From positions 1-55,072 of the forward strand of contig SKND01000199.1 of NCBI GenBank assembly GCA_007120695.1: a DNA stretch of 55,072 bases, written 5' to 3'. The DNA comes from Bacteroidales bacterium (lineage in GTDB: Bacteria > Bacteroidota > Bacteroidia > Bacteroidales > PUMT01). Positions 1 through 55,072 of this stretch are shown here, one piece after another (the stretch's first letter is position 1; every line of letters starts with the position of its first letter). A model generated the notes under the pieces. It had not been told where the DNA came from. It worked only from the letters and a program-made list of their open reading frames with translations, and searched no databases. Both the position numbers and the translations under genes were made by a program.

Positions 1-1458
1 AAGTCAGCAGAGGTATATGATCACAGGGAAAAGGTTGAGATGGAGTTTGAGCTGACCGATAATAATGGCAATCCGCTGAAGGGGGACTTCTCGGTGTCGG
101 TAACCGACAGCTACGTGGTGCCCTCCCATCATCACCGGCACAACATCGAGACATGGCTTCTGCTCAGCTCAGATATTCCCGGAACAATAGAGAACCCGGG
201 GTACTTCTTTGATCCGGGCAACGCCGGCAGGCACCAGCTTCTTGACCTGCTGATGACAACCAACGGCTGGCGGCGCTTCAGGTGGGATGACCTTATCGCC
301 GGGCGCTATGCCTATTTAAAGTATCCGGCGGGAACAGGCCATATTATTGACGGAAGGGTTTCCCTGATAAACCAGCATGATGTCCCGGTAAGGGCAAAGG
401 TCATGCTCTCTGCACTGGGCGATGAGTTCTTTGCCTCGAGCCAGGTGACAGGTGATGACGGCAGGTTCCTGTTTGACAGCATTGAGCTCTATGACACCAC
501 CGTTCTTGTGCTGCAGGGAAGCTTTTACCGTGAGCGCAGGGCACAGCGCAGAGAGAGGCGGGGCGTGGATGACACTTTCACTCCCGGGAGCGAAAACTGG
601 GTTGCCCTTCATATTGAAGAGCCGGAAATTGTCCAGCACGAAGTTGACATTGCAGCGGCAACCGCGGCAGAGGAGGTACTGAGGGCCTATATTGAGGATT
701 CGATGAAGGATCCCCTCCTTTCACACCTTGAAGATATATGGCACCTTGAGATAGAGGAGGTAGAGATAAGAAGGCGCAGGCCAAGGGTGCGCACCACCTT
801 TGACAGGGCCATTCACGGTACCCCATTCAGGATGATGGACAGAATAATTCCGGATGAATACCCTTTTACCCACACCTATCACAATCCATGGGAACTAATG
901 AGGGCTTTACGTCCTGCTATTTTCACCGATACGGGCCCACGCTCATCAGGACCACCGACTTCATTGTTTAATCCCAAGGGCATAGGGATATTTTTAAATG
1001 GTATGAAAATCGACCACCCAGAAATAATAACAACCCTGCCTATTGAGACAATATCATTTATCGATATTCTCAGGGAACCACAAACTCTGATCTATGGAAG
1101 AGGACTATATATGGTAGTTGCTGTTTTTACTAAAACCATAGAAGACTACCGTGATGCAGATACAAGTCCCCCCGGACTTTTAAGCTTTGAGTTCCCGGGC
1201 TATTACCGGGCCAGGGAGTTTTACTCGCCAATGTACGACAGACCGGGGCCGCACCATGGCCAACCGGACTACCGCACCACCCTTTTCTGGGAGCCTGAAG
1301 TCAAACCCGGAGAAGACGGCAGGGCAAAGGTCTCTTTCTTTACATCAGACAAGGCATCGGTATACCGCATCATTATCGAGGGCATGACGCAAACAGGTAT
1401 TCCGGTTATAAAAATAAAAGAGTTGTGGGTGCAGGCTGCCAAAACATCTGAATCTTGA
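1..1458 (+). CDS. C-terminal part of a large secreted/outer-membrane protein (MG2/carboxypeptidase-regulatory-like plus TonB-plug-like region), 5' truncated by window edge
   Basis: Frame 1 is open from base 1 (KSAEVYDHREKVEMEFELTDNNGNPLKGDFSVSVTD...) through the listed ORF at 40; the MG2-like motif 'TDNNGNPLKGDFSVSVTD' suggests a start upstream of the window. Confidence 0.65.
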   Translation, partial: KSAEVYDHREKVEMEFELTDNNGNPLKGDFSVSVTDSYVVPSHHHRHNIETWLLLSSDIPGTIENPGYFFDPGNAGRHQLLDLLMTTNGWRRFRWDDLIAGRYAYLKYPAGTGHIIDGRVSLINQHDVPVRAKVMLSALGDEFFASSQVTGDDGRFLFDSIELYDTTVLVLQGSFYRERRAQRRERRGVDDTFTPGSENWVALHIEEPEIVQHEVDIAAATAAEEVLRAYIEDSMKDPLLSHLEDIWHLEIEEVEIRRRRPRVRTTFDRAIHGTPFRMMDRIIPDEYPFTHTYHNPWELMRALRPAIFTDTGPRSSGPPTSLFNPKGIGIFLNGMKIDHPEIITTLPIETISFIDILREPQTLIYGRGLYMVVAVFTKTIEDYRDADTSPPGLLSFEFPGYYRAREFYSPMYDRPGPHHGQPDYRTTLFWEPEVKPGEDGRAKVSFFTSDKASVYRIIIEGMTQTGIPVIKIKELWVQAAKTSES

Positions 1459-1699
1459 TATTCAACTTTTTGTCATAGATAAGATGGGACATCAAAACCT
1501 GGAATATATTACCCTGATTTTATGCGGCAGGTGCTGGTATTTCAATTCCGGTTTTCAATATTTCAAAGACAACATGATTTGATATTACAAAATCATCTTC
1601 GCTGGATGGGTGGGGCTCAATTAAAAGATCCTCATCTGTAAACATTTTCCTTACGACATAAAATTATTGGATTCTGTGACGGCGTGTTTCAGTTTATGT

Positions 1700-3067
1700 T
1701 TAATTAATGCGGAATGCCCTGTACCAGAAAATTCCGTCGGGATCGGACCCGACGAAAAACTCGGTTTTATTTCCGTTTCCGTCAATATCGTCAAAAATTA
1801 TCTGATCATCGGGCTTGAGGAACGGGTCACTCGCCTTCAATACATACCGCTTTAGTGATTCATTATAGGCATAAATTCTTATGGTATTTCCGGATCTCTC
1901 TCCCGAAACTATTTCCGACCTTCCGTTTTTGTTGATGTCAAATGCGTAAGTCCCCCACCAGTTATGTTGGTTCTCAATGACAGTCCTTTGCCATTCATTG
2001 CTATGGTCATATATGTAAAGCCCGGTATGTTCCGAGTCGTGACAGGCTCCTGCAACCAGATCCCTTTCGTCTCCGTTACCTGTAAGGTCACCTGACGAAA
2101 CCTGTAATACGGGAAATGATTTATCGACGGCCTCTTTAATCCAATTATCCCTGGGGTTGGCTGGTTGTTTTAAAATATAGATACCCCCGTTTACCGCTCC
2201 CGGGTTTCTCCCCCTGATCTCTCTTACGCTCACTGCGATATCTCCGGTGCCGTGGCCGCCCCAGTCCCTGGGTGAGTTGTAATCAATCCACCATGCTCCT
2301 TCGATCTGCAGTATCTCATGTTTTTCCCAGTTGTCCGGATCCAGAAGATTTTCGCCCTTGTTTTCCATCCAGTAAAAACCTCCGTCTCCCTGGCTTGATC
2401 CTTCGTAGGCATAGATAAAATCAGGATTACCATTTCCGGTTATATCCATAATTATCCCCTGCTGCACAAAACTTGCATCCGGATCAAGAGTCAATGTCAG
2501 CCACTCACCCTTTGGATCATCAGTTGCCTGTTGGGCAATATCCACCCTGTTCCCTCTCTGATCAAGTATAATAATCTCTATTTGCCCGTTACCATTGAAA
2601 TCCCCTGCAATTGTACCCTCTACTTCCCGGTAACCTTTTGCGATCAAATGCTTTTGCCATCTACCACCGGAGAGTTTTTCATACCAGTATACTTCACCGC
2701 CGTTCCCTGTTCCTACAATAAGGTTATTGGTTCCGTCTCCATTGATATCTGCAAGGGACTGCCCGTCCCCTTCAGTTATGCCGGTGTCAATGATATGCTT
2801 TTCAAGGGTGAAGATGCCGTTAAGTTCACTAGCAAGAAAAGATTCTGATTCAGAAGAGTCCTGCAAAGATCTTAATGGTACTGTGTAGTTACAAGTTGGA
2901 TAGTGATGAACCGTATTATCGGCTTGTCGATATGAACCAATAGTTACAGGTTGATGAAAATCTAAAGAAATAAACAAAACTGCCACCAGTATGAATCGGG
3001 ATATTTTGGATTTAGTATTCAATCTATTAATTGATAAATTCATAACATCGTTTACACTAACAAACAA
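1700..3067 (-). CDS. FG-GAP/VCBS repeat-containing secreted protein
   Basis: 455 aa; N-terminal hydrophobic segment; repeated D-x-(N/T)-G-(D/N)-G motifs (DINGDGTNNLIVG, DFNGNGQIEIII, DITGNGNPDFIY, DINKNGRSEIVSG, DIDGNGNKTEFFVG). Confidence 0.85.
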   Translation of the reverse strand: MFVSVNDVMNLSINRLNTKSKISRFILVAVLFISLDFHQPVTIGSYRQADNTVHHYPTCNYTVPLRSLQDSSESESFLASELNGIFTLEKHIIDTGITEGDGQSLADINGDGTNNLIVGTGNGGEVYWYEKLSGGRWQKHLIAKGYREVEGTIAGDFNGNGQIEIIILDQRGNRVDIAQQATDDPKGEWLTLTLDPDASFVQQGIIMDITGNGNPDFIYAYEGSSQGDGGFYWMENKGENLLDPDNWEKHEILQIEGAWWIDYNSPRDWGGHGTGDIAVSVREIRGRNPGAVNGGIYILKQPANPRDNWIKEAVDKSFPVLQVSSGDLTGNGDERDLVAGACHDSEHTGLYIYDHSNEWQRTVIENQHNWWGTYAFDINKNGRSEIVSGERSGNTIRIYAYNESLKRYVLKASDPFLKPDDQIIFDDIDGNGNKTEFFVGSDPDGIFWYRAFRIN

Positions 3068-3082
3068 AGCTATTATATAATA

Positions 3083-3211
3083 ATGATTAAAACAACTTCT
3101 TCTTATTGGATTGCAGCAAAGAAACGCAAATTCAACCTACGGAAGTACATGGGCAAAGTTCAATTTCAGCCTGTGAATCCATTGCAATATCAGAAAAAAA
3201 ATCAGGGATGA
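3083..3211 (+). pseudogene. possible antitoxin remnant of a type II toxin-antitoxin pair
   Basis: 42-aa ORF MIKTTSSYWIAAKKRKFNLRKYMGKVQFQPVNPLQYQKKNQG; shifting by one base within the A8 run gives ...QYQKKIRDECE, resembling short Bacteroidota antitoxins that end 'NPLEIQKKLRDEW'; its TGA overlaps the ATG of the next ORF (ATGA). Confidence 0.4.
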
Positions 3212-3303
3212 GTGTGAATAATCTTTTAGTCGATACGAATACCCTTATCATACCGCTAATAATTTACAATGAATTACTTGACTATGGCTTCTTAATGTGC
3301 TAA
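3208..3303 (+). pseudogene. possible PIN-domain toxin N-terminal fragment
   Basis: MSVNNLLVDTNTLIIPLI...; the 'LLVDTNxLI' start is typical of PIN/VapC toxins, but the ORF ends after 31 aa. Confidence 0.4.
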
Positions 3304-3560
3304 ATTGCCTTAATATTAAGTATTCCAATTTACACGAAATCAGGAGAAGATCTGTTATCTTCCTGATAGACTACTGAGGCCTCCAGGCCTTCTCACCCTG
3401 CAACCTGCAAAGGACAGGTTTTAGTTATAGTTGCTATCCAAAGCTGAAAATAGGCTCTCGTATTCTCAGGTTATTGTTCCTCTTTTAACTGCTTTAAGCT
3501 GATGTAAAATTCAGGATTATGAGTATACTGAAGGTATATGATATCCAGTAATTAATAAAG

Positions 3561-4203
3561 TTGGTTATGGGACGAAATTATGATATTTACAACTGCCACA
3601 TCCATACTTTTCAAAAGGAAGATGTGCCTGTGGGGTTTTTACCCTTTGGTCTGGTCAAAGTTATCTCAACAAAAGTCGGTTTTGGCACATTGCGGGCCCC
3701 AGTCACCAACGCACTATCGCGCATCGAAGAAGAGAATACGAAAAATGCTGGATGATGCCAACATCTCATATGACAAGAAAATGAATGAAAAGGAGCTTTG
3801 CGCCCAGTTTGGCCATCCACAGCATTATATTCCAATTTTAAATAAATATCCCGGTATGAATGTCTGTTTTGGACATTGGGGTTCGGAAATTTCCTGGAAA
3901 GAATATATTGAGAATCCCCAGAATAAGAGCAACTGGTTTTACATAATCAAAGAGATGTTACGAAATCACCCTAATCTCTATACAGATATTTCATTTACAT
4001 TGAATGATCAGGAGTTCTTTTCGGTATTAAAGGTATATCTGAGCGATCCTAAAATCCTCGGAAAAGTATTATTTGGATCAGATTATTACATGGTTGAAAC
4101 AAAATCGACTGAGAAGAAATTTGGATTTGACCTCAGAGCATATCTTGGTGAAGATTTTTACAAAACAATTGCAAATCAAAATCCGGTAAAATATTTAAAC
4201 TGA
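3561..4203 (+). pseudogene. amidohydrolase-family gene with internal deletion and frameshift
   Basis: N-terminal metal motif (YNCHIHTFQKEDVPVGFLPFGLVKVIST) in frame 3 and C-terminal half (LAHCGPQSPTHYRASKKRI...NVCFGHWGSEISW...LYTDISFTLND...KVLFGSDYYMVE...NQNPVKYLN) in frame 1; central region absent. Confidence 0.65.
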
Positions 4204-4300
4204 GATCATTCATAGGTGCATTGTATCTTTTACAGCAAAATGTAAGACTATATCTATGAACGGGTGTTCTATGTGACCTTGGATTTTAAAATATGAAGAT

Positions 4301-7300
4301 ATGAAACCTAAAAATCTCTTCAGTGCCAGGATAGTTCCGTTTCTGATTATAATTCTGGCTACAGTACTGCTATATTCCTTCTATTTTCTCTATTATATCC
4401 CAAAGCAGGAATCACAGGTCGAACAGCGTGCTTTCCGTATTATGAAGGAATTTGCCAAAAACATGCATGATAAACTTGACTATTATGATGCCCACTTTAA
4501 GAATTACAGCTTTTTCTATGCGATTGAACATCTTGTGGATGATGAAACTCCTCAACTTGAGGATTCTGTTAAACTTGAAATCAAGAAAAAAATAGCAGAC
4601 AATAAACAGGCAAAGAAATTAATTGAAAACCTCAACAAATCTATTAATACAGATATAGTTACAGTTACAAAAAATGACAAAGAAAGGAAACTTGAAGTAC
4701 ATGAAGAGATTTCTCAATTCAGGTTTATATCCAACATCGACTCGGTAAGTTATGATAAAGGGTTAAAAGAACTGAAGCTTAGTAAAGACACAATAGCCAT
4801 TATACTCAAATCCCTGAAAGTTGACACAATCAGAATTGCGAGTTCCAGGCAAATGCATGTAGTTGACTATGTTAAAATTCCGATTACTATGAAAAACCTG
4901 GGCGTTGACTCAGCAAAAATTGCAGATGCTCTGAAAAGCTTATTCGTTGACTCAGCAAAAATTGCAGATGCTCCGCAAAGCTTAGACGCTGATTCAGTCA
5001 AAACCACGAACAATCCAGATAACACTGAAACCAAATATTCCTCAGCTGTCCATTATGTTCCGATGACAACCTTCATGGAACATCTGAAATTTGATAAGTT
5101 GCTTAATAATATTGTTTTATTTTGTGACACGTCCATTATCTACAATAGCAGTCCCGAGGTTATTCAGGACATTACAAATCCCGGAATGCTAGCAGACACC
5201 GTCAAGAAAATGCAGGGAGGATTGATCCAGAAGATCAATATCCGTGGTGAAACTAACCATGTAATGGTCCTCCCAATTGATTTTCTAGGCAACCGGCTTT
5301 ACCTTGCAGGCTTCATTACAGAAACTGGTTTCCGGCAAAAAACACGGCATATCAACAGCCAGTTCCTCATCATCCTGGGAGGGATTTTTTTACTGTTGTT
5401 ATTCAGCATGCCCATCCTGAAAATTTTTCTCATCAGCAGAAATGAGCCACTGCATTCGCGCGACTGCACAGCAGGTACCTTTTCTTTGATTATTGTTGCG
5501 GGGTTCTCAATACTGATCGTTGTGAGTGTAATGAAGCATTATGTTGTTGACAAGCACTACCTTCAGGAAAGGATTGAGAATATTTCAAACACATTATACA
5601 ATAATGTTATATGTGATTTTAATTTAATAAAAGACCTGTACCAGGGTATAATTGAGCATGAAAATACTTCGAAAGATTCAATTGAACCTCTAGACACCCT
5701 TATAAAGACTGTTAATGCTGCATTTACTGGCAGCAATAATAATTTCCGGGATATTCCGGTAGATTACCAAAAGAAGGGGTTGCCATTGAATGAGATTTTC
5801 CTGATTGACTCAATCGGAGAAATAAGTAAGGCTGTTACCAGCACCGGTTTGTCCGGCCTGGTACCGTCCAATCTGGAGAAAAGACGATATTACAGTTATC
5901 TCAAGGACAACAGCGGCAAAAGCTGGACATACAAAAATAGTTATGACACAATCCAGAAATATTATATCGAATCCCTGAAGTCTTACAATTCAGGAAAAAA
6001 GGAAGTAGCCTTCTCGTTCAGATTATCAGAAAAGGCCTCCAAAAATTTTGGAACAAAAATACTAGCTATTACATCGCCACTTCCATCGCTTTACTCACAA
6101 ATATTGCCAGAGGATATGATTTTTATGATCATCAACGATAATGGCGATGTGCTTTTCCACTCCAACAAATCAAAAAACCTGCACGAGAATTTTCTTGCCG
6201 AATGTAGTGAAAATAAGTACCTGGAGGGGCTGTTGAAACACAGGGTAACAGATATCACACGTATTGTATATAACGAAAAACAATGGCTTGCAAGGGTTTA
6301 TCCTATAGAGGATGCACCTCTGTTCCATATCACCCTGATCGATCTTCAACACACGTATAACAAAAACGCACGCATTCTAATTTACACCTTTTATTTTATG
6401 CTTGCAACCTTTATCCTGATCCTGATCGGAACAGGTATTATACAATTGAGTAACCCGGACATAAGCAAATCCTTATCAAAACAATGGCTTTTCTACTGGT
6501 TGCAGTTCAGCGAAGAAAACAGGGAGTCCTATCTTCAACTGCTTGTTATACAGACAGCTATACTCCTTTGCCAGATAGCAGGCATTCTTATCAGTGATAA
6601 ACCGGTGACGATGTTTATTTACCAAATGTTTTTTATCGTCATTTCTGTTTATTTTGCAATGTCCATCCTTAAGTATGATCAAAACGGAAAGGCAGAAAAA
6701 AGGTCCACGACTCCTGCCCTGCCTCAGATTATTCTTATTCTGATCATGCTTATATTGACAGGAGTATTAATATATCTTAATCAAAAACCAATTCTAGCGC
6801 TGCCGTTTGCATTATTAATAGTTTTGGTATTACTAACTGGAAGATTGAAAAGGATTGATAAGACTCTTTCTCAAGGCTATTCCACAAAAACCATATTTCA
6901 TATTTATGTGTTTACCTGGCTGATTTGTATCTCAGCCATACCGGCTCTTCAGTATTATCAATCAGCGAAGGAGCAGGAAGAAGATTTGTGGAAGCGACAC
7001 AAACTGGAGTACATAGCAATGAAGAACCTGAACATGGTGCATGAATACAAAGAAGGGATGGAGAATGAGAAATGGTACAAACGAATTACAGGGGATACAC
7101 TGGATTACCTTAAAATCTCTTACAAAACAGATAAAGAAAACTGCAAACTTAGAACGTATAAGGGAGAAGCATGTGAACTATCTCCTGCCGACAGATTCTA
7201 TTCAAGGTTACCTGATCCTTTAACAAAAGGTAATCACCTGACCGGACTACTCAACAACAGAAGCACACATACGGAATGGTGGAGAAAATCCGGTAATGAC

Positions 7301-8536
7301 TCAATAATCTGCCTGAGGGTGAATGATAATAAGCTTATATATTCAAAACCAGGTTACGAAAAATATATTTCGGTAGAGCAAACCAGAAGCATCAAATTGG
7401 GAGCCGGCAAATGGTTCTTATACTTTACTGTACCCATATTGCTTGTCATTGCATTGCTTTGGTACCTGTTCCGGTACGTATCACGATTTGTTTTAAGAAC
7501 CGTTACGGTGGACTGGAAGGAACCAGCGGTGCCAGGCTGGGAAAATGTCATCGGCAACGACAACATAAAACAGATTTTACTTTGTAGTTTAACCGGAGAG
7601 CAATATCTCGAAGAAACACGTAACCATATAAAAGAGAAATCAAGGTCAGTTAAGAACCATAAAAAACCGGAGCTTCTCGTCGCGGGCATTAAGGAGATCA
7701 TTGAAGAAATGAAAAAGCCCGGTTATCAATATGTTGATATCATTTGGATTAAAGGTATTGGCAAATTAATTAAAGACCCGGAAGCTTTCGTGAATCAGCT
7801 TCCTGATCTGTATCAATTGACCAGTGACAACAAGGCAAAGATGATAATAGAAATTCCGTTCGGCCTCGATTATTTGAGAGAATATTATGAGAGCCTCCTG
7901 AAAGAAAGTACCTTGGAAAAAGGAGAAAAAGCACTGATTGAATCAACAATTTGCAAAATAGATGAGTTATTCAGTAGCTTTTACATCTATACTGGTAAAT
8001 TTATTCCGGAAGAGACTGATGCTGTATCGTCTTCAACGGATAGTAACCAAACCGGAAATACCCGGGAAGATGATGAAAGGCAACAAGCAAGTTATTATGC
8101 CTTCAAATCAAGGTACAGGCACATATGGAATAACCTGACCAGCCTGGAAAAGCTGACTCTAACAGATTTGTCGGCTGATGGTATGATAAATTTTAAAAAC
8201 AAGCACTCGATTGATCAGTTAAGAATAAAAGGATTAATCGAACTTACACCCGACCCTGCTATTACCTGTAATAATTTTCAGCGTTTCCTGACAAACGATA
8301 TTGATCGGGAAGAAACTAAAAAAATACAGGATAACCTGGGTAAGCAGGGTAAGTGGCATAATAACCGTTATCTTATCCTGCTGGCAATTATTCCTTTAAT
8401 TATCTTCATTTTTATTTCCCAGGGCACTTCTATTGACAGGGTTTTTGCTATTAGCACAGGCGGATTGGCGGTGTTGGCCGGAATAATGAGGTTGTTCGAC
8501 ACCAACATTTTCAGCCAATTTCCCGGTACAGATTAG
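4301..8536 (+). CDS. large multi-pass membrane protein of unknown function, possible sensor with extracytoplasmic domains and a C-terminal degenerate NTPase/winged-helix-like region
   Basis: Uninterrupted 1411-aa ORF; TM segments near the N-terminus, in the middle and at the C-terminus; no histidine kinase or Walker A motif seen. Confidence 0.85.
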   Translation: MKPKNLFSARIVPFLIIILATVLLYSFYFLYYIPKQESQVEQRAFRIMKEFAKNMHDKLDYYDAHFKNYSFFYAIEHLVDDETPQLEDSVKLEIKKKIADNKQAKKLIENLNKSINTDIVTVTKNDKERKLEVHEEISQFRFISNIDSVSYDKGLKELKLSKDTIAIILKSLKVDTIRIASSRQMHVVDYVKIPITMKNLGVDSAKIADALKSLFVDSAKIADAPQSLDADSVKTTNNPDNTETKYSSAVHYVPMTTFMEHLKFDKLLNNIVLFCDTSIIYNSSPEVIQDITNPGMLADTVKKMQGGLIQKINIRGETNHVMVLPIDFLGNRLYLAGFITETGFRQKTRHINSQFLIILGGIFLLLLFSMPILKIFLISRNEPLHSRDCTAGTFSLIIVAGFSILIVVSVMKHYVVDKHYLQERIENISNTLYNNVICDFNLIKDLYQGIIEHENTSKDSIEPLDTLIKTVNAAFTGSNNNFRDIPVDYQKKGLPLNEIFLIDSIGEISKAVTSTGLSGLVPSNLEKRRYYSYLKDNSGKSWTYKNSYDTIQKYYIESLKSYNSGKKEVAFSFRLSEKASKNFGTKILAITSPLPSLYSQILPEDMIFMIINDNGDVLFHSNKSKNLHENFLAECSENKYLEGLLKHRVTDITRIVYNEKQWLARVYPIEDAPLFHITLIDLQHTYNKNARILIYTFYFMLATFILILIGTGIIQLSNPDISKSLSKQWLFYWLQFSEENRESYLQLLVIQTAILLCQIAGILISDKPVTMFIYQMFFIVISVYFAMSILKYDQNGKAEKRSTTPALPQIILILIMLILTGVLIYLNQKPILALPFALLIVLVLLTGRLKRIDKTLSQGYSTKTIFHIYVFTWLICISAIPALQYYQSAKEQEEDLWKRHKLEYIAMKNLNMVHEYKEGMENEKWYKRITGDTLDYLKISYKTDKENCKLRTYKGEACELSPADRFYSRLPDPLTKGNHLTGLLNNRSTHTEWWRKSGNDSIICLRVNDNKLIYSKPGYEKYISVEQTRSIKLGAGKWFLYFTVPILLVIALLWYLFRYVSRFVLRTVTVDWKEPAVPGWENVIGNDNIKQILLCSLTGEQYLEETRNHIKEKSRSVKNHKKPELLVAGIKEIIEEMKKPGYQYVDIIWIKGIGKLIKDPEAFVNQLPDLYQLTSDNKAKMIIEIPFGLDYLREYYESLLKESTLEKGEKALIESTICKIDELFSSFYIYTGKFIPEETDAVSSSTDSNQTGNTREDDERQQASYYAFKSRYRHIWNNLTSLEKLTLTDLSADGMINFKNKHSIDQLRIKGLIELTPDPAITCNNFQRFLTNDIDREETKKIQDNLGKQGKWHNNRYLILLAIIPLIIFIFISQGTSIDRVFAISTGGLAVLAGIMRLFDTNIFSQFPGTD
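4904..5005 (+). repeat. 42-bp in-frame tandem repeat (14 aa, VDSAKIADALKSLF / VDSAKIADAPQSLD / ADSVKTT...)
   Basis: Copies begin at 4904, 4946 and (degenerate) 4988; the first two share 'gttgactcagcaaaaattgcagatgct'. Confidence 0.85.
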
Positions 8537-8894
8537 TTTTCTGTATGTTCCTGCATTGGTAATGTCCATCCCACCTCATAAAAGATACACTTCTTTCCAA
8601 CTCCTCGTATTCGTTAGAAAAGCAGGTCCGCCAGATCTCTTTATGTCTGATAATATGTAAGGATTAGACCATTTCTCCGACAAATCAGTTTTAAGCGCAA
8701 TTAGTACATGTAAATAATCTTGTGAAGACTCATTCATCGGAATATAAATTATTGCTTATGAATCTCACATGTGTTATTATGATCTTTTAGCAATACAAGT
8801 CAGATGTGACATTCATCCATTTGAAACACTGAACACGAATTACATGCTAAACATAATTAATTGAATATTAACTTGATTAACCTGATTTGTACGG

Positions 8895-9986
8895 ATGAAA
8901 AAGCAGGATATATTTTTGATGACGGTGCTGTATATGATAATGTTTATTTTCATATCGTGCAGTGAAGTTGACAGGCCTTTCTTAGCTGATAATGTTAACG
9001 GACAGCGGGACAATTCCGATAATGGTGAGTGGCTTGTTCCGGATGATGAGGTGTTTGATGGAGGCCCCGGAAAAGATGGTATTCCCGCAATTAGCAATCC
9101 CGAGTTTACGGGACCAGGAGAGGCTCAATATCTTACCGATAATGATCTTGTACTCGGATTGGTTAAGGATGGCGTAGTACGCGCTTATCCTCATAATATT
9201 CTGGATCGGCACGAGATAGTAAATGACTCATTTGATGACCTGGTAATTGCAGTAATTTATTGCCCGCTGACCGGAACAGGTACAGGTTGGAACCGAAGAG
9301 TAATGGGGAGCATCACTACATTTGGAGTGTCAGGACTTCTGTATAATTCAAATGTTATACCTTACGACCGGGAGACTGACAGCAACTGGTCACAAATTTT
9401 GCTCAAGGCAGTAAACGGGCCACTTAAGGGCACAAAAGCGGAGACCTTTAATCTTTTCGAGACAAGCTGGACCACGTGGAAAAGCATGTACCCCGAAACC
9501 CTTGTTCTATCGGAAAATACCGGCTACAAAAGGAATTACAAACTATCCCCATATGGCGATTATAAAACAAATAGCGCAATCTTGTTTCCGGTCAATAATT
9601 ACGATGACAGGTTGTACGGAAAAGAAAGAGTGCTTGGCGTGTTAGTGGATGATAAAGCAAAAGCCTACAGCTTCGAAAAATTTGGTACGTCAATATCATT
9701 GGTCCATGATACCCACAATGGTAAAGATCTGGTTATTGCCGGAAGCCAGGAGAAAAACTTCATTGTTGCATTCAGACGGGATGCCAGGAGTGGCCGGACA
9801 CTTCAGTTTAATGCTGTCGAAAACAGCTTGCCGGTCATTATGCAGGATAATGAAGGCACATTATATGATGTATTCGGACAGGCAGTTGAAGGACCGGGTA
9901 AGGGGCTTCATCTGCGTACCGTTACTCAGTTTATGGGTTATTGGTTTGCCTGGGCCGCCTTTTATCCTGAAATAGAGATATATTGA
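8895..9986 (+). CDS. DUF3179 domain-containing lipoprotein
   Basis: 363 aa; lipobox-like FISCSEV; DUF3179 signatures 'DGIPAISNPEF', 'VLGLVKDGVVRAYPHNILDRHEIVND', 'YCPLTGTG'. Confidence 0.85.
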   Translation: MKKQDIFLMTVLYMIMFIFISCSEVDRPFLADNVNGQRDNSDNGEWLVPDDEVFDGGPGKDGIPAISNPEFTGPGEAQYLTDNDLVLGLVKDGVVRAYPHNILDRHEIVNDSFDDLVIAVIYCPLTGTGTGWNRRVMGSITTFGVSGLLYNSNVIPYDRETDSNWSQILLKAVNGPLKGTKAETFNLFETSWTTWKSMYPETLVLSENTGYKRNYKLSPYGDYKTNSAILFPVNNYDDRLYGKERVLGVLVDDKAKAYSFEKFGTSISLVHDTHNGKDLVIAGSQEKNFIVAFRRDARSGRTLQFNAVENSLPVIMQDNEGTLYDVFGQAVEGPGKGLHLRTVTQFMGYWFAWAAFYPEIEIY

Positions 9987-10090
9987 TTTCCTACTTTACC
10001 GGCATATTAAGACCGTTTGCCGATTTTTTTTTGCGGTTGGGGTACAGATGGCATACATTTGTCATGTATTAATTAAAAACTCAATTCAAA

Positions 10091-10816
10091 ATGGAAAGAA
10101 TAGACGATAAGAAACATGAGGCCGGAAAAGGTGTGGTAATGGTAATTGGAGCCTTACTTGTCCTTGCCGGGTTACTGCTGTTTGGCGACCAGCTTAATCT
10201 TTTCCCGTTCAGGGTAAAGTACATATTAATATCATGGCAGATGCTGCTCATTGTGCTGGGATTGGTTTTCCTTTCAAAAAAGGAAGGAAGGCTTACCGGG
10301 ATTATCCTGGTAAGTTTAGGGGTATTTTTTCTGCTGCCAAAATTAACAATTCTGCCGGTTAGTGCCGGCAGGCTTTTCTGGCCGGCACTGCTTGTTTTTG
10401 TCGGACTGATGATATTGCTGAGAGGTACTTTCACCAGGGGCCTCGGGTATTCGGCAAGCAAAAAAAGAGGCGATGCATTTGAAGATATAAATGTTTTCGG
10501 GGGCCACGACCGAATTATTGAGACTGAAAATTTCAAAGGCGGTGAAATTGTCAATGTTTTTGGCGGGGGAAATTATGATATGCTGCAGGCAAAGCTGGCC
10601 CAGGGCAACAACATACTTGAGGTGGTAATGGTATTTGGCGGGTCGAAGATCATTGTTCCGCAGGACTGGGATGTAAAGGTCGAGGTGGCCGCAGTGTTTG
10701 GGGGATTCAGTGACAAGCGGATCAAGTCGCCCGAAATAACAAGAGACACCTCGCGTACGCTAATTATAAAAGGAGTAGCTATATTTGGGGGAGGAGAGCT
10801 TGTCAACTATAACTGA
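10091..10816 (+). CDS. LiaF-like / LiaI-LiaF-type TM domain protein (cell-wall stress response-like)
   Basis: 241 aa; paired TM hairpins followed by the beta repeat 'INVFGGHDRIIETENFKGGEIVNVFGGGNYDMLQAKL...VMVFGGSKIIVPQDWDVKVEVAAVFGGFSDKR'. Confidence 0.85.
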   Translation: MERIDDKKHEAGKGVVMVIGALLVLAGLLLFGDQLNLFPFRVKYILISWQMLLIVLGLVFLSKKEGRLTGIILVSLGVFFLLPKLTILPVSAGRLFWPALLVFVGLMILLRGTFTRGLGYSASKKRGDAFEDINVFGGHDRIIETENFKGGEIVNVFGGGNYDMLQAKLAQGNNILEVVMVFGGSKIIVPQDWDVKVEVAAVFGGFSDKRIKSPEITRDTSRTLIIKGVAIFGGGELVNYN

Positions 10817-10822
10817 TAGTCG

Positions 10823-11010
10823 ATGCGCCCCGATCCTGCTGAACAGGAATAATCTTGTAATATCGCACTTGCCTGGATTTCTGTAACAACCATTCAGGCA
10901 GGTGTGCTAGATTTGTATTCCGGCCTGGAGATTAGGGTTGCACTGACCGACAGCAACGTTTTCAACACCATATTCTTTTTAGTGGGGGCTACTTATGTGC
11001 TTAAATACCT
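10823..11010 (+). pseudogene. truncated sensor histidine kinase (LytS/YehU-type) N-terminal remnant
   Basis: One frame reads MRPDPAEQE*SCNIALAWISVTTIQAGVLDLYSGLEIRVALTDSNVFNTIFFLVGATYVLKYL; the 'ALTDSxVFNxxF..G' membrane segment resembles Bacteroidota histidine kinases that follow LiaF-like genes; in-frame TAA at 10850; similarity lost around 11000. Confidence 0.5.
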
Positions 11011-11487
11011 AACATACACCACTTTATTATCGCCATCGTCATAAAAATCTTCAAAGCAGGCTTTTATCTGATAGTTGTTCTTTTCATAAAATTTCCTTGT
11101 TGATTCATATTGCTCCCGGGATGAAGTTTCTGCATAAATTCCATTGCCGCCGGCACCGGCAATCTTCTGTTCGGTGAGCTTAAGAAGATAGCTTCCGATG
11201 CCTGTCCCCCGGTAGTTATTCCGGACTGCTATCCAGTAAAGGTCATAACTTTTCACAGTGCATGGAATTAAGCCATAGCAACTATATGCAACAGGCTTGC
11301 CGTTATGACAGGCAAACAGGAACTCATATCCGCTGGACTTCCCTTTTTTAAGCCTTTCTTCCACAAGCTCCACGGCTATATCTATTTCATCAGCACGGAA
11401 AAAACCTGTAGATTCAGCTATGTCCCTTATACTTTTTATGTCTTCAAAAACTGGTGCTGCCCTAATCGTTAATTCGTTAATTTTCAT
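10993..11487 (-). CDS. GNAT family N-acetyltransferase
   Basis: 164 aa; acetyl-CoA motif 'IAVRNNYRGTGIGSYLLKLTEQ', C-terminal 'TRKFYEKNNYQ'. Confidence 0.88.
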   Translation of the reverse strand: MKINELTIRAAPVFEDIKSIRDIAESTGFFRADEIDIAVELVEERLKKGKSSGYEFLFACHNGKPVAYSCYGLIPCTVKSYDLYWIAVRNNYRGTGIGSYLLKLTEQKIAGAGGNGIYAETSSREQYESTRKFYEKNNYQIKACFEDFYDDGDNKVVYVRYLST

Positions 11488-11556
11488 TGATCGCAGGTTA
11501 ATTGTTCATTTTATTTTGTCTGCCAAAGGCTGATGGGGGTTTCACATGATTAAATG

Positions 11557-12540
11557 TTAGATAATCACATTTCTGGCGAATGCATCAGCCAGGATCCTTT
11601 CAACCACTGCCTTATAATCAAGGCCTGTCTTTCCGGCTGCAGCAATAAAACCGGCATCAGGCGACAGGCAAGGGTTGGCATTGACTTCAAGCAGGAAGGG
11701 CTCATTATTTTGGTTGACCCGAAAATCAAAACGGGCATATCCGCCAAGATCAAACCCTTTCCAGCAACTGAGACTTATTTTTTTGAGTTTTTCAATGAGA
11801 CTGGCATCTTCACCGGTAAAATCAAAATGTCTTACAGAGTTTCTGTATTCAAAAGAGCCCTCGTCCCATTTTGAGGCATAATTCAGAATATGTGGCTTTC
11901 CCGGGGGATAATCTGTAAAACGTATTTCAGCAGGAGGCAAAACAAGTGGTTCATTTTTACCCCCGATAACAGCTATATTAAATTCACGGCCCTGAATATA
12001 CTCTTCAAGAAAAAGTTTTCTGTTTTTTCTGACAACCTGTAACCGGTCAATACTTGATTCATCCAGATAAAATACTGAATTATCTGTAATACCGGAGGAG
12101 CCATCTTCCCACACTGGTTTGATAATGTAGTTACCCTCTTGCATTTTATCCGTGATACTTTCACCATAATACCAACAGGGGGTAGGCAGTCCAAGTTCAA
12201 TAAACCGGCTTTTAGCAAGCACTTTGTGTGAGCTGATGTATAAGGGTAAGGACGCAGAACCCGTAAAGGGTATTTCAAGGCACTCCAGGAGGGTGGGAGC
12301 CAGGTGGATAAGCTCCCCCCTGCCACTTACCGTTTCAACAAGGTTAAACACCACATCTGGCTTTAGTTTAGTTAAGAACTCCCATGTAATCTTCATGTTA
12401 AGATCAAAATAGGCCCGCTGAGAAGAATAACCGCACAGTTGCATGGCTTTTTCAACCGCTTCAGCCTGTTCAAGTACATCCTGCTCGTCAGGCAATGGTT
12501 TGGCGGATATTTTGTTTATCAGGATTACAGCCTTTTTCAT
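11557..12540 (-). CDS. ATP-grasp ligase, D-alanine-D-alanine ligase-like
   Basis: 327 aa; 'YIIKPVWEDGSSGI', 'LFLEEYIQGREFNIAVIGG', 'ARFDFRVNQNNEPFLLEVNANPCLSPDAGF' (Mg/ATP-binding ExNxNP). Confidence 0.88.
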   Translation of the reverse strand: MKKAVILINKISAKPLPDEQDVLEQAEAVEKAMQLCGYSSQRAYFDLNMKITWEFLTKLKPDVVFNLVETVSGRGELIHLAPTLLECLEIPFTGSASLPLYISSHKVLAKSRFIELGLPTPCWYYGESITDKMQEGNYIIKPVWEDGSSGITDNSVFYLDESSIDRLQVVRKNRKLFLEEYIQGREFNIAVIGGKNEPLVLPPAEIRFTDYPPGKPHILNYASKWDEGSFEYRNSVRHFDFTGEDASLIEKLKKISLSCWKGFDLGGYARFDFRVNQNNEPFLLEVNANPCLSPDAGFIAAAGKTGLDYKAVVERILADAFARNVII

Positions 12541-12563
12541 AGTGTACAGGTTACCTTATATAG

Positions 12564-13664
12564 TTACTCCCCAGCCTTTACCGTTGAATATTTACCGTCT
12601 GGCCAGCGATCTGCTGAATCTGACAACCCGAGCTCTCCTGTGCCAACCAGCCTGAAATTATTACCATCCTTCACCGGTAAATTATTTAGCTTTTTCAATG
12701 CGGAGTCCATGATCATTTTCATCAACTCACTGTAGCTTATCCCATTTAATTTTGCAAGGATAGGAAGATCAGAATGTTCGGGGTGAAGACCAGCCAGGGG
12801 ATTTATTTCAAGAAAGTTTGGAATACCATGCCTGTCGTACCTGATATCTACCCTGCCCCCATCCTCACACCTGATCGCATTCCAAGAACGAAGGGCAAGT
12901 TCTTCACATTTGATGGCTTCTTCCGGGGGAGCAGGCAGGTATAAAACTCTTTCCTCACATTCTTCTTTATTATTGTATGAATAAACCTTTTGTTCCGCAT
13001 TGTCTTTTAATACAACTTCCATTACCCCGATACAGCGTGCATTTTTGCCTGTGCCAACTATCCCTGCAGTAAATTCCCTGCCGCTTAAATACTCTTCTAC
13101 CAGCACTGGTTGATTATATCTGGTGAGGAGCGAAAGGCAGGTTTCCCGCAAAGCCGGCTTTTTATAGATAACCGAATTGGCATTTATGCCCTTGCCTGTT
13201 CCTTCAGCCAGTGGTTTTGCAAAAAGGGGGAAAGGGATATTTATTTTATTTATATCTGCGGGCTCATGTACCACATAATATTCAGCGGTTTTAATACCTG
13301 CATTTTTCACTACTGTTTTGGCAAGAGACTTGTCCAGTGTAATGGTCATCACCACAGGGTCAGAGAAAACATAAGGAATACGGTAAGCATCAAGAAGTGC
13401 CGGCACCTGGGCCTCCCTGCCGGCACCATACATGCCTTCACAGATATTGAAAACAATATCCCATCTGCAACCCTTTGCAAGTTTTTCTGTTAAGGTCCGG
13501 ATATTTCCTATGCGATCTACCTCAAATCCCATTTTCATAAGTTCCGATTCTATGGCCTCAATAGTGCCTGCCCTGTCGAATTCGGCAGTCTCTTCTTCAG
13601 AATAACCCATTTTCAGATAGTCATCCCTTAAATCATAGCTAAAACCTACTTTAATTTTTATCAT
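12564..13664 (-). CDS. ATP-grasp ligase, D-alanine-D-alanine ligase-like (second paralogue)
   Basis: 366 aa; 'FPLFAKPLAEGTGKGI', 'PVLVEEYLSGREFTAGIVG', 'GRVDIRYDRHGIPNFLEINPLAGLHPEHSDLP'. Confidence 0.88.
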   Translation of the reverse strand: MIKIKVGFSYDLRDDYLKMGYSEEETAEFDRAGTIEAIESELMKMGFEVDRIGNIRTLTEKLAKGCRWDIVFNICEGMYGAGREAQVPALLDAYRIPYVFSDPVVMTITLDKSLAKTVVKNAGIKTAEYYVVHEPADINKINIPFPLFAKPLAEGTGKGINANSVIYKKPALRETCLSLLTRYNQPVLVEEYLSGREFTAGIVGTGKNARCIGVMEVVLKDNAEQKVYSYNNKEECEERVLYLPAPPEEAIKCEELALRSWNAIRCEDGGRVDIRYDRHGIPNFLEINPLAGLHPEHSDLPILAKLNGISYSELMKMIMDSALKKLNNLPVKDGNNFRLVGTGELGLSDSADRWPDGKYSTVKAGE

Positions 13665-13737
13665 TCTTATTCGTATATAGTATTGTTATCAATTTATTTA
13701 ATAATATGTTACTAAAATGCATATCTTTCTGTGAGCT

Positions 13738-15489
13738 TTAGCTCATGGGGCTTTCATATTGTTTATGCAATCCTCTGAAGAAACTTAAAGCATTTATCCC
13801 CAGATTTCTTGTCCTGTATCCACCCTCCTGAACAACCAGGACGGGCAATTTTAGTTCTCCGATCATTTTTCCATTTTCCTCCAGGTCAACATTATTTAAT
13901 TGCCATGTGCCTGTAGGATCACCTTTGGCAACATCCAGGCCAAGGGCCAGAACCAGGTAATCAGGTTTGAAGCTTTTTAGTTTATCCAGTGCTTTGCGTA
14001 GATATGATCGGTAAGCCGGACCGGACAACTGTTCAGGCAATGGATAATTAACATTAAACCCATATCCGGCCGACTCCCCCTTCTCATTGGCAAAACCACT
14101 AAAATAGGGGTATGCAAAGGAGGGATGCCCGTGAATGGAGATGGTCAGCACATCATCTCTTTTGTAAAAAATATCCTGCTGGCCGTTGCCATGATGATAA
14201 TCGATATCCAGCAATGCAACCTTTCCATATTTACTTAAGTAATTGGCGGCAATAGCGGCAGAATTAAAATAGCAGAAACCACCAAAGGATTTTCTTTCAG
14301 CATGATGTCCGGGTGGCCTGATCAGTGCATAGGCCAGTTTTCCCCCTTCTATAAGCAAATCAGCGCATGTAAGTGCGCAATCAACTGCCTTTCTTGAAGC
14401 CAGGTAGGCATTCCTGTTAAGTGGAGTGAATGTGTCTATACAATAATAACCGGCCCTTACTGAATCATCTTTTGGAGGCCGGGTTGAATTTCTTACAGGA
14501 AATACATAAGGATAAATTGACTTGCCTTCAGGAAGACTTTTACATATCCTCTTGAAGTATTCTATATAACCCCTGTCGTGTATTTCAAAAATATGTTTTT
14601 CACTGTAACTTTTGGGAGGATTCAGCTCAAACAAACCTGAAGGAAGCAGTTCATTAAGAATAGATTTAATCCTTACCGGAGCTTCTACGTAACCCCTTTC
14701 TCTTACATGATGGATACTATGTTTATCATTATAAATGAGTGGTATTTTAAAGGTCCCGCGAAGGTTTTGTCCTGACGGGGCCCTCTTCTGTCTTTTAATA
14801 TACCGGGGCGCACGTAGTTTCACCGGATTATCCTTTACCGAATTCAGGACCTTAATAATATATTCCTCAGGACAGTAATTTCGATATTTCCGTTCAAGTA
14901 TGGCGCGAATAATGATCTTTGCAGTTGTATTATCCATTGTGCCTTCCTTTCCCAGGAAATCACACACCAGGAACGGGGGACAATCATCAGTTTCTTTAAC
15001 AGGAGTCTCATATAGTGTATCTATAAGCGGGTAGGCGTGGTACTTTTCGTAGAATCTGAGACGGGCTATATTTTGCTGTATAAGTGATGAATCTCTGCAT
15101 AATTCTGGTTCATCCGGCAGACATTCAAAAAACAGCCCTATACAATTTAGATCAACAGCTTCCTCCTTTACTTTCTGATAAAGGGCACCTCCGATACCTC
15201 CCGATATTGTGTTTTTTATAGTTGCAACATAATCGAGATAGCAAAAGTGCAGGTCGGGAGCATACATTGACAGGGCAAAACCAAGTACAGTACCCGCCGA
15301 GTTTTCAGCAACGTAGAGTATTGTACGAAACCTGTATTTAAGTGGATCTTTCAATTGCATGGATACTTCATCCAGTTTTTCTTCAGAAAGAGTGGAAAAA
15401 TGAGACTTCATTATTGCCTTTACCTGTTCAATAGAGTTTTGGTCTACAGGTCTGTTAACATCATGTATACGCCTTATTCTGAACATCAT
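13738..15489 (-). CDS. GNAT-histone deacetylase/acetylpolyamine amidohydrolase fusion
   Basis: 583 aa; N-terminal GNAT-like region (aa ~1-170), then HDAC motifs 'IRPPGHHAERKSFGGFCYFN', 'DIDYHHGNGQQDIF', 'LGLDVAKGDPTG', 'VQEGGYR'. Confidence 0.88.
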   Translation of the reverse strand: MMFRIRRIHDVNRPVDQNSIEQVKAIMKSHFSTLSEEKLDEVSMQLKDPLKYRFRTILYVAENSAGTVLGFALSMYAPDLHFCYLDYVATIKNTISGGIGGALYQKVKEEAVDLNCIGLFFECLPDEPELCRDSSLIQQNIARLRFYEKYHAYPLIDTLYETPVKETDDCPPFLVCDFLGKEGTMDNTTAKIIIRAILERKYRNYCPEEYIIKVLNSVKDNPVKLRAPRYIKRQKRAPSGQNLRGTFKIPLIYNDKHSIHHVRERGYVEAPVRIKSILNELLPSGLFELNPPKSYSEKHIFEIHDRGYIEYFKRICKSLPEGKSIYPYVFPVRNSTRPPKDDSVRAGYYCIDTFTPLNRNAYLASRKAVDCALTCADLLIEGGKLAYALIRPPGHHAERKSFGGFCYFNSAAIAANYLSKYGKVALLDIDYHHGNGQQDIFYKRDDVLTISIHGHPSFAYPYFSGFANEKGESAGYGFNVNYPLPEQLSGPAYRSYLRKALDKLKSFKPDYLVLALGLDVAKGDPTGTWQLNNVDLEENGKMIGELKLPVLVVQEGGYRTRNLGINALSFFRGLHKQYESPMS

Positions 15490-15539
15490 CTTACATATTG
15501 GATGTGAATAATGAAACTCATGTAAACCTGAAAGAATAA

Positions 15540-16841
15540 TTATAGGGAGCAGCCATCCTGTGATTGAACTCCACTGCCAGGCAAAGGCCCTTCAGGATAA
15601 AGGAACGTCCTGTTTTCGTAGTTAACAAGGAGGTAACCCTCATTACACTTTTCGACTACATAACCGGGCAATAATGGAATTTTCCCTCCACCACCAGGTG
15701 CATCGATAACGAAATGCGGAATGGCGTACCCCGAGGTAAAGCCCCTTAACCCCCTTATTATTTCCAGCCCTTTCGACACCGGTGTTCTGAAATGGGCCGA
15801 GCCTGGAATCGGATCACACTGATAAAGGTAATAGGGTCTAACTCTCATCTTTAATAACAGGTGGGTTAGCTTTTTAAAAACCTCCACATCATCATTTATA
15901 CCCTGCAGCAGAACAGTCTGGCTACCCAGCGGGATTCCGGCATCGGCCAGACGGTTACAGGCAAACTCTGTCTCGGGTGTCACTTCATCGGGGTGGGTAA
16001 AATGTATACTCATAAATAACGGGTGATACCTTCGCAACATGCTTACCAGTCCCCGTGTTATACGCTGGGGAAGTACTACAGGTACTTTGGTACCTATTCT
16101 GATAATCTCAACATGCGAAATGGCGCGGAGGTTTGAGAGAAGATACTCCAGTCGCCAATCGGGCAAAGTAAGCGGATCTCCCCCTGAGATCAGTACGTCC
16201 CTTATCTCGCTGTGTGCCCTTATATAATCCAGGGCTTTGTCCCACTCCCTTCGGCCTGAGTGACATTTATCCTTTTTCGAGACCAGGTGCGAGCGGGTAC
16301 AATAGCGGCAATATGCTGCACAGAAACCTGTAACCAGGAAAAGGACCCTGTCCGGGTACCTGTGAACAAGGTTTGCAACTGGACTGTGCTTGTTTTCGCC
16401 AAGCGGATCTGCCTTTTCAAAAGCAGATACAATTAATTCATCAAGAACGGGGACCATAGTTTTGCGCAAGGCCTGCCCAGAATTACTCCTGCTAAGCAAT
16501 GATGCAAAATAGGGAGTTATCCTCAGAGGCAGATGCACATTGCCGGAAGATGGTATTGCCTCATTTTCCGTTAATTGCAGAAATCCGGATAGCTGATTGA
16601 AAGCCGTAAAACTATTACTTATCTGCCATTGCCAGTCATTCCATTCTGAATCAGAAGCTGAAGGGAAATTTTTTTCACGAAAGATTCGTGAATGCGCACT
16701 GATTGGGATTGAGATTTGTTTGTGAAAACCTGAAAAATATTTTCTTGTTTTTTTGGTATCCGGACATAGCCTGCCTGGAGGCTCTGTTTCGGTTTCCTCA
16801 TTAATTAAAGAGGAATTGGAAATCAATTTTCCGGGTTTCAT
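15540..16841 (-). CDS. KamA family radical SAM protein (lysine 2,3-aminomutase-like)
   Basis: 433 aa; CxxxCxxC 'CAAYCRYCTRS'; 'YQCDPIPGSAHFRTPVSKG'; PLP-lysine motif 'DAPGGGGKIPLLPGYV'. Confidence 0.9.
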   Translation of the reverse strand: MKPGKLISNSSLINEETETEPPGRLCPDTKKTRKYFSGFHKQISIPISAHSRIFREKNFPSASDSEWNDWQWQISNSFTAFNQLSGFLQLTENEAIPSSGNVHLPLRITPYFASLLSRSNSGQALRKTMVPVLDELIVSAFEKADPLGENKHSPVANLVHRYPDRVLFLVTGFCAAYCRYCTRSHLVSKKDKCHSGRREWDKALDYIRAHSEIRDVLISGGDPLTLPDWRLEYLLSNLRAISHVEIIRIGTKVPVVLPQRITRGLVSMLRRYHPLFMSIHFTHPDEVTPETEFACNRLADAGIPLGSQTVLLQGINDDVEVFKKLTHLLLKMRVRPYYLYQCDPIPGSAHFRTPVSKGLEIIRGLRGFTSGYAIPHFVIDAPGGGGKIPLLPGYVVEKCNEGYLLVNYENRTFLYPEGPLPGSGVQSQDGCSL

Positions 16842-17232
16842 TTTACCCTAAGGGTTCTCTAATTTTTTTAATTTAAACTTCATGCCACATATTAACTTTA
16901 AACCACTTTGATTTAGCATAAAGCGGTAAAATTCTATGCAAAATAAAACAAAAAAGCAATCCATTGTTCACTTTTAATAATTTATTTTTGGTATTTGTTC
17001 GCAAAAGCTTTAAATGCCTTTATTTAAGTAAATTATAGAGGTGTTTATTGGGAGGTCCGTGGCTGACTGAACTGGGTGGTTAGCCGGCCTGAGGGAGAGA
17101 GTTCATTCGGGAATATTATCTTGCATTATGCTAATAATCTTACTGCTTTTAATTTGCGGGAGATTATAAGTTTGCCAGCTGATTTTGCTATGTTTTTTTT
17201 GGTGCCAATAACCTGGAATAGAAAATGAGCGA

Positions 17233-17373
17233 ATGCGAAATATCTTTTTTAATAAGGCTTTAGAGCTGGAGGTTAAAAAAGAGGATATAAAAATAAACGA
17301 AATTCCGCTCCATGTGAAAAAGCAATTGTGTATTGATTTTTGTAACTTGTGCCGCGATATATCCAAAATTTAG
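17233..17373 (+). CDS. small hypothetical protein (46 aa), uncertain
   Basis: ORF MRNIFFNKALELEVKKEDIKINEIPLHVKKQLCIDFCNLCRDISKI just upstream of the GHMP kinase; plausible composition but no recognised family. Confidence 0.3.
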   Translation: MRNIFFNKALELEVKKEDIKINEIPLHVKKQLCIDFCNLCRDISKI

Positions 17374-17419
17374 TGGTCATTAGCACAATAATTAGCAACA
17401 CCTAAAAATTCATTTTTAA

Positions 17420-18415
17420 ATGATTATTGAAACCAGGGCATATGCCCGTGCAGGTTTACTGGGCAACCCATCTGATGGATATTTTGGTAAAACAATATCC
17501 ATCATTGTCAGGAATTTTGGTGCTTCCATCTCTATGTATGAAACCCCTGAGCTGAGAATTGAGGAGATGCATGTCGACCGGGATACCTTCCGTAATGTAT
17601 ACCACATGGTTGATTCAGTAAAACTGTCAGGGTATTATGGAGGAACAAGATTGATCAAGGCCTCCATAAAGAAATTTGTTGAGTACTGCGAATCTAACAA
17701 TATCCGGCTCGGCAACAAGAACTTTTCTGTTCGTTACATATCGTCAATACCCCGCCAGGTAGGACTTGCAGGATCGAGTGCTATTATTGCCGCGACGATG
17801 AAAGCGTTGATGAGATTTTATGATGTGGATATCCCAAAACATATTCTCCCTACGTTAATTTTAAAGGCAGAGACTGAAGAACTCGGAATAAATGCAGGAT
17901 TGCAGGATCGTGTAATACAGGTTTATGAAGGTTGTGTTTTCATGGATTTTGATAAAGAGCACTTGCTGCAAAACGGTTTCGGAAAATATACGAGTATTGA
18001 TTCAGCCCTGATCCCGAAACTTTACCTTGCTTATAAAGTCGAATTGAGTAAAGTTTCAGGAATGGTATTGAATAATATCCGTGAAAGATATGAAAAGGAG
18101 GATCCTTTGGTAATCGACACTTTGAATGACCTGGCTGAAGTCGCCGAGCAGGGCAGGGAAGCGATCCTTAACAAGGACTATGAAAAACTAAATAAACTTA
18201 TAGACACAAACTTTGATTTGCGATGCAAGATCATGAAGATTTCAGATAGCAATATGGAACTGGTAATGACAGCCAGAAACTGCGGTGCTTCAGCCAAGTT
18301 TTCGGGATCCGGTGGTGCAATCATCGGCATGTATGAAGATGATGAGATGTTGAGGCGCTTAATTGTTAATTTAAAAAAAGTCAATGCAAGAGTTATAAAA
18401 CCAATTATAATGTAA
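17420..18415 (+). CDS. GHMP kinase, glucuronokinase-like
   Basis: 331 aa; 'RAYARAGLLGNPSDGYFGKTISI', 'IPRQVGLAGSSAIIAA', 'ELGINAGLQDRVIQVYEGCVFMDF', 'GASAKFSGSGGAIIG' closely follow the plant glucuronokinase pattern. Confidence 0.8.
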   Translation: MIIETRAYARAGLLGNPSDGYFGKTISIIVRNFGASISMYETPELRIEEMHVDRDTFRNVYHMVDSVKLSGYYGGTRLIKASIKKFVEYCESNNIRLGNKNFSVRYISSIPRQVGLAGSSAIIAATMKALMRFYDVDIPKHILPTLILKAETEELGINAGLQDRVIQVYEGCVFMDFDKEHLLQNGFGKYTSIDSALIPKLYLAYKVELSKVSGMVLNNIRERYEKEDPLVIDTLNDLAEVAEQGREAILNKDYEKLNKLIDTNFDLRCKIMKISDSNMELVMTARNCGASAKFSGSGGAIIGMYEDDEMLRRLIVNLKKVNARVIKPIIM

Positions 18416-18421
18416 TTTATC

Positions 18422-19306
18422 ATGATAAAAAAAGCAGTTATTCCGGCAGCCGGTTTTGGTACCAGGTTCCTTCCGGTAACAAAGGCGCAACCAAAAGAGA
18501 TGCTGCCGATTATTGACACTCCTACTATTCAGTATGTAGTTCAGGAATGCGTTGATTCTGGCATAGAAGACATTCTTATTATTTCAGGTAAAGGGAAACG
18601 TTCCATTGAAGATCATTTTGACAGGAATTTTGAACTCGAATCAAGAATCCAGGAAAAGGAAGACGAAGCTTTATATACGCAATTACGACATATAGAAAGC
18701 ATGGCAAATATCCATTTTATTCGTCAGAAGGAATTGAACGGATTGGGTGATGCGATCTACCATGCAAGATTCCATTGTGAGCATGAACCTTTTGCTGTTT
18801 TGCTTGGCGATACGGTTATTGACTCTGTAATACCGGTTACACAGCAATTGATCGATTCATTCGAGCAGTACAGGCAGACTGTAATAGCCGTTGAAAGGGT
18901 TCCGTGGGAAAATGTTTCAAGATATGGTGTTGTTGGTGGTGTGAACCTGAGTGACAGGATACTGCAGTTAAATGAACTAGTTGAGAAACCCGGCCGCAAA
19001 CAAGCGCCTTCCAATTTTGCCATTGCCGGACGTTATATTCTAACTCCTGAGATTTTCAGGGCACTGGAAAAAACACCCCGCGGAAAGGGGAATGAGATTC
19101 AGCTAACCGATGCTTTGAGGATCCTGCTTAAGGAAGAGGGTATTATTGCCACATTAATTGAAGGCAAACGTTATGATATTGGCAATAAAATGGATTTTTT
19201 AAAAACTACGGTGGAGTTTGCCCTGAAACGAAAAGAATTTTCAGTAGATTTTGAAGCTTTTCTTCGTGAAACAATTAAAAATATAGACGATCAAAAAGAG
19301 AAATAA
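18422..19306 (+). CDS. galU: UTP-sugar-1-phosphate uridylyltransferase (GalU-like)
   Basis: 294 aa; 'KKAVIPAAGFGTRFLPVTKAQPKEMLPIIDTPTIQYVVQE', 'GKGNEIQLTDAL'. Confidence 0.88.
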   Translation: MIKKAVIPAAGFGTRFLPVTKAQPKEMLPIIDTPTIQYVVQECVDSGIEDILIISGKGKRSIEDHFDRNFELESRIQEKEDEALYTQLRHIESMANIHFIRQKELNGLGDAIYHARFHCEHEPFAVLLGDTVIDSVIPVTQQLIDSFEQYRQTVIAVERVPWENVSRYGVVGGVNLSDRILQLNELVEKPGRKQAPSNFAIAGRYILTPEIFRALEKTPRGKGNEIQLTDALRILLKEEGIIATLIEGKRYDIGNKMDFLKTTVEFALKRKEFSVDFEAFLRETIKNIDDQKEK

Positions 19307-19340
19307 GCCAAAAAGAGAAATAAGCCAAAAAGAGAAATAA
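19292..19340 (+). repeat. 17-bp tandem repeat (caaaaagagaaataagc), about 2.9 copies, spanning the galU stop codon
   Basis: Copies at 19292-19308, 19309-19325 and 19326-19340; each carries a TAA. Confidence 0.95.
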
Positions 19341-19439
19341 ATTCTTGTCGTTCAGACTGACCAGGGTTTTACCCTGTCATTTGTTGAAAAACCGGTTATT
19401 GTTTTCCGGTTGTTATATGGACTTTATAACTGAAAGCTA

Positions 19440-22400
19440 TCAGGGAATACAGATTCCGATCACCAGTATATCATCAACCTGTTCATGGGCTGCCTGCCAA
19501 CGGTCCAGCGTATTTTCTATCTCTTTCTTTTGTTCTGTCATAGACAATTCATGTATTCTTAAAAGCAGTTCTTTGAATGGCCTTATTTTGAACTTTTTCC
19601 CCTGAGGCCCTCCAAACTGGTCAACCAGTCCGTCGGAAAAGATATAGAATTTGTCGCCGGGCAATAACCCAAGCTCATATAATGTAAAGGAGTCTTTTTC
19701 CAGTACATGAATTCCTACCGGCATTTTATCCGGTTTGTATTCGATAAGTTTCCCTTTCCTGATGAGGTACATCGGGATATATGCCCCCGCATACTGGAGG
19801 TTTTTTCTGTCATCGTCAAACACACAAACAGCTATATCCATACCGTCGCTTGCCTCATCATCCCTGCCTGTTTGCGATAGTGTTGCCTTAATCTTCTGGC
19901 GCAGGGTATTAAGGATTTGATCGGGCCTTATTACACCTGCCACATTCACTATATCATTGAGAAGAGAAACACCCATCATGCTCATGAAAGCTCCCGGAAC
20001 ACCATGACCGGTACAATCTGATGCAACCACAACCACCTTGCCGTTTTTCCTGGTCATCCAGTAAAAATCGCCGCTTACAATATCACGCGGACGGAAAATA
20101 AGGAAATAGCTCCTGAGCAGATCCTCCACTGCCTCTTTCGGGGGCATTACCGCTGTCTGTATTCTGCGGGCGTATATTATAGAGTTTGTCATCTCTTCAT
20201 TTTGTTTAAAAATGTGGTCCCGCTGGGTTTCAATCTCTTTTTTCTGTGTAACTATCTCCCGATTGAATTTAGAAAGATTATCGCGGTGCTTCTCGAGAAT
20301 TTTTTTCTGGTTTTCAATAGTTTTTGTGCGTTGCCTGACCAGCTTCTCAAGCCGCTCTTTATCTTTCTTTAATTTTTGCTCTCTTAAAAGTAAAATTATC
20401 ACAAACAGAAGGACCACAGTTAATACCGATATGACCGGAAACCATCTTGTTTGCCAGAAGGGTGGTTTGATCTGATACGGGAGGTTGAGTGGTTCACTAA
20501 TAGTGCCAAGGATATCTTTTGCCCTGATGCTGATAATATATTCACCCGCTGGAAGATATGGAAGCTCCAGCACCGGATCACCGGTCCATTCCGACCATCT
20601 TCTGGTTAAACCCGTTATATAATACTGAAACATGACTGATCCCTCTTTAATATATGAGGGGGCACTTATGCTGATCCTCAAAGCATTGTTTGCATACTCC
20701 AGATTTATATTATCGGGAGTGATAAGGTTTCCGGAAAGTTCCCTGATATCTTTGAGGAATACACCGAATTGCCTTCCGGTTTCAATTCTGCTACCGGGGG
20801 TAATTCTGTAAAGTTGATCAAACCCGTTTACGGCGTATATATCTCCGTCTTCTGAAACATAAATACTGTTTAGGTTATCAAGCAGATTTAAATAATTTGT
20901 TCTGATGGGCGGGATTTCATGATCGGATGTAAATGAACCCCATTGTGCACCTGTTTTTATCCATGTATAGTCTTTCTGGTAGAAAAAGAGGGCTGATGAT
21001 TCTTCAAAAATAAAGTTACGGTCAGGGGTCAGCCGACCGGTTTCCGGATTAAACAAATAAACAGTATCTGCCGTAAAGGTTCTGATTTCACCGTCTATTT
21101 TTCTTGCCACGGGAGAGTTGAACCTTCTGCCCGGCAGGTAAATGGCATCATAACTATAATTGTTTTCATCCTGTCTTACAGACATGAACACGTCAAACTC
21201 TGTTGTGACCAATTTGCGACCCTGATCAATCTCAACTATACTAATTGCCCGGAAATTATTTTCCGGCAGTAGAGGTATGACAGACCATATTATTTCGTTT
21301 CGTGATGCAAGATATGCTCCGTCGTCGGCCCCGATAAGAAGTGAATTGCTGTTATATTCAGATTTTTCAAGAAAATGGATGTTTTTGCCTCTCAGTATGC
21401 TTGTGGCTGTTCCGTTTACTACCTGGAAAAGCCCAAGATTAGTGGCAACAAAAAGAGAGCCGTCCAGCACGGCAAACTGCTGAACCTTCCCCCGCACTCC
21501 GGGAATCTGCTTATATGTATATGTAATTGACTGAAGCTGCTGAATTGTTCTGATTATTGGTTCCTGCTCCTGTACCTCCTGTACTTCCTGTATCTCCTGT
21601 ATTTCAGAAATTTGTAGTTCATCCTGATCAACTGTCTCAATCTCATCATCCCTTCCTGTAATCCGGTTAAAAAGCCTGGAAATAAATCCACTTCTCTTCT
21701 CTTCAGGCCCTTCCTGCGGATCCTCAGGTTCTTCCTGCAGGTATTCAGGCCTTTCCTGCGGATCCTCAGGTTCTTCCTGCAGGCCTTCAGGTTCTCCCTG
21801 CGGCTCTTTTTGCTCTTGCTGATCAATTGTCTTTTCATCAACATAAATCTCTTCCTGCTCACGGACCGGATCCGGAGCGGGTTCTCCAGGCAGGATTTGT
21901 GGCTCATCGATTACCTCTGTTAGCCTGTAATCACGCTCTTCACCAAGATAAAACAGGCCCTCACTGGTGCCGGCATAAATTATGTCGTCGTGAAAAACAG
22001 ATATATGCAGGTTACCCCTCAGTCCGGGATATTCTGAAAATGACCTGACTGGGAGCGCAAGATCTGCCCTTGTAATCCCCATGCCATGTGCTATCCATAA
22101 ACCACCCTCGTTGTCTGTTCCCATAGAGCTTATCTCATCATCAGGAAGGCCGTTATAGTAATTAAGCATATTTACCTCCCTTGGGCCGGAAGGATTTATT
22201 ATCATACATCCACCATTTACTGTAGAAAGGACAAATTCTTCCGGACTGACTGAAATACCACCGTTAAGCAGATTTTCCCTGAAGAAATTTTCCCGGGGAA
22301 GCGGGAATTGTGCCAGGTTTTGACCGGAATAACTATACAGTTTATTGGCTGAAGATCCAAAAAATTGTCTGCCTCCATGATTGAAAGAAAAAGTAAAATC

Positions 22401-23084
22401 TTCTCCGGGCGTAAGGGTTGCTATCATTTCCGGCTCCCCTGCGGGGTTATACAAAAAGATGCCGGTATAATTATTCACATAGAACATTTGTCCTCCCAGA
22501 ACAAAGAAGTCCGACATATGAATATCCGGATCGGTATGGCTTACAAGAGTATCAACAGATGTTCCATTATGCATGCTTACCAGGCAGACGACATGCGGTG
22601 ATACGGCAATAACCCCTTCATCTGTTTTAATAAGTTTATAATAATCGCCTTCTGAAGGTGATTTAAGTATTAGTTCTTGTTCGTATGTGCCTTTTTCATT
22701 CTGTATAAAATAACCCACTCCATCTTCTGTGCTATAATATAATCTGTTGTTGTATGCGATAGAAACAGGCCTTCCCGTCAGACCCATATTTTGCCATTGC
22801 AGCCCATCGAATACATAAATCCCATTCCGGTTATGAATGTACATCTGCCCGTTCACATCCTGCACAAATCCCAGATTTGTGTTACTGACCCTGTCAGGCA
22901 GGTTAAAATGGATGAGAAATGGGTTTCCTTCGCGTGACCAGGCCGGAGTAGACACCATTACAGCAATAAATATTATCAGGTATGGCAGACTCTTCATCCC
23001 GGAAACTTTCAAAGTTGCTGTTTGTCTTTTATAAAGTACAAATATAATAAGGATCAATCGGGGATCTGCCCCGGAGTAGTTCAT
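19440..23084 (-). CDS. Beta-propeller/Y_Y_Y sensor protein with C-terminal SpoIIE (PP2C) phosphatase domain
   Basis: 1214 aa; signal peptide, propeller repeats, Y_Y_Y-like region before a TM, coiled coil, then 'FRPRDIVSGDFYWM...VVASDCTGHGVPGAFMSMMG...FSDGLVDQFGG'. Confidence 0.88.
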   Translation of the reverse strand: MNYSGADPRLILIIFVLYKRQTATLKVSGMKSLPYLIIFIAVMVSTPAWSREGNPFLIHFNLPDRVSNTNLGFVQDVNGQMYIHNRNGIYVFDGLQWQNMGLTGRPVSIAYNNRLYYSTEDGVGYFIQNEKGTYEQELILKSPSEGDYYKLIKTDEGVIAVSPHVVCLVSMHNGTSVDTLVSHTDPDIHMSDFFVLGGQMFYVNNYTGIFLYNPAGEPEMIATLTPGEDFTFSFNHGGRQFFGSSANKLYSYSGQNLAQFPLPRENFFRENLLNGGISVSPEEFVLSTVNGGCMIINPSGPREVNMLNYYNGLPDDEISSMGTDNEGGLWIAHGMGITRADLALPVRSFSEYPGLRGNLHISVFHDDIIYAGTSEGLFYLGEERDYRLTEVIDEPQILPGEPAPDPVREQEEIYVDEKTIDQQEQKEPQGEPEGLQEEPEDPQERPEYLQEEPEDPQEGPEEKRSGFISRLFNRITGRDDEIETVDQDELQISEIQEIQEVQEVQEQEPIIRTIQQLQSITYTYKQIPGVRGKVQQFAVLDGSLFVATNLGLFQVVNGTATSILRGKNIHFLEKSEYNSNSLLIGADDGAYLASRNEIIWSVIPLLPENNFRAISIVEIDQGRKLVTTEFDVFMSVRQDENNYSYDAIYLPGRRFNSPVARKIDGEIRTFTADTVYLFNPETGRLTPDRNFIFEESSALFFYQKDYTWIKTGAQWGSFTSDHEIPPIRTNYLNLLDNLNSIYVSEDGDIYAVNGFDQLYRITPGSRIETGRQFGVFLKDIRELSGNLITPDNINLEYANNALRISISAPSYIKEGSVMFQYYITGLTRRWSEWTGDPVLELPYLPAGEYIISIRAKDILGTISEPLNLPYQIKPPFWQTRWFPVISVLTVVLLFVIILLLREQKLKKDKERLEKLVRQRTKTIENQKKILEKHRDNLSKFNREIVTQKKEIETQRDHIFKQNEEMTNSIIYARRIQTAVMPPKEAVEDLLRSYFLIFRPRDIVSGDFYWMTRKNGKVVVVASDCTGHGVPGAFMSMMGVSLLNDIVNVAGVIRPDQILNTLRQKIKATLSQTGRDDEASDGMDIAVCVFDDDRKNLQYAGAYIPMYLIRKGKLIEYKPDKMPVGIHVLEKDSFTLYELGLLPGDKFYIFSDGLVDQFGGPQGKKFKIRPFKELLLRIHELSMTEQKKEIENTLDRWQAAHEQVDDILVIGICIP
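21700..21830 (-). repeat. 42-bp-period in-frame repeat encoding a Glu/Pro/Gln linker
   Basis: 'ttcctgcggatcctcaggttcttcctgcagg' recurs at 21711 and 21753; peptide ...EEPEDPQERPEYLQ EEPEDPQEGPEEKR. Confidence 0.85.
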
Positions 23085-23791
23085 TGTTGGTTATCCGGAT
23101 CTGCATTGCAGTGCTCTACGAGCTTGTCTGTTGCTTCAGCCATTCCCAGGTCACCTGCCCTTCTCCAGTCTGAGCATGCATTTTCCAGCTGGCCCAGTTT
23201 GTGCAGCGATTTTCCGCGCCTGAAATAGCACTGTGCAATACCCGGGTCTATCTCAAGAACCCTGCTGTAATCTTCTGCGGCCCCTGCATAATCGCCCAGT
23301 GCGTCTTTGGCAATGCCCCTGTTATAAAACGTTGATATTTTGTCATTTTCATTGTCGAGGGCGAGGGTGTAATCTTCAACAGCTTCCTGGTATTCGCCCA
23401 GCGCATAACGGGCAAGTGCCCTGTTGTAATAGGTAATTGCCAGATCCTGATCAGGCCCGGATGAGGTTCCTGATTCTATAACATTGCCTCGTCTGTCGGT
23501 TATTGTAAGTTTTACTCCCCCTGTTGCGCGGGTAGCTATTTCTATTGCAGTGGTGTAATCCCGTACTGCACTTTCGAAATCCTCGAGGTTATAGTGTGAC
23601 GAGCCTCTAAGGACATAGGCTGACATATGGTCGGGATTGATCTCTATTGCCTTTGAAAGATCGGCCATAGCTCCATTGTAATTACCCATATTAAATTTTA
23701 CCAGTGCAATATTATAATACTGAAAATCAGTCTGGGCATGAATATTGAGGGATAAAGCGGTAACGGACATTATAAAAACGAGAACTTTCAT
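23081..23791 (-). CDS. Tetratricopeptide repeat protein
   Basis: 236 aa; signal peptide; TPRs such as 'AMADLSKAIEINPDHMSAYVLRGSSHYNLEDFESAVRDYTTAIEI'; overlaps the downstream SpoIIE gene by 4 bp. Confidence 0.9.
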   Translation of the reverse strand: MKVLVFIMSVTALSLNIHAQTDFQYYNIALVKFNMGNYNGAMADLSKAIEINPDHMSAYVLRGSSHYNLEDFESAVRDYTTAIEIATRATGGVKLTITDRRGNVIESGTSSGPDQDLAITYYNRALARYALGEYQEAVEDYTLALDNENDKISTFYNRGIAKDALGDYAGAAEDYSRVLEIDPGIAQCYFRRGKSLHKLGQLENACSDWRRAGDLGMAEATDKLVEHCNADPDNQQ

Positions 23792-23960
23792 GGCAGTTGT
23801 TTTACAGATTAATCAAACAAAATAGTTGTTTTTAAATACAAAAAAAAGTTTGACCTTTGTCCTGAATGCAACAATGCTTAAACTGGCCGTAAAAAGATAT
23901 TAACAATAATAACAATTTGAACCGGCATAATGTTATAACGATATTCAAATTAAATTTAAT

Positions 23961-24779
23961 ATGAAGTTTATTAAGATTATATTTTCAATTGCTATTATTG
24001 CCTTTTCAGGGTGTTCAATGCCCGTAGCACTGGTGGTGCCCAGGCAGGAACCTCCGGTAACAAAGGGGAAGTTTGCGGCGGGAATGCAGGAGAGTATGCA
24101 GCATGATGAGCGCAGCGGGTTTTATTATGACTTTGGATATGACAGGGCCAACCTTTACCTGAACCTTGCAGTCGGCGATCCCGAAGTTATAATGAAGATT
24201 GCATACTTTGGATTTACGGTATGGATTGACAGGACGGGAGGTAAGAATCAGGATCAGGGTTTCAGGTTTCCTACAGGGATCAGGACACGGCAAAATCAAA
24301 CAGTAGGTCAGGGAGGACTGGCTGTTGCAGCCGGTTTACGCGGAGGTGATGTGAGCAATCTTATTGAAATATCCGAAGAGATTGACCTGATAGGTATCTA
24401 CGGCACTTCGGTCAGAAGAGTTAAGATGAGGGACAGCAGGATCAGGGTAATAGCAGAGGTTGCTGATGATGTCCTGTTTTACAGGGCGGTTATTCCTTAT
24501 GAAGTGCTGGGATTCGGGTATGACCCCCTGTCAGCAAGGTCAGTTATAAACATTGGCCTGGAGACGGGACATTTTGAGCCGCCGTCAGCTTCTGAAATGC
24601 GACGGCAGCGAACCACGTCGGGTGACATGGTGGGACGCCCCGGAGGAATGACAGGCCAGTATCCGGGACAGTATCCCGGCAGGATGCCGGACCGTGGTAT
24701 GCTGGAGCAGCGCTCGTCTGAAATAAACAGGCTGTCAAGACCGACGAGGTTGTGGCTGGCCCTTGAATTTGAAAGGTAA
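23961..24779 (+). CDS. hypothetical lipoprotein with GQYPGQYPGRMP C-terminal segment
   Basis: 272 aa; lipobox 'IIAFSGCSMP'. Confidence 0.75.
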   Translation: MKFIKIIFSIAIIAFSGCSMPVALVVPRQEPPVTKGKFAAGMQESMQHDERSGFYYDFGYDRANLYLNLAVGDPEVIMKIAYFGFTVWIDRTGGKNQDQGFRFPTGIRTRQNQTVGQGGLAVAAGLRGGDVSNLIEISEEIDLIGIYGTSVRRVKMRDSRIRVIAEVADDVLFYRAVIPYEVLGFGYDPLSARSVINIGLETGHFEPPSASEMRRQRTTSGDMVGRPGGMTGQYPGQYPGRMPDRGMLEQRSSEINRLSRPTRLWLALEFER

Positions 24780-24805
24780 ACCGGTTAACTTTAAACAATA
24801 CTATC

Positions 24806-25621
24806 ATGTTCAGAATTTATTTACTAATTCCGTTAATTTTTTTGACATACTGTACTTCACCCTTGCCAGAAACTATGATCGTAGCACACAGGGGGGCTTC
24901 ATATGATGCACCCGAAAATACCATACCGGCATTTTTGCTTGCCTGGGAGCAGGGAGCTGATGCTATTGAGGGAGATTTCTTTCTTACTGCCGACGGGGAG
25001 ATTGTATGCATACATGATCCTCGTACATCAAGGGTTTCAGATACTGATACCGAGGTAGCAAATGCAACACTTGAAGAATTGAGGCAGCTGGATGTAGGAT
25101 CATGGAAAGGTCAGGAGTGGGCCGGCACAGGCATACCGACACTTGGGGAAGTATTTGAGATTGTTCCTGCCGGAAAAAAGATTTTTGTTGAGATTAAGTC
25201 GGGGACAGAGATATTGCCGGTATTGTATGAGGAGCTTGACAGATCGGGATTAAGGAATGAGCAGATAGTCATAATTTCATTCAACGCCGATGTGATAGAG
25301 GGAGTGAAGTCGGCCAGGCCCGAACATAATGCATACTGGTTGTCGGGCCTCAGCCAGGATGATTATGGCAATGTCGTTCCGGATGTGAAGACCGTAATTG
25401 AAACATTGGACAGGACCGGGGCAGATGGTTTTTCTTCGCATCACGGATTGGTAACTGCCGGATATATTGAGCAAATAAAAGATGCCGGCTATGAATATCA
25501 CGTCTGGACGGTTAATGATCCTGAAAGGGCATGGGAACTGAAGCAGCATGGTGCCTTATCAATCACAACTGATATTCCCGGCCGGGTAAGGGAGTATTTT
25601 CTTACACAGAAATCAAAATAA
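24806..25621 (+). CDS. Glycerophosphodiester phosphodiesterase family lipoprotein
   Basis: 271 aa; 'MIVAHRGASYDAPENTIPAFLLAWEQGADAIEGDFFLTADGEIVCIHD'. Confidence 0.92.
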   Translation: MFRIYLLIPLIFLTYCTSPLPETMIVAHRGASYDAPENTIPAFLLAWEQGADAIEGDFFLTADGEIVCIHDPRTSRVSDTDTEVANATLEELRQLDVGSWKGQEWAGTGIPTLGEVFEIVPAGKKIFVEIKSGTEILPVLYEELDRSGLRNEQIVIISFNADVIEGVKSARPEHNAYWLSGLSQDDYGNVVPDVKTVIETLDRTGADGFSSHHGLVTAGYIEQIKDAGYEYHVWTVNDPERAWELKQHGALSITTDIPGRVREYFLTQKSK

Positions 25622-25719
25622 CACCAGGAGTCCCGGTTTTATTGATTTGACTTTGCTTGCATCTAATCATGGAGAGATGTTAATATGTTTTAATTCCTTA
25701 TCTTTGTCCCCTAAAGAGA

Positions 25720-26355
25720 ATGATTACGATGGAAAACGAAGCAGTAAAAATCCGTTACTCGAAACTGGCAGATGATGCCTGCTGTTTATCGTGCGGAGGA
25801 GCGCTGGAGAAGAGCAGCGCATCGCCCGGGGAGGTGTGTATTGATCTTGGAAGCGGTCGCGGAACAGATGTATTGAGACTGGCCGGTATAGTTGGATCAG
25901 AAGGGTTTGTATATGGTGTTGATGTAACGCCAGGGATGATCAGAAAAGGCAAATCTGCCGCTGAAAAGCTTGGTATTGACAATGCGGAGTTCCTGCAGTC
26001 GGAACTTACAGAGATACCACTCGAAAGTGAGACGGCAGATCTTGTAATTTCTAATTGTGTTATAAACCATGTTAGCCGCAAGGACCTGGTCTGGCAGGAG
26101 ATTTTCCGCCTCCTTAAAACCGGCGGGCGCTTTGTGGTTAGTGATATTTATTCGGTTAATCCGGTGTCTGATCAGTATAGCTCTGATCCGGAGGCCATTG
26201 CAGAGTGCTGGGCCGGAGCTGTCACCAAAAATGAGTATCTGGCCGGGGTCCGGCAGGCCGGTTTTAAAGATGTTGTCATTCTAGAGGAGAGCAAACCGTA
26301 TAAAAAAGGAGAGATTGAGGTTTGCAGTATTACCCTTTCGGGGAACAAGAGGTAA
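25720..26355 (+). CDS. class I SAM-dependent methyltransferase, arsenite methyltransferase (ArsM)-like
   Basis: 211 aa; 'DLGSGRGTDVLRLA', 'YGVDVTPGMI', 'VISNCVINHV', 'FVVSDIY', 'AECWAGA'; N-terminal 'DDACCLSCGG'. Confidence 0.75.
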   Translation: MITMENEAVKIRYSKLADDACCLSCGGALEKSSASPGEVCIDLGSGRGTDVLRLAGIVGSEGFVYGVDVTPGMIRKGKSAAEKLGIDNAEFLQSELTEIPLESETADLVISNCVINHVSRKDLVWQEIFRLLKTGGRFVVSDIYSVNPVSDQYSSDPEAIAECWAGAVTKNEYLAGVRQAGFKDVVILEESKPYKKGEIEVCSITLSGNKR

Positions 26356-26402
26356 ATGGAGATTAATTAGAGTACTTCAATAAAGTCAGTGTCTGAATCA
26401 AA

Positions 26403-26855
26403 ATGGACAGACTAGTTAACCAATTCAAAAATTATACTATGAAACAACTGGGTGTTTTAATGCTGTTTTTATCAGTGCTTGTTATAGTTTCGTGCGACAA
26501 GGATGAAGACGAGGTGTCAGACAGGTTCAGGTTTCTTACAAGCGTTGATTGGGAATCCGACAGCCTGCTTGTGAACGGGATGGAAGCAGGCGGCGATGGC
26601 CAGATGCTTGAAAACTTCAGGGGTACTGCCAGGTTTAACGAAGACGGAACAGGAAGTTTTGGAGGGATTACCGGCACGTGGGCGTTCTCACAGGATGAGA
26701 CCGAACTTATAATAAATACTGAAGAGTTGCCATTTGCCCTGACAACAAAAATTATTGAGCTGACTGCCTCATCACTCAAGGTCACGGCAAATTTTCCGAA
26801 CCCCTTAAATCCGGTAGATCAGCTTAAGATCAGAATGACATTCAAGGCACAATGA
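26403..26855 (+). CDS. small lipoprotein (lipocalin-like fold suspected)
   Basis: 150 aa; the second Met (MKQLGVLMLFLSVLVIVSCDKDEDE) gives a signal peptide and lipobox; overlaps the next gene by 4 bp. Confidence 0.7.
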   Translation: MDRLVNQFKNYTMKQLGVLMLFLSVLVIVSCDKDEDEVSDRFRFLTSVDWESDSLLVNGMEAGGDGQMLENFRGTARFNEDGTGSFGGITGTWAFSQDETELIINTEELPFALTTKIIELTASSLKVTANFPNPLNPVDQLKIRMTFKAQ

Positions 26856-29104
26856 TACCCCGTGTTTTCCCGGCTTTATTGCTGTTTGTTGCACTTTCAG
26901 TCAGCGCAGCAGATGTGCCGGGAATCATAGAGGGGAGAATATACGACAGGGAAACCGGTGAACCCCTTCCGCATGCAACAGTATTGTATGGCCGGAACCT
27001 GGGAACAACATCCGGTATTGACGGATTTTTCCTGCTAAGTATTGAATCCGGGCATCACGTGCTTACATTCAGGTATGTAGGGTACAGGACCATTACCCGC
27101 GCGGTTTCTGTAGCGCCCGGAGATACTGTGCTGGTGCAAGTGGGACTGGAACTGGATGCCGCTGAGATTGACCAGGTAGTGGTAAGTGCCGGTAAGATCG
27201 AGCAGCGTGTGTCAGAATTGACGGTTTCATTACACATCATAAAACCTGAAGTAATATCATCCTCCCATATTACCGATGCCACCGAACTGCTGAACAAAAC
27301 ACCCGGAATCGAGGTGATGGACGGCCAGGCTTCAATAAGAGGCGGCAGTGGCTATAGTTATGGTGCCGGCAGCAGGGTGCTGGCCCTTATCGACGGACTA
27401 CCTGTGCTTTCGGCTGACGCCGGGAATATAAAATGGCACTTTCTTCCGCTTGAAAATATCTCACAGGTAGAGGTAATAAAAGGTGCATCATCGGTTCTGT
27501 ACGGATCATCTGCACTAAACGGGGTAATTAATTTCAGGACAGCCCGTCCGGGTACCGAACCTGTCACCAGGTTCTACATTGAATCAGGCATGTTTGACCG
27601 GCCCCGTAACGATGAGTGGGTCTGGTGGGACTCCCCGAGGACTTACTCGAGTACCTCACTATCTCATTTGCAGCGTTCAGGCAACACCGATCTGGGGGCA
27701 TCAATCCATATTATGAATGATAACGGATACCGCCGGTTGAATGATGAGCGTCTTGGCAGGGCCAATGTGCTCATAAGACATGATGACCGCAAGGTGGATG
27801 GGCTCTCATACGGCACAACAATAAATGCCGGGTTAACAAAGAAAAGGGACTTTATTCTCTGGGAAAATGCTTGGACAGGTGCACTGAAACAGGATGAGTC
27901 TGCTGCCATGCAGATGACGGGTAGTCTTGTTACCATCGATCCCTATATTACTTTTAAAGGAGAAGGCGGATCACAGCATGATCTGCGTACCCGGTTCCAG
28001 GCTTCTGACAACGGTTTTACTGATGCAGTGCATAATGACAGCAGGGCAATATCACTTTATGCAGAATACCAGTACCGGCAAAAAATTTCTGACAGGATTG
28101 ATGTAAATGCCGGATTGCTGGAGAACTACAGCCGCATTGCTTCCGCTTTTTACGGAGATCATGATGCCCTTAATCTTGCCGGTTATATACAGGCCGACCT
28201 TACACCGGTCAGAAGGCTAAGGATGGTGGCAGGCCTGCGACTGGAATATAATTCCCTGAACGGCGAAGGCGACAGGCCGGTAGCTCTTTTCAGGGCAGGG
28301 ATAAATTACAGGGTTATGGATTACACGTTTCTGAGAGCCTCATTTGGCCAGGGATACAGGTATCCTTCCATTGCCGAGAAGCATGCTGCAACCACCGTGG
28401 GTTCGGTGCGGATTGTGCCTAATCCCGGCATAGTGCCTGAGTCAGGATGGAGTTCGGAACTTGGGCTCAAACAGGGGATATCGACAGGCAGTATCCTGGG
28501 GCAGATTGATATTGCACTCTTCTATTCAGAAAACAGCGATATGATTGAATATCTGTTTGGCATCTATCCTGTTGCGGGAGAGGAATATAGTAGTTTTGGC
28601 TTTATGGCCTCGAATGTTGAACAATCAAGGGTGTACGGCACTGAGATCGAGTTTGCTCTTTCCGCCCCGGCCGGGCAATTCACAAACTCGGTTACCGGCG
28701 GATATGTGTTCATGTATCCTGTTGAATTCAACCCCGATTCCGGCAAAGATACGGGTACCTACCTTAAATACAGACGTAAACACTCTGCAAAAATCAATTT
28801 TACCACCAGATTCCGGCGGTTTGAAATGGGAATCAGCATGCAGGCAGCATCTCCGGTACTGAATATTGATAAAGTGTTTTTAAGCGAACTGACACGGGAA
28901 ACAATCCTGCCTGGATTCTATGACTACTGGAATAACTCGGACAGGGGTTATTTCCTGGTTGATCCGCATTTTGGTTATTCACTAAGTGACCGGATAAAAA
29001 TCTCATTTGCCGTCAAAAATGCATTCAACACCGAATACATGGGACGTCCGGGTGATATTATGCCTCACCGGAATTTCAGCCTGCGCCTTACCGGGATCTT
29101 CTGA
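26852..29104 (+). CDS. TonB-dependent receptor with carboxypeptidase-like domain
   Basis: 750 aa; 'GIIEGRIYDRETGEPLPHATV', plug 'ELLNKTPGIEVMDGQASIRGGSGYSYGAGSRVLALIDGLPVLS', C-terminal barrel ending 'FSLRLTGIF'. Confidence 0.93.
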   Translation: MIPRVFPALLLFVALSVSAADVPGIIEGRIYDRETGEPLPHATVLYGRNLGTTSGIDGFFLLSIESGHHVLTFRYVGYRTITRAVSVAPGDTVLVQVGLELDAAEIDQVVVSAGKIEQRVSELTVSLHIIKPEVISSSHITDATELLNKTPGIEVMDGQASIRGGSGYSYGAGSRVLALIDGLPVLSADAGNIKWHFLPLENISQVEVIKGASSVLYGSSALNGVINFRTARPGTEPVTRFYIESGMFDRPRNDEWVWWDSPRTYSSTSLSHLQRSGNTDLGASIHIMNDNGYRRLNDERLGRANVLIRHDDRKVDGLSYGTTINAGLTKKRDFILWENAWTGALKQDESAAMQMTGSLVTIDPYITFKGEGGSQHDLRTRFQASDNGFTDAVHNDSRAISLYAEYQYRQKISDRIDVNAGLLENYSRIASAFYGDHDALNLAGYIQADLTPVRRLRMVAGLRLEYNSLNGEGDRPVALFRAGINYRVMDYTFLRASFGQGYRYPSIAEKHAATTVGSVRIVPNPGIVPESGWSSELGLKQGISTGSILGQIDIALFYSENSDMIEYLFGIYPVAGEEYSSFGFMASNVEQSRVYGTEIEFALSAPAGQFTNSVTGGYVFMYPVEFNPDSGKDTGTYLKYRRKHSAKINFTTRFRRFEMGISMQAASPVLNIDKVFLSELTRETILPGFYDYWNNSDRGYFLVDPHFGYSLSDRIKISFAVKNAFNTEYMGRPGDIMPHRNFSLRLTGIF

Positions 29105-29330
29105 TCACCGCTGCTATTGGAATGAGATCATGTACTATTCTTCTTTAAAAAAGCACTCAAAATTTTGTTTAGAAAATACTAAATTGACTTACAGAAGGAA
29201 CCGCTTTGCTTTAACATAAGTCAGACATTTGGCTAACATTTCAAAAAGAACTAAATAATGCATGTGTAATCGATGAAGTCAATTTTTCTCATCTTAATTG
29301 TGTGCAATTTTACGCAGAAAAAATTTAATG

Positions 29331-29338
29331 TATATTTG
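29331..29338 (+). promoter_or_regulatory. candidate Bacteroidota -7 element (TATATTTG, consensus TAnnTTTG)
   Basis: Motif about 85 bp upstream of the small peptide ORF in the 318-bp gap after the TonB receptor; no clear -33 element. Confidence 0.35.
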
Positions 29339-29422
29339 TATTAATATTACCAGATTGAGCCGTGCTGATACTGGCGGTTTATGGTGGTAAAAATCAGAAA
29401 TTGTATTTATAAAATATAAAGT

Positions 29423-29518
29423 ATGAAGAGTTTGACTGTAAAGAAGAAAGAGGAGATAAAAGAACAGGCACAGTGCTGTGCCAAAAAATCAAAAATCGTG
29501 GCAGGCTGCCATGATTGA
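29423..29518 (+). CDS. candidate RiPP precursor peptide, Cys-containing (31 aa)
   Basis: MKSLTVKKKEEIKEQAQCCAKKSKIVAGCHD; charged N-terminal part and CC...C tail, about 90 bp upstream of the SPASM maturase; absent from the supplied ORF list because of its size. Confidence 0.55.
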   Translation: MKSLTVKKKEEIKEQAQCCAKKSKIVAGCHD

Positions 29519-29610
29519 GAAGTTTCAGGCCGGACATTTTAATGAAGCTTTTAAGTATTCGCTTAGCGATAGTCTGATAATCCACAGGAAACCTTTGCCG
29601 GTTTTTTTCT

Positions 29611-30996
29611 GTGAAACAAGAGGCAGTAATAAAACTGACTTCACCGGTTGATACAGGTTTGTTCAATATGATCTTTTCCGGCAAAATGGAACTATCCAGG
29701 TTTAATATTATATCGGAGATCAAAGATTCTGATCACTGTTTTATAATTAATTCCCTTTACGGGAGTGCTGATATTATAGACAAGGATACCTGCAATGCCC
29801 TCCTTACGGGGAAGGCATCGGGTGAAGAGTTATCTGCAAAGGGGTACCTGGTTGACCCCGAAAATGAGAAGGCCGCATTCCGGACAGCATACCTCAGGTT
29901 CATAGATGAAAGAGATAACGATGAGATCCAGCTCTTTTTTGTGCCGGGCTACAGTTGCAATTTTAATTGTTCCTATTGTTACCAGGGTAAATACGAGAGA
30001 ATGGCCGGGGGGCTGACCAGGGAGATAACAGATGCTTTCTTCAGGCATACTGACATTGAATTCGCAGGCAGGCGCAGGTATATAACTATTTTTGGGGGAG
30101 AGCCCCTGCTTAATGGCGGGCATCATCGTGAAAACATAAGGTACATAATTGAATGTGCTGCTGAAAGGAATATACAAATAGCAATAGTTACCAACGGTTA
30201 TCATATTTCTGAGTATATGGACCTGATGAAGAAGTCCACTATACGTGAGATCCAGGTGACCCTTGACGGGCCCCGGGAGGTGCACGACAAACGGCGAACC
30301 CTGAAAAACGGTGAAGGTACATTTGACAGGATAGCTGAAGGAGTAGAATTGCTTCTGAAAAATGATATTCCTGTCAATCTGAGGATGGTGGCCGACAGGG
30401 ATAATATTGACAGCCTTCCTGCACTCGCGCAGTTTGCAATTGACAGGAAATGGACATCCTGCGGGCACTTTAGTACCCAGATAGGCAGGAATTATGAGCT
30501 GCACGATTGCCAGGTAGAGACGACTGGACGGCTGTTTTCACGCATCGAGATGTACAGCGAACTTTACAGGCTTATAAAAAAGTATCCCCATATACTGGAA
30601 TTTCATAGGCCGGCTTTTGCTGTTTCAAGGGCATTGTATGAGAGCGGGGAACTGCCTCCGCCACTTTTCGATGCATGTCCGGGAACCAAGACTGAATGGG
30701 CCTTTGATTACCGGGGTAATATTTATGCATGTACTGCTACAGTTGGTAAAAAAGGGGAGGAGCTGGGCGTGTTTTTCCCCGAAAGGGAAATGTATAAGGA
30801 TAAGATTGAGGAGTGGGAGGAGAGGGATATTCTTTCTATAAAGGAGTGTAGCGAGTGCAACCTTGGCCTGATATGCGGAGGCGGTTGTGCCTCAGTGGCC
30901 AGGAACCGGACCGGTTGTAACGGGAGTCCCGATTGCCGTCCGGTAAAAGAGCTTCTGGAATTAGGTATAGCGGCTTATTTCCCTGAGGATTCTTAA
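29611..30996 (+). CDS. radical SAM/SPASM domain peptide maturase
   Basis: 461 aa (GTG start); 'GYSCNFNCSYCYQGKY', 'TIFGGEPLLN', SPASM-type Cys motif 'CPGTKTEWAFDYRGNIYACTATVGK...CSECNLGLICGGGCASVARNRTGCNGSPDC'. Confidence 0.88.
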   Translation: MKQEAVIKLTSPVDTGLFNMIFSGKMELSRFNIISEIKDSDHCFIINSLYGSADIIDKDTCNALLTGKASGEELSAKGYLVDPENEKAAFRTAYLRFIDERDNDEIQLFFVPGYSCNFNCSYCYQGKYERMAGGLTREITDAFFRHTDIEFAGRRRYITIFGGEPLLNGGHHRENIRYIIECAAERNIQIAIVTNGYHISEYMDLMKKSTIREIQVTLDGPREVHDKRRTLKNGEGTFDRIAEGVELLLKNDIPVNLRMVADRDNIDSLPALAQFAIDRKWTSCGHFSTQIGRNYELHDCQVETTGRLFSRIEMYSELYRLIKKYPHILEFHRPAFAVSRALYESGELPPPLFDACPGTKTEWAFDYRGNIYACTATVGKKGEELGVFFPEREMYKDKIEEWEERDILSIKECSECNLGLICGGGCASVARNRTGCNGSPDCRPVKELLELGIAAYFPEDS

Positions 30997-31073
30997 ATGC
31001 TGCTTTCAACCTTTATACCGTCAGGCAGCTATCTGTCGTAAATGATCAAATTGTATTACTAAAAATTTAAACC

Positions 31074-32342
31074 ATGCAGGAAATTAGCGCTAAAGAATTC
31101 GACGATGTTATCAGCAGCGAAAAACCGGTGCTGGTTGATTTTTACTCCACTGAATGTCCTCCCTGTGATGCACTGGCTCCTAAACTTGAGAGCCTGGAGA
31201 AACTTTTCAGCGAGGATGTAACTTTTGTTAAGATCTTCAGGCAGGGTAACAGGGATCTGGCTGATAAGCTGGGGGTCAAATCATCGCCCACCCTGCTTTT
31301 TTATGAGGATGGCAGGGAGGTGTGTCAGCGGCTTTCCGGAGGTATTAAGCGTTCTGAGATAATCCGAGAGATACGTCATGTGGCCGGCAAAGAAAAGACT
31401 GACAAATTACTGGCCGGTTTAAAGCCTGTTGTTACAAATACTGATGTGGCGGTACTGGGCGCCGGCCCCGGAGGACTCACTGCGGGATTGTACCTGTGCC
31501 AGGCCAAGATAGACACTACCCTTATCGACATTGCTTTGCCTGGCGGATATGTGGCTACAACCCATATGGTTTCGAATTATCCGGGTTTTATAGAGCCACA
31601 GCCGGGATATATGCTTTCACACAACATGTCAGAACAGACAAAAAGATGCGGAACCATATACAAGGTAGCCGTTGATGTGACTAAAGTCGACCTGGTCAGG
31701 AAAGAGATAGTAATTGATGATTACGAGACAATAAAGGCCAAAAAGATAGTTATCGCAACGGGTACTTCTCCGCGAAAGCTTAATATTCCAGGTGAGCAGG
31801 AGTTTATGGGTAAGGGTATTTCATATTGTGCTACGTGCGATGCCAAATATTTTGAGGACAAGGAGGTTATTGTTATAGGTGGCGGAAATTCGGCTGTTGA
31901 GGAGTCTGCATTTATCTCAAAGTTTGCGTCAAAAATTACTGTCGTTCATCAGTTCGATAAACTACAGGCAAACAAGGAGGCGCAGGAAAAAGCTTTTGCC
32001 GATAAAAAAATGTCGTTCCTTTTTGAACATGAACCCCGGTCGTTCATGCGCAAAGGTGACAAGATGGAGGTTGAAGTTGAGGAGCTTAAAACCGGAAAGC
32101 GTAAAGTGCTGACAGCCGACGGGGTATTTGTTTTTGTAGGACTGATTCCCAACCTTACGATATTTACAGATAAAATGGAGACTGATCAGTGGGGTTACAT
32201 AAAGGTAAATGAAGACATGCAGACCAGCATTGAGGGGGTTTATTCAGTTGGCGACATAAACAGTAAAAAATACCGCCAGATAACCACGGCAGTTGCAGAT
32301 GGCACGATAGCTGCCATATCTATTACAAAGGAGATGGATTAG
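31074..32342 (+). CDS. thioredoxin-thioredoxin reductase fusion (FAD-dependent oxidoreductase)
   Basis: 422 aa; N-terminal Trx 'VLVDFYSTECPPCDALAPKLESL', then 'VAVLGAGPGGLTAGLYL', redox-active 'CATCDAKYF', 'VIGGGNSAVEES', C-terminal 'GVYSVGDINSKKYRQITTAVADG'. Confidence 0.92.
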   Translation: MQEISAKEFDDVISSEKPVLVDFYSTECPPCDALAPKLESLEKLFSEDVTFVKIFRQGNRDLADKLGVKSSPTLLFYEDGREVCQRLSGGIKRSEIIREIRHVAGKEKTDKLLAGLKPVVTNTDVAVLGAGPGGLTAGLYLCQAKIDTTLIDIALPGGYVATTHMVSNYPGFIEPQPGYMLSHNMSEQTKRCGTIYKVAVDVTKVDLVRKEIVIDDYETIKAKKIVIATGTSPRKLNIPGEQEFMGKGISYCATCDAKYFEDKEVIVIGGGNSAVEESAFISKFASKITVVHQFDKLQANKEAQEKAFADKKMSFLFEHEPRSFMRKGDKMEVEVEELKTGKRKVLTADGVFVFVGLIPNLTIFTDKMETDQWGYIKVNEDMQTSIEGVYSVGDINSKKYRQITTAVADGTIAAISITKEMD

Positions 32343-32353
32343 CAGCGGGGTCA

Positions 32354-33022
32354 TTAGCCGGAATGGAGCTTTTGCAGGAGCAGATCCAGCATTTTTCCCA
32401 GTCCCCGATCCGGATGAACCTCCTTTACCGGTGACAGGCCCAGAAGGCTGGTTCTTGCTTTATTAATCATATCCAGGTTTATTTGCTTCCTGTCGCAATT
32501 ATTGCAGTAGCATAAAACAGCAATTGCACTTTTGAGGGTTTCTGATCTGACCCTGACCGTGCAGTTGGAATAACGGCCCGGGTGAATATGGATATGACGG
32601 CCCGGAATTTTACCGGGAAGTAATACCCAGACTGAGCCGTCACTAAGCGTGGTTGCCCGGTACGATGATCCGGCTGAACTGATCCATTGCAGGTATTCCT
32701 TTTCTCCCAGGATGTTTAGGCGTCTGAAATACCCGGTCATCTCCCTTGCAATTTGCTCCGGCGAGAGATAGCCTGTGTAAAAATCCATTTGCGAATTTCC
32801 AATTACAATGAGATCCTCCATGAGATTCAGGGCTGACCCTGATTCATTCACGGCATCAGGGTTTTTTGGCCCGGGTAATCCGGTTTTCCTTCCGGCAGGC
32901 TCTTCCCGGTTTCTGAAAGTCCTGATGAATTCAGCCACATACCCTGCATGATGCTTCAGGCTGCTGAACAGGAACGGCGCCGGTACATAATATTTAGATG
33001 TGATTCTTTGTGTTGAAAACAT
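32354..33022 (-). CDS. conserved-looking hypothetical protein
   Basis: 222 aa; 'SDGSVWVLLPGKIPGRHIHIHPGRYSNCTVRVRSETLKSAIAVL'; no family recognised. Confidence 0.65.
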   Translation of the reverse strand: MFSTQRITSKYYVPAPFLFSSLKHHAGYVAEFIRTFRNREEPAGRKTGLPGPKNPDAVNESGSALNLMEDLIVIGNSQMDFYTGYLSPEQIAREMTGYFRRLNILGEKEYLQWISSAGSSYRATTLSDGSVWVLLPGKIPGRHIHIHPGRYSNCTVRVRSETLKSAIAVLCYCNNCDRKQINLDMINKARTSLLGLSPVKEVHPDRGLGKMLDLLLQKLHSG

Positions 33023-33085
33023 TGTTGGGTACTATTAATTACAATATTATAATTTATTTTTAACTTGGCGGCACAATGAATTATT

Positions 33086-33913
33086 ATGATACTTGGTATT
33101 GATATAGGCGGAACTACAACAAAGATTGCCGGATTCAAAAAAACCCGCGTATGCGGTGTTATATCTGTTCAGGCTGATGACCCCGTTACCTCAGCATCCG
33201 GCGCACTGGGCAAATTTACCGATGAATTTTCCCTCAGGCTTAAAGATATTGAATCTATTGCAGTTACCGGTGTAGGTGCAGATTTTCTCGGGAATGACCT
33301 GTTTGGCATACCCCTGAAAAGGGTAGCTGAATTCACTGCTATCGGGCACGGCGGATTGTTTCTGGCGGGATTGAATAAGGCCGTTGTGGTGAGTATGGGT
33401 ACCGGAACAGCTATGGTCCTGGCTGACGGCAGGGAGATCAGGCATTTGGGCGGATCGGGAGTTGGGGGAGGAACACTTATTGGGTTATCCCGATATATTC
33501 TGAATTCAACTGATTTCTGGAACATTGTAGATCTTGCAGGCGGGGGGAACCTGGGTAATGTTGATCTTAACATAAGGGATATCAGCCAGGTTGAAATGGG
33601 CAACATTCCTTTATCGGCCACTGCTTCAAATTTTGGTAAACATTCGGACAAAGCCACACAGGCTGACCTGGCACTGGGACTCATTAACCTGATTTGCCAG
33701 AGTATTGGAATGATGGGGGTTTTTGCCTCAAGAGAGGAGAAGGTTGACCAGATAGTTTTAACGGGAAAACTTGTCAGGCTCCCCCAGGCCGGGAAGATTT
33801 TCGACCGCCTGGGCAAACTGTTTGGAAAGAAATTCATTATTCCTGAATATGCCGAATACAGCACTGCTGTGGGATCAGCATATTCAATAACACCGGCAAA
33901 TGACATAAAATAA
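33086..33913 (+). CDS. coaW: type II pantothenate kinase-like protein
   Basis: 275 aa; 'ILGIDIGGTTTKIAGF', 'VVVSMGTGTAMV', 'HLGGSGVGGGTLIGLSRYIL'. Confidence 0.85.
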   Translation: MILGIDIGGTTTKIAGFKKTRVCGVISVQADDPVTSASGALGKFTDEFSLRLKDIESIAVTGVGADFLGNDLFGIPLKRVAEFTAIGHGGLFLAGLNKAVVVSMGTGTAMVLADGREIRHLGGSGVGGGTLIGLSRYILNSTDFWNIVDLAGGGNLGNVDLNIRDISQVEMGNIPLSATASNFGKHSDKATQADLALGLINLICQSIGMMGVFASREEKVDQIVLTGKLVRLPQAGKIFDRLGKLFGKKFIIPEYAEYSTAVGSAYSITPANDIK

Positions 33914-34077
33914 TGCTGTTAGGTTTTTCCGTTATTATCTCATCTGGTAATGGTGGTTCTGCCCGGATTAATAATCAAAAATAAGCTGAACAGCAACTGG
34001 TAGCTTCTTTTTGCGGATGACCGGGTTTAACTCAGGGAATGGAGCAATAAATAATATTATTTACTTAAATCTTTCAT

Positions 34078-34947
34078 ATGGAATTAAATGATTATACTTT
34101 ATCCAAAACTGTAATCGGCGTTGATATGGGTGGTACAAAAATCCGGGCCGGAAGGGTAACTAACAATGTGATTGAAAAAACTGCATCCGGTTTTGTGCCT
34201 AAAACAGAAAAAGAATCAGAAGTTACAGATGTTCTGATAAAGGTTATCAGAGAAGTGGCGGATGTGAATGTTGCCGGCATCGGTATCGGAGTTCCCAGCC
34301 TGGTTGATTCCGATAGGGGTATTGTGTACAACGTTCAGAATATTCCTTCCTGGGAAAAGGTTCACCTGAAGGATATTCTGGAAAAGGAATTCAATATACC
34401 CGTATTTATAAACAATGATGCAAATTGTTTTGCAACAGGTGAGAGATTCTTCGGGAAGGGAAAGGATTATGAAGATTTTGTGGGACTTGTTTGCGGGACC
34501 GGACTTGGTGCAGGTATTGTTAAAGACGGACACCTGATGCCGGACAGGAATTGTGGTTCAGGTGAATTCGGAGAGATCCCTTATCTTGATCATATCTATG
34601 AGTATTATGCCAGCGGACAGTTTTTTCAGCATTTTTACGGTGTAAACGGAGATGTGATGGCCGCTAAGGCAAAGGACAAAGACCCCGAAGCTTTAAAAGC
34701 ATTCAGTGAGTTTGGTATTCACCTTGGGAAAGCTATAAAGACCATCATGCTGGCAGTTGATCCTGCCGCAATTATTATGGGAGGAGGTGTTGCTGAGTCT
34801 TATGAACATTACAGAGATGCTATGTGGACAGAAATAAAGGATTTCCCTTATCCGGAATCTGTTGGAAACCTGGAAATACTGATTACCGATACCCAGGAAA
34901 TTGCCATACTGGGTGCCGCAGCCCTTTATTTTAATGCTACTGTCTGA
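34078..34947 (+). CDS. ROK family sugar kinase/regulator-like protein
   Basis: 289 aa; 'IGVDMGGTKIRAGRV', 'VFINNDANCFATGERFFG', 'GTGLGAGIVKDG'. Confidence 0.88.
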   Translation: MELNDYTLSKTVIGVDMGGTKIRAGRVTNNVIEKTASGFVPKTEKESEVTDVLIKVIREVADVNVAGIGIGVPSLVDSDRGIVYNVQNIPSWEKVHLKDILEKEFNIPVFINNDANCFATGERFFGKGKDYEDFVGLVCGTGLGAGIVKDGHLMPDRNCGSGEFGEIPYLDHIYEYYASGQFFQHFYGVNGDVMAAKAKDKDPEALKAFSEFGIHLGKAIKTIMLAVDPAAIIMGGGVAESYEHYRDAMWTEIKDFPYPESVGNLEILITDTQEIAILGAAALYFNATV

Positions 34948-34990
34948 TGTTTTTGATCGTTTGGGAAAAGCTGAACTTGCAGTTTTGTTA

Positions 34991-36007
34991 TCAGCCGGCA
35001 GCTTCATTGCCGATTTTTCTGGCCCTTTCAGGTTTGTCAAGGTCAATACCCAGTTCAATGCCAGATTCAACCAGCAGATTCCATCCCGCAGCCAGTTTTA
35101 TGTAGGGTTCCATTACCGGACCTGCATCAGGAATGGTCAATGTGTGGAAAGGTGTGGAGCCCGATGAAAGTGCAATAACCGGAGTTCCGATACCTTCGGT
35201 ATAAACAGACCGTACCTTTTCAAATTCATCAGGATAGGCATCAACCATTATTATCACATCTCCGGATGAAATAACCTCCTCTACTCCATGAAGCAAATAG
35301 GTTCCGGGAAGGTAGGACGATCGCTTCCTTATTATTTCGTTGGTTTTAAGAGCAAGCTCTTCGGCAACACCATTATTGTTTCCTGAAAAATATACCGTTT
35401 GTGCTTTGTTCACAAGCCCTGTTATCTCTTTTTTTACCTGCTCATTCAAAGCTTGTTCAAAGGCCTTTGCCAGGAGGGCCTTCTGGATTTCGTATTTGCT
35501 TTGCGAACCGGTAAGTAATGCATCATAATATAGCGCCTGTGCAACAACCGATTTGGTTGCAGCCACGGCTTTCTCTGCACCTGCATCTATTATTGATGTC
35601 CTGGTTGTGTATTTTTCAAGAAGTGAACCGGCGTTACAGGTTAGACCGTACAGGTGTTTATGTCCTGAATCCTTCAGTTTCTTGAAAAGATTTATTAACT
35701 CCTTTGTCCGGCCCGAGTTGGATGCACCTATCACTACAAATTTTTCAAGGTTCATGCCGGCAAGGTCAGTTGAGCTTTCAGTCATGAAAAGCGGGCCACC
35801 TCCATACATCAACCTGTGATGCACCGTATTTTTTGCAGGAAATATCCTGCTGCTTCCTTCACCGGTAAGAATGATTGGCATATCCGGTGGTAATTCCGAA
35901 ATAAGCTCCTTTGCCGGTGTATTGTTGTGGTTTCTGATGTAATCGATTGCCTCGTACATTTCAGTAACCAAATGGTAACGGTTATACCTGTTCTCGCTAA
36001 GGATCAT
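34991..36007 (-). CDS. SIS domain sugar isomerase/deaminase-like protein
   Basis: 338 aa; 'ILTGEGSSRIFPAKN', 'VIGASNSGRTKELINLFKKLKDSGHKHLYGLT', 'GAEKAVAATKSVVAQ'. Confidence 0.85.
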   Translation of the reverse strand: MILSENRYNRYHLVTEMYEAIDYIRNHNNTPAKELISELPPDMPIILTGEGSSRIFPAKNTVHHRLMYGGGPLFMTESSTDLAGMNLEKFVVIGASNSGRTKELINLFKKLKDSGHKHLYGLTCNAGSLLEKYTTRTSIIDAGAEKAVAATKSVVAQALYYDALLTGSQSKYEIQKALLAKAFEQALNEQVKKEITGLVNKAQTVYFSGNNNGVAEELALKTNEIIRKRSSYLPGTYLLHGVEEVISSGDVIIMVDAYPDEFEKVRSVYTEGIGTPVIALSSGSTPFHTLTIPDAGPVMEPYIKLAAGWNLLVESGIELGIDLDKPERARKIGNEAAG

Positions 36008-36151
36008 GGCAGAAAAAAACTTTAATTGATTTTATGCATTTTATGAATCGACTTGCCGGAAAATGCTTTTACAAACAATGCATAATTTGCGTTGTCGTAT
36101 ATTGAATGCTTATTACCGGGTATGCTGCAAAATGGTCCCGGAATAATTATG

Positions 36152-36733
36152 TCATTTAATTTTTTTTACGAGGAAAACATCCTTGCCTTCTCCGTATCCG
36201 CCTTTTCGGTATTCCTCGATAAACTCAGGCTTATAATAGTCCTCCGGAACCAGTGCTTTTTCCCTGAATCCTGCCCTGGTATAGGCATTTACCGCCCTGG
36301 TGTTCTGCCTTGAGGGACGCATAAAAAAAGTGTGAAACCCAAGCTCTTTATGAAGTTTGTCCACCAGAAGGTTAATAGCTTCAGTTCCTATACCCTTCCC
36401 GGCATAATCGAGAGATCTCAGCCAGATATCAAGTTCTGCAATTCCTTCCTTAACATGAAATGCTGTATAGTAAATGAAACCTATCTCTTCTTTTTTTGGA
36501 GCAGAGATAATTTTATAGCATCTCCCGTTTTCCGGCTGGGTGCCGTCAAAGAAGAAATCCCAGTATTCATTGCAAAACTCTTCATAGGCGGGGATGGTGT
36601 CTTTTGTATATCCCTCAAGATTCATTAGGAAATCAGAAAAGTCAGAATGAAATAACCAGTTATAGGCTTTCTCCCTGTCTTCAATCCTCGCTTCAGTAAG
36701 TTCAATCATAGTTATAATTACTTTTGCCTCCAA
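36152..36733 (-). CDS. GNAT family N-acetyltransferase (RimJ/RimL-like)
   Basis: 193 aa; 'IWLRSLDYAGKGIGTEAINLLVDKL', 'PSRQNTRAVNAYTRAGFRE'. Confidence 0.88.
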   Translation of the reverse strand: MEAKVIITMIELTEARIEDREKAYNWLFHSDFSDFLMNLEGYTKDTIPAYEEFCNEYWDFFFDGTQPENGRCYKIISAPKKEEIGFIYYTAFHVKEGIAELDIWLRSLDYAGKGIGTEAINLLVDKLHKELGFHTFFMRPSRQNTRAVNAYTRAGFREKALVPEDYYKPEFIEEYRKGGYGEGKDVFLVKKIK

Positions 36734-37000
36734 ATATAATGGAAAAATTTCTTTCAGGTATGCATTTGATCAATCTAAATATAAATCTGTTCAAAAAAAG
36801 CCGCTTTCTTGATAGGGTTAGTTGCATACTTTCCGGTCTATTATATACAAACAACCTGGAAATACCAGGAATAACAATTTGGGTGTATGGTAAAAGATAT
36901 TTTTAAAAGTAAAACCCGGGTTTCAGTACTAATATCTAAGTGTAATTTAATGAACAAATTGTCCGTTTATATTGTAAACTATTTTAATAGACCTAGTAGT

Positions 37001-37954
37001 ATGAAAACAATTGGAATTGCTTTGACCTTGCTGTTTCTACAGCAATTGACAAGCGCGCAGATAGAGATGCCTGAGATGATAGATACTCAGGATGTAAAGG
37101 TTGTGGATACAACCTATACCTACGAATGGAGTGAAGAAGTTGCCAACTGGGAGATTTATTCACGAAGCCTTCATTTCATAGACCATTCGGAACTTGTCAC
37201 CAGTGTTCTGACACAAAGGTGGTACAGTGAAGACAACAGGTGGGAAAACTTCGAACAGAATCTGAAGAACCATGATGAAAAAGGAAATGTGGTACAGTCA
37301 ATTTTGCAGCAATGGAATCGTGATGCACAGGACTGGCTTAATGTTCAGATGAAGACAACCACCTATGATCCCAGGGGTAATGAGGCCGAGATCCTGTACC
37401 AGGAATGGCACAGGCCAACAGCAGAGTGGTTTAACACCGTGGTTTACCTGATCTCCTATAACCATGACTTTGAAAAAAGTGAGGTGATTGTTAGAACATA
37501 CGCAGGAATGGAGAACACCTGGGATAATTATATGAGATTCTCTTTCAGTTACAGAGATGGTTACGGACCACCCTATGAGGTTAATGTTGAGACATGGAGA
37601 AAACCTGATAACAGGTGGCAGACTTTTGGCCGGTATAATCTGTCTTATAACCACAGAGGCAAGGTTACCCAGGAAACCAGGGCAACCTGGAGCGAAAGCC
37701 AGAGGGATTGGGTTCCCGGTGTAAGATATCTTATGTCCTACCAAAGGAACGATAAGACTGAAAATATAGAACAGAGATGGGACTATACAACAAGAAGATG
37801 GATCAATGCTCTCAGAAAAACTTTTACCTATGATGAGGAAACAGGAGAGCTTTCAGAGGAGACTGTATACGGTTGGAATCGTGATGATTCAGAGTGGTCA
37901 ATTAGAAACAGATTTCTATATACCGACATCAAGCCTGAGGGCATAGAAACCTGA
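37001..37954 (+). CDS. secreted Trp-rich repeat protein (about eight ~31-aa units)
   Basis: Start at 37001 gives signal peptide MKTIGIALTLLFLQQLTSAQ; repeats of W-x(7-8)-W-x(7-10)-[SFTY]Y/D... (the supplied ORF starts at 36887). Confidence 0.75.
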   Translation: MKTIGIALTLLFLQQLTSAQIEMPEMIDTQDVKVVDTTYTYEWSEEVANWEIYSRSLHFIDHSELVTSVLTQRWYSEDNRWENFEQNLKNHDEKGNVVQSILQQWNRDAQDWLNVQMKTTTYDPRGNEAEILYQEWHRPTAEWFNTVVYLISYNHDFEKSEVIVRTYAGMENTWDNYMRFSFSYRDGYGPPYEVNVETWRKPDNRWQTFGRYNLSYNHRGKVTQETRATWSESQRDWVPGVRYLMSYQRNDKTENIEQRWDYTTRRWINALRKTFTYDEETGELSEETVYGWNRDDSEWSIRNRFLYTDIKPEGIET

Positions 37955-37986
37955 GATATCTTGTGATTAATATTTATAATGACCAC

Positions 37987-38012
37987 AAAGGCCGGCAATT
38001 TTGCCGGCCTTT
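37987..38012 (+). terminator. perfect inverted-repeat hairpin, probable terminator
   Basis: AAAGGCCGGCAA-TT-TTGCCGGCCTTT just after the 37001-37954 CDS. Confidence 0.75.
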
Positions 38013-38118
38013 GTTCTGTTTATAATTAGTATTTCTTAAATTTGCCTGTTAAGGATTATACTTTATCACCATGAGTTCGACCGGGAAATTACCCGGGAAT
38101 TTTAAATGTAAATAGCCG

Positions 38119-38502
38119 ATGTCTATTTTTCTTGATAATCAAGATGTTGAGAAATTCATTGTAATTGGAGACCGGGTCCTTCTCAAGCCCAAAAGTCCCC
38201 AGCAAAAAACCAGGTCAGGACTCTTTCTGCCACCAGGATTTGAGGATAAACAGAAGGTTAGTTGCGGCTATGTCATTAAATCCGGACCCGGCTATCCAAT
38301 ACCGTCCCAGCAGGAAGCTGAGGAACCATGGAAGAAAAATAATGAAAAACAGAACTACTTTCCATTACAGGTAAAAACAGGCGATCTGGCCGTTTTCCTG
38401 CAGGAAAATTCTTATTTGATAGAGTTTAATAAGGAAAAGTATGTAATTGTTCCTCATTCAGCAATCCTCATGGTAATAAGGGATGAAGATATGGTGGAGT
38501 AG
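38119..38502 (+). CDS. GroES-like (Cpn10-family) protein
   Basis: 127 aa; 'VIGDRVLLKPKSPQQKTRSGLFLPPG...VSCGYVIKSGPG...LQVKTGDLAVFLQENSYLIEFNKEKYVIVPHSAILMVI' with an insert relative to canonical GroES. Confidence 0.8.
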   Translation: MSIFLDNQDVEKFIVIGDRVLLKPKSPQQKTRSGLFLPPGFEDKQKVSCGYVIKSGPGYPIPSQQEAEEPWKKNNEKQNYFPLQVKTGDLAVFLQENSYLIEFNKEKYVIVPHSAILMVIRDEDMVE

Positions 38503-38691
38503 ATTTCTTCTGACTCCTTTATCAGACATGTAAACATAACCAACAGGAATTTGTTATGATATATAAATATATTGACTGTATGACATGATGATTTCGTGAG
38601 ACTTTACTATCATGGATGATTCATGAGTTGATAAACAGGATTAAAATTTGATTTATTACGCAGATATTATTATCAACCTTATTAGACATTT

Positions 38692-39480
38692 ATGGATCTT
38701 CTACTCAAAAAGAAGAAAATCCTTGTTACCGGTGGCAGTAAGGGTATTGGCCTTGCTTGTGCCACGGTCCTTGCCTCTGAAGGTGCAGATATAATTATTT
38801 CTTCACGAACAGCCCATAATCTTGAAATTGCAGGAAAAAGGGCAGGAGGACATAAGGGCGAACTGCACCTTTTTCAGGCAGATGTGTCGGTTAAAGAAGA
38901 TGTAGAAGCGCTGGGAGAGTTTGTAAAGAGCCGGTTCGGCTATTTGGACGGACTTATCATAAATAGCGGCGGTCCGCCGCTGGGCTCTGCAATGAGTCAT
39001 ACCGATGAAGAGTGGATAACTGCTGTCAATACTCTGCTTTTATCGGCCGTTCGTCTCACCAGGGTTTTTGTACCCAATATGCAGGAGAGGAAATTCGGCC
39101 GGATAATAAATATATCTTCTACAGGAGTTAAGCAACCAATTCAGGGACTTGTACTGAGTAATTCGATTCGCCAGGCTGCGGGGGCATACCTTAAAACTCT
39201 TTCGGCAGAGGTTGCTAAGGATAATGTATTTATCAACAGCCTTTTGCCTGGTTCAACTGATACTGAACGATTGTTGTCTCTCCATGAGGCAATTGCAGGT
39301 AACACCGGTAAAAGCGTTGATGAGGTTATCTCTATTAGAAAGAGTTCCATACCTGCCGGTAAATTCGGAGATCCTTCAGACCTGGCTGGCCTGGCTGCCT
39401 TTCTTTTATCGGAAAGAAACGGATATATTACCGGTCAGAGTATATCAGTTGACGGAGGGCTGGTATCTTTCCCACTTTAA
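38692..39480 (+). CDS. SDR family oxidoreductase
   Basis: 262 aa; 'KKILVTGGSKGIGLACATVLASEGADIIISSR', 'GYITGQSISVDGGLV'. Confidence 0.9.
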   Translation: MDLLLKKKKILVTGGSKGIGLACATVLASEGADIIISSRTAHNLEIAGKRAGGHKGELHLFQADVSVKEDVEALGEFVKSRFGYLDGLIINSGGPPLGSAMSHTDEEWITAVNTLLLSAVRLTRVFVPNMQERKFGRIINISSTGVKQPIQGLVLSNSIRQAAGAYLKTLSAEVAKDNVFINSLLPGSTDTERLLSLHEAIAGNTGKSVDEVISIRKSSIPAGKFGDPSDLAGLAAFLLSERNGYITGQSISVDGGLVSFPL

Positions 39481-39492
39481 TAACATTCTTCT

Positions 39493-39876
39493 TCACAAAG
39501 TTTCCGCCCTGTTAAGTTTTGTATTCCCATTGTACTGAAAATAAGCCGGATTGAGCATCCACTGTTCAATGTCGGCTGAATTTTCTCTATGTTGATGGAA
39601 AATTAAATCGATAAAGTGGAAAGGGTCATACATCCAGCCGGAAATTTCGACCGGGGCCTCATTAGCATCAACCATATGCAAATAAGTGAAATAACCGGTA
39701 TCAGTCATCCACTCCTCAATACCATGGTAGTCTTTCCATGTTGCGTATGAAAAGCTGTTTAGTTCGTATGAAGAGGAGCATTTATCATGTTTTCCTGTAT
39801 TGTGGTTAGCCGTTACGGGGAGTGAAAGTGAACTGATGAAAATCAGAACAATTGCTGAGTTTATTAATTTTTTCAT
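39493..39876 (-). CDS. small secreted protein with WM-(D/N)-x-x-(Y/F)F repeats
   Basis: 127 aa; signal peptide; 'EEWMTDTGYF', 'SGWMYDPFHF', 'EQWMLNPAYF'. Confidence 0.65.
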   Translation of the reverse strand: MKKLINSAIVLIFISSLSLPVTANHNTGKHDKCSSSYELNSFSYATWKDYHGIEEWMTDTGYFTYLHMVDANEAPVEISGWMYDPFHFIDLIFHQHRENSADIEQWMLNPAYFQYNGNTKLNRAETL

Positions 39877-40191
39877 GATCGTATGGTATTATGTTTATAA
39901 TTTGTTTTATAACTAAGTGTTTCCTTTTGACTCTCTATCTGATTAGACGAAACCCCGCCTGTTTTGTTACATTTCCTAAGGTTTTCTTTAGTGTTTTTTA
40001 ACATATTACATGCCAAATTGCGTAAAGCACATAAAAACAGGCACATATAGTGAATGTCGCTTTTGCGAAAACAGACAATTATGTACAGAACCGTATGCAG
40101 GGTGTCCTAAAACGGACAGAAGGTTTATTTTTCGTTTTTCCTGTTTGCATTAAAAAAATATTATTTTAGCGGCAAATAAACTGAACCGATC

Positions 40192-41904
40192 ATGCAAAAA
40201 CTGAATGATTTCCTCCTTTTGATTGATAGTTATATCGGAAGCGGTCCCTGGTTTGTATATCTTTTGCTTGGGACCGGCGTTTTTTTTACCCTTTACCTCG
40301 GATTTCCGCAATTCAGGTATTTCAAACATGCCATCAGGGTTGTAACCGGCCGTTTCGATAAGAAAACTGATGAGGGAGATACTTCCCATTTTCAGGCGCT
40401 CACAACTGCATTATCAGGAACAGTAGGTACAGGGAATATTGCCGGTGTGGCGCTGGCAATTCATATGGGCGGACCTGCTGCATTATTCTGGATGCTTGTA
40501 ACTGCACTGGTCGGAATGACTACAAAGTTCGTTGAAGTGACTATTTCGCACAAATACAGGGAGAAAGATGAAAAGGGTATGATTGCCGGAGGTCCGATGT
40601 ATTATATGCGGAAAAGGCTCAATATAAAACTGCCGAACAAGAAAGTAATCAATACAGGAAAATGGCTGGGTGCATTTTTTGCGGGAGCTACAATACTTTC
40701 ATCTATAGGGACAGGCAACTTGCCCCAGATAAACAGTATTTCCAATTCAATATTTGCCACTTTCGGAATACCTCATGTAATAACAGGAGGAATACTGGCC
40801 GTTTTGCTGGCTTTTGTCATACTGGGTGGTATCAAGCGTATAGCCCAGGTCACTTCGCGGCTTGTTCCGGGAATGGCATTGGTATATCTTGTTGGTGCTG
40901 CAGCGGTTTTGATATTTAATTATGATAATATTCTGCCATCCATAGTCTCCATTTTTTCTGATGTATTTACGGGAACTGCTGCTACAGGTGGATTTCTCGG
41001 GGCTTCGGTAATTTATGCCTTCAAGCTCGGAGTGAACCGGGGCCTGTTTTCCAATGAGGCGGGTCAGGGTTCTGCACCTATTGCCCATGCTGCAGCACGT
41101 GCACATGAACCTGTTTCAGAAGGAATGGTTGCTATACTTGAGCCTTTTATTGATACCATATGCATTTGCACGCTTACCGGTCTTGTTCTCCTGTCATCAG
41201 GTGTCTGGAAAGACAAAGTTGAGAATACATTCCAGTCGACCGACATGATTATCCTTTCAGGCGATTACAATCAGGGAAGTATTGCCGACAAAGAGAGGCT
41301 TTATTCTTATCTGGACGGCGAAGCAGTCCTGCCGAACTTTACAGGTAACCTTAGTGTGGATAATGGCGCTATTGAAGAAAATGTAACTATCATACATGCC
41401 CGGTCAATTGCAGAAGATGTGAGGGTAATGGTAGGAAATGTACCTTTCTCAGGGATTTTGCAGGCAGAAAACGGGAGGTTGTCCGGATTGTCTGCAGCAG
41501 TCACATTCAGAGGGAGTTCACTTATACACAGTGCACCATTGACAGCCGAAGCATTTACCAGGAGCCATTTCGGTAACTGGGGTCAGTATATTGTTTCGAT
41601 AGGCCTTCTACTTTTTGCATTCTCAACGGCAATATCATGGTCTTATTACGGTGACAGGGCGGTGACTTATCTGGCCGGTTCTTCATACGTGATATATTAC
41701 AGGATAGTTTATGTCGGACTCTTTTTCATTGCCGCATTCACAGATACCACAATTATCTGGACACTGTCATATATTACAATTGCATTTATGACCATACCCA
41801 ACCTTATAGGACTGCTGTTGCTGCACAAGGAGATAAAAACGACAATACGCGATTACTGGATTCAGTTTCGTGATGAATGGCCGGGCGAAAAATCATCCCG
41901 GTAG
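40192..41904 (+). CDS. alanine/glycine:cation symporter family (AgcS) with large loop insertion
   Basis: 570 aa; '[33 protein letters not shown]', '[16 protein letters not shown]', '[22 protein letters not shown]'. Confidence 0.92.
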
Positions 41905-41988
41905 TGACAGATATATCTGTTGATCATATTTTTACTTATTAAACCCTTTCGGAGATTATGCCGGTGCTTGGGATTACATAGATGCCTG

Positions 41989-42120
41989 ATGGCTAAGAAA
42001 GCATGTGAAAGAATAGACAATAAAAAGTTGGCCGATAAGGTTACAATAAAGCATATATGTTCAAAATGCGGGCTTAAGGCTTCAAAGAAGAAACATCTGT
42101 GTAAACCAGTTAAACTATAG
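41989..42120 (+). CDS. small zinc-ribbon-like protein (43 aa)
   Basis: MAKKACERIDNKKLADKVTIKHICSKCGLKASKKKHLCKPVKL; CxxC...C pattern (the supplied ORF starts at 41920). Confidence 0.5.
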   Translation: MAKKACERIDNKKLADKVTIKHICSKCGLKASKKKHLCKPVKL

Positions 42121-42129
42121 CTGACTGGA

Positions 42130-42855
42130 ATGAAGGCTATGATATATACCGGGGGACTTGAAAGCAGCATACAACCCCAGCCGGGTGAAAAACCCAGGGC
42201 ACTGCTGGAAGTCAATGGGGAGCCTCTGCTCTCTATCCTGATTAAGCGTCTTGCCGAATCGGGATTCAATGAGATAATAATTAATGTCCACCATTTTTCT
42301 GCCAGAATAACGGATTTTCTTAAGTCGAATGACTTTTCGGGAATCAGGGTTGAGGTTTCGGATGAAACCGACCTGATTCTGGATTCAGGTGGGGGCCTCA
42401 GGAAGGTTAGCTGGTTTTTTGATGACGGTATGCCTTTCCTCCTCTATAATCTTGAAATTCTAAGCGATATTGATCTTCAAAAACTTTACCGGGATCATTG
42501 TAGTTCAGGGGCTCTTGCAACCCTGGTTGTGCGCAGGAGGGAGAGTGAACGGTTCATACTTTTTGATGAGGAAATGAGGATGTGCGGCTGGGTGAACAAA
42601 CTGACCGGTGAGTCGGTTATGGCGGGATCATATGATGGAAATAAACATGCATATGCCTTCAGCAGGATCCAGATAGTTAGTCCCCGGTTATTCAACCTGA
42701 TTACCGAACGGGGCGCCTTTTCAATTGTCGAACTTTATTTAAGGATTGCATCAAGGCATAATATCAGAGGGTATCCCGATAGTGAGTCGATATGGATGGA
42801 CCTTGCCAAAAAAGATGGGATGCTTGAAGCAGAGAAACTATTTATGAAGAACTGA
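42130..42855 (+). CDS. NDP-sugar/sugar-phosphate nucleotidyltransferase family
   Basis: 241 aa; 'KAMIYTGGLESSIQPQPGEKPRALLEVNGEPLLSILIKRLAESGFNEIIINVHH'. Confidence 0.82.
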   Translation: MKAMIYTGGLESSIQPQPGEKPRALLEVNGEPLLSILIKRLAESGFNEIIINVHHFSARITDFLKSNDFSGIRVEVSDETDLILDSGGGLRKVSWFFDDGMPFLLYNLEILSDIDLQKLYRDHCSSGALATLVVRRRESERFILFDEEMRMCGWVNKLTGESVMAGSYDGNKHAYAFSRIQIVSPRLFNLITERGAFSIVELYLRIASRHNIRGYPDSESIWMDLAKKDGMLEAEKLFMKN

Positions 42856-42920
42856 TCATGGAAACCCCTCATATTACCGAAGCCCGGATCCGGAACTCAT
42901 ATATTTTTGGTTCCTGGTTT

Positions 42921-43454
42921 TCACCTTTTCAGGAAATCTCTGTAAAGAGGCTGATCTGAAGTATCTATCTCAAGAAGCATTTCAAACAACTTAACGGTTG
43001 CCAATGCGTCTCCTCTGGCCCGGTGCCGGTTTTCAATTCTGATGTTGAGTTCTGAACAAAGCTTTCCCAGGCTGTAGGACCTGAGTCCGGGTATTATTTT
43101 TCTGCTGAGCCTGACAGTGCATAACTTTTCTCTCGAATAAGTATAACCCAGTTGCCGGAACTCCTCTCGTATAAACCCGTAGTCAAAAGAGGCGTTATGT
43201 GCAACAAAGATGCGGTTTTCGGTCATCTCAATAACTTTTCTTGCAATCTCATAAAATTTGGGTGCGCCGGAAACCATTTTATCGGTAATACCAGTTATTC
43301 CCGTAATGAACGCGGGTATTCTTTTTTCAGGATTTATAAGTGTGGTAAACTCATCAGTAATACTAGATCCGTCATGTATTAAAAGTGATATTTCAGTTAT
43401 TTTTTCTGTTTTCGGGCTTCCTCCGGTTGTTTCGATATCTATAATACTGTACAT
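42921..43454 (-). CDS. DnaQ-like 3'-5' exonuclease
   Basis: 177 aa; ExoI 'SIIDIETTGGSP', ExoII 'VAHNASFDYGFI', ExoIII 'HRARGDALATVKLF'. Confidence 0.9.
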   Translation of the reverse strand: MYSIIDIETTGGSPKTEKITEISLLIHDGSSITDEFTTLINPEKRIPAFITGITGITDKMVSGAPKFYEIARKVIEMTENRIFVAHNASFDYGFIREEFRQLGYTYSREKLCTVRLSRKIIPGLRSYSLGKLCSELNIRIENRHRARGDALATVKLFEMLLEIDTSDQPLYRDFLKR

Positions 43455-43541
43455 TCCTCCCTTTTATATAGCGGTGCCGGTTATTTTGTCGTCTGTTATT
43501 CAATAAGAGATTGTTGATGCTTCCCTTCCCGGATATTTAAT

Positions 43542-44423
43542 TCAGGTTGCAACCTCCACCTTCTTTACCCCAATGTTTGTTATTGCTATTATAAATCCTG
43601 CCGTCATAAACATTATAAGGCTGTATATTGCAGGAGAGATTGCCATAACATCATTATGCAGAAGAGCACTTGCTATTGTAATCCCGAGAGTTCCGTTCTG
43701 AATTCCCGATTCTACCGAAATGGTAATCCGCTGTGGGGTGCGAAGTCTCAGAAAACGTGCCGACATATATCCAACGGTAAGCATTACCAAATTCAGCGAC
43801 AAAGCTATCGGGCCAACATCAGTGAAGGAACTGACAAATATATCCCTGTTGCTCATTATTGCTGCAAATATTATCAGGAACAGCAGAACTCCTGAAACAA
43901 TCTTTACGGGTTTATCCATTTTGCGGGCAAAATTAATTGCCCTCGCTCTAATTATCATACCAATACCTACCGGAACCAGGGTTATCAGGGTAAGGGCTAT
44001 TATGGTCCTGAAAACGGGAAGGGGTATATATTCTCCCTGTTGCATGAAAAACGCCAGTGCCAGGTTTACAATCAATGGAATAGTTATTACGGCAACCAGG
44101 CTGGATATGGCAGTAAGAGTTATTGACAATGCGGTATCTCCACGTGAAATATGACTTATCAGGTTGGATGTCGGGCCTCCCGGACAGGCTGCAAGGATCA
44201 TTATTCCAACTGCAAGCTCCGGACTCTTAAGCCCGAACATCCACAGGAGTGAAAACCCTACCAGGGGGAGGATTATTATCTGGTTAAGAATTCCTATTGA
44301 GGCAGCTTTGGGATATAAAGCTACTCTTTTAAAGTCAAATGGTACAAGCGACAGACCCATCCCCAGCATAATAATTGCAAGAGAAAGGGGCAGCATTATG
44401 TCAGTCAGGTAATTGGTTTCCAT
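43542..44423 (-). CDS. bile acid:sodium symporter family protein
   Basis: 293 aa; 'MILAACPGGPTSNLISHISRGDTALSITLTAISS', 'ISVESGIQNGTLGITIA'. Confidence 0.88.
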   Translation of the reverse strand: METNYLTDIMLPLSLAIIMLGMGLSLVPFDFKRVALYPKAASIGILNQIIILPLVGFSLLWMFGLKSPELAVGIMILAACPGGPTSNLISHISRGDTALSITLTAISSLVAVITIPLIVNLALAFFMQQGEYIPLPVFRTIIALTLITLVPVGIGMIIRARAINFARKMDKPVKIVSGVLLFLIIFAAIMSNRDIFVSSFTDVGPIALSLNLVMLTVGYMSARFLRLRTPQRITISVESGIQNGTLGITIASALLHNDVMAISPAIYSLIMFMTAGFIIAITNIGVKKVEVAT

Positions 44424-44527
44424 TTAGTTACGATTTATAAGTATTTCCGGTAAGGTTCTGCGGGATAATGCATATATGTTATAAAGCATGCAATATAGCA
44501 AGTTCATTTAAACTAGTAATATAATTT

Positions 44528-45502
44528 TCAGAAATATTTTCCAAACCATGATAAAGTATCTTCTATTGCTTTATCCACAGGTGTTAGTTGCAGGTTTAGC
44601 TTTTTCACTGCTTTTTCAGAGGAATAATAATTTCTGAGACAAAGGATTTTCATGTTTGTGAGGCTTAATTCAGTATTGATTCCTGCATACCTGGCAATAT
44701 TACCGGCGATGCCTGCCAGGAGGAGAATAACGCCAGGTATCGTAATAAGCAGTTGCGGTTCCCTTGTTATGGATGCCATCTTCTTGTAGAATTCCCTGTA
44801 GGTAAGATTTTCATTTGCAAGTATGTAACATTCTCCATCCTTACCCTGTTCCATTGCATTGCATATTCCCCTGGCTGCATCCATCACATGAATAAAATTT
44901 TTTCCTCCGGGAGGAATAAAAAGTATTCTTTTTCCCAGTGCCCGTAAAATTATCCTGTTTGAGCTTATTTTGTTGTCGTTGGGACCTATCATAAAGGAAG
45001 GGTTGACCACTGTTGCGGTTATTCCTGAACCTGCCAGTTCATTGAGGATAAGTTTCTGGGCTTCTGCTTTGCTGACTGCATAACCTGAATTAATGAAAGG
45101 TTGCCTCATGGGCATTGACTCAACGCCGGGCCTGGATTTTGTGCCAAACCCGAAGGCGTTAACAGTACTTACATATATGACACTCTTTACCCTCTGTTCA
45201 AGGGCTGCCCCGATAATATATCTTGTTCCTGTTATATTAACCTTTTCATAGCCTTCAAAATTCTTCACAGACATGTCAGTCAACGCCGCAATATGAATTA
45301 TTGAATCACATCCTCTGGCAGCTTCAACTACCTCTTTCTCCTCGGTGATATTTCCATAAAAATATTCCAGATTAACATGAACGAAGGGCACTTTGGCTGT
45401 TTTTCTCAGCATACCCCTTACATGGTACCCCCGTCCCAGCAACTCTGAAATGGTATTGCCTGCAAGAAATCCGTTTGCACCTGTTACAAGTACTGTGGGC
45501 AT
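44528..45502 (-). CDS. NAD-dependent epimerase/dehydratase family protein
   Basis: 324 aa; 'VLVTGANGFLAGNTISELLGRGYHVRGMLR', 'YAVSKAEAQKLI'. Confidence 0.9.
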   Translation of the reverse strand: MPTVLVTGANGFLAGNTISELLGRGYHVRGMLRKTAKVPFVHVNLEYFYGNITEEKEVVEAARGCDSIIHIAALTDMSVKNFEGYEKVNITGTRYIIGAALEQRVKSVIYVSTVNAFGFGTKSRPGVESMPMRQPFINSGYAVSKAEAQKLILNELAGSGITATVVNPSFMIGPNDNKISSNRIILRALGKRILFIPPGGKNFIHVMDAARGICNAMEQGKDGECYILANENLTYREFYKKMASITREPQLLITIPGVILLLAGIAGNIARYAGINTELSLTNMKILCLRNYYSSEKAVKKLNLQLTPVDKAIEDTLSWFGKYF

Positions 45503-45510
45503 GCCTGGTA

Positions 45511-46347
45511 TTATTGTTGTGATGCGAACAACTCCTTTTTTACAAGTTTAGTAATAAACGGAAGCCTTATAGAATCGGGTACCGTTTTCATAAGCAGCCA
45601 GGTTAGCCGGTTAAGCCAACCAAGGATGATAAGCGATTTTCCCCTGAACATCATATTAATGGACTTTCTTGCAACATACTCGGGTGTGAGCAGGCCAATT
45701 CTTCCGAACATACCCATTCTGTTGATCCTGTTTGTAACAAAGCTGTTTGTTTTCATCGGGCCCGGATGAACAACGCTGACAAGAATGCCGGTTCCTTTAA
45801 GTTCCTGGGACAGTCCCTTGGTAAAATATAAAACGAACACTTTAGATGCAGGATAAATGGTTTTGTAACCTATGGGAATGAATGAGGCCATGCTGGCAAC
45901 ATTCAGTATCCATGCCCTCCTGTGGCTTTTGAGCTCGGGTAGCAGCTGATGGGTAATGAGCGTGAGAGCCCTGATATTCAGCGATATCATATTGTCCAGA
46001 TACTCAGCCCCGGCAGATTCAAATTCTTTTGAACCTCCCATTCCTGCATTATTGATCAGGATGTTGATCCTGAAATTTGAAAGAGCCCAGTTTACCATTT
46101 CAGAGATGCTGTGTTGCCTGGTCAGGTCAGTTTCATGGAAAGCACATTCTACTTTGTATCTGTCCCTGATAAATTCGCAAAGCTCAGGTAAGCCGTCATC
46201 AGGAAGAGCCACCATAAGGAGGTTGATATTCCTCTTTGCAAGCTCAACAGCAAATTCTTTGCCAAGTCCTCTGCTTGCACCTGTGACCAGGGCATAGGTT
46301 GTGCTTGCGCCTTCTTCTCGTTTTACCGATTCAGAACTTTTAACCAT
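45511..46347 (-). CDS. SDR family oxidoreductase
   Basis: 278 aa; 'YALVTGASRGLGKEFAVELAKRNINLLMVAL', 'ILINNAGMGG', 'YPASKVFV'. Confidence 0.9.
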   Translation of the reverse strand: MVKSSESVKREEGASTTYALVTGASRGLGKEFAVELAKRNINLLMVALPDDGLPELCEFIRDRYKVECAFHETDLTRQHSISEMVNWALSNFRINILINNAGMGGSKEFESAGAEYLDNMISLNIRALTLITHQLLPELKSHRRAWILNVASMASFIPIGYKTIYPASKVFVLYFTKGLSQELKGTGILVSVVHPGPMKTNSFVTNRINRMGMFGRIGLLTPEYVARKSINMMFRGKSLIILGWLNRLTWLLMKTVPDSIRLPFITKLVKKELFASQQ

Positions 46348-46541
46348 TGTGGGTTACTATTAAAATGCCAGTCAATTGTTTTTGCCGGGACTACTACGAA
46401 CAACAAATTTAAGCAACTATTATCTACAACTCTCAATTTTGCAGGTTAAAATGCTCAAAATTCTATGCAATTTAAAGAATAAAGGGTAAATTTGAATGCC
46501 AACGTAATTAACTATAATTAACCTTTAAAACAAAAATTGAT

Positions 46542-47537
46542 ATGTCCAGACCAGTAACGTTATTCAGCGGACAATGGGCCGATATGCCTATTGAAACAAT
46601 ATGCAGGAAAACCAAGGAATTCGGATATGACGGCATCGAACTTGGGTGCTGGGGAGATCATATTGAGATCGACAAGGCCGATCAGTCATATTGCGAACAA
46701 AGAAAAGCTATTCTGAAAAAGTATGACCTTCAGCTATTTACTATTTCCACCCATCTTGTAGGTCAGGCAGTATGCGATAATCCCGATCAAAGGCATAAGG
46801 CTATACTTCCTCCTTACATCTGGGGTGACGGCGACCCGGAAGGAATAAGAAAGAGAGCAGCTAAGGAGATAATAAAAACAGGAGAGGTAGCAAATAGACT
46901 GGGTATTGAGAATGTGGTTGGTTTTACCGGCAGCTCCATCTGGCATCTTCTTTATCCTTTTCCTGCAGTGCCACCTCAGATGATTGATGAAGGGTACAAG
47001 GATTTTGCCCGCAGATGGGGGCCAATATTTGATGAATATAAAAAGCTTGGAGTGAAATATTGTTTTGAGGTGCATCCAACAGAAATTGCGTTTGATATTA
47101 CAACCTCCAAAAGAGCGCTTGAAGCTGTTGATTATCATCCGGCGTTTGGTTTCAACTATGATCCGAGCCATATGGCTTATCAGGGCGTTGATTATGTTAA
47201 ATTTATCTATGATTTTGCCGACCGTATATTTCATGTCCATATGAAGGACGTTACATGGAGTGACGGACCTAAGGATGTTGGTGTTTTCGGCGGACATACT
47301 AATTTTGGAGACCATCGCAGATGCTGGGATTTCAGGAGTGTAGGAAGGGGACGTGTTGATTTTGAAAATGTAATCCGTGCTCTGAATGATATCGGATACA
47401 ACGGTCCTCTGTCTGTTGAATGGGAGGATCCGGGAATGGACAGGGAGCAGGGTGCTGCAGAGTCCTGCGAGTATGTAAAAGCAGTTGATTTCAAACCCTC
47501 TGATATTGCTTTTGATGACGCGTTTGCTAATGAATAA
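46542..47537 (+). CDS. sugar phosphate isomerase/epimerase (xylose isomerase-like TIM barrel)
   Basis: 331 aa; '[20 protein letters not shown]', '[35 protein letters not shown]', '[16 protein letters not shown]'. Confidence 0.9.
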
Positions 47538-47547
47538 CTAATAACTG

Positions 47548-48867
47548 ATGATAACAAACAGAAGAGATTTTCTTAAGAAGTCCGGACTTGCTGTAGCTGG
47601 TGCGGGACTGATTGCTTCACCCTTCAAAATCTCCGCCTCGGTTCTTGGAGCCAATGAAAAAATTACCTGCGGACTGATGGGAGTAAAGGGTATGGGTTAT
47701 TCCAACCTCCGCGCTTTTCTGAGGCAACCTAACACCGAGTGTATTGCACTTTGCGACGTTGATCGCAATGAACTTGAGAGGAGGGTAGCCGATACTGAAA
47801 AGTTACAGGGCAAAAAACCTGTTGCCTATACCGACTTTAGAAAGATGCTGGAGAATAAGGATATCGATGTGGTTATTATTGCTACACCCGACCACTGGCA
47901 TTGTATCCCGTTTGTTTATGCAGCACAGGCCGGGAAAGACATCTATTGTGAAAAACCCCTTGCCAACACCATTGAGGAGGTGAATATCATGGTCAGGGCA
48001 ACTCAAAGGTATAATCCCGTAGTCCAGATAGGACAATGGCAAAGGAGTGATCCTCACTGGCAGGATTCAGTTAATTTTGTCCATTCGGGCAAGTTGGGCA
48101 AAATCCGGACTGTTCGCACCTGGTCATACCAGGGATGGATGACTTCCGTACCTGTTCAGCCTGACGGTCCGGTTCCCGAAGGAGTTGATTATGATTTCTG
48201 GCTCGGACCGGCACCCAAGAGGCCGTTTAATCCTAACCGGTTTCATTTTACTTTCCGCTGGTTCTGGGATTATGCAGGAGGGATGATGACTGACTGGGGT
48301 GTGCATATTATAGATTATGCACTTTTTGGCATGAATGCAAAGTCGCCCAGGTCAATAATGTCAATGGGGGGCAAGTTTGCTTATCCCGATGATGCCTGTG
48401 AAACACCAGATACACAGCAAGCCCTGTATGAATTCGACGGCTACACAATGTTGTGGGATCATGGGATAGGTATTAATGGAGGTTATTTTGGCAGGACTCA
48501 TGGAGTTGGGTTTGTAGGCAACTACGGGACCCTTGTGGTGGATCGTGGCGGCTGGGAAGTGATACCGGAATACAAGAACAATAAACCCGAAATGGAAAGA
48601 ATTGAACTGCAGCCCTCTACAGGCAGGGGACTGGATCTTCATATGGAAGATTTTGTTGCATGCATAAAGGATAGGAACAGAGTACCTGCTGCAAGCATCG
48701 ATATTGGTGCAAATACTGCACAGATTGCCATACTGGGCAATATTGCCTTTAAAACCGGACGGAGGTTATACTGGGATGGTGACGCCAGGAATTTCATTAA
48801 TGACGATGAGGCTAACTCACATCTTGTACCTGAGTACAGATCACCGTGGAAGCTACCCCAGGTATAG
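47548..48867 (+). CDS. Gfo/Idh/MocA family oxidoreductase with Tat signal
   Basis: 439 aa; Tat 'TNRRDFLKKSGLAVAGAGLIA', 'DVVIIATPDHWHCIPFVYAAQAGKDIYCEKPLANTIEEV'. Confidence 0.93.
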   Translation: MITNRRDFLKKSGLAVAGAGLIASPFKISASVLGANEKITCGLMGVKGMGYSNLRAFLRQPNTECIALCDVDRNELERRVADTEKLQGKKPVAYTDFRKMLENKDIDVVIIATPDHWHCIPFVYAAQAGKDIYCEKPLANTIEEVNIMVRATQRYNPVVQIGQWQRSDPHWQDSVNFVHSGKLGKIRTVRTWSYQGWMTSVPVQPDGPVPEGVDYDFWLGPAPKRPFNPNRFHFTFRWFWDYAGGMMTDWGVHIIDYALFGMNAKSPRSIMSMGGKFAYPDDACETPDTQQALYEFDGYTMLWDHGIGINGGYFGRTHGVGFVGNYGTLVVDRGGWEVIPEYKNNKPEMERIELQPSTGRGLDLHMEDFVACIKDRNRVPAASIDIGANTAQIAILGNIAFKTGRRLYWDGDARNFINDDEANSHLVPEYRSPWKLPQV

Positions 48868-48920
48868 TTCATCTCAATAACCTGCTAACTTTACATATAA
48901 AGGATATTTGTTTTTAATTT

Positions 48921-48952
48921 AATAACCGGGGCTTCGGCTTCGGTTATTTTAT
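48921..48952 (+). terminator. hairpin with TTCG tetraloop and T-run, probable terminator
   Basis: AATAACCGGGGC-TTCG-GCTTCGGTTATT then TTAT, about 55 bp after the 48867 stop. Confidence 0.75.
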
Positions 48953-49149
48953 CACTAACATCTGATACCGGAAAATGGCCTTGTTATTCAAATTATTTTA
49001 ATAGCCGGTGTGTGTTTTTAAAAAAATTAATTAATATTGTTTTGTGATTTTACACAATATATTGCTTATGAACAGTTTGGTGTATTACTGGTAAATATTA
49101 TTGTATATTACTGATAAAAAGGTTATTAAACTCTAATCAATCAAGAAAT

Positions 49150-50559
49150 ATGAAAACCACCCGCAGAGATTTTTTAAAACTTACCGGACTCGCCGGAGCC
49201 GGAATTGCCGGAGCAGGACTTGCCGGATGTGCTAACCAGTCGCCGACAGAAGCACCATTCAGATTATCGCATAACCAGGATTTCAATATGTCGGGGTATG
49301 CAGCGCCTAAACTTGAGACAGTGCGAATCGGATTAATTGGGATTGGTAATCGCGGAAGTGGAGCCCTCAGGCGCCATGTTAGGATTGAGGGGGTTGAAAT
49401 TACTGCCCTTGCTGATATTGATCCGGCAAAAGTTAACCGGGCCAGGGAGTTTGTAAGGGAGTACGGTCATGAACCTGTAACCTATTCAGGCGGGGAGGAT
49501 GAGTGGAAGAAACTCTGTGAAAGAGATGATGTCGACCTGGTTTATATTTGCACACCCTGGAGCCTACATGCACCAAATGCCATTTATGCTATGGAGAATG
49601 ATAAACATGCGGCCACGGAGATACCGGCAGCGCAAACAATGGATGAGTGCTGGCAGTTGGTTGAAACATCAGAAAGAACACGAAAGCATTGTATCATGCT
49701 TGAGAACGTATGTTACGACTTCTTTGAGATGATGACTCTAAACATGGCAAGGCAGGGGTTTTTTGGCGATCTGGTACATGGCGAGGGTGCATATATTCAT
49801 GACCTGATGGACCTGAACTTTTCAAAAACTGCCTATGCCGGCATGTGGCGGCTTGAGGAAAACTCCAAAAGGAATGGCAGCCTCTACCCGATGCATGGAC
49901 TTGGTCCTATTGCGCAGTTGATGGATATTAATTACGGCGACAGGATGGATTACCTTGTATCAATGTCGAGCAATGATTTTATGATGGGCAGAAGAGCAGA
50001 AGAGCTTGCTGAAGATGATGATTTCTGGCACCAGTACGTGGGAAGGGATTATCGTGGGAATATGAATACAACACTTATTCGCACCAATAAGGGACGGTCT
50101 ATGCTGGTACAGCATGATGTAACATCACCCAGACCCTATACACGTATTCATCTTATCAGCGGAACAAAGGGAATTGCCCGCAAATGGCCCGGTCCTGCAA
50201 GGATAGCCAGAAGTCACCACGGATGGGTTTCGGATGAAGAGTTCAATGAGCTGCAGGAGAAGTATACACCTGAAATAACCAGGAGAGTAGGTGAGATGGC
50301 AAGGCAGGTTGGGGGCCACGGAGGGATGGATACTTTGATGGACTGGAGAATGGTTGATTGCCTGCGTAACGGATTACCTCTTGATATGGATGTTTATGAT
50401 GCAGCTTTATGGAGTGCGGTCATTCCTCTCAGCGAATGGTCTGTAGCCAACCGGTCAGCATCTGTTGATATACCCGACTTTACTGGCGGATCATGGCAAA
50501 CCAACACACCGTTGATGGATATCAATCTTGAAAAAGGAGGTTCAACCAGGCTTATCTGA
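49150..50559 (+). CDS. Gfo/Idh/MocA family oxidoreductase, GH109-like, Tat/lipoprotein signal
   Basis: 469 aa; 'TTRRDFLKLTGLAGAGIAGAGLAGCANQ', 'IGLIGIGNRGSGALRRHVRIEGVEITALADIDP', 'VYICTPWSLHAPNAIYAMENDKHAATEIPAAQT'. Confidence 0.88.
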   Translation: MKTTRRDFLKLTGLAGAGIAGAGLAGCANQSPTEAPFRLSHNQDFNMSGYAAPKLETVRIGLIGIGNRGSGALRRHVRIEGVEITALADIDPAKVNRAREFVREYGHEPVTYSGGEDEWKKLCERDDVDLVYICTPWSLHAPNAIYAMENDKHAATEIPAAQTMDECWQLVETSERTRKHCIMLENVCYDFFEMMTLNMARQGFFGDLVHGEGAYIHDLMDLNFSKTAYAGMWRLEENSKRNGSLYPMHGLGPIAQLMDINYGDRMDYLVSMSSNDFMMGRRAEELAEDDDFWHQYVGRDYRGNMNTTLIRTNKGRSMLVQHDVTSPRPYTRIHLISGTKGIARKWPGPARIARSHHGWVSDEEFNELQEKYTPEITRRVGEMARQVGGHGGMDTLMDWRMVDCLRNGLPLDMDVYDAALWSAVIPLSEWSVANRSASVDIPDFTGGSWQTNTPLMDINLEKGGSTRLI

Positions 50560-50565
50560 TGGTGG

Positions 50566-51618
50566 TCAGAAGCACTGTTTGCCCTGATTTTTAAGACATT
50601 CCTGCGGCTCCTTCAGGCACCTGTAGCAGAGTTCGGTATCCTGTACCTTACCCTCAAGAAAGTTCTTTATGTTGTTCATGGTTGTTTCTGCTATACTGTG
50701 CATAGCCTCCCTGGTGAAGAAGCCCTGGTGCGAGGTTATTATTACATTGTTGAAGGTCAGCAGCCTGGCAAGAATATCATCGGTCATTACTCTGTTTGAC
50801 AGATCTTCAAAAAAGTATTCTGCCTCTTCTTCATAAACATCAAGTCCTGCGCTTCCTATCTTCCCGCTTTTTAATCCCCCGATAAGGTTTGATGTCCTTA
50901 TAAGCTTACCCCTTCCCGTGTTTATAATCATAACACCATCCTTCATTTTTTCGATAGTGTTTTTGTTGATCATGTATTCCGTCTCTTTGGTGAGCGGGCA
51001 ATTGAGGGAAATGATATCAGATTTTGCCAGAAGCTCGTCAAGGGGCAGATAGGTGAAACCGTGATCCCGGGCAAACACCCTGTCGGGGTAAGGATCATTT
51101 GCCAGCACTTCCATTCCGAAGCCTTTCAGTATGCGGATAAGCACTTTTCCTATTTTACCGGTTCCGATCACCCCTGCGTATTTTTTGTACATATCAAATC
51201 CCATCAGTCCACCCAGCGAGAAATTCGCATCCCTGGTCCGCCAGTACGCCCTGTGAATTTTTCGGTTAAGTGAGAGCATCAGGGCCACGGTATGTTCGGC
51301 AATTGCATTTGGCGAATATGCAGGTACCCTGACAATATGGATTTTTTCATAAGCAGCCTTGAAATCGACATTGTTATACCCGGCACAGCGCAGCGCGATT
51401 AACTTAACGCCACATTCCTGTAATTTGCTGATAACCTCCTGTGAAACAAGGTCATTCACAAAAACGCAAACAACATCAGATCCTTCGGCAAGAATTGCAT
51501 TGTCTGCAGTTATATTGAATTTGAAATATTTTATTTCATATCCGAACTCTTTGTTGAGCTCATCAAATATATCCCTGTCGTAGGGTTTTGTATCGAAGAA
51601 TGTAATCTTTGTGCTCAT
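50566..51618 (-). CDS. 2-hydroxyacid dehydrogenase (D-lactate dehydrogenase-like) with Cys-rich C-terminal tail
   Basis: 350 aa; 'YAGVIGTGKIGKVLIRILKGFGMEVLANDPYPD', 'VMIINTGRGKLI', 'ITSHQGFFTREAM'; tail ELCYRCLKEPQECLKNQGKQCF. Confidence 0.9.
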   Translation of the reverse strand: MSTKITFFDTKPYDRDIFDELNKEFGYEIKYFKFNITADNAILAEGSDVVCVFVNDLVSQEVISKLQECGVKLIALRCAGYNNVDFKAAYEKIHIVRVPAYSPNAIAEHTVALMLSLNRKIHRAYWRTRDANFSLGGLMGFDMYKKYAGVIGTGKIGKVLIRILKGFGMEVLANDPYPDRVFARDHGFTYLPLDELLAKSDIISLNCPLTKETEYMINKNTIEKMKDGVMIINTGRGKLIRTSNLIGGLKSGKIGSAGLDVYEEEAEYFFEDLSNRVMTDDILARLLTFNNVIITSHQGFFTREAMHSIAETTMNNIKNFLEGKVQDTELCYRCLKEPQECLKNQGKQCF

Positions 51619-51926
51619 ATTAAATGTTTTTATTTTTTTCGGGTTTTTCTGATGTGACTGTCATTAATAATTATGCGACTATATAGCAACTCAGCAAACA
51701 CCTCCTTCTTTATGATTAAGAAACGGGATGTGGCAATTATTTTACTATATCTGATTTTTGCTGGCGTAAGTTTAAAAAGTAAAAATACTAATTTCCCGTC
51801 AAGGTTTATTAGCTTTGTTAATTAAAGAGATACCCGGTAATGTTTATCAATTACAGGATTACCATGTGCGTTTAAATTCTTTCATCCGGCCTGAGTGTAG
51901 TTTAAACTGAAAAACTTAATATGTAA

Positions 51927-53309
51927 TTGATTATGGAAACAAAACTGTTAAGATCTGTGAATCCTGTCAATCAGCAGGTTGTCGGAGAGTATCAGCGACA
52001 CTCTGCAGCTGAAACCGGGAGGATTATATCGCTTACAGAGCGGGAGCAAACAGGCTGGATAGAAACCGGTTTCAGTGAGCGGTCGGTGTTGATGAAAAAA
52101 ACAGCAGAACTACTGCGTCGTGAAGTTGAGAAACATTCCACGCTTATCACGATGGAGATGGGTAAGCCCATAAAGCAATCCATGGCAGAGATTGAGAAGT
52201 GTGCATCGGTATGTGACTATTATGCTGAAAATGCTGAAAAATTCCTTTCCAGAGAATATATTGAAGCAGGAGGAAGTGAAAGTTTTGTTGCTTTCAGGCC
52301 GCTTGGCACAATACTGGCAGTGATGCCCTGGAACTTTCCGTTCTGGCAGGTATTCAGGTTTGCTGTCCCTGCTCTGATGGCCGGAAACGGGGTCCTCCTG
52401 AAGCACGCCTCCAATGTTACCGGTTCGGCCGTTGCCATTGAAACCCTTTTCAGGGAGTCGGGTTTCCCGTATAATCTTTTCAGGACACTTAAGATTGCAA
52501 GTAGTGAGGTGGGAAAGGTCATTGAAAACCCTGTTGTTAAGGCAGTAACACTTACAGGCAGTGTTGGCGCAGGAAGAGCAGTTGCGTCAAAAGCCGGTGC
52601 TGAACTCAAGAAAACCGTGCTTGAACTCGGCGGGAGTGACCCGTATGTGATACTCGACGATGCCGATCTAGATTCTTCTGTACCCTTGTGTGTAAGCAGC
52701 AGACTGGTAAATGGCGGACAAAGTTGTATTGCGGCCAAACGCTTCATAGTCGTAAGATCCCGTCTGAAAGAGTTTGAAAAGCTGTTCATTACCTTGATGG
52801 AGGGCAAAAAGATGGGTGACCCGATGGACAGGAACAATGATCTTGGTCCGCAGGCATCAGTTTACTTACGTGATGAACTGCATGACCAGGTAACCTCCAG
52901 TATTGATAAAGGTGCAAAATGTCTGCTTGGTGGGAAGGTGCCCGATAATGCCGGAGCCTGGTATCCACCTACTGTGCTGACAGGTATCAGGCCCGGAATG
53001 CCGGCTTATGATGAGGAGATCTTCGGTCCCGTTGCAGCGATTATCGCGGCAGAAGATGAGGCAGATGCCATAAGGATTGCCAATGATACACATTTCGGAC
53101 TGGGTGCGGCTGTATTTACAGGTAACCCGGAAAGAGGGCGGCACATTGCAGAAACACAATTGCATGCCGGCTGCTGCTTTGTCAACGACCTTGTCCGGTC
53201 AGATCCGCGTTTGCCTTTCGGCGGAATCAATTACAGCGGATATGGGAGGGAGCTTTCCTGCTTTGGAATCAGAGAGTTTGTTAATATCAAGACCGTTTTT
53301 GTGCGATAG
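51927..53309 (+). CDS. NAD(P)-dependent aldehyde dehydrogenase, succinate-semialdehyde dehydrogenase-like
   Basis: 460 aa; 'MPWNFPFWQVFRFAVPALMAGNGVLLKHA', 'LELGGSDPYVILDDADL', 'NGGQSCIAAKRFIV', 'EEIFGPVAAI'. Confidence 0.92.
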   Translation: MIMETKLLRSVNPVNQQVVGEYQRHSAAETGRIISLTEREQTGWIETGFSERSVLMKKTAELLRREVEKHSTLITMEMGKPIKQSMAEIEKCASVCDYYAENAEKFLSREYIEAGGSESFVAFRPLGTILAVMPWNFPFWQVFRFAVPALMAGNGVLLKHASNVTGSAVAIETLFRESGFPYNLFRTLKIASSEVGKVIENPVVKAVTLTGSVGAGRAVASKAGAELKKTVLELGGSDPYVILDDADLDSSVPLCVSSRLVNGGQSCIAAKRFIVVRSRLKEFEKLFITLMEGKKMGDPMDRNNDLGPQASVYLRDELHDQVTSSIDKGAKCLLGGKVPDNAGAWYPPTVLTGIRPGMPAYDEEIFGPVAAIIAAEDEADAIRIANDTHFGLGAAVFTGNPERGRHIAETQLHAGCCFVNDLVRSDPRLPFGGINYSGYGRELSCFGIREFVNIKTVFVR

Positions 53310-53520
53310 ATTTGCTGTTTTTTTGCTATTGTTATGCAATAATTATTTAACTTTATCGCTATATACAATAATTATTATGTTTTAACACTATATAAAAAAT
53401 AATTATTTAGCGGAAAGATTATCTTATTGATTGGGAGACTATTGGAAATAGTTAAAAATAATCAGAAAAATATCCATTCGCAAGAAGTAAGTATAATTAT
53501 CCACTTAAAGCCAAAAAATT

Positions 53521-54723
53521 GTGAAAAATAAACTCTTATTAACAGCGCTTTCTCTATTTATTTTCAGCGGAATCTATGCCCAGGAAAGTATTTTCAGCAA
53601 CCCTGATTTCAACCAGTGGTCGGTTGAAGGTAGTGTAGGTTTTCACCGGCCTTACAATAACTTTTCACAGGGTTACTATTCTGCTACCCCTGACTTCTTC
53701 ATGGGAGAACTTGGGGTAAGGTACATGATCAATGAATATTTCGGGATGAAACTCGGGTTAATGTATGACCGTTACACTTCAGCCGATGGCAGCCGGGGAA
53801 CTTTCAGCACAGATCAGTATGGTTTTTCTATCAGGGGAGTGGCCAACCTGGGCCGTGTTCTGAAGGTCGAGGAGTGGACCAAAACTTTTAACCTGTTGGT
53901 TCATTATGGGTTGGGCATTAGTATGATGCACTATGAAAATGTCGATTGGACTGATTGGGTGGGTAATGGAGTAGGCGGCATAACGCTTCAGGCTAAGGTG
54001 TCACCAAGAGTAACTCTTTACGGAGATATTACCGCTATGGAGAATTTTAGCCAGGATCGCGCATTTGATGGTGGGTCTGGCAGTTATGCTAATTTACCGG
54101 TTGTATACAAGGGAAGTGTTGGTGTGTCAGTTTCCCTGGGCAGAAACAGGGATATCCCGCATGCAGACTGGTATGTTAGACAAAGTTCTATTCAGGATAC
54201 ACCTGAGTATGATGCAATTGATGCCAGGATCACTGAAGTGGAGTCGGGCCTGAAAGCTAAGGATGATGAATATAAAGATCTGAGCAGCCGGGTGGATGAG
54301 CTTAGCAACAAGGTTGATGAGATGGACAAAGAGGTAAAATCCATTGCTTCAACCAGGGTAGTTGATGCAAATGATGTAATCGCCCAGTTGATCAGTGACG
54401 GTTATTTCAATATCTACTTTAATTTTGACAGTTCGCAGTACAGCAAAATTGCTGCCAGCACAATTAATATACTTAAAACCTATCTGGAAAACAATCCGGG
54501 CGTAAATGTTGACCTGTACGGTTATGCTGATGAAAGGGGGCCTGCAGGTTATAATCAGCAGCTTTCACAGAGGAGGGCTGATGCAGTTGCCAGGGCGCTT
54601 ATTAACGTTGGCATTGGTTCATCAAGAATAAATGCCGAAGGCAGAGGAGAGGACCATAGCATTGATTCTTCCTCGCCCGATGCATATCAGTTAGCCAGAA
54701 GGGTTACCTTTTCAATCAGGTAA
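53521..54723 (+). CDS. OmpA family outer membrane protein
   Basis: 400 aa (GTG start); signal peptide ending 'FSGIYAQ'; beta-barrel, coiled coil, then 'IYFNFDSSQYSKIAASTINILKTYLENNPGVNVDLYGYADERGPAGYNQQLSQRRADAVARALINVGI'. Confidence 0.92.
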   Translation: MKNKLLLTALSLFIFSGIYAQESIFSNPDFNQWSVEGSVGFHRPYNNFSQGYYSATPDFFMGELGVRYMINEYFGMKLGLMYDRYTSADGSRGTFSTDQYGFSIRGVANLGRVLKVEEWTKTFNLLVHYGLGISMMHYENVDWTDWVGNGVGGITLQAKVSPRVTLYGDITAMENFSQDRAFDGGSGSYANLPVVYKGSVGVSVSLGRNRDIPHADWYVRQSSIQDTPEYDAIDARITEVESGLKAKDDEYKDLSSRVDELSNKVDEMDKEVKSIASTRVVDANDVIAQLISDGYFNIYFNFDSSQYSKIAASTINILKTYLENNPGVNVDLYGYADERGPAGYNQQLSQRRADAVARALINVGIGSSRINAEGRGEDHSIDSSSPDAYQLARRVTFSIR

Positions 54724-54810
54724 TTATCCACCCGTTCAAATCTGTTGGATTCAAAACCGGGTATAAAGCCACCCCTCCGGTGGCGGATAGTCCTATTTTA
54801 GCGAATTTTA

Positions 54811-54855
54811 TACTGTATTAGCCAATTCCCCGGATTGGTTAATACAGTATTTTTT
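54811..54855 (+). terminator. long imperfect hairpin followed by T-run, probable terminator
   Basis: TACTGTATTAGCCAATTCC...GGATTGGTTAATACAGTATTTTTT. Confidence 0.75.
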
Positions 54856-54874
54856 GCATCCATGTTAAATCATA

Positions 54875-54898
54875 AACCGATCCTTAAACGGATCGGTT
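54875..54898. repeat. inverted repeat AACCGATCC-TTAAAC-GGATCGGTT
   Basis: Perfect 9-bp arms read directly; third hairpin in the 3' region of the OmpA gene. Confidence 0.8.
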
Positions 54899-55051
54899 AT
54901 TCTTTCAATTCTGCCTGGTAAATAACCGGCGGGTCTTTTATTACCATCGGGATAATCAGAATAGATAAAAAATAATACCTTAAACAATAGTTGTAAAACT
55001 AATATAATAGTGGTATATTTACAAATAAATAAACCACATAAAATTTAAGTT

Positions 55052-55072
55052 ATGACAACAATCAATTCAAAG
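55052..55072 (+). CDS. possible start of a CDS truncated by the window end (MTTINSK...)
   Basis: ATG after an AT-rich leader; only seven codons visible. Confidence 0.3.

Follow-up and report, generated by a model that had tools for sequence, protein, structure and literature searches.

The locus raises the question whether a very short, cysteine-containing open reading frame upstream of a radical SAM/SPASM gene encodes the substrate of this enzyme and, if so, which role a modified peptide of this kind might play for the cell. The window, by which we mean the whole analyzed stretch of 55,072 nucleotides, contains the following features that are relevant for the answer:

25720 to 26355, plus strand: short ArsM-like SAM methyltransferase of 211 amino acids with the motifs CCLSCGGA...ISNC...AECWAGA
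26403 to 26855, plus strand: small lipoprotein-like gene (cluster LP) without Pfam match, found in the genus of the window
26852 to 29104, plus strand: TonB-dependent receptor between methyltransferase and peptide, found in the genus of the window
29331 to 29338, plus strand: TATATTTG, by its sequence a candidate -7 element (Bacteroidota type) for an internal promoter
29423 to 29518, plus strand: putative precursor peptide gene, 31 amino acids, with the leader MKSL plus a Lys-rich linker and the core AQCCAKKSKIVAGCHD
29686 to 30996, plus strand: radical SAM/SPASM maturase of 436 amino acids with CxxxCxxC, the seven cysteines of SPASM and, at the N-terminus, an RRE-like domain
31074 to 32342, plus strand: thioredoxin::thioredoxin reductase fusion (Trx::TrxR) with the active-site motifs CPPC and CATC

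The initial annotation had described the frame at 29423-29518 as an unannotated Cys-containing peptide of 31 amino acids, and translation from ATG to TGA indeed recovers exactly this peptide, MKSLTVKKKEEIKEQAQCCAKKSKIVAGCHD followed by the stop. A short frame with three cysteines is unremarkable on its own, since 10 of the 359 ATG-started frames of 20-60 amino acids in the window possess at least three Cys among their last 16 residues. The whole case therefore depends on conservation.

When 60 related genomes were searched for the maturase, 16 of them, including the genome of the window itself, gave a match with E <1e-160, and the next-best match had an E-value of 3e-21, a gap which gives the maturase family a clean edge. 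At all 16 loci, a peptide of 31-35 amino acids ending with GCHD is encoded upstream of the maturase gene. A scan of a collection with one genome per species yielded 383 stretches encoding a relative of the maturase, of which the best 80 were examined. The titles of these 80 name Bacteroidota, Spirochaetota, Ignavibacteria, Neomarinimicrobiota and one deltaproteobacterium, but single taxon labels may be wrong, since the contigs are nearly all metagenome bins. L102 stems from a cultured isolate of the Marinilabiliaceae. A homologous peptide is encoded just upstream of the maturase in 79 of these best 80 contigs; 77 were identified by a simple pattern and two more start with GTG. The remaining contig (L080) possesses no peptide at the maturase locus, but a copy is present elsewhere in the same genome. 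The initial annotation had named orthologous maturase loci without a conserved Cys peptide as the observation that would speak against it; applied to these loci, this check did not refute the proposal. Because the frame recurs at orthologous loci, it is not a product of chance.

The core of the peptide comprises 17 residues, xAQCCAKxSxxxxGCHD, and its length is constant across 80 peptides. The residues A, C, C, A, K, S, G, C and H are invariant (80/80), and Q and D are present in 79 of 80. The spacing of the cysteines, which had been proposed as a check, is as invariant at the maturase loci as their number. The leader starts with MKSL or a similar sequence and continues with a Lys-rich linker of variable length, and the distance between peptide and maturase ranges from overlap up to about 1 kb. 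As variants, we observed a duplicated AQCCA stretch (L089), an additional CC within the leader (L015) and an end with GCHN instead of GCHD (L092). The differences per pair at the codon positions 1, 2 and 3 of the peptide genes amount to 2.05, 1.93 and 8.73, and the peptide is under purifying selection at the amino-acid level.

Some other elements of the region were also considered. The TAnnTTTG-like motif reported upstream of the peptide is present as TATATTTG at 29331-29338, but such motifs are not enriched in the family (12 of 77 loci compared to 9.5 expected by shuffling), and the idea of a shared promoter of this type was dropped. A reading of the UGA stop as selenocysteine was discarded as well, as the 77 peptide genes stop with TAA (54), TGA (14) or TAG (9). 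The interval between peptide and maturase has no significant RNA structure (z -0.9), and a consensus scan of the plus strand detected no intrinsic terminator.

The presence of the peptide is tightly coupled to that of the maturase. Among 198 genomes of the order to which the window belongs, 24 possess both, one (G052) possesses only the peptide and 173 possess neither (Fisher p 5e-30, uncorrected for shared descent). In a sample of 295 genomes of the class, peptide and maturase, each at full length, are carried by the same three genomes, and within the 60 relatives both occur together in 16, with G052 again possessing the peptide only. Such a nearly perfect co-occurrence is the pattern expected of an enzyme and its substrate. 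The peptide, judged by these comparisons, is the partner of the maturase, very probably as its substrate, and a candidate for modification. The corresponding proposal of the initial annotation gains support from the 79 of 80 loci and from all three genome samples. A short encoded precursor conserved together with a modifying enzyme is what characterizes a RiPP system, and we consider it likely that the peptide is the precursor, and the SPASM enzyme the cognate maturase, of an undescribed RiPP family.

The genome G052, which is 99% complete, contains a well conserved peptide without the maturase, the short methyltransferase or the Trx::TrxR fusion. Either the partner genes are absent from the assembly or the peptide is able to serve alone. 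This orphan peptide, MKTLIKKKEIAPKAKVAQCCAKISKTVAGCHD, is located at L111:8296-8394 (G052:C3:120298-120393) and lies next to genes for a second-type methyltransferase, DsrE/HdrA/HdrC-like proteins, a 1-Cys-type peroxiredoxin, a regulator of the Fur family and a stand-alone TrxR. The cassette is split in the genome of L080: one contig, L117 (G352:C13), has the order methyltransferase-peptide-SQR-like...TonB-NifX-like-DUF1847-like, and another contig carries maturase-Trx::TrxR. The relocated peptide directly follows the short ArsM-like methyltransferase.

The maturase gene is located downstream of the peptide on the same strand, as had been stated, but the distance of approximately 90 bp given in the initial annotation has to be revised. 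The listed frame starts with GTG at 29611, about 92 bp past the peptide stop; however, this start lacks support by homologues, which align from MELSRFN at the ATG at position 29686. The gap therefore most probably measures 167 bp and the enzyme 436 amino acids. CxxxCxxC and the seven-Cys SPASM motif, which define a SPASM maturase, are both present, and the cysteines C116, C120, C123, C356, C374, C413, C416, C422, C426 and C442 (numbering of the GTG-started frame) are invariant in 79 of 79 sequences. An AlphaFold model built from 56 sequences (mean pLDDT 91.5) replaced an earlier one from 13 sequences (pLDDT 61). Its first 80 residues fold into three strands and three helices (beta3-alpha3) as in RRE domains, and it aligns nearly over the full length to CteB. 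According to this model, the maturase is a putative RRE-SPASM enzyme. CteB is also the best match in the PDB, whether sequence profiles (5WGG, E 5e-19) or folds (5WHY, E 5e-18, TM 0.67-0.69, 17% identity) are compared. The closest relatives of the maturase are CteB, CefB and PapB. The curated cut-offs are not reached for SCIFF (TIGR03974, 78 of 425 bits), PapB (NF047865, 109 of 340 bits), CefB (NF038107, 153 of 600 bits), TIGR04463 (138 of 525 bits) and Clo7bot (TIGR04334, 120 of 600 bits). CefB and TIGR04463 are the best NCBIfam matches and are matched by all 56 members of the maturase family.

By homology to these enzymes, the maturase would bind the MKSL.../Lys-rich leader via its N-terminal RRE-like domain and would oxidize the core AQCCAKxSxxxxGCHD by 5'-deoxyadenosyl radical chemistry with the help of two auxiliary FeS clusters. 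Since CteB is a thioether-forming maturase with an RRE, a Cys-based cross-link is to be expected, and by analogy to CteB and PapB the formation of one Cys thioether appears most likely. Within CXnD motifs, PapB links Cys with Asp and accepts n=0-6 (PMC9413430), and the GCHD of the core represents a CX1D motif with a spacing within this accepted set. Cys29 and Asp31 of GCHD are thus the best-placed pair, and a thioether between them is our leading, though tentative, proposal. It is weakened by the replacement of the supposed acceptor Asp by Asn in one of 80 peptides (L092). Such a link would leave Cys18 and Cys19 as a vicinal dithiol with free CC thiols.

Two further genes, which the initial annotation had not recognized as partners, belong to the conserved surroundings of peptide and maturase. 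The Trx::TrxR fusion is located close to the 3' end of the maturase gene in 78 of 81 loci, sometimes with a DUF1847 gene in between. It is present, full-length or cut by the contig end, in 15 of the 16 maturase genomes among the 60 relatives and in none of the 44 others. G005, the 16th of these genomes, has a contig that breaks off at the site of the fusion gene, and in G047 the fusion is encoded on a different contig than the maturase. The gene for the short ArsM-like methyltransferase is found 5' of the peptide gene in 75 of 81 loci; in the genus of the window, the genes for the lipoprotein-like protein and the TonB receptor are inserted between the two. Thioredoxins, DUF1847, DUF302, DUF6132 and SQR-like flavoproteins are optional neighbours. 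A conserved 222-amino-acid protein encoded downstream at 32354-33022 (minus strand) occurs in 7 loci and has no Pfam or NCBIfam match.

Cys25, Cys113 and Cys163 of the short methyltransferase correspond by alignment to CmArsM Cys72, Cys174 and Cys224, and all three are present without exception (70 of 70 sequences). The CmArsM residues bind As(III) (PMC3877260), so that by alignment the operon methyltransferase retains every cysteine of this As(III) site. Its score with the ArsM model (PRK11873, NF008823) is 181 bits and thus below the cut-off of 263 bits. The canonical ArsM of the window's genome (269 amino acids, 329 bits) is encoded within an arsR-arsC-arsM-acr3-like operon, whose gene names except arsM were read by eye from the translations and which lies apart from the cassette on L115 (G000:C428). 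A link to arsenic via co-occurrence with the canonical ArsM was ruled out as evidence, since the latter is not associated with the maturase (6 of 16 compared to 11 of 44 genomes, p 0.35). In 55 of 70 short methyltransferases, comprising most orthologues beyond the genus of the window, the last seven residues form a Cys-rich tail with 2-4 Cys. The Spirochaetes loci L079, L089 and L094 possess a MarR-family regulator directly 5' of the methyltransferase gene, which in two of three cases carries a CC pair close to its N-terminus; a thiol- or metalloid-sensing control of the cassette by this regulator is possible.

Which function might the mature peptide have? None of the genes conserved across the 81 loci encodes an exporter, a leader protease or an immunity protein. 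The lack of a conserved exporter and protease together with the near-invariant core favours an intracellular role over that of an antibiotic, and the two dedicated enzymes for redox and methyl-transfer reactions are a further pointer in this direction. It is rather probable that the mature peptide acts inside the cell, as a ligand for thiols or soft elements or as a redox peptide, and not as an antibiotic.

Within this frame, the peptide might be a carrier of electrons or sulfur, i.e. a peptide cofactor or low-molecular-weight thiol similar to PQQ or mycofactocin, that serves sulfide or thiol metabolism. This is a realistic possibility, short of being the probable one. The near-invariance of the core across phyla, the dedicated Trx::TrxR and the frequent co-location with thioredoxin, SQR-like, DUF302 and DUF1847 genes (as raw neighbour counts) are consistent with it, and the peptides of G052 and of the L080 genome adjoin DsrE/HdrA/HdrC-like and SQR-like genes. 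However, neither a conserved protease nor a client enzyme accompanies the peptide.

Somewhat more doubtful is a pathway that methylates arsenic (or a different soft element) or leads to organoarsenicals. In it, the three-Cys peptide, mature or unmodified, would deliver As(III)/MAs(III) to the ArsM-like enzyme as a thiolate, with the electrons for a reductive methylation coming from Trx::TrxR. ArsM-type enzymes are supported by thioredoxin systems, and the methyltransferase cysteines at the As(III)-binding positions as well as the exactly three invariant Cys of the peptide core fit such a pathway. A known organoarsenical pathway, that of arsinothricin (arsQML), also pairs ArsM with a radical SAM enzyme (PMC8552651). 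In contrast, no ars genes were found in the conserved neighbourhood of the cassette, the ars operon of the same genome is separate, an association with canonical ArsM is absent, many loci have sulfur-like gene neighbours, and a thioether would cost the peptide one of its thiols. A soft element is favoured by the methyltransferase cysteines, a role in redox or sulfur metabolism by the adjoining genes and the absence of linked ars genes.

Judged by gene context, Trx::TrxR would use NADPH to keep the dithiol of the peptide, or else the methyltransferase cysteines, in the reduced state, and the target of methylation by the ArsM-like enzyme would be an element or thiol that the peptide binds. This target would be arsenic according to the methyltransferase cysteines and a sulfur species according to the neighbour genes. 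In its most specific form, this proposal describes a peptide cofactor that ferries arsenic, another soft element or a methylatable thiol between the short ArsM-type methyltransferase and Trx::TrxR. We regard this form as a long shot. The missing clustered ars genes, the separate ars operon and the lack of association with canonical ArsM weaken the support for the proposed function as a whole. If true, it would tie a radical-SAM RiPP to the methylation of metalloids or sulfur species, for which we found no precedent.

A secreted antibiotic or signalling RiPP of the ranthipeptide type is unlikely, even though relatives of the maturase produce such peptides and a TonB receptor is part of the operon in the genus of the window, as the 81 loci lack the conserved exporter, leader protease and immunity genes and the core hardly varies, whereas most antagonistic peptides do. 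Very unlikely is also an unmodified binder of zinc or a soft metal beside a maturase with another target: the CCx9CH arrangement and weak matches to the BTK motif would be in line with it, but the co-occurrence with the maturase would then be hard to explain. Finally, a leader peptide that merely regulates the maturase as a Cys-codon attenuator, suggested by the upstream position and the tandem Cys codons, is hardly conceivable, since residues other than Cys (A, Q, A, K, S, G, H and D) are invariant while codons vary freely, the peptide occurs apart from the maturase in the L080 genome and in G052, and its distance to the maturase is so variable.

The view of the initial annotation that the core fits no familiar RiPP family agrees with a search of 28 peptides against Pfam-A and NCBIfam 20.0, which gave no convincing cover but chance-level matches and one weak type of match, the BTK motif, in 4 of the 28 (best E 0.0023), either a hint at metal binding or a chance Cys spacing. 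In open-licence PMC papers, where absence is no proof, nothing was found on this system of peptide, maturase, methyltransferase and TrxR; QCCAK occurs there in a snake-venom paper only, and neither GCHD nor CCAK nor thioredoxin appears in a survey of Bacteroidales RiPPs (PMC10352776). Apparently, this is an undescribed and widespread family of ribosomal peptide products with an unusual operon. Since the gene is very short and no family model exists, it is probably absent from most annotations. Relatives of the maturase are encoded on 383 stretches of the species-level genome collection, in Bacteroidota, Spirochaetota, Ignavibacteria and others.

A comparison with known systems helps to place the family. 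The operon methyltransferase shares the fold family and the positions of the As-binding Cys with ArsM (CmArsM; PRK11873), but a stretch of about 30 residues that lies between the cysteines of CC and GCG is missing, as is the C-terminal end; it is shorter than the genome's own ArsM (211 compared to 269 amino acids) and mostly carries a Cys-rich tail. With CteA/CteB (SCIFF), the window maturase has the architecture of radical SAM and SPASM, preceded by a predicted RRE, in common, but the identity in the fold match is only 17%, the SCIFF HMM stays far under its cut-off, and the precursor has three core Cys instead of the six indicated by the SCIFF family name. The PapA/PapB ranthipeptides also have a related maturase (109 of 340 bits) and Cys and Asp in the core; however, the window core possesses a single GCHD and no CX3D repeats, and the PapB family HMM is not matched at its cut-off. 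The Cys spacing CCx9C likewise differs from the Cys-every-fifth pattern of the CefB family. In PQQ and mycofactocin, a SPASM maturase is paired with a precursor that is short and near-invariant, and the spread of these systems is housekeeping-like; by analogy, the system described here shares these properties. It differs from them in having no homologous precursor, no later-step genes that we could see and a core without aromatic residues except His. Its core, almost fixed across phyla, suggests a basic function within the cell and not warfare, similar to PQQ and mycofactocin.

Follow-up and report, generated by a model that had tools for sequence, protein, structure and literature searches.

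What does a short cysteine-containing peptide do when it is encoded beside a radical SAM/SPASM maturase and a thioredoxin-thioredoxin reductase (Trx-TrxR) fusion? Three plus-strand genes in the 55,072-nucleotide stretch of Bacteroidales DNA analysed here (the window) raise this question. An initial annotation placed them at 29423-32342, and the open reading frames confirm the genes and their strands, as well as the length of the fusion, its CPPC and CATC motifs and the convergent gene that follows (Table 1). The same annotation reported no adjacent protease or ABC exporter, and we also find neither among the genes flanking the cassette in the window: a TonB receptor lies upstream, and a type II pantothenate kinase-like protein, a ROK protein and one unassigned protein lie downstream.

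Table 1. Coordinates of the cassette and adjoining features in the window
Feature	Position	Strand	Basis or remark
Compact ArsM-type SAM methyltransferase, 211 aa	25720..26355	+	NF008823 match below cut-off; PDB sequence and fold matches
Small lipoprotein-like ORF, probably not core	26403..26855	+	In 6 loci, those of this genus
TonB-dependent receptor, genus-level insertion	26852..29104	+	Between methyltransferase and peptide
Precursor peptide, 31 aa, N-terminal part Lys-rich	29423..29518	+	Homologues for 85/85 non-redundant loci/genomes
Invariant core codons A-Q-C-C-A-K-x-S-x4-G-C-H-D	29468..29515	+	11/16 positions fixed over 85 loci
Radical SAM/SPASM peptide maturase, 436 aa from probable start	29686..30996	+	Motif, PDB and predicted-structure matches
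Thioredoxin (CPPC)-thioredoxin reductase (CATC) fusion, 422 aa	31074..32342	+	FAD fold, motifs
Convergent gene 3' of Trx-TrxR fusion	32354-33022	-

Linkage and distribution of the cassette

A maturase search within the family was positive in 11 of 16 genomes, own genome counted, and scanning the collection yielded 175 relatives, 80 of them close loci with at least 52% identity. With duplicates removed, the locus set comprises 85 non-redundant loci. Most belong to Bacteroidota, and other contig titles name Spirochaetes, Ignavibacteria, Deltaproteobacteria, Elusimicrobia, Bdellovibrionales and Acidobacteria; because most carriers are metagenome-assembled genomes (MAGs), single phylum labels may be binning errors. 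Record titles place many of these MAGs in sediments, groundwater and lakes. An isolate-type record, Carboxylicivirga linearis FB218 (L077), also carries the cassette. A plasmid search returned only distant maturases (25-28% identity), and no plasmid carriage was seen.

The Trx-TrxR gene shares a locus with the maturase in 81 of the 85 cases. In three of the others (L053, L100 and L105) the contig ends just behind the maturase, which leaves L046 as the only local absence. The peptide and maturase share a locus in 83 of 85 and lie within 900 bases of each other in 81; in L044 and L083 the peptide is further upstream with other genes between, and in the other two genomes (L054/L082) it sits on another contig, beside the methyltransferase described below. 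We considered selenocysteine variants for the four loci that seemingly had no peptide, and rejected them when an ordinary peptide was found upstream (two) or on another contig (two). Split cassettes (L054/L082 and L164/L165; two genomes) carry maturase and Trx-TrxR on one contig and methyltransferase and peptide on another, and even there the methyltransferase adjoins the peptide.

Co-occurrence genome by genome gives the same picture. In a phylum sample of 297 genomes from 141 genera, peptide, maturase, Trx-TrxR and compact methyltransferase are all present in the same five genomes and nowhere else. In an order sample of 198 genomes, peptide and Trx-TrxR each occur in 23 and jointly in 21 (P = 6e-24). 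The four mismatches comprise two genomes that have Trx-TrxR and no pattern match and carry an ALCCAK peptide, one in which peptide, maturase and methyltransferase accompany a TrxR that is divergent or broken, and genome G378, with an orphan peptide. The persistent Trx-TrxR linkage for which the initial annotation had suggested searching is thus real; the absence of linkage in other genomes, which it had named as the outcome that would count against its proposal, is not what we find.

The orphan peptide copy (L178, G378:C3, about 120298-120345) lies in a genome that is 99% complete, in which cassette maturase, compact methyltransferase and Trx-TrxR were not found.

A frozen peptide core

The window precursor reads MKSLTVKKKEEIKEQAQCCAKKSKIVAGCHD and is followed by a stop codon. 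All 85 loci conform to the core consensus AQCCAKxSxxxxGCH(D/N), in which the last residue is D, and N once; a Q-to-L variant, ALCCAK, occurs in two further genomes outside this set. The core is encoded by 85 different nucleotide sequences, with third codon positions varying freely. Because 11 of the 16 C-terminal residues are fixed while the core DNA differs everywhere, strong purifying selection must act on the peptide as a protein. Among homologues the precursor is 30-53 aa long, with a Lys-rich leader of variable length, and no NCBIfam or Pfam model matches the peptides. As a control, the peptide DNA pattern was read backwards over the same genome sets; it gave 0 matches in 297 + 198 + 30 genomes. 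The real pattern occurs once per positive genome, with exactly one copy in 30 of 30 carrier genomes, and its matches are far beyond chance.

An intrinsic terminator is clear between peptide and maturase in 17 of 81 loci. The terminator-like hairpins look as if precursor output exceeds maturase output. We looked for such a terminator in the window and found none there, and we therefore do not claim attenuation for it. At L044:4938-4980, a terminator-like hairpin followed by a T run lies directly 3' of the peptide gene.

A SPASM maturase resembling CteB

The listed maturase ORF spans 29611-30996 (461 aa), but alignments with relatives begin only near residue 26, so that the start is most likely at 29686 (MELSRFNI...). 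Numbered from there, the CxxxCxxC motif (C91/C95/C98) and a seven-Cys SPASM set (331, 349, 388, 391, 397, 401 and 417), the signature of two auxiliary clusters, are kept in 85 of 85 relatives. Pfam identifies a Radical_SAM protein, and the predicted structure has a pLDDT of 90. Its N-terminus is modelled, at high pLDDT, as strands 7-11, 18-22 and 27-31 and helices 33-40, 47-51 and 58-76, three of each, consistent with a predicted RRE-like domain. Matches to viperin models reflect the shared radical-SAM core, and we rejected a defence role.

CteB is the top PDB match in both the sequence (E=3.9e-14) and the fold (E=3.7e-19) comparison. The CteB/SCIFF ranthipeptide system (5WGG, 5WHY; TIGR03974) has the same SPASM maturase architecture with an N-terminal peptide-recognition-like domain, but identity over the fold alignment is about 17%, TIGR03974 scores 77.5 bits against a cut-off of 425, the precursor here has three Cys rather than six, and the methyltransferase and Trx-TrxR are partners here. 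No NCBIfam maturase model reaches its cut-off. The closest are CefB (NF038107; 152.6 bits, cut-off 600), TIGR04463 (137.6, cut-off 525), Clo7bot (120.1, cut-off 600) and PapB (108.8, cut-off 340), and their precursor motifs differ from ours. PQQ and mycofactocin also start from a short, strongly conserved precursor that undergoes SPASM radical-SAM processing and is used by the producing cell. In contrast to those systems, we saw no PqqA/MftA-like precursor and no dedicated dehydrogenase at these loci, and the mycofactocin maturase model scores 51 bits against a cut-off of 265.

A compact ArsM-type methyltransferase as fourth member

The upstream neighbour in most loci is an ArsM-type methyltransferase, present in 77 of 85 (several of the others are cut by the contig start) and usually directly upstream of the peptide. 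In the window it lies 3 kb upstream, with the lipoprotein-like ORF and the TonB receptor between. In another genome of the same genus (G009, L022), the methyltransferase directly precedes the peptide and no TonB receptor intervenes, which marks the gap as a genus-level insertion. The lipoprotein-like ORF and the receptor are conserved together within the genus; the former has a weak, below-cut-off match to BSAP-5i immunity proteins (E=2.5e-4).

The methyltransferase matches the NCBIfam arsenite methyltransferase model NF008823 with E=3.6e-53 and 180.8 bits, below the cut-off of 263, and its best PDB matches by both sequence and fold are ArsM/AS3MT. Residues C25, C113 and C163 align with C72, C174 and C224 of CmArsM, which we take, as established knowledge, to be its As(III)-binding residues; C25 is kept in 75 of 77 methyltransferases, and C113 and C163 each in 77 of 77. 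The family thus shares with ArsM/AS3MT the fold and the three As(III)-site cysteines; AS3MT, for which residue roles were taken from PMC9013690, is known to depend on thiol and on Trx/TrxR (PMC9013690). The compact enzyme differs from ArsM at its N-terminus, which bears a CC dyad (C21-C22). Another extra cysteine is C40. At about 210 aa it is about 70 aa shorter than canonical ArsM, the compact enzymes group in a single clade that excludes 25 canonical ArsM sequences (100/100 support, with long branches on both sides), and the gene travels with the peptide and maturase. In the phylum sample the lowest-scoring of the five carriers reaches 245 bits, versus 149 for the best match elsewhere, and some ArsM homologue is present in 151 of 297 genomes, the compact form only with the cassette. 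In four or more of these five carriers the compact enzyme coexists with a separate ArsM homologue, so methylating As may not be its function.

The host genome encodes a second, canonical-type ArsM homologue (G000:C428:1848-2351; 36% identity). A PADLOC mad2 match of the compact methyltransferase (E=1.1e-22) reflects the shared methyltransferase domain, and a defence role was rejected.

A Trx-TrxR fusion without the NADPH motif

In the fusion, CPPC corresponds to C28/C31 and CATC to C252/C255, and both motifs are fixed in 78 of 78 homologues; Pyr_redox_2 (E=8.7e-55) identifies the FAD fold. An FAD enzyme with CATC resembles thioredoxin reductase and AhpF, and the N-terminal Trx-type domain recalls AhpF. 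Unlike these enzymes, however, the fusion has a single Trx domain with CPPC, scores below the TIGR01292 and AhpF cut-offs and replaces HRRxxxR by HQFxxx(Q/T). The NADPH motif HRRxxxR is absent from all 78 fusions. At the site aligned to HRRDELR of 4GCM, the window protein has HQFxxxQ; HQF is kept in 77 of 78, the third position is never Arg (78/78), and practically all fusions read HQFxxx(Q/T). Thioredoxin reductases without HRRxxxR include NADH-dependent Thermoplasma and F420-dependent Methanocaldococcus enzymes (PMC6262447). As an NADH-dependent reductase also lacks the motif, NADH is the likely electron donor here.

Recurring neighbours

Among the 85 loci, the recurring neighbours are DUF6132-like small membrane proteins (31 loci; DUF6132 is our own tentative name for a family that has no Pfam match here), DUF1847 (21), DUF302 (20) and sulfide:quinone reductase-like proteins (17). 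Extra thioredoxins, OsmC, rhodanese, and Crp and MarR regulators also recur near cassettes. The 25 most frequent neighbour families include no ABC exporter or peptidase, and none of the operon neighbours was recognised as a classical ars gene (arsR, acr3, arsC). A TonB receptor is found in 16 of 85 loci and recurs in L058, L070, L074, L088 and L093.

In L074, an inserted TonB receptor (7295-9598) separates the maturase from Trx-TrxR, which hints at an occasional role for TonB uptake in the system. Elsewhere in the window, a minus-strand cluster (11557-16841) encodes a lysine-2,3-aminomutase-like radical SAM protein, a histone-deacetylase-like protein and two D-Ala-D-Ala-ligase-like ATP-grasp proteins, whose product may be a beta-amino acid or small peptide.

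Discussion

The explanation that we favour, at a confidence just short of even, is that a four-gene RiPP cassette makes an intracellular, cofactor-like Cys peptide, which would act as a thiol/soft-metalloid ligand or redox partner of the methyltransferase and be recycled by Trx-TrxR. The initial annotation had also proposed a cofactor-like peptide that acts inside the cell rather than as a bacteriocin. An invariant core, the lack of a recurring exporter or peptidase and the single copy per genome favour that part of its proposal; its picture of the partners was incomplete, as it overlooked the methyltransferase, which is more likely than Trx-TrxR alone to use the peptide or to partner with it. 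A bacteriocin-type sactipeptide or ranthipeptide, as the maturase family and the short Cys peptide might suggest by class, is hardly credible given a single-copy core that is near-identical across several phyla and the missing exporter and peptidase genes.

How might such a cofactor work? The maturase would install one or more modifications involving the core Cys residues, most likely a thioether cross-link. The remaining thiol or thiols, perhaps with the His/Asp, could coordinate a soft metal(loid) or work as a redox thiol, and the peptide could be a thiol ligand, carrier or reductant for the methyltransferase. Elsewhere, glutathione plays the thiol role for ArsM. In each cycle Trx-TrxR, probably driven by NADH, would reduce disulfides on the peptide and/or the methyltransferase. 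In vitro, GSH, thioredoxin and thioredoxin reductase all serve ArsM-type enzymes as cofactors (PMC9013690), and a peptide thiol and a Trx-TrxR beside an ArsM-type enzyme are coherent for that reason. Candidate substrates are As, Sb, Se or sulfur species, a range kept wide by the recurring sulfur-type neighbours and the second ArsM homologue. Put more fully, and with a probability somewhat below even, the idea is that a previously undescribed peptide-derived thiol cofactor, made by a radical-SAM enzyme and essentially the same molecule across several phyla, replaces glutathione and comes with its own ArsM-type methyltransferase and NADH-type Trx system for soft-metalloid/sulfur chemistry.

One difficulty with a cofactor for the methyltransferase is that the peptide could be the substrate of this enzyme and of Trx-TrxR, not their partner. 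The methyltransferase would then be a RiPP tailoring enzyme that modifies the peptide as the maturase does, for example by Cys S-methylation, Trx-TrxR would only keep the substrate Cys reduced, and the peptide alone would be the redox cofactor or metal chaperone. Methyltransferase and peptide do stay together when the cassette splits, the genomes carry a second, canonical ArsM homologue, and AS3MT in its reduced state is capable of methylating cysteines in a protein, namely its own (PMC9013690). Yet the As(III)-site cysteines are fixed (two in 77/77 and one in 75/77), beyond the apparent need of a peptide methylase, and we regard tailoring as somewhat unlikely. The favoured explanation is also weakened by its genomic company, with no classical ars neighbours and recurring ones that look sulfur/redox-related.

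These neighbours suit a role in reactive-sulfur or selenium handling, in which the peptide would carry a persulfide, selenide or sulfur, the methyltransferase would cap it or methylate sulfide or selenide, and Trx-TrxR would release it. The SQR-like, OsmC, rhodanese, sulfur-transport-domain, thioredoxin, DUF302 and DUF1847 neighbours, and the many MAGs titled as from sediments, groundwater and lakes, are consistent with such chemistry; however, none of these neighbours occurs in more than 31 of the 85 loci and none is in the window, and we consider this role unlikely. Very improbable, in our judgement, is a secreted metallophore that is exported, chelates metal and returns via the adjacent TonB receptor. 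A receptor does separate methyltransferase from peptide in this genus and, in L074, maturase from Trx-TrxR, but receptors occur in only 16 loci, no exporter or leader peptidase recurs, and in G009 the methyltransferase and peptide are adjacent without one.

The cassette is a new combination of known enzyme kinds around a new peptide family. No NCBIfam or Pfam model covers this cassette, and we found no description of it in the literature searched, which took in only a minority of the subscription journals, so it may have been mentioned before. There is a realistic chance that the peptide is a new peptide cofactor. To our knowledge, very few ribosomal peptides act as cofactors in the producing cell. 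A frozen core with travelling partner enzymes is seen in cofactor peptides and not in antibiotic RiPPs, and a 16-residue core frozen over several phyla, with three partner enzymes, bears this signature. If the product is a thiol/metalloid cofactor, it would show how these bacteria carry out thiol-dependent methylation by means of a peptide thiol dedicated to it, and would connect the peptide chemistry of radical-SAM enzymes with the biogeochemistry of arsenic and sulfur.
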